24,694 bases of DNA, from the IMG/VR virus record IMGVR_UViG_3300017764_000100, positions 1 to 24,694 of that record; one strand, given 5' to 3'. Positions within the stretch are counted from its first letter, which is position 1. Each line of letters opens with the position of its first letter. Shown in pieces: positions 1-24,694 of this stretch. Origin of the DNA: a virus. The notes under the pieces were generated by a model, which was not told where the DNA came from, ran no database searches, and worked only from the letters and a program-made list of their open reading frames with translations. A program made the translations under genes and the position numbers.

Positions 1-729
1 GGTAATGGTAATGATTTCAGTACAAGTGGACTTGGAGCACATGACCAAATGGTAGGAGAAAGTCCTACGAATAATTTTTGTGTTACAAATCCATTGGATA
101 GTTATTATTTTGCAGGAACATTTAAAGATGGAAATTTAGATGTAACTACAAGTGGAGCAACTGGTAATTATACTTTCCACACTACTACACAAAAAATACC
201 CACAAGTGGAAAATGGTATATCGAAGTAAGAGCTTATGAAATTGGTGCTGGTTGTGGTATTGGTATTACGCAAGAACCAACGACAGGTATTAATGTTTAT
301 TTAGGACAATTAAGCACAACTTGGTCATATTATAGTAATGGTAATGTATATAACAACGATTCTCAACCAATAGGAAGTTATGGTAATTCATATACAAATG
401 GAGACATAATTGGTATAGCAGTGGATATGGATAATAATAAATTGTATTTTTCTAAAAATGGAACTTTTCAAAATAGTGGAGACCCAACAAGTGGTTCCAC
501 TGGCACAGGTGCGATAAGTATTACTGGAGGGGTAGATTATTTTTTAGGTGCAAGTGATGATACTGGAGCTGCTACAACGTCACGATTTATGTGGAACTTT
601 GGTCAAGATGGAACTTTTAACAATGGAGTCACTGCACAAGGGAACAAAGATGCAAGTGGAATAGGTAATTTTTATTATAGTGTACCAAGTGGATATAAGG
701 CTTTGTGCACAAAGAATTTAGGGAGTTAA
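1..729 (+). CDS. SPRY-domain virion protein, 5' end outside window
   Basis: The reading frame is open from base 1 and ends at TAA 727-729; the first in-frame ATG (49) is probably internal, because the residues before it (GNGNDFSTSGLGAHDQ) already resemble the linker that precedes the SPRY module in the next gene. About 243 residues are visible. The pattern SGKWYIEV, then GIGI, then LYFSKNGTFQNSGDP, then WNFGQDGTF is that of a SPRY/B30.2 beta-sandwich, used by phages as a carbohydrate- or protein-binding module on tails and virion surfaces. The next gene carries a paralogous copy (SGKYYWEV, LWVGKNNTFLYSGDP, VNFGQKSF). The missing N-terminus may hold a LamG-like domain as in that neighbour. SPRY assignment is good; a role in host recognition is inferred. 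Confidence 0.8.
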   Translation, partial: GNGNDFSTSGLGAHDQMVGESPTNNFCVTNPLDSYYFAGTFKDGNLDVTTSGATGNYTFHTTTQKIPTSGKWYIEVRAYEIGAGCGIGITQEPTTGINVYLGQLSTTWSYYSNGNVYNNDSQPIGSYGNSYTNGDIIGIAVDMDNNKLYFSKNGTFQNSGDPTSGSTGTGAISITGGVDYFLGASDDTGAATTSRFMWNFGQDGTFNNGVTAQGNKDASGIGNFYYSVPSGYKALCTKNLGS

Positions 730-730
730 T

Positions 731-3130
731 ATGGCAACACCAACAATACCAAATGGCGAAGAACAATTCTTCCCAATTATTTACGAGGGCAACGGAGCTG
801 GGCAACGTGTCGGTAAGTTCGTACCTTTCACAGATAATGGCACGATTACAAATAGTTGTATATTTAATGGTGCAACTGCACAAGCTAGAGTAGGAAGAAC
901 ACCAAGTTCAAATGGTAGTGGTACCATATTAACTTTCTCAGCTTGGGTTAAAAGAGGAAGACTTGGATCTATTAGTTCAATTTTTATTTCAAATGATTAT
1001 GCTTCAGTTGGTGAAGCTTTAGAGTTTAACACCAGTAATCAATTAAATTATTATTGTATTAAAAGTTCTCCAGGTTCGTATGATTGGAATTATATCACAA
1101 ACAGAACTTTTGAAGATACAAGTAAATGGTATCACATTTATATTCGCAGAGATACGACAGATTCTACAGCAGCAGATAGAGTACAAATTTACATTGATGG
1201 AGAAAGAGTTACAAGTTGGAATACAGAAACTCAGGCAGGTTCTAATCTAACAGGTTGGATGAATCAAACAACTTATGAAAATGCATTTGGTAACACTAAT
1301 AATGCAAGTTATGTAAGAGGCATAGGTTATCTTGCAGAAGTAAATATGATTGATGGCAGTAGTCCTGCAATATCCACATTTGGATTAACTGATACAAGTA
1401 CGGGTCGTTGGATACCTAAATCATTAACGGGTATTACTTATGGCACAAATGGTTTTAGATTACAGTTTGGATCGCCTTCTGCGATTGGCGATGATACCAG
1501 TGGTAATAACAACGATCTTTCTGTGCATAACCTTGTTGCTTCTGACTTGACCACCGATAGTCCGACACAGAATCATGCAGTAATAGGAGAAAATGGATTT
1601 AGTTCAATATCAGAGGGAAGACTTAAAGCTGATGGTTCAGTTTCAGGTCAGTGGCGAACTGGTGTAAGTACATTGGGTATGAAATCAGGAAAATATTATT
1701 GGGAAGTAAAAATTGTAGCTCATTCTAGTGATAATTTTTTTATGTTTGGTATATGTAATGAATCTACAATATCTTATTTAACGGCTTCAGCAAGTAGATA
1801 TCCAGGTTTGGATACTAGTAGTGGTTCGTATGGTTGGCAACCAAATGCTAGTGGTAATGATGACATAAGATTTGATGGAAGTGTTGTAAGACAAGAAACT
1901 GGTACTGCACTAGCTAATGATGATATTTTACAATTTGCTTATGATGCAGATACAGATAGATTATGGGTTGGAAAAAATAATACATTTTTATATAGTGGTG
2001 ACCCAGCTAATGGAACAAATTATACAATATCTGGAATTGGTACAAGTGAAACTAGATATGCAGCTTTAGCTATTCATAATGATACAAGTCATAAATTTGA
2101 AGTGAACTTTGGTCAAAAATCTTTTACCTACACCCCACCAACTGGCTTTGTGGCTTTACAACAAGACAACCTACCTGAAACATCTAAAGGCATAAGTGGA
2201 TTAGTGTGGACGAAGAACAGAGATGCTACTGACTCTCATCAATTATATGATAGTTCACGAGGTAAACAATTAGTTTTTGCATCTGATACTACAGCAGCAA
2301 GTACAACAGTTATAGATGGATTACAAAAGTTTTTAGCTGGTGGTCAACAAATTGAAGATAGTGATGCAATCAATACATCTGGTGAATCTTTTGTTAGCTG
2401 GAACTGGGTAGCAAATTCAGGAACTACTGCAAGTAATACTGATGGTTCAATTACCTCCACTGTTCAGGCGAATATTACTGGTGGGTTTTCTATTGTGGAA
2501 TATACTGGAAATGGTGGTAATGCAGCAGCCACAATAGGGCACGGATTATCGTCAGCTCCTGAGTGGATGATGGTAAAATTTAAAGATTCTGTTGCGGCTT
2601 GGAGTGTTTATCATAAATCAGTAGGTGCTACAAAAAGATTACAATTAAATTCAACTACTACACCACTTACAGATGCAAATATTTTTAATAACACAGAGCC
2701 AACCTCAACTGTGTTTTCTGTTGGTAGTAGTTTAAATCAAAGTAGTGTATATAATTATATTGTTTATTGCTGGAGCGAAATTCCAGGCTACAGTAAATTT
2801 TCTAGCTACACTGGGAATGGCAGTACAGATGGACCCTTTATTTACACAGGATTTAAACCAGCTTGGGTGATGATAAAAAATGCTTCGGTTTCTGGTACTT
2901 GGGTTATATGGGATAATAAAAGAACACCAATAAATCCAATAGGTACAGCATTAAGAGCAGATACAACAGCGGCAGATACTACTGGTTTTGATATAGATTT
3001 TTTAGCTAATGGATTTAAATTAAGAGATAGCGAAAGCTCTATAAATGGAAGTGGAAACACACTTGTCTATATGGCATATGCGGAAAATCCATTCGTTGGG
3101 GATGGAACAAACCCTGTGACTGCGAGGTGA
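731..3130 (+). CDS. Large LamG-like + SPRY tail/virion surface protein
   Basis: 799 residues, Ser/Thr/Gly/Asn-rich and beta-rich throughout. Residues about 40-235 look like a concanavalin/LamG-type lectin fold (FSAWVKRG, WYHIYIRRD, VQIYIDGERV). Residues about 295-475 form a SPRY domain (SGKYYWEVKI 319-328, LWVGKNNTF, FEVNFGQKSF). Residues about 585-785 hold two related modules, YTGNGGNAAATIGHGLSSAP-EWMMVK and YTGNGSTDGPFIYTGFKP-AWVMIK, resembling the C-terminal repeat domain common in uncultured marine phage tail proteins (DUF7483-type, from memory). The start is supported by AGGGAG at 719-724, and only one base separates it from the previous stop. It probably forms a tail fibre, appendage or surface decoration contacting the host envelope. 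The domain calls are fairly safe; the exact place in the virion is unknown. Confidence 0.82.
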   Translation: MATPTIPNGEEQFFPIIYEGNGAGQRVGKFVPFTDNGTITNSCIFNGATAQARVGRTPSSNGSGTILTFSAWVKRGRLGSISSIFISNDYASVGEALEFNTSNQLNYYCIKSSPGSYDWNYITNRTFEDTSKWYHIYIRRDTTDSTAADRVQIYIDGERVTSWNTETQAGSNLTGWMNQTTYENAFGNTNNASYVRGIGYLAEVNMIDGSSPAISTFGLTDTSTGRWIPKSLTGITYGTNGFRLQFGSPSAIGDDTSGNNNDLSVHNLVASDLTTDSPTQNHAVIGENGFSSISEGRLKADGSVSGQWRTGVSTLGMKSGKYYWEVKIVAHSSDNFFMFGICNESTISYLTASASRYPGLDTSSGSYGWQPNASGNDDIRFDGSVVRQETGTALANDDILQFAYDADTDRLWVGKNNTFLYSGDPANGTNYTISGIGTSETRYAALAIHNDTSHKFEVNFGQKSFTYTPPTGFVALQQDNLPETSKGISGLVWTKNRDATDSHQLYDSSRGKQLVFASDTTAASTTVIDGLQKFLAGGQQIEDSDAINTSGESFVSWNWVANSGTTASNTDGSITSTVQANITGGFSIVEYTGNGGNAAATIGHGLSSAPEWMMVKFKDSVAAWSVYHKSVGATKRLQLNSTTTPLTDANIFNNTEPTSTVFSVGSSLNQSSVYNYIVYCWSEIPGYSKFSSYTGNGSTDGPFIYTGFKPAWVMIKNASVSGTWVIWDNKRTPINPIGTALRADTTAADTTGFDIDFLANGFKLRDSESSINGSGNTLVYMAYAENPFVGDGTNPVTAR

Positions 3131-3131
3131 C

Positions 3132-5042
3132 ATGCCTCTAATACGCATACCCTTTAAAGGTGGTTTCAACAAACAAATAACAAAGAGTGAGGCATCTAAT
3201 CAATGGACAGATGGTGATTTTGTTCGTTTTCGTTATGGCGAACCTGAAAAAATTGGTGGCTGGCAACAAGCAGTATCAACAACTTTACCAGGTGTGGCAA
3301 GAGCAACACACATTTGGACTGACAAAGATGGAACAGAGTATATTGCAATTGGTACAAGTAAAGGTTTGTTTTTATTTTATGGTGGTGGCATATATGATAT
3401 TAGTCCACTTGAAACTGCTATCACAGGTCTAACATTTACTTCTACAAATGGATCAGCAACAGTAACAGTTAATAAAACCTCCCACAACTTAACAGCAGGT
3501 GAATATGTTGTATTTTCATCTGTTACAATGCCAGGAAGTGGTACAGGATTTACAGCTGCTAACTTTACAGATAACCCTTTTCAAATTATTACAGCAGCTA
3601 CAAACAGTTTCACAATAACTATGCCCTCTAATGAATCTGGTGCAGGAATTACTGCAGCCGGTTCAGGGTCAGTGCAATCTTATTTTCCTGTTGGTTCAGC
3701 TACACAAACACTTGGTTTTGGTTGGGGTACAGGTACGTGGAGTGGGTCTAATGGTTGGGGATCTGCTACAGCTGCTTCTGCCACAAGTCTTGAACCAGCG
3801 AATTGGTCATTAGATAACTATGGAACAATATTGATAGCTACGATCAAAAATGGTGGTACATTTGAATGGAATCCTACAAGTGGTGTAACAACTAGAGCCA
3901 CCTCTGTAACAACGAACCCTACTGCTAGTGTTATGACAATTGTATCAGACACAGATAGGCATCTGATTCACTTAGGCACAGAAACAACTATTGGTAACAT
4001 AAATACTCAGGATAAAATGTTTATTCGTTTTTCAGATCAAGAGGATAGAACAGATTATGTTCCTGTCTCTACCAATACAGCCGGAACATTTCAATTAGAT
4101 AGTGGTTCAAAAATAGTAAGTGCAGCTAGAGGTAAAGATTACATATTTGTTGTTACAGACACATCGGCTTACATTATGCAGTTTGTTGGTCCTCCGTTCA
4201 CTTTTTCAATTAGACAAGTAGGTTCAAACTGTGGAGCTATGTCACAACATTCATTAGTGCATGTAGATGGTATTATGTATTGGATGGGTAAGTCTGGTGG
4301 TTTCTATGCCTATGATGGTGGTTCTGTTAAAAAACTAACTTGTTCTGTAGAGGATTTTGTTTTTACAACTCAAACCTCAGATGATTTAGGATTTAATTTT
4401 GGTCAGAGTGAACAAGTCTTTGCCGGATATAATACTTTATTTACAGAAATCAATTGGTTTTATTGTAAGGATGGTTCAACACAAATTGATAGATGTGTAA
4501 CTTTAAATTATAGAGAAGGTCTATGGACAACAAGCTCTCTGGCTAGAACTGCTTACAGTGATAAGTATGTATTAGATAATCCATATGCTACAGAATATAG
4601 CACTACAGGTTTACCATCTGTGTCTATAAATGGCATCACAAATGAGTTTGGTGCAGCAACTCTATACAAACACGAAACAGGGAATAATCAACTTGATGTA
4701 TTAGGTAACAAAACTGCGATTAATGCGTTTATTGAATCAGGTGATTTTGAAATGCCTATGGAAGGTAGTGCAGGAGAATTTTTTGTTAAGATAAGAAGGA
4801 TAATACCTGACTTTGGTAAGCTTGATGGAAACGCTCAAATTACAATAAACCTTAAAGACTTTCCATCAGAGACAGAAGCGTCTTCACCACTTGGACCTTT
4901 TACTGTTACATCAAGCACAAAAAAAGTTGACACAAGAGCACGAGGCAGGTTAGCATCACTCAAAATAGAAAACACATCAACTGATGAGTCTTGGCGATTT
5001 GGTGCTTTTAGAGCCGATGTGCAACCTGATGGGAGAAGATAA
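3132..5042 (+). CDS. Tail/head-completion structural protein, beta-rich
   Basis: 636 residues. The N-terminus (IRIPFKGGFNK, then WTDGDFVRFRYGEPEKIGGW) is a phage structural signature: instructions to a beta-propeller-like protein similar in general style to the P22 gp10 packaged-DNA stabilisation/tail hub family. Residues about 98-185 look like an inserted small beta domain (NGSATVTVNKTSHNLTAGEYVVF to NSFTITM), a module often found in phage structural proteins. Later segments (TDTSAYIMQFVGPPFTFSIR, HVDGIMYWMGKSGGFYAYDGG, NWFYCKDGS) repeat in blade-like fashion. It starts one base after the SPRY gene stop, with GAGG just upstream, and ends in a TAATG overlap with the next gene. A neck or tail-tube/hub role is likely; identity with gp10 is a hypothesis. 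Confidence 0.72.
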   Translation: MPLIRIPFKGGFNKQITKSEASNQWTDGDFVRFRYGEPEKIGGWQQAVSTTLPGVARATHIWTDKDGTEYIAIGTSKGLFLFYGGGIYDISPLETAITGLTFTSTNGSATVTVNKTSHNLTAGEYVVFSSVTMPGSGTGFTAANFTDNPFQIITAATNSFTITMPSNESGAGITAAGSGSVQSYFPVGSATQTLGFGWGTGTWSGSNGWGSATAASATSLEPANWSLDNYGTILIATIKNGGTFEWNPTSGVTTRATSVTTNPTASVMTIVSDTDRHLIHLGTETTIGNINTQDKMFIRFSDQEDRTDYVPVSTNTAGTFQLDSGSKIVSAARGKDYIFVVTDTSAYIMQFVGPPFTFSIRQVGSNCGAMSQHSLVHVDGIMYWMGKSGGFYAYDGGSVKKLTCSVEDFVFTTQTSDDLGFNFGQSEQVFAGYNTLFTEINWFYCKDGSTQIDRCVTLNYREGLWTTSSLARTAYSDKYVLDNPYATEYSTTGLPSVSINGITNEFGAATLYKHETGNNQLDVLGNKTAINAFIESGDFEMPMEGSAGEFFVKIRRIIPDFGKLDGNAQITINLKDFPSETEASSPLGPFTVTSSTKKVDTRARGRLASLKIENTSTDESWRFGAFRADVQPDGRR

Positions 5043-5329
5043 TGGTAAAAAAAGATCCAAAAGTGGGAACAGGTAAAAAACCTAAGAAGTCTGGTAGACG
5101 TTTATATACTGACGAAAATCCAAAAGATACAGTAAGTATAAAATTTGCCACACCTACTGATGCTAGAAAAACTGTTACCAAGGTAAAAAAAATAAAAAAA
5201 CCTTATGCACGAAAAATACAAATACTGACTGTTATGGAACAACGTGCAAAAGTAATGGGTAAAACACAAGTTGTTAGTATTGCAAAGAAAGCAAAAGAAG
5301 CTTTAAAGAAAGCGAGAAAAGTTGGCTAA
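5042..5329 (+). CDS. Small Lys-rich basic phage protein
   Basis: 95 residues, with the start codon overlapping the previous stop (TAATG at 5040-5044) and GGGAG upstream. It is extremely basic: Lys/Arg clusters at both ends (KKPKKSGRR near residues 13-21, KKIKKPYARK in the middle, AKKAKEALKKARK at the end). I recall proteins beginning VGTGKKPK-SGRRLYTDENP in many marine podovirus-like genomes, always beside structural genes, without an assigned function. The charge suggests nucleic-acid binding, scaffolding or a packaged minor virion component, but nothing in the sequence decides between these. Confidence 0.75.
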   Translation: MVKKDPKVGTGKKPKKSGRRLYTDENPKDTVSIKFATPTDARKTVTKVKKIKKPYARKIQILTVMEQRAKVMGKTQVVSIAKKAKEALKKARKVG

Positions 5330-5486
5330 AATAAATATACTCATACCAGAACTTAATGATGATTACGTGGTACAAAACCAAAGACAAATAACTTATGGTA
5401 TTGAAACATTAGTAAATCAATTAAATTTTGCTTATCAAAATGATTTAAAAAATGAACAAGATGCCTTTAACTTTTTTATGAGCTAA
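5322..5486 (+). CDS. Small 54-residue protein, TTG start
   Basis: Begins with TTG at 5322, overlapping the end of the basic-protein gene by 8 bases, and ends at TAA 5484-5486, whose last A is the first base of the next ATG (TAATG). Translation begins MAKINILIPELNDDYVVQNQ and ends DAFNFFMS, with a plausible soluble, helix-rich middle (TYGIETLVNQLNFAYQNDLK). The exact fit between two real genes, overlapped at both ends, and absence of any other coding explanation for 5330-5485 make it real. Similar 50-60 residue proteins sit at this position in related marine phages as I remember them. Function unknown. Confidence 0.72.
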   Translation: MAKINILIPELNDDYVVQNQRQITYGIETLVNQLNFAYQNDLKNEQDAFNFFMS

Positions 5487-5827
5487 TGACAATACAATAT
5501 AAAAATCAAGGGTTTTCACTAACAACTACAGGCACAACAAGTGTACTGACAGCGCCAGCAAATGGTCGTTGTTTAGTAAAACAAATACAAGCGCACAATG
5601 GTTCAACAGGTGCAGTAAATTTAGCTACACAAGTTACAGACACAAGTGCCTCAGCGACATTTAGAATTGATAATGCTTCTATTGCCGCAAATACAACACG
5701 ACAAATTATATCACAGACACTTGTATTAGAAGAAGGTGATATTATAAAAATGACAGCAGGTACTGGCAATGAAATACAAGGAATTATTTCTTATGCCTTA
5801 TTAGATCGCTCACAGGAAAATGGATAA
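5486..5827 (+). CDS. Small beta-rich structural protein
   Basis: 113 residues, translationally coupled to the gene before it through TAATG. The composition is Thr/Ala/Asn-rich with alternating hydrophobic strands (FSLTTTGTTSVLTAPANGRCLVKQIQ, ATFRIDNASIAANTTRQIIS, LVLEEGDIIKMTAGTGNEIQ), as in small phage beta-sandwich proteins that bind a capsid or neck. The EEGDIIKMTAG segment resembles a jelly-roll turn found in decoration and head-tail joining proteins. It lies in the virion block, so a minor structural role is inferred. No enzyme motif is seen. Confidence 0.7.
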   Translation: MTIQYKNQGFSLTTTGTTSVLTAPANGRCLVKQIQAHNGSTGAVNLATQVTDTSASATFRIDNASIAANTTRQIISQTLVLEEGDIIKMTAGTGNEIQGIISYALLDRSQENG

Positions 5828-5867
5828 TTTTATTTGCAATTATTAAAAAATATTGGTATTTAAGACT

Positions 5868-6053
5868 ATGGACGTAATACATTGTAAATCAGAAGTTATC
5901 ATCAAAAATAAAAAAACTGGTAAAGTTTATAAAGATGAAGATGAAGCAAAGAAAGACATCCAAGACAGCTCCACTGATACAGATGAGAGCGACATACAGC
6001 GGGACGTTAACATTATCGTCCCTGAGTTACCAATGGATGGAGAAACAAATTGA
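5868..6053 (+). CDS. Small acidic conserved phage protein
   Basis: 61 residues from ATG 5868; an in-frame TTG at 5853 would add five residues, but neither start has a clear Shine-Dalgarno site. The sequence begins MDVIHCKSEVIIKNKKTGKVY, then an acidic stretch (KDEDEAKKDIQDSSTDTDESD), then a hydrophobic strand (VNIIVPELPM). The family of small proteins with KSEVIIKNKKTGKVY is one I recall from marine podovirus tail regions; its role is unknown. Its TGA (6051-6053) overlaps the TTG start of the glycosyltransferase gene, so the two are likely translated together. Confidence 0.68.
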   Translation: MDVIHCKSEVIIKNKKTGKVYKDEDEAKKDIQDSSTDTDESDIQRDVNIIVPELPMDGETN

Positions 6054-6979
6054 CACCATTAGGTGGAACTGAACTTCAACATAACTTCTTGAGTAAATAT
6101 GTTGATAATGATCTACTTAGTAATTTTTCAATTTGTACCTCAGTTCCTGAAAAAATACCTTTAGATGAAAACAAGTTAAATATACTGTGGCAAAAGAATG
6201 CCCCTAACCAACCTAATATAGCGCCTTGGTTTAAAGATAAATCTAATCACATTAAATACGATTGGTATGTATTTAATTCAAGTTGGAACTATGAAAAGTA
6301 TAGAGATCTTTACGACATACCTACTGATAGATGTCATGTAATAAAAAATGGTGTAACTAATTTTCCAAATAGAATTCCATATAAACAAGGGGACAGATTA
6401 AGGTTGTTATTTCATCCTACACCTTGGCGTGGTTTAAATGTTTTGTTAGCAACAATGCAATTATTAGAAAATGAAAACATTGAATTAGATGTATATAGTA
6501 GTTGTGAGATTTATGGTAAAGAGTTTCAACAAGATAACGATGACAGTTATGTTGATTTGTATGACCAGGCTCGTAACCTTAAAAATGTAAATTATCTTGG
6601 TTATAGGCCTAATGAATTTATTTTAAGTAAATTACCTCATTACCATATGTTTGCTTATCCTAGTATCTGGGAAGAAACATCGTGTATATCTTTACTTGAG
6701 TCAATGGCCGCAGGTCTGTATTGTATTGTCACTAACTATGGGGCTTTATATGAAACAGGAGCCGAGTTCCCTGTTTATGTCAACTATGAAACTAATTTAG
6801 TAAACTTGGCTCACCAGTTTGCAGAAGGTATTAAGATATGTCGGGACACGCTCCACGAACCAGTGATCCAACAGCATTTAGATTTACAACAAAATTATAT
6901 TAAACGTTTTTATTCTTGGGATAAGAAAGCTTTAGAATGGTCAACTTTTTTGCAGGGTGTTCTGGATGCAAAACAATAA
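6050..6979 (+). CDS. GT4-family-like glycosyltransferase (GT-B fold)
   Basis: 309 residues. The C-terminal half carries the GT4 donor-binding signature: YPSIWEE then TSCISLLESMAAG (about 204-222) with the E-x7-E pair E209/E217, followed by GALYETG. The GGTE at residues 5-8 is the glycine-rich loop that in GT4 enzymes follows the first beta strand, so this protein is unusually short at its N-terminus. The frame above TTG 6050 runs only to a TGA at 6023-6025 and holds no other usual start codon. FNSSWNYEKYRDLYDIP, then VIKNGV is also typical. It would move a sugar from a nucleotide-sugar to an unknown acceptor, perhaps a virion protein or host surface glycan. It overlaps the acidic-protein stop by four bases and a second glycosyltransferase follows. 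Confidence 0.85.
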   Translation: MTPLGGTELQHNFLSKYVDNDLLSNFSICTSVPEKIPLDENKLNILWQKNAPNQPNIAPWFKDKSNHIKYDWYVFNSSWNYEKYRDLYDIPTDRCHVIKNGVTNFPNRIPYKQGDRLRLLFHPTPWRGLNVLLATMQLLENENIELDVYSSCEIYGKEFQQDNDDSYVDLYDQARNLKNVNYLGYRPNEFILSKLPHYHMFAYPSIWEETSCISLLESMAAGLYCIVTNYGALYETGAEFPVYVNYETNLVNLAHQFAEGIKICRDTLHEPVIQQHLDLQQNYIKRFYSWDKKALEWSTFLQGVLDAKQ

Positions 6980-7781
6980 ACCTATTTGGTTAAAAAAAGA
7001 ACAACCCATAAGTCTGTTTGTTGCTACTCCTGTTCACAGTGATGTGTCAATGCATTATGCACAAACGATGCTTGAACTACAAAAAGAATGTATGAAGAGA
7101 AACATCAGAGTTATGTTTCAAATGATGAAGTCATCGCTTATTACACAAGGTAGAAATTTATGTGTTAGCTATTTTTTAAATACAGATTTTACACATATGT
7201 TATTCGTAGATTCTGATATTGCTTTTGATCCTGTATCTGTATTACGATTATTAGAATTTGATAAAGATATAATTTCAGTACCTTATCCTATGAAAACTGC
7301 ACAATGGGATGTGCTTATGGAAAAGATACAAAAAGGATATATTACTGATCCTAATAAATGTGAGCATCACATTCTTAAATATCCATTGTTGATTAAAGAT
7401 GATAACACAAATATAAAAATTGAAAAAGGTTTGATTGAAGCGACACATTGTCCTACTGGTTGTATGTTAATTAAACGAGATGTATTTAGTAAATTAATTC
7501 AAGAGTACCCAGATAGACAGATAATCCAAAAAACTACTATTGATGGTAAGCATATGGATAGGCCTCATTTTTATAATTTTTTTGACACTTATTATGATCC
7601 TGAAACAAAAAAGTATTTAGGAGAGGACTTTGCTTTTTGTAGATTATGGTCATTAATTGGTGGCAAAATGTATTGTTACATAATGTCTTATATAACTCAC
7701 GTTGGTGAATATCAATATACAGGTCGTTTATATGATGAGATGCATGGAGAGGGAGTTGAAACTCCCACCAAATCAGAGTAA
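6966..7781 (+). CDS. GT-A-type glycosyltransferase
   Basis: 271 residues from ATG 6966, chosen over GTG 6957 because CAGGG ends nine bases before it. It overlaps the end of the GT4 gene by 14 bases. The N-terminus PISLFVATPVHSDVS is a GT-A opening strand, and THMLFVDSDIAFDP (DSD at 82-84) is the metal-binding DxD element of family 2/Anp1-like transferases. THCPTGCMLIKRDVF and LGEDFAFCRLW (the ED acid/base region) complete the GT-A pattern. It probably acts with the GT4 enzyme on one glycan, in the host cytoplasm. Acceptor and sugar cannot be read from sequence. Virion glycosylation is a reasonable guess from its place between structural genes. Confidence 0.83.
   Translation: MQNNKPIWLKKEQPISLFVATPVHSDVSMHYAQTMLELQKECMKRNIRVMFQMMKSSLITQGRNLCVSYFLNTDFTHMLFVDSDIAFDPVSVLRLLEFDKDIISVPYPMKTAQWDVLMEKIQKGYITDPNKCEHHILKYPLLIKDDNTNIKIEKGLIEATHCPTGCMLIKRDVFSKLIQEYPDRQIIQKTTIDGKHMDRPHFYNFFDTYYDPETKKYLGEDFAFCRLWSLIGGKMYCYIMSYITHVGEYQYTGRLYDEMHGEGVETPTKSE
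7751..7766 (+). other. GC-rich RNA hairpin at end of glycosyltransferase gene
   Basis: GGGAGT-TGAA-ACTCCC forms a perfect six-pair stem with a four-base loop inside the last codons of the GT-A gene. GC-rich stems are rare in this AT-rich sequence. No T-run follows, so it is not a classical intrinsic terminator; mRNA stabilisation, processing or pausing are possibilities. Confidence 0.45.
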
Positions 7782-7789
7782 ACTAGACA

Positions 7790-7803
7790 TTAGTAATTAC
7801 TAA
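7790..7803. promoter_or_regulatory. 14-base perfect palindrome before the ejection-protein block
   Basis: TTAGTAATTACTAA reads the same on both strands. It lies between the glycosyltransferase stop and a strong ribosome-binding site (AAGGAG, 7802-7807) for the gene at 7816. It could be a protein-binding operator or the base of a weak RNA stem. A chance origin in AT-rich DNA cannot be excluded. Confidence 0.35.
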
Positions 7804-7815
7804 AGGAGATTTTTT

Positions 7816-8952
7816 ATGCCGGGTCCATTTGCAATAGGACTAATGGTTGGCACCGCCGCTTTTGGTATAGCGAAACTAGCAGGTGCATCAACAAGAACAG
7901 CATTATTAGCAGGTGGCTTAGCTGGACTAGGAGCAGGTGCCCTTTCTGGATTAGGAACAGCAACAAAAGCTAGTACATTGGTTGGGGAAGCCGCAACATC
8001 CGCTAGTATGGCGGGGGGAACTGTTCCCGCCACTAAACTAAGTACAATTACAGCAACTACAAATCCATTTATTGCTGGTTCAACCACAGGTGGAACTCTT
8101 GGTAACATTGCCGCAGGGGCAGGCGGTTTGACAGGAACAGGTGGTGCGGTTTTAGCATCAGGTGGTGGAAAATTACTTCCAACAGCCGTAGGTGGTGCTG
8201 GCATAGAAACTATAGGAGGAACACTTGCAAGAACACCTCAAATGTATGATCAGTCAGTACCTGGTAAGATCACAAGAATGGATCCCTCAACAATCGTTAG
8301 ACCCACTGGCACGGTACCCACATCTATTTCAGATAAAGTAGTAAATTTTGCAAAAGAAAATCCATTTACAACTGCGGGAGCTGTTTTGACAGGTGGTCAA
8401 ATGCTTAGTGATCTAACTGCACAACAACCAATTTATGATGACTCAACAGCACAACCCTATACAGAAGAAGAATATCAACAAGCTTATGATCGTCAAAGAG
8501 CAGCTATGCAAGGTCTTGGTGATAGAGCACCAGCACCTATGATGACAGCAGATGCCTTAACCCCAGCAAATGTATATGAACGACAAGAAGAAATGTTTGC
8601 AGCAAGAGAGGGCGGTTTAGCTACTCTTCAATTAAAGGAAGGGGGTATAAACTATTTACCTTCAAAATCAGATCACGATGAAAAAGATGCAAACAATTAT
8701 GTAAGAGCTATGGGTTATGTAGAAGATGGTACTGGTAATGGGGACAAAGATGAAGATACTATGTTAGCACAATTAGCTGATGGTGAATTTGTGTCAAGAG
8801 CAGATGCTATTTTAGGTGCAGGTATTATGTCAGGAGCAAACCCCGATGATTTTAAAGATATGAGAAGGAAAGGTGCTCAATTTTTTTATAAACAACAAGA
8901 TTCTCTAAAAAGAGTTTATGATTTAATAAATGATGGAAATAAAGCAAGTTGA
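7816..8952 (+). CDS. Gly/Ala-rich internal virion protein candidate
   Basis: 378 residues after a strong AAGGAG site eight bases upstream. The first 200 residues are Ala/Gly/Thr-rich with hydrophobic runs (FAIGLMVGTAAFGIAKLAG, TALLAGGLAGLGAGALSGLG) that could form membrane-active helices. The C-terminal half has the phage motif DEDTMLAQLADGEFVSRADAILGAG (about 312-336), a variant of the DGEFVMTADAVRGAG element seen in many phage internal virion and structural proteins. It ends with a charged tail (MRRKGAQFFYKQQDSLKRVYDL). It overlaps the next gene by 20-23 bases and opens the run of ejection-type proteins. A role in DNA ejection or core formation is inferred. Confidence 0.7.
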   Translation: MPGPFAIGLMVGTAAFGIAKLAGASTRTALLAGGLAGLGAGALSGLGTATKASTLVGEAATSASMAGGTVPATKLSTITATTNPFIAGSTTGGTLGNIAAGAGGLTGTGGAVLASGGGKLLPTAVGGAGIETIGGTLARTPQMYDQSVPGKITRMDPSTIVRPTGTVPTSISDKVVNFAKENPFTTAGAVLTGGQMLSDLTAQQPIYDDSTAQPYTEEEYQQAYDRQRAAMQGLGDRAPAPMMTADALTPANVYERQEEMFAAREGGLATLQLKEGGINYLPSKSDHDEKDANNYVRAMGYVEDGTGNGDKDEDTMLAQLADGEFVSRADAILGAGIMSGANPDDFKDMRRKGAQFFYKQQDSLKRVYDLINDGNKAS

Positions 8953-9349
8953 TATAGAGTGTGTAGATGTGTTTTGGGATAAGGTTAAATATTGGATTGA
9001 ACGTGCAACCAAACAATCAAACGGTAGACACAATTTAGATACGACTTATAGTTTACTCAAATCAGGTACTATGAAAATGTTTCTTATTGTTGTTAAAAAA
9101 ACGATCTGTGCAGTTTATGTTGTACAAAAAGTATTCTACCCTGCAAAGACAGTATTATGTATTTTGTTTTGTGGTGGTAGCAAAGTTATAAGAAATATAA
9201 AAAAGATAGAAAACTTTTTTATGTCTTATGCAAAAAAACAAGAATGCTCTGGTCTTGAGATTATAGGAAGAAAAGGATGGGGTAGAGCAATAAAGAAAAA
9301 TGGTTTAGAATTTAAACAAACAGGATATTTTTATGAAGTGGCTACTTAA
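8930..9349 (+). CDS. T7 gp13-like internal virion protein / GNAT-like fold
   Basis: 139 residues from ATG 8930 (a second ATG at 8933 is equally possible). Its start overlaps the previous gene. The C-terminal SGLEIIGRKGWGRAIKKNGLEFKQTGYFYEVA is the hallmark of the T7 gp13 family (internal virion protein A; 138 residues in T7). That family has an acetyltransferase-like fold without proven enzyme activity, and this order (helix, charged linker, strand-turn-strand) fits. In T7 it is needed for assembling internal core proteins, which agrees with the genes that follow. The family match is from recognised motifs, not alignment. Confidence 0.7.
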   Translation: MMEIKQVDIECVDVFWDKVKYWIERATKQSNGRHNLDTTYSLLKSGTMKMFLIVVKKTICAVYVVQKVFYPAKTVLCILFCGGSKVIRNIKKIENFFMSYAKKQECSGLEIIGRKGWGRAIKKNGLEFKQTGYFYEVAT

Positions 9350-10400
9350 ACTCTTACCAACTCAATTAAAGATTTGGTTATATAAACTTTTATACAAAGA
9401 CATTGCTAGCAAAGGTCAGGAAGAGGATACTGAACTAGCGCATATAAATAAGTTTGAACAGGCCTTATTGAAAAGTATAGGTGGTAAAGGTATCAACAAC
9501 CCAAACACTGGTTTACCTGCTTATATGGGTGGTGGTGGTTCTGGTGGTGGTTCCCCCGCTCCAGCTCCCTCGCAACCTGAAAAAACCACACAGATCACAA
9601 GAGAAGCACCAGAGATTGAAGCACGTAAACTTGCATTATTTGATGAAGCCATAGAATTAGGCACGATGCCTATTCCTGTACCAAGTATACAGGTAGCTCC
9701 TCCCTCACCTTTACAACAACAACAGTTTGCACAAGCTACAGGCTTAGCATCATTAGGTCAGCCCGCATTTACACAAGGTATTGGATCTGTTCAACAAGCT
9801 CAGGCAACAGCTCAAGGTATGCCAGACATTATGAGATTTATGAACCCTTATCAATCGTTTGTTACTGATGAGATTAACAGACAAGCAGAAATTTCTAGAA
9901 ATCAATTAGCAAGTCAAGCCATTCAATCTGGTGCTTTTGGTGGTGGTAGAGAAGGTGTGGCTCTTGGTGAATTAGAAACAGGAAGAATACGTTCAATTAG
10001 TGAAGCACAACGTGCTGGTTACCAAGATGCATTAAAGGCCGCTCAGGCACAACAGGGACAAGAAATTTCAGCAGGTTTAGAAGGTGCTCGATTATTAGGC
10101 ACTTTAGGTGGTGCTCAAGCTCAAGCCGGTATTGGTGCCGCTCAAGAAATGGCAAGAGCGGGAGCTGTACAACAACAATTAGCTCAACAAGCGTTAACTG
10201 CCCAAAGACAAACAGAAGTAGCAAGAGCCTATGAGCCTTATCAAAGAATAGAATTTCAAAAGGGTATTATGACAGCCTTACCTACTGCTGCATCAACTGT
10301 TACTCAAACAACAGGTCCTGGTGTTGATCCTTTAGCTAAAGCCGCATCAACAGGATTAGGTGCTTATGCTGCCTATCAACTTCTAAAGCCAATGGGGTAA
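9333..10400 (+). CDS. Gln/Ala/Gly-rich DNA-ejection / internal virion protein
   Basis: 355 residues, overlapping the gp13-like gene by 17 bases. It opens with an amphipathic hydrophobic helix (MKWLLKLLPTQLKIWLYKLL), then a Gly-rich linker (about 66-74). Residues about 170-235 contain MNPYQSFVTDEI, then RNQLASQAIQSGAFGGGREG, then ALGELETGR, a conserved phage module with the SGAFGG[GS]R signature found in ejection/internal virion proteins. The rest is Ala/Gln-rich helix of the type that forms extended coiled assemblies. It plausibly leaves the capsid with the DNA and helps form the trans-envelope channel. The functional equivalent of T7 gp14 is possible, but it is longer than that protein. Confidence 0.72.
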   Translation: MKWLLKLLPTQLKIWLYKLLYKDIASKGQEEDTELAHINKFEQALLKSIGGKGINNPNTGLPAYMGGGGSGGGSPAPAPSQPEKTTQITREAPEIEARKLALFDEAIELGTMPIPVPSIQVAPPSPLQQQQFAQATGLASLGQPAFTQGIGSVQQAQATAQGMPDIMRFMNPYQSFVTDEINRQAEISRNQLASQAIQSGAFGGGREGVALGELETGRIRSISEAQRAGYQDALKAAQAQQGQEISAGLEGARLLGTLGGAQAQAGIGAAQEMARAGAVQQQLAQQALTAQRQTEVARAYEPYQRIEFQKGIMTALPTAASTVTQTTGPGVDPLAKAASTGLGAYAAYQLLKPMG

Positions 10401-10403
10401 AGT

Positions 10404-12158
10404 ATGGATAAGACTTTACTCAGACCTTTATTTCAAAAAAGATTTATGGAGTTACACAAACCACAAGGTTTTCGCTCTGGTGCAGCTATTGATTTCCAAC
10501 AAATTGCTATGGGTAATCAAAGTAAACAACCAAACAATGATCAAGGTATCATGCAGATTGAACCAAAAAATGATCAAGGTATCCTACAGGTTGCGAATCT
10601 TATGCCTGATGCCAGTGCACCAGTTATTGATGTTCAGAGAAGAGAACTACCTGAACCAGGGATTTTAAATGCTCTCAAGCAAGGTTTTGATGAAAGCAAC
10701 GAGCAAACTAGAATAAAAAAAAATGTGGAAGCCATTAATCAGGGGCGAAAGCAAGGTGAAACTATTGAGGATTTAAATCAAGAAGTTGATCAAGCTCAAG
10801 AACAAGAACACTCTGAATTTTTAAAATTTCTAGAAAAACAAGGCGACCCTCAACCTCAGCAACCTCCAACAAAAACGCCAACAAAAAAAACAAGTGATGC
10901 ATCAGGTTTATTTTCAGATAGTGAGAGAACTGCTATTTTTGCTGGACTTTTAGCAAGAGGTATAGGTCAGCCTGGTAATTTTTTTGATAATTTAGGTCCT
11001 GCATTAGGTGGTGCTGCTATGGGTTTAGCTGATCTAAAAGCAACAGAAGCAGAGTTGGCAAAAGCAAAATCGACAGGTAAACCTTTTGAAGTTTATGATC
11101 CAAATGCAAAACAAAATGTTTTAATTCGTCCCGAAAATTTTATTGAGGGTTTTCATCAACCTGCAAAAGCAAAAGAAAAGGCAGATGATTATGTTGAGAA
11201 ATACGACAGAAAACTTGAAACACTTGTTAGTGTAAAAAAAAGTGAATTAGGTGCAACTATGTCACCTGAAGACAAGACCGCTAGATATATCAACATACCA
11301 AAGATGATTGATGTAATTGCAAACACTGATTTACCTGAGTTTGGTTTAAAAGAAGGTGATAGTAAACCAATACCCGTCTTTGAATATTTTGCAAATAAAA
11401 ATAAGTTTAGATCAAAAGATCCAGATGACATCGCAGAAAAAGTTGCCTTTGAGTTTCAAAAAAGAACGGAAAAAAAGAAAGCAGATAGAATTGATGAATC
11501 AAACGAAAGTATGCTGGGAGCTTTAACTGTTGCCAGATTAGCTGACAGTATAAAAAAAGATATTCAAGCTGGTGCAAAAACAGGTGCGGCAGGTGATATT
11601 GTTCAATTTGCAAACTCTAGTAGAGCTTTAGTTACTGAATTTATCAATCCTATTAGAAATAACCCTAGTAAAACAATAGTCTCTGATTTTGCAAGAATGG
11701 AAAGCGAGTTAAATAATTTAGTAGCTGATCCTACTAAAGCATCAGGACCTTATAAAGATGGTGTTGCCAAATTTGTGCAAAAAATATCAACCTTATCAGC
11801 AAGTGCGCGTTCTGCAATGATTGATTTAGCTTATACTTTAGCAAAAGCAAGAGAACCAGGAGGACGTTTTTCAACGACTGATATTGAATTAGCTATGGCG
11901 ACATTGGGTGAACAAACAGATCCAAAACAAATGTTATTTGTTTTAAGAAGAGTGGCGAAAAGAGGTATTCAACAAGCAATAGACAGACATTCTTATTATA
12001 CAGGTAAAGCTGAATCAGATTTTGATCCTATATTTCAAGAGGTCATAAAAGCAAGAGATGAGTTGGGAGGCTCTGGAGAAGCGTATTTTGAAGAAATAGA
12101 AGATAAAAATAATAATAATAATAATAATAATAATGGTGGCCCTCCACCTATACCATAA
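10404..12158 (+). CDS. Internal virion protein candidate with poly-Asn tail
   Basis: 584 residues. The N-terminus contains GFRSGA and two short repeats NDQGI-x-Q (45-51 and 56-62), followed by a charged coiled-coil region and a Pro/Gln/Thr linker (about 147-165). Residues about 175-210 are Gly/Ala-rich and hydrophobic (IFAGLLARGIGQPGNFFDNL, then GPALGGAAMGLADL). The C-terminal two thirds are mainly helical, ending with nine consecutive Asn and GGPPPIP. The start lies three bases after the previous stop, with only GGGG upstream. Position between two likely ejection proteins suggests the same particle. I do not recognise a specific family. Confidence 0.65.
   Translation: MDKTLLRPLFQKRFMELHKPQGFRSGAAIDFQQIAMGNQSKQPNNDQGIMQIEPKNDQGILQVANLMPDASAPVIDVQRRELPEPGILNALKQGFDESNEQTRIKKNVEAINQGRKQGETIEDLNQEVDQAQEQEHSEFLKFLEKQGDPQPQQPPTKTPTKKTSDASGLFSDSERTAIFAGLLARGIGQPGNFFDNLGPALGGAAMGLADLKATEAELAKAKSTGKPFEVYDPNAKQNVLIRPENFIEGFHQPAKAKEKADDYVEKYDRKLETLVSVKKSELGATMSPEDKTARYINIPKMIDVIANTDLPEFGLKEGDSKPIPVFEYFANKNKFRSKDPDDIAEKVAFEFQKRTEKKKADRIDESNESMLGALTVARLADSIKKDIQAGAKTGAAGDIVQFANSSRALVTEFINPIRNNPSKTIVSDFARMESELNNLVADPTKASGPYKDGVAKFVQKISTLSASARSAMIDLAYTLAKAREPGGRFSTTDIELAMATLGEQTDPKQMLFVLRRVAKRGIQQAIDRHSYYTGKAESDFDPIFQEVIKARDELGGSGEAYFEEIEDKNNNNNNNNNGGPPPIP
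12108..12134 (+). repeat. (AAT)9 microsatellite
   Basis: Nine perfect AAT triplets encode a nine-residue Asn run near the C-terminus of the 584-residue protein. Slippage would change the length in whole codons without a frameshift. Confidence 0.95.
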
Positions 12159-12164
12159 TAAAAA

Positions 12165-15100
12165 ATGATTATATACGAAACATTACCAGAATATAAAAAA
12201 AGAGAAGAAGAGCAAAGACCTGAGTTTTTTGAAAAAAATATTAAAGGACGTTCTGATCTTGATCTTTTATATGAAATGTATAACAAGAGAAGACAAGCTG
12301 GTGATACACAAGATTTTTTTAGCTATGTTGAAACTAAAGATCCTGAAGGCATCTTCTATTCTAGAGAAAAATTTATGGAAAGTGGTTCTGGTCGTCACTT
12401 TGAAGGAGATGAAGATGTAAATTCAATGTCAGATATAAGATTTGCACAGAGAGTTTACGATTATGTAGATAAAAATATAAATTTAAATACAGAACAAACT
12501 TTAAATAATAAAAATAGAAGACAAACAAAAGTGCTTTTTAAAGACTTTTTACAAAATTTTGCACCTAAACCAGATAAGATAATTAATTCTGAAAAATACG
12601 GTGATGTAGCTGTTAAAGAATATTATTCACCAGCAGAAATTGGACTTGAATTAAACAAATATGAAGGTGACCTTGGTACTTTACCAAGAGGTGAAATTAG
12701 TCTTAATGAAGCTAGATTTGCAGGTAGTTTGGCAAAAGATTTAAAAAATCAAACAATTGCTTATGATAAACTATTACGACCAATTGTTGGTCAAGATCCT
12801 CAAATTTCTTTTGGTAGATATACTAATGAGTTTGAGTTTTTTAATCCCGCTTTAAATGAGGGTAAAGGGGGAAGACAGTTGATCAATGACCCTAATTTTA
12901 CTTTAGCTGATGTTACTGGTATTGGTGGAGATGCCCTTGTTGGTGCTGCTGATATGGTAGGTGCTGGGTTAGGGTTAATATATGGTGGTCCTGTAGGATC
13001 TGCTGTGGGATCTGGTCTAGCGAGTGGTGTAGCTGATGCGATTCGCATAGGTGCTGGTTATAATTTATATGGTATAAATTTAGACGAAAAATCAGATGAA
13101 GAAATAGGTGACCTGATGACAAGAGCGGGTGTAAATACTGGTTTAATAAATGCAGGAATTACAGGAACTACTTATGCTTTGCCTTTTATAGCTAAATTAG
13201 GATATAGATTGGCTAAGGGTGGTAAAGTTGAGTTATCTGATTTAGCAGAAGATGTTGATCCAGCTAAATTGAAACAAGTTGAAAAATTAGAAAGAGAAGT
13301 TAATGACAGACTTGATTACTACAATGTTTCTAGAAAAGTTAAATTTAAATTACCTCAAGCAACTAACAATCCAAAACAATTAGCGGATTTAGAGATGTAC
13401 GAAACAGACCCCAATTATGGTGTTGCTGGTAAGTTAGGTAATTTTAACAAAGAAAATGCAGAGGCTTTGTTTTTGTTAAACAGGAAAATACAAAATAGTT
13501 TACAGGGGACATTTGATCCATTTGACCCTATGGCAACAACAAAATTAAATAAACAAATACAAGACATAGTTAACACTAGAAACAAACCAAGATTAAAAAT
13601 TTTATCTGATACACTAAATAAATCAGAAACAAACCTTTTTGATGAAATTATTAAGTTACCCGATGGTCAAATGAAACCACAAGGTCAAAAAATTAGAACA
13701 CTTGTTGAGGAACTTGAAGAAAAAATGTATACAGATTTTAAAGAAAAGTACACACTTTTGGGAGGGTTAGAGCAAGGTCGTAAAATTGAAACTGATTTAA
13801 TACAAAAATATATCTCAGGTTTGACTGACAAACAAAAAAATAATCTTTTAAAAGTACAACCCGCTATTAAAGATATTGTTAAACTGTCAAAAACAGGTAC
13901 CTTACCAAAAGAGGTAACTTTAAATCAAATTCGTAACACTTTGTCTACAGTGTATGACATGGAAAGACAAGCCGCTAAAGGTATTCCAGAACAGTTACCA
14001 GGTTTTGCTACAGGTTTAAAAAAGGCAATACATGAACAGTTTGAGAAGTCATTAAAACCAAATGATCCATGGAAATTAAAATATGACGAAATTACAAATC
14101 TTTATAGAAAGGGGAAAGAGAGATTTTCAGGGGCAATTGCTGATTTAACGTATATGAAAAATGGTGTACCAATGATCGCTGATGAAAACATTTTTACATC
14201 AACTTTTAAAAAAGCAGGTGCTAACACAGGGCAACATCAAACAACTGATTTAACTTACGACATTTTAAAAGAAAGACCAGATATGCTTGATGGTTACCGT
14301 CAAGCTATAGAAGATTTTTATAGAACAAAAATTAAAGATAAAAGTGCAGCACAAATTCAAGCTATTCACAAAGATTTTGTAGACAAAGATAGAGGTTATG
14401 GTTACATACTTGAAAAATTTTATGGTAGAGAAGGTATGTCTAATATTATGAAGAATGTTGATGGGCTAGCAAAAGAAAACATAAAGATTCAAGCGAAGAA
14501 TAAAAGAATATTAGAAAAATTTAACAAATCATTTAAGGGGCAATTGGGTAGTTTAGACCCTGACAATATTTTTGACAAAACATTTAATCCAAAATTACCA
14601 TCGCAAATTTTAAGAACTGTTAACATCATTAAAGATAAACCAGAGCTACTTGGATCTTATCAAAGAAAAGTTTTAGAAAATTTTAAAGACAGAGTTTCAA
14701 CAAAAAGTTTTCTTGGAGATCAAGAATTTGACCCTAAAAAATTCGTCAATGTATATGGTAATCAACAGGAAAGAAATGCTCTAAAAATAGTATTTAAAAA
14801 TAATCCTCAAGTTTTAAAAGATTTAGATGTGATAGGTAAAAGTTTTGAAGTGTTTACACGTAAGGCACCTGGAAGACCTGAAAAAAACAAATTTCAGTGG
14901 CTTGTTGATATAATTAGAGTGCCTTTTGGTGTATTTACAAGTGAGGGAAGAATACTTTCTGGTTCATTAAAATATCTATCAGCAAAGTATAATAAAAATA
15001 TGGCTGATGTTTTTATGGATCCAAAAAAAATATCACAATTACGTGAATTTATTGAAAGACGCAATTCAAAAACAGCAATTGAAAAATATGACGAAGATAT

Positions 15101-15461
15101 TATAAAGTATTTATTTGGTTTTGATTATAAAGCAATAGGTGTTGATGATGAGGTTAGTCCTCGTGATATAGAAACAATAGAAAAAATTAAGATTCTAAGA
15201 AAAGGTGGACAACCAAGTGACGTTGATATTACTGAAATTCAACCGCAACAAAATGCACCATCAGTAAATATGTTCGCTATGGAGCAAATGCCACGACCCA
15301 CGGAACCCGCTCCAATCGCACCCCCTCCTGTACAACAACCACAACCCGCAGGTATAGCTTCACTGCCACAGGATAGAGGTCAAACGTATGCAGGATTATT
15401 TCCAAACGATCCCTCGGGACAAATGATAGCACAAAGAGGAACACAAGATGCCGGAGCCTAG
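12165..15461 (+). CDS. Giant internal virion / DNA-ejection protein
   Basis: 1098 residues, the longest gene of the window and in the slot occupied by gp15/gp16-type ejection proteins in T7-like phages. No clear ribosome-binding site precedes ATG 12165. The N-terminal 245 residues are charged and helical. Residues about 250-300 are glycine-rich and hydrophobic (VTGIGGDALVGAADMVGAGL, then GLIYGGPVGSAVGSGLASGV), with a second such stretch near 321-346, compatible with membrane insertion during infection. Residues 350-1020 are long Lys/Glu-rich helices. The final 80 are Pro/Gln-rich with DVDITEIQPQQ and PPPVQQPQP. No lytic transglycosylase motif like that at the start of T7 gp16 was found. Function is inferred from order and architecture. 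Confidence 0.7.
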   Translation: MIIYETLPEYKKREEEQRPEFFEKNIKGRSDLDLLYEMYNKRRQAGDTQDFFSYVETKDPEGIFYSREKFMESGSGRHFEGDEDVNSMSDIRFAQRVYDYVDKNINLNTEQTLNNKNRRQTKVLFKDFLQNFAPKPDKIINSEKYGDVAVKEYYSPAEIGLELNKYEGDLGTLPRGEISLNEARFAGSLAKDLKNQTIAYDKLLRPIVGQDPQISFGRYTNEFEFFNPALNEGKGGRQLINDPNFTLADVTGIGGDALVGAADMVGAGLGLIYGGPVGSAVGSGLASGVADAIRIGAGYNLYGINLDEKSDEEIGDLMTRAGVNTGLINAGITGTTYALPFIAKLGYRLAKGGKVELSDLAEDVDPAKLKQVEKLEREVNDRLDYYNVSRKVKFKLPQATNNPKQLADLEMYETDPNYGVAGKLGNFNKENAEALFLLNRKIQNSLQGTFDPFDPMATTKLNKQIQDIVNTRNKPRLKILSDTLNKSETNLFDEIIKLPDGQMKPQGQKIRTLVEELEEKMYTDFKEKYTLLGGLEQGRKIETDLIQKYISGLTDKQKNNLLKVQPAIKDIVKLSKTGTLPKEVTLNQIRNTLSTVYDMERQAAKGIPEQLPGFATGLKKAIHEQFEKSLKPNDPWKLKYDEITNLYRKGKERFSGAIADLTYMKNGVPMIADENIFTSTFKKAGANTGQHQTTDLTYDILKERPDMLDGYRQAIEDFYRTKIKDKSAAQIQAIHKDFVDKDRGYGYILEKFYGREGMSNIMKNVDGLAKENIKIQAKNKRILEKFNKSFKGQLGSLDPDNIFDKTFNPKLPSQILRTVNIIKDKPELLGSYQRKVLENFKDRVSTKSFLGDQEFDPKKFVNVYGNQQERNALKIVFKNNPQVLKDLDVIGKSFEVFTRKAPGRPEKNKFQWLVDIIRVPFGVFTSEGRILSGSLKYLSAKYNKNMADVFMDPKKISQLREFIERRNSKTAIEKYDEDIIKYLFGFDYKAIGVDDEVSPRDIETIEKIKILRKGGQPSDVDITEIQPQQNAPSVNMFAMEQMPRPTEPAPIAPPPVQQPQPAGIASLPQDRGQTYAGLFPNDPSGQMIAQRGTQDAGA

Positions 15462-15669
15462 AACAACAAAAGAACACATCATTTCACTATACGGTCATAT
15501 GGAAGGTGTTAAAAAAGAAGTCAAAAACATAAAAGAAAACCATTTGACACATATGCATCAGGACATTGATAAAATTGGTGCTAAAGTAGACAAGTTGTTA
15601 TTTTGGATGATGAGTGGTATGCTAAGCATAATTGTCACCATTGTAGGACTTATCGTATGGACCCAATAA
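15448..15669 (+). CDS. Small XhlA-like membrane protein
   Basis: 73 residues, beginning inside the end of the giant gene with AGAGGA (15435-15440) eight bases upstream. An amphipathic helical part (HMEGVKKEVKNIKENHLTHM, IDKIGAKVDKL) is followed by one C-terminal membrane helix (LFWMMSGMLSIIVTIVGLIV). This architecture is shared with XhlA/haemolysin-type holin accessory proteins of phages. It could be a holin or an anchor for an internal virion protein; no endolysin is seen next to it. Confidence 0.62.
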   Translation: MPEPRTTKEHIISLYGHMEGVKKEVKNIKENHLTHMHQDIDKIGAKVDKLLFWMMSGMLSIIVTIVGLIVWTQ

Positions 15670-16100
15670 CTATAGCCACTTCAGCATTTGCCGCAATAAA
15701 ATCTGGAGTTTCAGTAGGAAAAGAATTGCACAGTTTGTCTGGACAAATAATTAAATTTGTCAAACAAATGAATGTTGTAGAAGAAGAGCATAAAAAAGAA
15801 AAATCTAAATGGTTTACAACAACTAATGAAGAGGCCCTAGACTCGTACTTTAAATTAAAACAAGTGCATGATATGGAAAACCAACTAAGAGAAATGTTTA
15901 TGCTATATGGTGCACCAAATGCTTGGAGTGAATTTATTGCTATTCGAACAGATATTAAAAAGAAAAGACAAGCAGCTATAGCAAAAAAAAAAAAAGAAAG
16001 AGAAGATTTTATAATGATTTGTGCTTATGGAGCACTTGCTATTGCTTTGATTGGATTAATTTCACTTTTACTTCTAAACAGTAATTTGCTCAAAAACTAG
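15657..16100 (+). CDS. Helical protein with C-terminal membrane segment
   Basis: 147 residues from ATG 15657, chosen because AGGA at 15645-15648 lies eight bases upstream and MDPITIATSAFAAIKSGVSV is a recognisable conserved opening among marine phage proteins. A TTG at 15603 in the same frame would only extend through the neighbour. It overlaps the XhlA-like gene by 13 bases. The middle is a charged helix (VVEEEHKKEKSKWF, KKKRQAAIAKKKKEREDF) and the end is one membrane helix (MICAYGALAIALIGLISLLL). Together with the preceding membrane protein it might form a lysis pair (holin/spanin-like) or a virion membrane component. Not assigned further. Confidence 0.6.
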   Translation: MDPITIATSAFAAIKSGVSVGKELHSLSGQIIKFVKQMNVVEEEHKKEKSKWFTTTNEEALDSYFKLKQVHDMENQLREMFMLYGAPNAWSEFIAIRTDIKKKRQAAIAKKKKEREDFIMICAYGALAIALIGLISLLLLNSNLLKN

Positions 16101-16119
16101 GCAAATAACAAAGCGATTT

Positions 16120-16142
16120 AAAGGCCGTGGAGAGCTTTTTTT
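16120..16142 (+). terminator. Weak intrinsic terminator candidate
   Basis: AAAG(G)C, an eight-base loop, and GCTTT form a five-pair stem with one bulge, directly followed by a run of T (16136-16142). It sits at the end of the late structural/lysis run and before a possible promoter. The stem is weak. Confidence 0.38.
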
Positions 16143-16156
16143 AATGTCCTTGATGG

Positions 16157-16188
16157 TTTACTACCTACCTAAAATAGACTAATATAAT
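16157..16188 (+). promoter_or_regulatory. Possible sigma70-type promoter
   Basis: TATAAT at 16183-16188 is a perfect -10 box. The only nearby -35-like element, TTTACT at 16157-16162, is 20 bases away, which is longer than usual. The box lies 35 bases before the basic-protein gene. TATAAT is common by chance in such AT-rich DNA, so this is a candidate only. Confidence 0.35.
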
Positions 16189-16223
16189 GTAAGTTAACTA
16201 AAATAAACCTATAGGAGAAAATA

Positions 16224-16466
16224 ATGAGAAAACGTATGAAATCTAAAGGCTATGCCAAAGGCGGAGCTAAAATGATGAAAGCCATGGGTGGTCGTATGAT
16301 GGCTAAAGGTATGGCAAAAGGTGGAGCTAAAAAAGTAATGAAAGCTAATGTTGGTATGTTAGCAAATAAAGGAAAAGGTAAAGCAAAAAAAGGTATGCCA
16401 AATATGTCAATTACCGATTTTAAAAAACTAGCCAATCAACTAGGTTATAGCACCAAAAAAAAATAA
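16224..16466 (+). CDS. Lys/Gly/Met-rich basic repeat protein
   Basis: 80 residues, with a strong AGGAGA site (16213-16218). It is low-complexity and very basic: an imperfect duplication AKGGAKMMKA (11-20) and AKGGAKKVMKA (31-41), further KG repeats, then a more ordinary C-terminus (PNMSITDFKKLANQLGYSTKKK) that resembles a small folded helical element. Its DNA shows the same duplication. Met- and Lys-rich KGGAK-type proteins recur in marine phages near virion genes, without known function. DNA condensation, packaging aid or inhibition of a host process are possible. Apparent own transcription signals upstream suggest separate, possibly high, expression. Confidence 0.75.
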   Translation: MRKRMKSKGYAKGGAKMMKAMGGRMMAKGMAKGGAKKVMKANVGMLANKGKGKAKKGMPNMSITDFKKLANQLGYSTKKK

Positions 16467-16503
16467 TTACTTGCCATGTGGTATTTAACATTTATGATGG
16501 GGT

Positions 16504-17181
16504 ATGGCTTATTTGATAAGTAACATACCCTATTTTAAAGTTTGGGTACGAAAAGAATTTACACACAATCACAGAAAATATCATGGAGAGTATATTCATG
16601 CTCTTGCTTGTGCTGTCAATTGTGTGCCGGACAGATGTTTAAGTTTCCAAGTTATCTTTACAGGATGTGAAGACGAAGATAATAGACTGGAAAATCCTCA
16701 TGGCGGAGCGATGTGGGCAAGAATGCCTATCACTGCTCTTGTGGCAGATGAACCTTTGGATAAGTTTCCTCCTCCTATCCCAACTCATCTGGCACAGCCA
16801 TGGGATTGTTCTTCCAGAAATCACGAAGTTATAGTATTTGATAGGACTTCATCAAGTCCCTGGCTATGTAAAATAGATGGTAAATTTTATTCCGGTAAAT
16901 ACTATATGACGGTTGATTACACAGGATCAGAAATATCTGATGATCCTGCGCAACACAAACAGTCACATATACTTGAACTTACAGAAGGACCTTGGAAAGG
17001 GTGTATAGTTGCTTTACCTAATAATAGAGTAAGGGTTACCTCACCCGCTATGTGGGTTACAGGTAGTGGCGCTCCTGATTTTGTACCAAGTCAATGGAAA
17101 CATTGTGCTGAGAGTGATGATAGTTATATGGATTGGAAAACAACATTTAATAACTTATATGCGAAAGATGAAGATGAATGA
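16504..17181 (+). CDS. Conserved protein of unknown function, His/Cys/Trp-rich
   Basis: 225 residues. I do not recognise a characterised family. The sequence is compact and enzyme-like: HNHRKYHGEYIHALACAVN (His at 21, 23, 27, 32), PHGGAMWARMPITALVADEP, QPWDCSSRNHEVIVFDR, then SPWLCKIDGKFYSGKY, TVDYTGSEISDDPAQHKQSH, and ALPNNRVRVTSPAMWVTGSGAPDFVP. The density of His, Cys, Trp and Asp in short blocks suggests a binding site, possibly for metal. No membrane helix or signal peptide is present. It starts at ATG 16504 after GGGG, 37 bases from the basic gene, and ends in overlap with a tiny gene. I believe similar proteins occur in related marine phages. Confidence 0.75.
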   Translation: MAYLISNIPYFKVWVRKEFTHNHRKYHGEYIHALACAVNCVPDRCLSFQVIFTGCEDEDNRLENPHGGAMWARMPITALVADEPLDKFPPPIPTHLAQPWDCSSRNHEVIVFDRTSSSPWLCKIDGKFYSGKYYMTVDYTGSEISDDPAQHKQSHILELTEGPWKGCIVALPNNRVRVTSPAMWVTGSGAPDFVPSQWKHCAESDDSYMDWKTTFNNLYAKDEDE

Positions 17182-17320
17182 ATTTATGAGTGAAAGGTTT
17201 TATTTGGTAAACAAAAGAGGTAATATTATTTATACTGATTCTGGAAAACCTGTATTTATACCGGAAGATTATAGAAAATATTACAAACCTTTACCTAATG
17301 AAAATACTAAGAGAAAATAA
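17174..17320 (+). CDS. Tiny conserved-looking hypothetical protein
   Basis: 48 residues from ATG 17174 (or ATG 17186), overlapping the stop of the 225-residue gene by eight bases and the start of the nuclease gene by 23. The sequence (SERFYLVNKRGNIIYTDSGK, then PVFIPEDYRKYYKPLPNEN) has a plausible small beta-hairpin and basic tail. The fit between two genes and ordinary composition argue that it is translated. Longer open frames upstream lie inside the neighbour and are not used. Function unknown. Confidence 0.55.
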   Translation: MNEFMSERFYLVNKRGNIIYTDSGKPVFIPEDYRKYYKPLPNENTKRK

Positions 17321-18029
17321 TAGTTTTACAATCACTGACTTTGTTATAGATCCAAAATATAACTATAGTGAATATACAAGGAATGATGAATCTACAGGTA
17401 GAACCTACAATGTTGGTGACAAAAAAATACCCTCAGTAACAACAATTTTATCTGGAACTCAAAGTGAGGACAAACGAAAAGCTTTGGCCGCTTGGAGAGA
17501 AAGGGTTGGTTATCAAGAAGCTACAAAGATAACCACACAAGCCGCAACCAGAGGAACTGAGATGCATTATATTATGGAACAATATCTTAATGGTGTTGGG
17601 TATTTAAATTTATCAAAAGAAGGAAGCTTACCACGAATGATGGCTCATACAATTGTTTCTAATCTTGATAAATTAAGTCGGGTATACGGAACAGAAGTCA
17701 GCTTGCACTATGAAGATCAATGGGCAGGATCAAGTGATGCTGTTGGTGTTTACAATGGTAAGCCTACGATAATTGATTTTAAACAATCCAATAAACCTAA
17801 ACGAGAAGAATGGATTGAAGATTATTATTATCAAATAGCTGCATATGCCTTAGCGCATAAAAAAACCTTTGGTGATATTAAACAAGGTTTGATTTGTGTA
17901 TGCACCAAAGATTTGTTGTATCAAGGGTTTTTGGTTAGTGAAGAATTATTATCAGAGTATGAGAAGAAATGGTTTGCGAGAGTAGAAAAGTTTTACAAAA
18001 ATTTTAAGACTTCTTCACCTAAGGTTTGA
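17298..18029 (+). CDS. PD-(D/E)XK exonuclease, RecB/Cas4-like
   Basis: 243 residues. The order of motifs is that of the RecB-type nuclease family: RGTEMHYIMEQYL with H90, E133 in TEVSLHYE, GSSDAVG with D147, TIIDFKQSNK with D160 and K162 (the D-x-K pair), and YYYQIAAYALA with Q179 and Y183 (motif QxxxY). These residues bind the metal and cleave DNA. No C-terminal cysteine cluster is present, so this is not a Fe-S Cas4. It probably degrades or processes DNA ends for replication, recombination or host DNA breakdown. Its 3' end overlaps the antisense helicase gene by 37 bases. The start overlaps the tiny gene before it. Confidence 0.88.
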   Translation: MKILRENNSFTITDFVIDPKYNYSEYTRNDESTGRTYNVGDKKIPSVTTILSGTQSEDKRKALAAWRERVGYQEATKITTQAATRGTEMHYIMEQYLNGVGYLNLSKEGSLPRMMAHTIVSNLDKLSRVYGTEVSLHYEDQWAGSSDAVGVYNGKPTIIDFKQSNKPKREEWIEDYYYQIAAYALAHKKTFGDIKQGLICVCTKDLLYQGFLVSEELLSEYEKKWFARVEKFYKNFKTSSPKV

Positions 18030-19399
18030 GCACTTAATTTCATCTTTGAATTCAATGTTTTAAGAATAAATTCATCAAGTGTTTTATCTGCAATAAGGTC
18101 AATGTATGTAACACTTTTTGTTTGTCCATGCCTATGAGCACGATCTTCTGATTGTTGGCGCACTTCTAAATTAAAAGAGTTATTAAAATAAATAACAGTT
18201 GTTGCAGCAGTAAGCGTAAGGCCATAACCAGCAACTGTTGGATTACCTACTAAAAAACGAACATCTTTATTTTGTTGAAAATTTTCAATTGCAGAGTTAC
18301 GAGCATCAAGTGTAGTTGCTCCATAAATTTCTACTGTTGAGTCACTACCAAATTTAGTTTTTAAAGTATTTACTATTGTTTTTATAGTATCTACAAATGT
18401 AGCCCAAATAATTACTTTGCCATCTATCTCATCTAAGATATTGATTAACTCGTTTAATTTAGCATTAGGTAGAGTTTTTGTGTCACCATCGTCAGTTTTT
18501 AAAAACCCACAACACACTTGATTCAATTTGGATATTTCAGTTAGTTTGTTTGTGTACGATACCATTTCATCTTCAATAATAACACGACACGTTTCTTTTA
18601 GATCATTGTAGATATCTTGTTGTTGTTTGGACAAAGCAATAAATCTCTTCTCATAAACTTTTGGTGGTAGATCTAAGCACTCATCTTTTTTTACTCGATA
18701 CGAAAATTGTTTTATTTTTTCTTCTAATTCATCAAGGTTCTGATAGTAAATAGGTATCATTATATTTTTATTACCCACAACTTGAATTTGTTTCATAACA
18801 GAATAACGTGCTCTAAAAACGAAGTAATTAGTAAACCCTAATAATCCTTGCTTTAAAAACTCACATTGGGTATAAAGATCTAAAGGAGATTTTGTAATTG
18901 GGGAGCCTGTTAGAATTCTTTTGTAAGTTGATGGTTGGCATACTTGTATTATATTTTTTGCTCGTTTGGCTTGTCTGTTCTTTATAGTAGTTGACTCATC
19001 TATTATCGCACACATTTTTTTGTGAAACACATTCATAATTTTTTTCAATATGTTTACACCAGAAGAATGTGAAAAAGCTTCTACATTAAATAAATAAAAA
19101 TTTAATTTATCTTGTTCGTGAACAAAGTTTTTATCAACCTTATGTGTGTTTATATTTACATCACATCCAGCGTGCATATTTATTTCATTAATCCAATTTT
19201 GATAAACAGAGTTTGGTGCAATAACTACAACTGTATCTATTTTTTTTTCAAAATATAAATTTACAACATCGTCAATGGCAACTTTTGTTTTTCCTGTACC
19301 CATCTCCATAAAGTATGCAAAGCATTGTTTTCCTTGGCTTTTTTCCAAAGATTTAAGTTGATGTTTGAATGGTTTAGTTTTAAAATTATATTTGGTCAA
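17993..19399 (-). CDS. SNF2/SF2-type DNA helicase (DEAD/H-like ATPase)
   Basis: About 468 residues, the only - strand gene. Counted from TTG 19411: KPFKHQLKSL (13-22), Walker A EMGTGKT (36-42), motif Ia VVVIAPNSVYQNW, motif II IIDEST (136-141), motif III LTGSPI, and in the second RecA lobe VIIWATF, NPTVAGYGLTLT and QQSEDRAHRHGQ (motif VI, arginine finger). That last form is typical of SNF2-like translocases. There is no ATG start: TTG 19399 is preferred because GGGAG lies six bases upstream of it, while TTG 19411 has no site. It would translocate on double-stranded DNA, aiding replication fork, recombination or chromatin-like protein removal. It converges with the nuclease gene and diverges from the replication operon. 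Confidence 0.88.
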   Translation of the reverse strand: MTKYNFKTKPFKHQLKSLEKSQGKQCFAYFMEMGTGKTKVAIDDVVNLYFEKKIDTVVVIAPNSVYQNWINEINMHAGCDVNINTHKVDKNFVHEQDKLNFYLFNVEAFSHSSGVNILKKIMNVFHKKMCAIIDESTTIKNRQAKRAKNIIQVCQPSTYKRILTGSPITKSPLDLYTQCEFLKQGLLGFTNYFVFRARYSVMKQIQVVGNKNIMIPIYYQNLDELEEKIKQFSYRVKKDECLDLPPKVYEKRFIALSKQQQDIYNDLKETCRVIIEDEMVSYTNKLTEISKLNQVCCGFLKTDDGDTKTLPNAKLNELINILDEIDGKVIIWATFVDTIKTIVNTLKTKFGSDSTVEIYGATTLDARNSAIENFQQNKDVRFLVGNPTVAGYGLTLTAATTVIYFNNSFNLEVRQQSEDRAHRHGQTKSVTYIDLIADKTLDEFILKTLNSKMKLSAQTLGEEVLKFL

Positions 19400-19483
19400 A
19401 TTATCTCCCAAAAATATCTTAACTTTTTTGTTGACATTGTAAATGAAAAAAATTAATTTTGTATACGATGAAAGGAGGTCCTT
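19400..19483. promoter_or_regulatory. Divergent control region before the replication operon
   Basis: This gap separates the - strand helicase from the + strand operon. It contains a perfect TTGACA -35 box (19431-19436) directed toward the operon; the best -10-like hexamers are poor (TTAATT at 19453) or badly spaced (TATACG at 19462). On the - strand TAAGAT lies close to the helicase start. The segment therefore probably holds two divergent promoters, but exact elements are uncertain. Confidence 0.45.
19472..19483 (+). promoter_or_regulatory. Consensus Shine-Dalgarno inside an inverted repeat
   Basis: AAGGAGGTCCTT directly abuts ATG 19484. The AAGGAGG part matches the 16S rRNA 3' end perfectly. 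The arms AAGGA/TCCTT are complementary and could pair (four pairs with a four-base loop) to hide the site, or the palindrome could bind a protein. Confidence 0.6.
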
Positions 19484-20029
19484 ATGGATCTAGAGAAAGA
19501 ATCCACTGAAATAAAAGTGGATACAGGTAAGTCGCAAGAATTATCTGAACTTTGCACTAGACTATTGGAACTTCAGAAACAAATAACAAAGTGTGAAGAA
19601 AATATTAAAAATTTGCGCGGTGAAGAACGTTTGCTTTCTGAAAACGAAATTCCAAATCTAATGCAACAATCTGGTATATCAAGTCTTAAATTAATAGATG
19701 GATCATCTGTTGAAGTAAAGCCTTTTTATGCTGCCAAAATTCCTGTTTCCAAAACAGATGAAGCTTTTGATTGGCTTTCATCTAATGGATATGGAGATCT
19801 AATTAAAAACCAAGTGTCCCTCACTTTTGGTAAATCTGAAGACAATATTGCTAATTCAATTGTAGAAGATTTAAAAGGTAAAGGACATAATGTATCCCAA
19901 AAGAAAAAAGTAGAACCTATGACACTTAAAGCTTTTGTTAGAGAACAAATACAAAGTGGTCAGAACATACCTATGGATTTGTTTGGGGTATATGTATCAA
20001 ATAAAACGACTATTAAAACCAAGGAGTAA
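19484..20029 (+). CDS. Coiled-coil protein of replication operon
   Basis: 181 residues, first gene of the operon, with the strongest ribosome-binding site of the window. Residues about 18-55 are a coiled coil (ELSELCTRLLELQKQITKCE), followed by ENEIPNLMQQSGISSLKLID, then VEVKPFYAAKIP, then FDWLSSNGYGDLIKNQV, and a C-terminal AFVREQIQSGQNIPMDLFGV. I recall proteins with the EIPxLMxxxGISSLxLxDG and FVxEQIxSGxxIPxDLFG motifs in marine and other podovirus-like phages beside SSB genes (DUF7173-type, from memory). The role is unknown; a partner of the following SSB-like protein is plausible. No enzymatic residues are apparent. Confidence 0.75.
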   Translation: MDLEKESTEIKVDTGKSQELSELCTRLLELQKQITKCEENIKNLRGEERLLSENEIPNLMQQSGISSLKLIDGSSVEVKPFYAAKIPVSKTDEAFDWLSSNGYGDLIKNQVSLTFGKSEDNIANSIVEDLKGKGHNVSQKKKVEPMTLKAFVREQIQSGQNIPMDLFGVYVSNKTTIKTKE

Positions 20030-20034
20030 TAAAC

Positions 20035-20823
20035 ATGAATGAAGTCGCAAAAAAAGAAGAGTCTCTTCCCTCTCTTACAAATCTGGAAGAATTTTCTGGT
20101 CAAGGTACAGAAAACATCACAGCTCGTGATACAAAATTACCTATATTAAAAATACTTTATGCTAACTCGCCAGTGCTTGATGAGAGTGATGGTAAGTATA
20201 ATGAAAAAGCAAAACAAGGTGATATCTATAATGAAGTCACGGGTTCTCTTTATAAAAGTAAAGAGGGAGTTTATGTTGTTCCTTGTCTTTTCATTAACAC
20301 TTTTAATGAATGGGCTGATCGTGGAGATAGTCCGGGTAGACCTATTCAAATACACACAGACCAATCTATTATGAATAAGACACAAAGGGCCGACGATGGT
20401 AAAGATCGCCTTGAAAGTGGTCACTATGTTGAAGACACAGGTAATCACTTTGTGTACATTTTAGATAAAGATTTTAACCCTATTGAAAGTGCTTTGATTA
20501 CAATGAAATCCACACAGAAGAAGAAATCTAAATTGTGGAACTCTATGATGCAATCAAAAAGAATGAAAGGTAAGAATGGTTATTTTATACCTCCATCTTG
20601 GGCAAGTGTTTACAAACTAACAACTACCAAAGAATCTGGTAATGGTAACAATTGGTTTGGTTGGGTTGTTGAATTTGTCAGATTTCTTGACAAACCAACT
20701 GACAGTGGTGCTCTTGAAATAACAAAAGGTTTTTATGAGGGTGCTAAGGAGTCTGATATTTTTGGTAAAGTAGAATTTGCTGAAGATAAAAATAAAACGA
20801 CCAAAGAAGACGTTCCTTTCTAA
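20035..20823 (+). CDS. Single-stranded DNA-binding protein candidate
   Basis: 262 residues, with AAGGAG (20021-20026) overlapping the end of the previous gene. It ends in an acidic tail closing with KEDVPF, like the C-terminal protein-docking tail of bacterial SSB (DDIPF) and similar in logic to T7 gp2.5. The body has strand-rich aromatic segments (LPILKILYANSP, VYVVPCLFINTFNEWADRGD, HFVYILDKDFNPIESALITM, NNWFGWVVEFVRF) as in OB-fold-like phage SSBs. Its stop overlaps the primase start by TAATG. It would coat ssDNA and recruit primase and helicase through the tail. The tail is clear; the family call is by pattern and context. Confidence 0.72.
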   Translation: MNEVAKKEESLPSLTNLEEFSGQGTENITARDTKLPILKILYANSPVLDESDGKYNEKAKQGDIYNEVTGSLYKSKEGVYVVPCLFINTFNEWADRGDSPGRPIQIHTDQSIMNKTQRADDGKDRLESGHYVEDTGNHFVYILDKDFNPIESALITMKSTQKKKSKLWNSMMQSKRMKGKNGYFIPPSWASVYKLTTTKESGNGNNWFGWVVEFVRFLDKPTDSGALEITKGFYEGAKESDIFGKVEFAEDKNKTTKEDVPF

Positions 20824-22406
20824 TGCATAAGGAATTGTTGTCGTTGTTTCAAGGCGATGACTCTCGATATCTCAAGTCCTCTCTTACGGGAGAGGACGAT
20901 GAGCGAGGTAAACGACAAGCTAATTATGTCACTGTGCACGAGCCTGTGACAGAAGAAGTATGGAAACAACATCTAGAAGGTAAGATTAGGTTAGGTCTCA
21001 AACCAGAAGCTGATGAGCAGTGTAAATGGGGATGTATAGATGTTGATCCAAACAATTACAAAGATTACTCAGAAAAAAAATATGTTGAAATAATTAGCAA
21101 GTACAAATTACCTTTTGTTCCTGTCAAATCTAAATCTGGTGGATTACACATATTTGTTTTCTTTTCAGAGTTGGCAGATGTAGTAAAAGTCACAAAAAAA
21201 TTATCAGAAATTAATGAACAGTATTTTTTAGCGCAAGAGATTTTTCCTTGCAACAAGGCAGTTAATATGCCTTATCACAATATGAATGCATCAATGGAGT
21301 TTGCTTTTGATGGTAATAATACACCAATAATGGTAGGACGATTTGTTGAACTAGCAAAAGAGCGCACTGTTGAACCTAAAGATTTTTTTAATTTAAAAGT
21401 ACAAGAATACGAAGCTGAGAGTGAATGGAAACACTATCCACCTTGTGTACAAAAACTAATTCAAGAGGGGTGGAGTGGTACAAACAGAAACAATTTTTTA
21501 TTTAATGTCCTTGTGTTAGAGATGAAAAAGAACTCAACTCTCTCAGTACAACAACTTGAGGAATCTGCATTGACAAGAAATTCTCAAATTTTTGCTAAGC
21601 CTTTGCCACGAACAGAGGTTGTACAACTTGCTAAATCTGTTCATAAAGGGGGCTATCAATTTCAATGTCCACCAAAACATCCAGAGTATAATCCAATTTG
21701 CAACAAAGAATTATGTAAGTCTAGACGATTAGGTATTGGCGAAGCAGTTCCCGATATAATTGAGGCTTTTGAAAACATTAGTTACATTCAAGATACCAAA
21801 AATATTTGGTACGAGTTTGATTTTAAAGGATCAAAAATTTCTGTCACTCCAGAAGATATGAAAGATGAGAAGTCTTTTCGTGTACGATTATTAAGGCATC
21901 GTGTTTATTGGCTCACTCTTCCTAAACCTAGAAAAGGGCCTAGTCCTTTTGAATTGTTAATGAAAAATATTGTAGAAAAAGCACAAGAATCTATGGATCA
22001 TTTGTATACAGATACAGTGGAGGAAGAGCGCTATTCTGTCTTAAAGAACTTTTTTGAATCGCATATAGAACAAGATAAGTTTGATAAACTGAAAGATGGC
22101 TATGTAGTATTAGATTCTAAATCAAATATATGTTATTTTAAAAAACTTACCCTTGATAAGTTTCTCAAGAAACACGCATCACGAACCTTTAACACTACAG
22201 CTGATGCACTTCGTATGTTAAATTGTAAGAGGGTTGACTATAAAGAGGGTGAAAAGAATGTGTGGTATGTTGATATGCCTAATTTTGTAAACCACCACAG
22301 TATTAAAAAAATAAAAACTAAAGACGAAACATCAGAAATGGACGAAAGGTATCATGATAAATTCAGGAATCCAGAAACAAAAGAGTCTGCACAAAAAGAC
22401 AATTAA
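20823..22406 (+). CDS. Archaeo-eukaryotic-type primase (AEP / PrimPol-like)
   Basis: 527 residues, coupled to the SSB gene by TAATG. The catalytic core shows CKWGCIDVDPNNY (D73-x-D75, metal ligands) and VKSKSGGLHIFVFF (SGGxH at 105-109, nucleotide binding), the two hallmark motifs of AEP primases; the third ligand is not certain. Residues 282-298 contain C-x3-H-x6-C-x4-C followed by RRLGIGEAVP, a cluster known from phage primase C-terminal (PriCT-like) regions and possibly metal-binding. The C-terminal 200 residues have no helicase motifs, unlike T7 gp4 or D5 primase-helicases. It likely makes primers on the phage genome, working with the SSB and SF1 helicase encoded beside it. Confidence 0.85.
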   Translation: MHKELLSLFQGDDSRYLKSSLTGEDDERGKRQANYVTVHEPVTEEVWKQHLEGKIRLGLKPEADEQCKWGCIDVDPNNYKDYSEKKYVEIISKYKLPFVPVKSKSGGLHIFVFFSELADVVKVTKKLSEINEQYFLAQEIFPCNKAVNMPYHNMNASMEFAFDGNNTPIMVGRFVELAKERTVEPKDFFNLKVQEYEAESEWKHYPPCVQKLIQEGWSGTNRNNFLFNVLVLEMKKNSTLSVQQLEESALTRNSQIFAKPLPRTEVVQLAKSVHKGGYQFQCPPKHPEYNPICNKELCKSRRLGIGEAVPDIIEAFENISYIQDTKNIWYEFDFKGSKISVTPEDMKDEKSFRVRLLRHRVYWLTLPKPRKGPSPFELLMKNIVEKAQESMDHLYTDTVEEERYSVLKNFFESHIEQDKFDKLKDGYVVLDSKSNICYFKKLTLDKFLKKHASRTFNTTADALRMLNCKRVDYKEGEKNVWYVDMPNFVNHHSIKKIKTKDETSEMDERYHDKFRNPETKESAQKDN

Positions 22407-23964
22407 GATCTTTGGGCCACCAGGCACAGGCAAGACTTATACTTTAATAGAAAGAGTATTAAAGAAATATTTACGAATAGGTATTCATCCAAAAGATATT
22501 GCTTTTATTTCGTTTACGAATAAAGCAGTGAATACAGCTAGGGATAGAGCGCTAGCTGCTTTCCCAAAGTATGACACTGATGATTTTCAAAGGTTTAAAA
22601 CACTGCATAAGTATTGTCGTAGATACTTTGAAGAAGAAGTTTTTGACCCTAAGAACTGTATGTTAGACTTTGCTTTGCAGAGTAAAATAATTAAGACATC
22701 AGATACTCGTTTAGCTGATGATGGCTTTTTATACAAAGATTGGTCATTAGGTATCTATGACAAGGCTAGAAATATGATGCAAGACCCTAAACTTGTATAT
22801 AAAAAAGAGGGTTATAAAAAAGATAATTTAGATATATTTTTAAGAAAGGTTGACACATACGAACACTACAAAAAAAATTCGTTTATAGATTTTACAGATA
22901 TGATTGAAAGGGCCATTAATGAAGTAGACTTTCCACCTTTGGAGGTTCTGATACTTGATGAAGCTCAAGATTTTACACCTTTACAATGGTCAGTGATTTA
23001 TAAAATGGTTGATAAAGTTAAACGTGTTTATTTAGCTGGGGATGATGATCAAGGTATATATAAATGGAATGGAGCAGATCCAAAATACTTTACAACTTAC
23101 TTTCCAGGGCGACCTGTTGTGCTTAGACAAACAAGACGTTTTGGTAAAGAGATATATGAATTCTCTCAAATAATAAGACGAGGTATATTTGATAGTGTAG
23201 AAAAAGAGTATGAACACACTGAAAAATTTGGTACAGTAAAACGATATTTAAATTTTAATGAAATACCTTTTAAAACTTCTGAAGGGACTTGGTATATTTT
23301 AGGTAGAGTAAATTCAACTGTTACAGAGTTAAAGATGGCCGCAAAGGATGTAGGCTTATATTTTTCTGATAATAAAGGTAATAAGTCTTTTGATAAAAAA
23401 CAATGGAGTGCAATTAAATCTTGGACAACCTTATCAAAAGATAAATCTATCAGCAGAGATCAAGCTGAAAATATGTACAAGTACATTAGGGATTTAAAAG
23501 ATTTTGATTTTAGAACACCTAAATTTTGGCAAAACATTCCTGAAACACAGACATTTACTTTCAAACAATTAAAAGAGTGGGCGGGTTTAGATTTAGAAGA
23601 TTATGAACAAACACGACCTTGGTGGATTATTTTGAAAAGAAACTTTACACCAAACCAAACTCAGTATTTCATTCGTTTACTTAGAACTTATGGGCAAAAA
23701 ACTATTGATAAAGACCCTCAGATAATTATTGATACTATTCACTCTGTAAAAGGTGGCGAGGCTAACAATGTGTTAATTTACTCAAAAACAAATTGGCCCG
23801 CATCTTTTTCACATAAAACAAAAGATGAGCAGTCTGATGAAAAAAGAGTTTATTACACAGGAGTTACAAGAGCAAAAAACACTTTACATATTTTATCCAC
23901 AGACTATAAATATAATTATCCTATTGGAAAAGATTATTTTATGTACCTACAGGAGAAAAAATGA
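22354..23964 (+). CDS. UvrD/Dda-like SF1 DNA helicase
   Basis: 536 residues, beginning 53 bases inside the primase gene after GAAAGG (22344-22349). Motifs in order: Walker A GPPGTGKT (21-28), Ia FISFTNKAVNTAR (51-63), II LDEAQD (201-206), III LAGDDDQGIYKW (227-238), IV RQTRRFG (258-264), V IIDTIHSVKGGEANNVL (458-474), VI VYYTGVTRAKN (499-509). The set is complete, so it should unwind DNA using ATP with SF1A (3'-5') polarity. It is shorter than host UvrD because the 1B/2B insertions are reduced. It may serve as replicative helicase, since no DnaB- or gp4-type gene is seen here. It ends in ATGA overlap with the next gene. Confidence 0.9.
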   Translation: MINSGIQKQKSLHKKTIKIFGPPGTGKTYTLIERVLKKYLRIGIHPKDIAFISFTNKAVNTARDRALAAFPKYDTDDFQRFKTLHKYCRRYFEEEVFDPKNCMLDFALQSKIIKTSDTRLADDGFLYKDWSLGIYDKARNMMQDPKLVYKKEGYKKDNLDIFLRKVDTYEHYKKNSFIDFTDMIERAINEVDFPPLEVLILDEAQDFTPLQWSVIYKMVDKVKRVYLAGDDDQGIYKWNGADPKYFTTYFPGRPVVLRQTRRFGKEIYEFSQIIRRGIFDSVEKEYEHTEKFGTVKRYLNFNEIPFKTSEGTWYILGRVNSTVTELKMAAKDVGLYFSDNKGNKSFDKKQWSAIKSWTTLSKDKSISRDQAENMYKYIRDLKDFDFRTPKFWQNIPETQTFTFKQLKEWAGLDLEDYEQTRPWWIILKRNFTPNQTQYFIRLLRTYGQKTIDKDPQIIIDTIHSVKGGEANNVLIYSKTNWPASFSHKTKDEQSDEKRVYYTGVTRAKNTLHILSTDYKYNYPIGKDYFMYLQEKK

Positions 23965-24464
23965 GCCCCTATTTTGAAGAACTAAGAATTGGACAATTTT
24001 ATAGTCCAGAATTACACAACATAGTGTTTAACCCACAAACAGAGTGGATACCCTATTTCAATTTTACAGCCACACCAATACCAATTAATATCTTACTAAA
24101 AGATGATTTTTATTTATGGTTGTATGGTCGACATAAATATAAAGTGGGTGTTCTTAAAATGGAAAATAAGACTATGTATAATTGGCACGCTGATTCTAAT
24201 AGAGGTGTATGTGTGAATACAATGATCCCTACACCAAACACATCGTATACCTTTTTTAGAGATAAAGCTGATGTACAACACCCTGTGACTGAATTACAAT
24301 ATTATCCGGGCACGAGATTTTTATTCAATAATCAAAAGGAACATATGGTTTTAAATTATGATGGAATACGAATGATGTTAACAATTGAATTTTTAGAGGA
24401 TAAAAATGAGTTGACTTTTTCTCAGTTATTAAAAGAGATTGAAAATGAGTACTACAAAAAATAA
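23961..24464 (+). CDS. 2-oxoglutarate/Fe(II)-dependent oxygenase-like protein
   Basis: 167 residues, AGGAGA upstream and ATGA overlap with the helicase gene. The double-stranded beta-helix pattern is visible: YNWHADSNRG (H76-x-D78, first two iron ligands), then GTRFLFNNQKEHMVLNY (H128, third ligand), then GIRMMLTIEF with R137, the usual co-substrate-binding arginine. Strand VCVNTMIPTPNTSYTFF lies between them, as in Asp/Asn beta-hydroxylase and prolyl-hydroxylase-like folds. Such enzymes hydroxylate proteins or nucleic acids; in phage DNA modules both base and protein modification are possible. Substrate cannot be predicted. The HxD...H...R set is complete, but the family call has not been searched. 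Confidence 0.68.
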   Translation: MSPYFEELRIGQFYSPELHNIVFNPQTEWIPYFNFTATPIPINILLKDDFYLWLYGRHKYKVGVLKMENKTMYNWHADSNRGVCVNTMIPTPNTSYTFFRDKADVQHPVTELQYYPGTRFLFNNQKEHMVLNYDGIRMMLTIEFLEDKNELTFSQLLKEIENEYYKK

Positions 24465-24666
24465 TCTTTGGTTAAAGGGCGGACAGTATTACAGAGATTT
24501 TGATATCCAACCCTCGCAGTTTATAAACAAAAACAAAATTCTTTTTGCAGAAGGCAATGTAATAAAATATGTATGTAGGCATCAGGGAAAAGGGGGCAAA
24601 GAAGATTTACAAAAAGCAAAACATTACATAGATATGATTATTGAACGAGATTATTCTGATGACTAG
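24445..24666 (+). CDS. DUF3310 (SaV-like) small protein
   Basis: 73 residues from ATG 24445; an in-frame TTG at 24439 adds two. The motif YYRDFDIQPSQFI, then FAEGNVIKYVCRHQGKGGKE, then DLQKAKHYIDMII matches the DUF3310 family, a small helical protein frequent in phage replication modules and sometimes fused to nucleotide-metabolism proteins. It has been called nucleotide kinase-like without good proof. It overlaps the oxygenase gene by 20 bases and the following gene by eight, thus part of the same operon. Confidence 0.88.
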   Translation: MSTTKNNLWLKGGQYYRDFDIQPSQFINKNKILFAEGNVIKYVCRHQGKGGKEDLQKAKHYIDMIIERDYSDD

Positions 24667-24694
24667 TCTACAACTTACATTTAATTTTAAAAAA
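24659..24694 (+). CDS. Start of another gene, cut by window end
   Basis: ATG 24659 begins an open frame of twelve codons (MTSLQLTFNFKK) running off the window. It overlaps the DUF3310 stop by eight bases, matching the overlap style of this operon. In phages of this kind a polymerase or nucleotide-metabolism gene commonly follows, but nothing here proves it. Confidence 0.45.
   Translation, partial: MTSLQLTFNFKK

Follow-up and report, generated by a model that had tools for sequence, protein, structure and literature searches.

The window, the whole stretch of 24,694 nucleotides that was analysed, carries what is probably the self-contained DNA replication gene set of a marine phage of the HTVC023P type, in which a UvrD-type helicase would open the fork. 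As read from sequence profiles and predicted structures, the parts of the cassette and their order include a free-standing AEP primase, an SSB-like protein with a predicted OB-fold, a complete SF1A helicase and, past the end of the window, a PolA. This primase-helicase-PolA cassette is genuine and occurs very widely in viral metagenomes. The source phage probably infects SAR11-type bacteria.

Gene organization and conservation

The following features were identified in the window:
17298 to 18029, plus strand: Cas4/RecB-like PD-(D/E)XK exonuclease (phrog_298 exonuclease, 3.9e-50)
17993 to 19411, minus strand: SNF2/HepA-type SF2 DNA translocase (PF00176, 3.1e-22; Helicase_C, 9.3e-14; phrog_62, 1.7e-117)
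19484 to 20029, plus strand: Pam3 gp33-like protein (PF23984/DUF7307), first gene of the operon (PF23984, 4.6e-31; phrog_2378, 2.1e-46)
20035 to 20823, plus strand: SSB-like protein of 262 amino acids with a predicted OB-fold (PF23977 Pam3_Gp34, 1.2e-56)
20823 to 22406, plus strand: AEP primase of 527 amino acids (PF22548, 3e-9; phrog_21866 'primase', 7e-44)
21039 to 21047, plus strand: AEP motif I, D-V-D, codons 73-75 (D73 and D75 invariant, n = 106)
21129 to 21149, plus strand: AEP motif II, SKSGGLH, codons 103-109 (S103, K104, G107 and H109 invariant, n = 106)
21237 to 21248, plus strand: candidate AEP motif III, EIFP, codons 139-142 (E139 invariant, n = 106)
22354 to 23964, plus strand: UvrD/PcrA/Rep-type SF1A helicase of 536 amino acids (PF00580, 4.6e-28; UvrD_C, 4.3e-13)
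23961 to 24464, plus strand: open reading frame of 167 amino acids between the helicase and PolA (ORF call)
24439 to 24666, plus strand: DUF3310 protein (PF11753, 6.5e-10; phrog_236, 7.4e-20)

The SSB-like, primase and helicase genes lie where the initial annotation had placed them, and their junctions overlap: the SSB-like and primase genes have one base in common (TAATG), and the primase and helicase genes share 53 bp. The helicase stop overlaps the start of the 167-amino-acid open reading frame by 4 bp (ATGA), while the gp33-like gene ends 5 bp before the SSB-like gene, without overlap. For the 167-amino-acid product, no match was identified in Pfam, PHROG or NCBIfam. The DUF3310 family is tied to nucleotide kinases in PHROGs. 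The SNF2 gene is divergent from the replication operon and lies tail-to-tail with the exonuclease gene, with an overlap of 37 bp. The exonuclease, which matched TIGR00372 (cas4) at 4e-6, below the cut-off, is a probable recombination partner. Promoter-like sites over positions 17900-24694 were not more frequent than in shuffled sequence, so that no promoter is claimed for the gap 19411-19484.

The cassette was surveyed in 288 distinct loci, with per-gene counts taken only from loci with enough flanking sequence. Of 109 loci, 107 had SNF2 upstream, and the gp33-like gene was upstream in all 160; the SSB-like gene was linked to the primase gene in 188/188 loci, the UvrD-type gene followed the primase gene in 221/222, and PolA was linked to the primase gene in 128/129. 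The order SNF2 on the minus strand, then gp33-like, SSB-like, primase, UvrD and PolA on the plus strand, was present in 69 of the 70 relatives with good flanks. A chance origin is excluded by the conservation and order seen over the 288 loci. For the window's own genome, PolA lies outside the window and is deduced from relatives and from the near-identical contig L002, which is 99.8% identical to positions 19052-24694 and in which PolA follows just past the window end. Column 762 of PolA is Leu in 206 of the 208 relatives having a residue there.

A megablast search of the window DNA against the phage collection gave no direct match. The closest isolate is HTVC023P (MN698239; gp86, gp01-gp08), which shows the same gene order and strands with PolA downstream; by this conserved order and nearest isolate, the cassette is of the HTVC023P pelagiphage type. 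Identities amount to 51% for the primase, 68% for the helicase, 61% for the SSB-like protein and 55.6% for SNF2 (gp86); the two differ in sequence at the species level and in gene content between helicase and PolA. The core genes of HTVC023P-type pelagiphages have been described (PMC9599517). The GC skew of HTVC023P climbs steadily over the whole genome and thus indicates no origin.

The primase and the SSB-like protein

Sequence and predicted structure identify the primase as an AEP with intact catalytic residues and without a helicase of its own. In an alignment of 106 homologues, D73, D75, S103, K104, G107 and H109 are invariant; E139 aligns with the EIFPKQ of CAPP 7nqf, and the assignment of motif III rests on that alignment. 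The match to PF22548 (AEP-TOTE) exceeded the cut-off. A PDB sequence search with the primase sequence by itself retrieved no real match, so that a profile was needed to find CAPP 7nqf (5.5e-11). The predicted fold was superimposed on CAPP with a Z of 19.6 (2.4 A, 174 residues), followed among other AEPs by S-2L PrimPol (11.3), LigD (about 10) and human PriS (8-9). No open reading frame in any of the 288 distinct loci matched both primase and helicase profiles. The free-standing AEP primase proposed in the initial annotation was therefore borne out by invariant motifs, a CAPP-like predicted fold and the lack of a fused helicase, and the HMM search and structure prediction suggested there both returned an AEP.

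The predicted AEP domain (amino acids 1-195) is followed by a PriCT-1/PriL-like domain (about 198-305), a middle region (about 307-390) and a winged-helix-like domain (about 396-489). PriCT_1 was matched by 39 of 50 homologues (best 2.2e-9), with the window primase's own match, at 0.013, below the cut-off; in the predicted structure, this region resembles PriX (Z 6.6 over 90 residues). C208, C282, C293 and C298 are invariant (n = 106), and the four-cysteine domain gave no match to PriL by sequence at E<10. The predicted structure of residues 396-489 matches TcpK (Z 7.0) and, weakly, HSF DNA-binding domains; Pfam gave no support for a winged helix in this segment.

CAPP (7nqd/7nqf) and the phage primase have the AEP catalytic domain with DxD, GxH and EIFPKQ in common. 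However, their genomic settings differ, and the PriCT, four-cysteine and winged-helix-like parts are additional in the phage primase. The PrimPol-PV1 primases, which belong to mobile elements and include PolpTN2, combine an AEP domain with subsequent PriCT-1/PriL-like and winged-helix domains, as predicted for the phage primase (PMC5862659, PMC3973330). In contrast to these, the catalytic domain of the phage primase is nearest to CAPP/AEP-TOTE, no P-loop ATPase is fused to it, and the helicase is a separate gene.

The SSB-like protein had at first been named from its tail motif only, a call that has since gained support from a predicted OB fold and from the PF tip, which is present in 82 of 100 homologues. 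The protein ends in KEDVPF; in the homologue set, the last 20 residues hold 4.4 acidic residues, compared to 2.5 per 20 in the body. The AF2 model (pLDDT 89) shows a strand-helix order of the OB type. By VIA it matched the RB69 gp32 core (Z 6.4), T4 gp32 (Z 5.6), and RPA and SSBs (Z 3-4); in Foldseek the best E was 7.8e-3 with none below 1e-3, so the OB-fold match is a moderate one. A PDB sequence search with the protein or its profile retrieved nothing, and no match to the canonical bacterial SSB, PF00436, was obtained. The PF23977 family comprises 445 phage records, mostly labelled hypothetical, to which the SSB assignment, if true, would give a function.

The UvrD-type helicase and the replication fork

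The helicase is complete, as had been proposed: PF00580 (99 bits) and UvrD_C (50 bits) both exceed the cut-off, and an alignment of 109 homologues shows conservation of the motifs GPPGTGKT, DEAQD, GDDDQ, TIHSVKGGE and VTRA. Its nearest solved relatives are PcrA (1pjr, 4.9e-19) and Rep, and TIGR01073 (pcrA) was matched at 5.4e-21. A UvrD-type gene is present in 20 of 20 long relatives; in 17 of them, the counterpart of the cassette helicase is the sole UvrD-type match, and a second one was found in Pan1, in R5C and, weakly, in the contig of L155.

Textbook phage replisomes depend on hexameric DnaB- or gp4-type helicases. A canonical replicative helicase or primase elsewhere in the genome would speak against the proposed pairing, and none was identified in seven complete relatives or in further long contigs; in the seven, HTVC023P and HTVC027P among them, neither a DnaB/gp4 helicase nor a DnaG/TOPRIM primase nor a canonical SSB was found. 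In profile searches of the relatives, which a very divergent ring helicase could escape and in which many relatives are fragmentary and the window's genome incomplete, DnaB_C and Toprim_2 were absent from 22 related records and PF00436 from 20, no DnaG zinc ribbon and no credible match to the DnaB-type phrog_19 were found, and nothing exceeded the cut-off for AAA_25 or, in 20 records, for DnaC/IstB. One contig gave a phrog_19 match of 13 bits, which was rejected as a replicative helicase, as were sub-cut-off AAA_25 matches as helicase or loader and two sub-cut-off IstB matches as loaders, since all were short and low-scoring; the AAA_25 matches of two contigs lie inside the UvrD gene. The T7-like phages, to which the window had been compared for their gp4-type TOPRIM primase-helicase, were not the relevant reference, the nearest isolate being HTVC023P.

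The UvrD-type protein is likely the fork helicase. The SSB-like protein would cover single strands, with its acidic PF tip recruiting partners. The primase would lay primers, with the initiating nucleotides held by its PriCT/four-cysteine domain and DNA or an origin bound by its winged-helix-like domain. The helicase, for which 3' to 5' unwinding is inferred from its family, would unwind the fork ahead of or together with PolA; this direction would place it on the leading-strand template, in the role held by DnaB or gp4 in other phages. In replication and recombination, SNF2 and the nuclease near it may clear or process DNA. UvrD-type monomers alone have low processivity, which counts against a role as fork motor.

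An alternative, considered unlikely, is that strand displacement by PolA opens the duplex, and that the UvrD-type and SNF2 motors serve in repair, recombination or roadblock removal. Viral PolAs neighbouring SNF2 genes have shown strand displacement and were proposed as a substitute for a helicase (PMC9069017), and the cassette contains a PolA of that kind, with Leu762. However, the UvrD-type gene is linked to the primase as tightly as PolA and belongs to the same series of genes read in one direction, and its helicase motifs are strictly conserved. The SSB-like and SNF2 genes also adjoin other polymerases and helicases, so that linkage alone leaves the role of the UvrD-type protein unfixed.

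It is less probable still that host DnaB drives the fork, with the phage UvrD-type protein as an accessory like Rep/UvrD in E. coli. Bacterial hosts encode DnaB, UvrD-type helicases are known to act as accessories in replication, and a phage-encoded ring helicase was not found in the searches. On the other hand, no DnaC/IstB-type loader exceeded the cut-off in 20 records, and the phage supplies a polymerase itself, together with a primase that is not related to DnaG, with which DnaB usually works. It is very improbable that the AEP protein is a Prim-Pol for repair or damage tolerance, or belongs to a conflict system, although its best structure match (the CRISPR-associated Prim-Pol) and the Pfam name AEP-TOTE might suggest this. 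Its gene is fixed beside those for the SSB-like protein, the helicase and PolA in the sampled phages, searches of complete relatives turned up no other primase, and it carries PriCT-1, which is typical of mobile-element AEPs (PMC5862659).

Relation to known replication systems

The combination of primase and helicase had been called unusual, which did not hold. All 24 GenBank phages with a primase match also have a helicase match, and the two are neighbours in the GenBank annotations of HTVC023P, R5C, Pan1 and DSL-LC04. A large and abundant phage group has this pairing as a fixed trait, and it was visible earlier: in the Chesapeake virome, UvrD, SNF2 and Leu762 PolA formed the second most abundant combination (Nasko 2018, PMC6302109). 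The Leu762 group II replicon described there has Leu762 PolA with UvrD-like and SNF2-like helicases, as in the cassette; in the passages drawn on here, DnaG is given for other groups, and AEP, SSB-like and gp33-like proteins are not named. Phage N4 (gp37 helicase, gp39 PolA, gp43, gp45 SSB) also encodes its own PolA, SSB and helicase. UvrD-like helicases are common to N4-like and T4-like phages (PMC4981718), and the N4 replication genes are essential in N4 (PMC2784036). N4 differs in that its virion RNA polymerase is also used in replication and an AEP is unmentioned, and the likeness considered here is one of gene functions.

New here are the primase architecture, the SSB assignment for PF23977 and the strict gene linkage; beyond the initial annotation, the cassette also includes SNF2, the gp33-like gene and PolA, and the primase the C-terminal PriCT and winged-helix-like domains. 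No hexameric helicase was found in the complete relatives tested, though viral metagenomes contain the cassette very widely. As a tentative proposal, judged slightly less likely than not, a group that ranks with the most abundant ocean phages may use a ring-less fork with a 3' to 5' SF1A motor on the leading template, an archaeal/eukaryotic-type primase (a single chain with a PriS-like part and a PriL-like domain of four cysteines), a gp32-like SSB that would make PF23977 a new SSB family, and a Leu762 PolA. The protein set is compact and could be rebuilt in vitro, which would allow a direct look at a fork driven by an SF1 motor that is not a ring.

Gene products of the cassette

In this IMG/VR virus fragment of 24,694 bases, the three open reading frames of the initial annotation were recovered at precisely the positions proposed:

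20035-20823, + strand, SSB-like gene (PF23977 member)
20823-22406, + strand, AEP primase gene (AEP-TOTE in Pfam, 'primase' in PHROGs)
22354-23964, + strand, UvrD-type helicase gene (PF00580, UvrD_C)

The description of the genes as all translationally overlapped holds for the SSB-like/primase junction (one base in common) and for the primase/helicase junction (53 bp). The preceding gene (19484-20029) lies 5 bp from the SSB-like gene. The 53-bp overlap is probably genuine, since the sequence from 22354 up to the Walker A motif offers no alternative ATG. At its other end, the stop codon of the helicase gene and the start codon of the following gene overlap in ATGA.

For the primase, the AEP assignment made from motifs agrees with both the profile searches and the predicted fold. 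AEP-TOTE matched residues 39-128 over the Pfam cut-off, the PHROGs 'primase' family covers nearly the full length, and the family profile identified CRISPR-associated Prim-Pol (CAPP) at 5.5e-11, with DxD, GxH and EIFPKQ aligned. D73, D75, S103, K104, G107, H109 and E139 are invariant in 106 homologues. In the AlphaFold2 model (mean pLDDT 80.7), residues 1-191 resemble CAPP with a Z of 19.6 (2.4 A over 174 residues), followed by S-2L PrimPol, Prim-PolC, LigD and PriS; the domain arrangement is not fixed by the model because of its low pTM of 0.51.

C-terminal to this domain, residues ~198-305 contain invariant Cys 208, 282, 293 and 298 and an invariant R222 (106 homologues). PriCT-1 was matched in 39 of 50 homologues (best 2.2e-9; only 0.013 for the window's own copy), and archaeal PriX is a structural match to the region (Z 6.6 over 90 residues); sequence search gave no PriL match for the four-cysteine region. 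Since a kinship of PriCT, PriX and the PriL Fe-S domain has been proposed (PMC5862659), a metal or Fe-S site is plausible here. Residues 307-390 can be weakly matched to the SCCmec helicase Cch in its N-terminal part (Z 5.8), and residues 396-489 resemble TcpK (Z 7.0), levels at which chance likeness is possible.

The SSB-like protein belongs to PF23977 (Pam3_Gp34), a family without assigned function, which was matched by 100/100 homologues. Its model (pLDDT 89) has strands and a helix in OB-fold order. Structural comparison ranks the phiC31 recombination directionality factor (9teh_I, Z 8.0) first, followed by a BRCA2 chain (6.5), the RB69 gp32 core (6.4) and T4 gp32 (5.6), with mainly RPA and bacterial SSBs ranked lower; Foldseek gave no match below 1e-3. 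The tail is rich in acidic residues and ends in PF in 82/100 homologues. Combined, the OB-type order, the structural matches and the acidic PF tail make an SSB likely. The protein was found in 445 phage records, mostly labelled 'hypothetical'. The phiC31 match hints at a possible relationship between directionality factors and OB-fold proteins of phages.

The helicase is, as annotated, a complete UvrD-type SF1 enzyme: PF00580 and UvrD_C were both over the Pfam cut-off, and the motifs Walker A, DEAQD, GDDDQ, TxH..KG and TR are conserved across 109 homologues. PcrA and Rep are the nearest solved structures, and pcrA, DNA helicase II and rep the nearest NCBIfam models. As a member of SF1A, a family that moves 3' to 5', this helicase would be expected to do likewise.

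Linkage in related phages

Profiles of six proteins were run across all fetched loci, comprising 288 distinct primase loci. At loci with enough flank, the SSB-like gene was present in 188/188, the gene for the Pam3 gp33-like protein in 160/160, UvrD in 221/222, PolA in 128/129 and the divergent SNF2 gene in 107/109; because loci were found through the primase, phages without it are not sampled by these counts. The order SNF2(-) gp33(+) SSB(+) primase(+) UvrD(+) PolA(+) was identified in 69 of 70 loci long-flanked on both sides. A rearranged cassette occurs in one relative (L127, 4989-14519), with PolA upstream and SNF2 downstream on the same strand. The primase is free-standing, as the initial annotation had it, with no primase-helicase fusion among the fetched primase loci. 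Contig L002, which shares 99.8% identity with window 19052-24694, extends further into a PolA gene, and therefore PolA almost certainly lies just past the window end in the window's own genome.

A canonical replicative helicase or primase elsewhere in the genome, which would have refuted the reading of the initial annotation, was not found in the relatives searched, the genome of the window itself being incomplete. DnaB_C and Toprim_2 had no match in 22 related records. A further 20 records, made up of seven phages with complete deposited genomes and 13 contigs of 51-64 kb, contained neither a DnaG zinc ribbon nor a canonical SSB; in them AAA_25 and IstB/DnaC had no match over cut-off, and DnaB-type phrog_19 gave a single, not credible, 13-bit match. 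UvrD was matched in 20/20 of these records, as the sole UvrD match in 17.

Other genes of the window

The Cas4/RecB-like exonuclease gene (17298-18029, +) and the SNF2 gene (17993-19411, -) lie tail-to-tail with a coding overlap of 37 bp. A 'ferredoxin' family match (16504-17181, +; phrog_3704, 2.1e-28) represents a possible auxiliary metabolic gene. A glycosyltransferase is encoded at 6050-6979 (+; phrog_2170, 3.5e-26), and Pelagibacter phage HTVC023P carries a glycosyltransferase gene at the corresponding place. Two large open reading frames without PHROG match, 10404-12158 (+, 584 aa) and 12165-15461 (+, 1098 aa), adjoin a DNA-ejection-like gene.

Known systems, proposed fork mechanism and apparent modularity

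The pairing of an AEP primase with an SF1 helicase had been considered unusual; it is instead established and common. HTVC023P is the nearest isolate to the cassette; phages of its type have helicases and DNA polymerase among their core genes, and their phylogeny was built on PolA, a DEAD/DEAH helicase and the primase as markers (PMC9599517). Leu762 group II PolA adjoining UvrD and SNF2 helicases was described by Nasko et al. 2018 (PMC6302109), where it made up 16.4% of the reads that PolA contigs recruited; Leu is present at position 762 in 206/208 relatives here. Phage N4, with its own PolA, SSB and UvrD-like helicase, is a further precedent (PMC4981718, PMC2784036), and all 24 GenBank records with a primase match also have a helicase match.

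Linkage, the absence of alternatives and conservation make it most likely, with moderate confidence, that the cassette encodes a self-contained replisome whose fork would be driven by the SF1A helicase. The main rival is that strand displacement by PolA, as suggested by PMC9069017, opens the duplex, with the helicase and SNF2 motors being accessory.

The SNF2, gp33-like and SSB-like trio was also identified in Xanthomonas phage FoX7 and in Pseudomonas phages Epa20 (Pbunavirus) and YuA. The polymerase beside it carries a Pol III alpha type annotation in FoX7 and Epa20, and in YuA the trio is accompanied by an annotated PolA and Dda-like helicase. Because it recurs with other polymerases and another helicase, the trio appears to be a shared scaffold, with primase, helicase and polymerase as exchangeable parts. 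The cassette is real, strongly conserved and largely already catalogued, its replication function being predicted; the additions made here are an explicit AEP-UvrD link, the architecture of the primase and the assignment of the PF23977 protein as a likely SSB.
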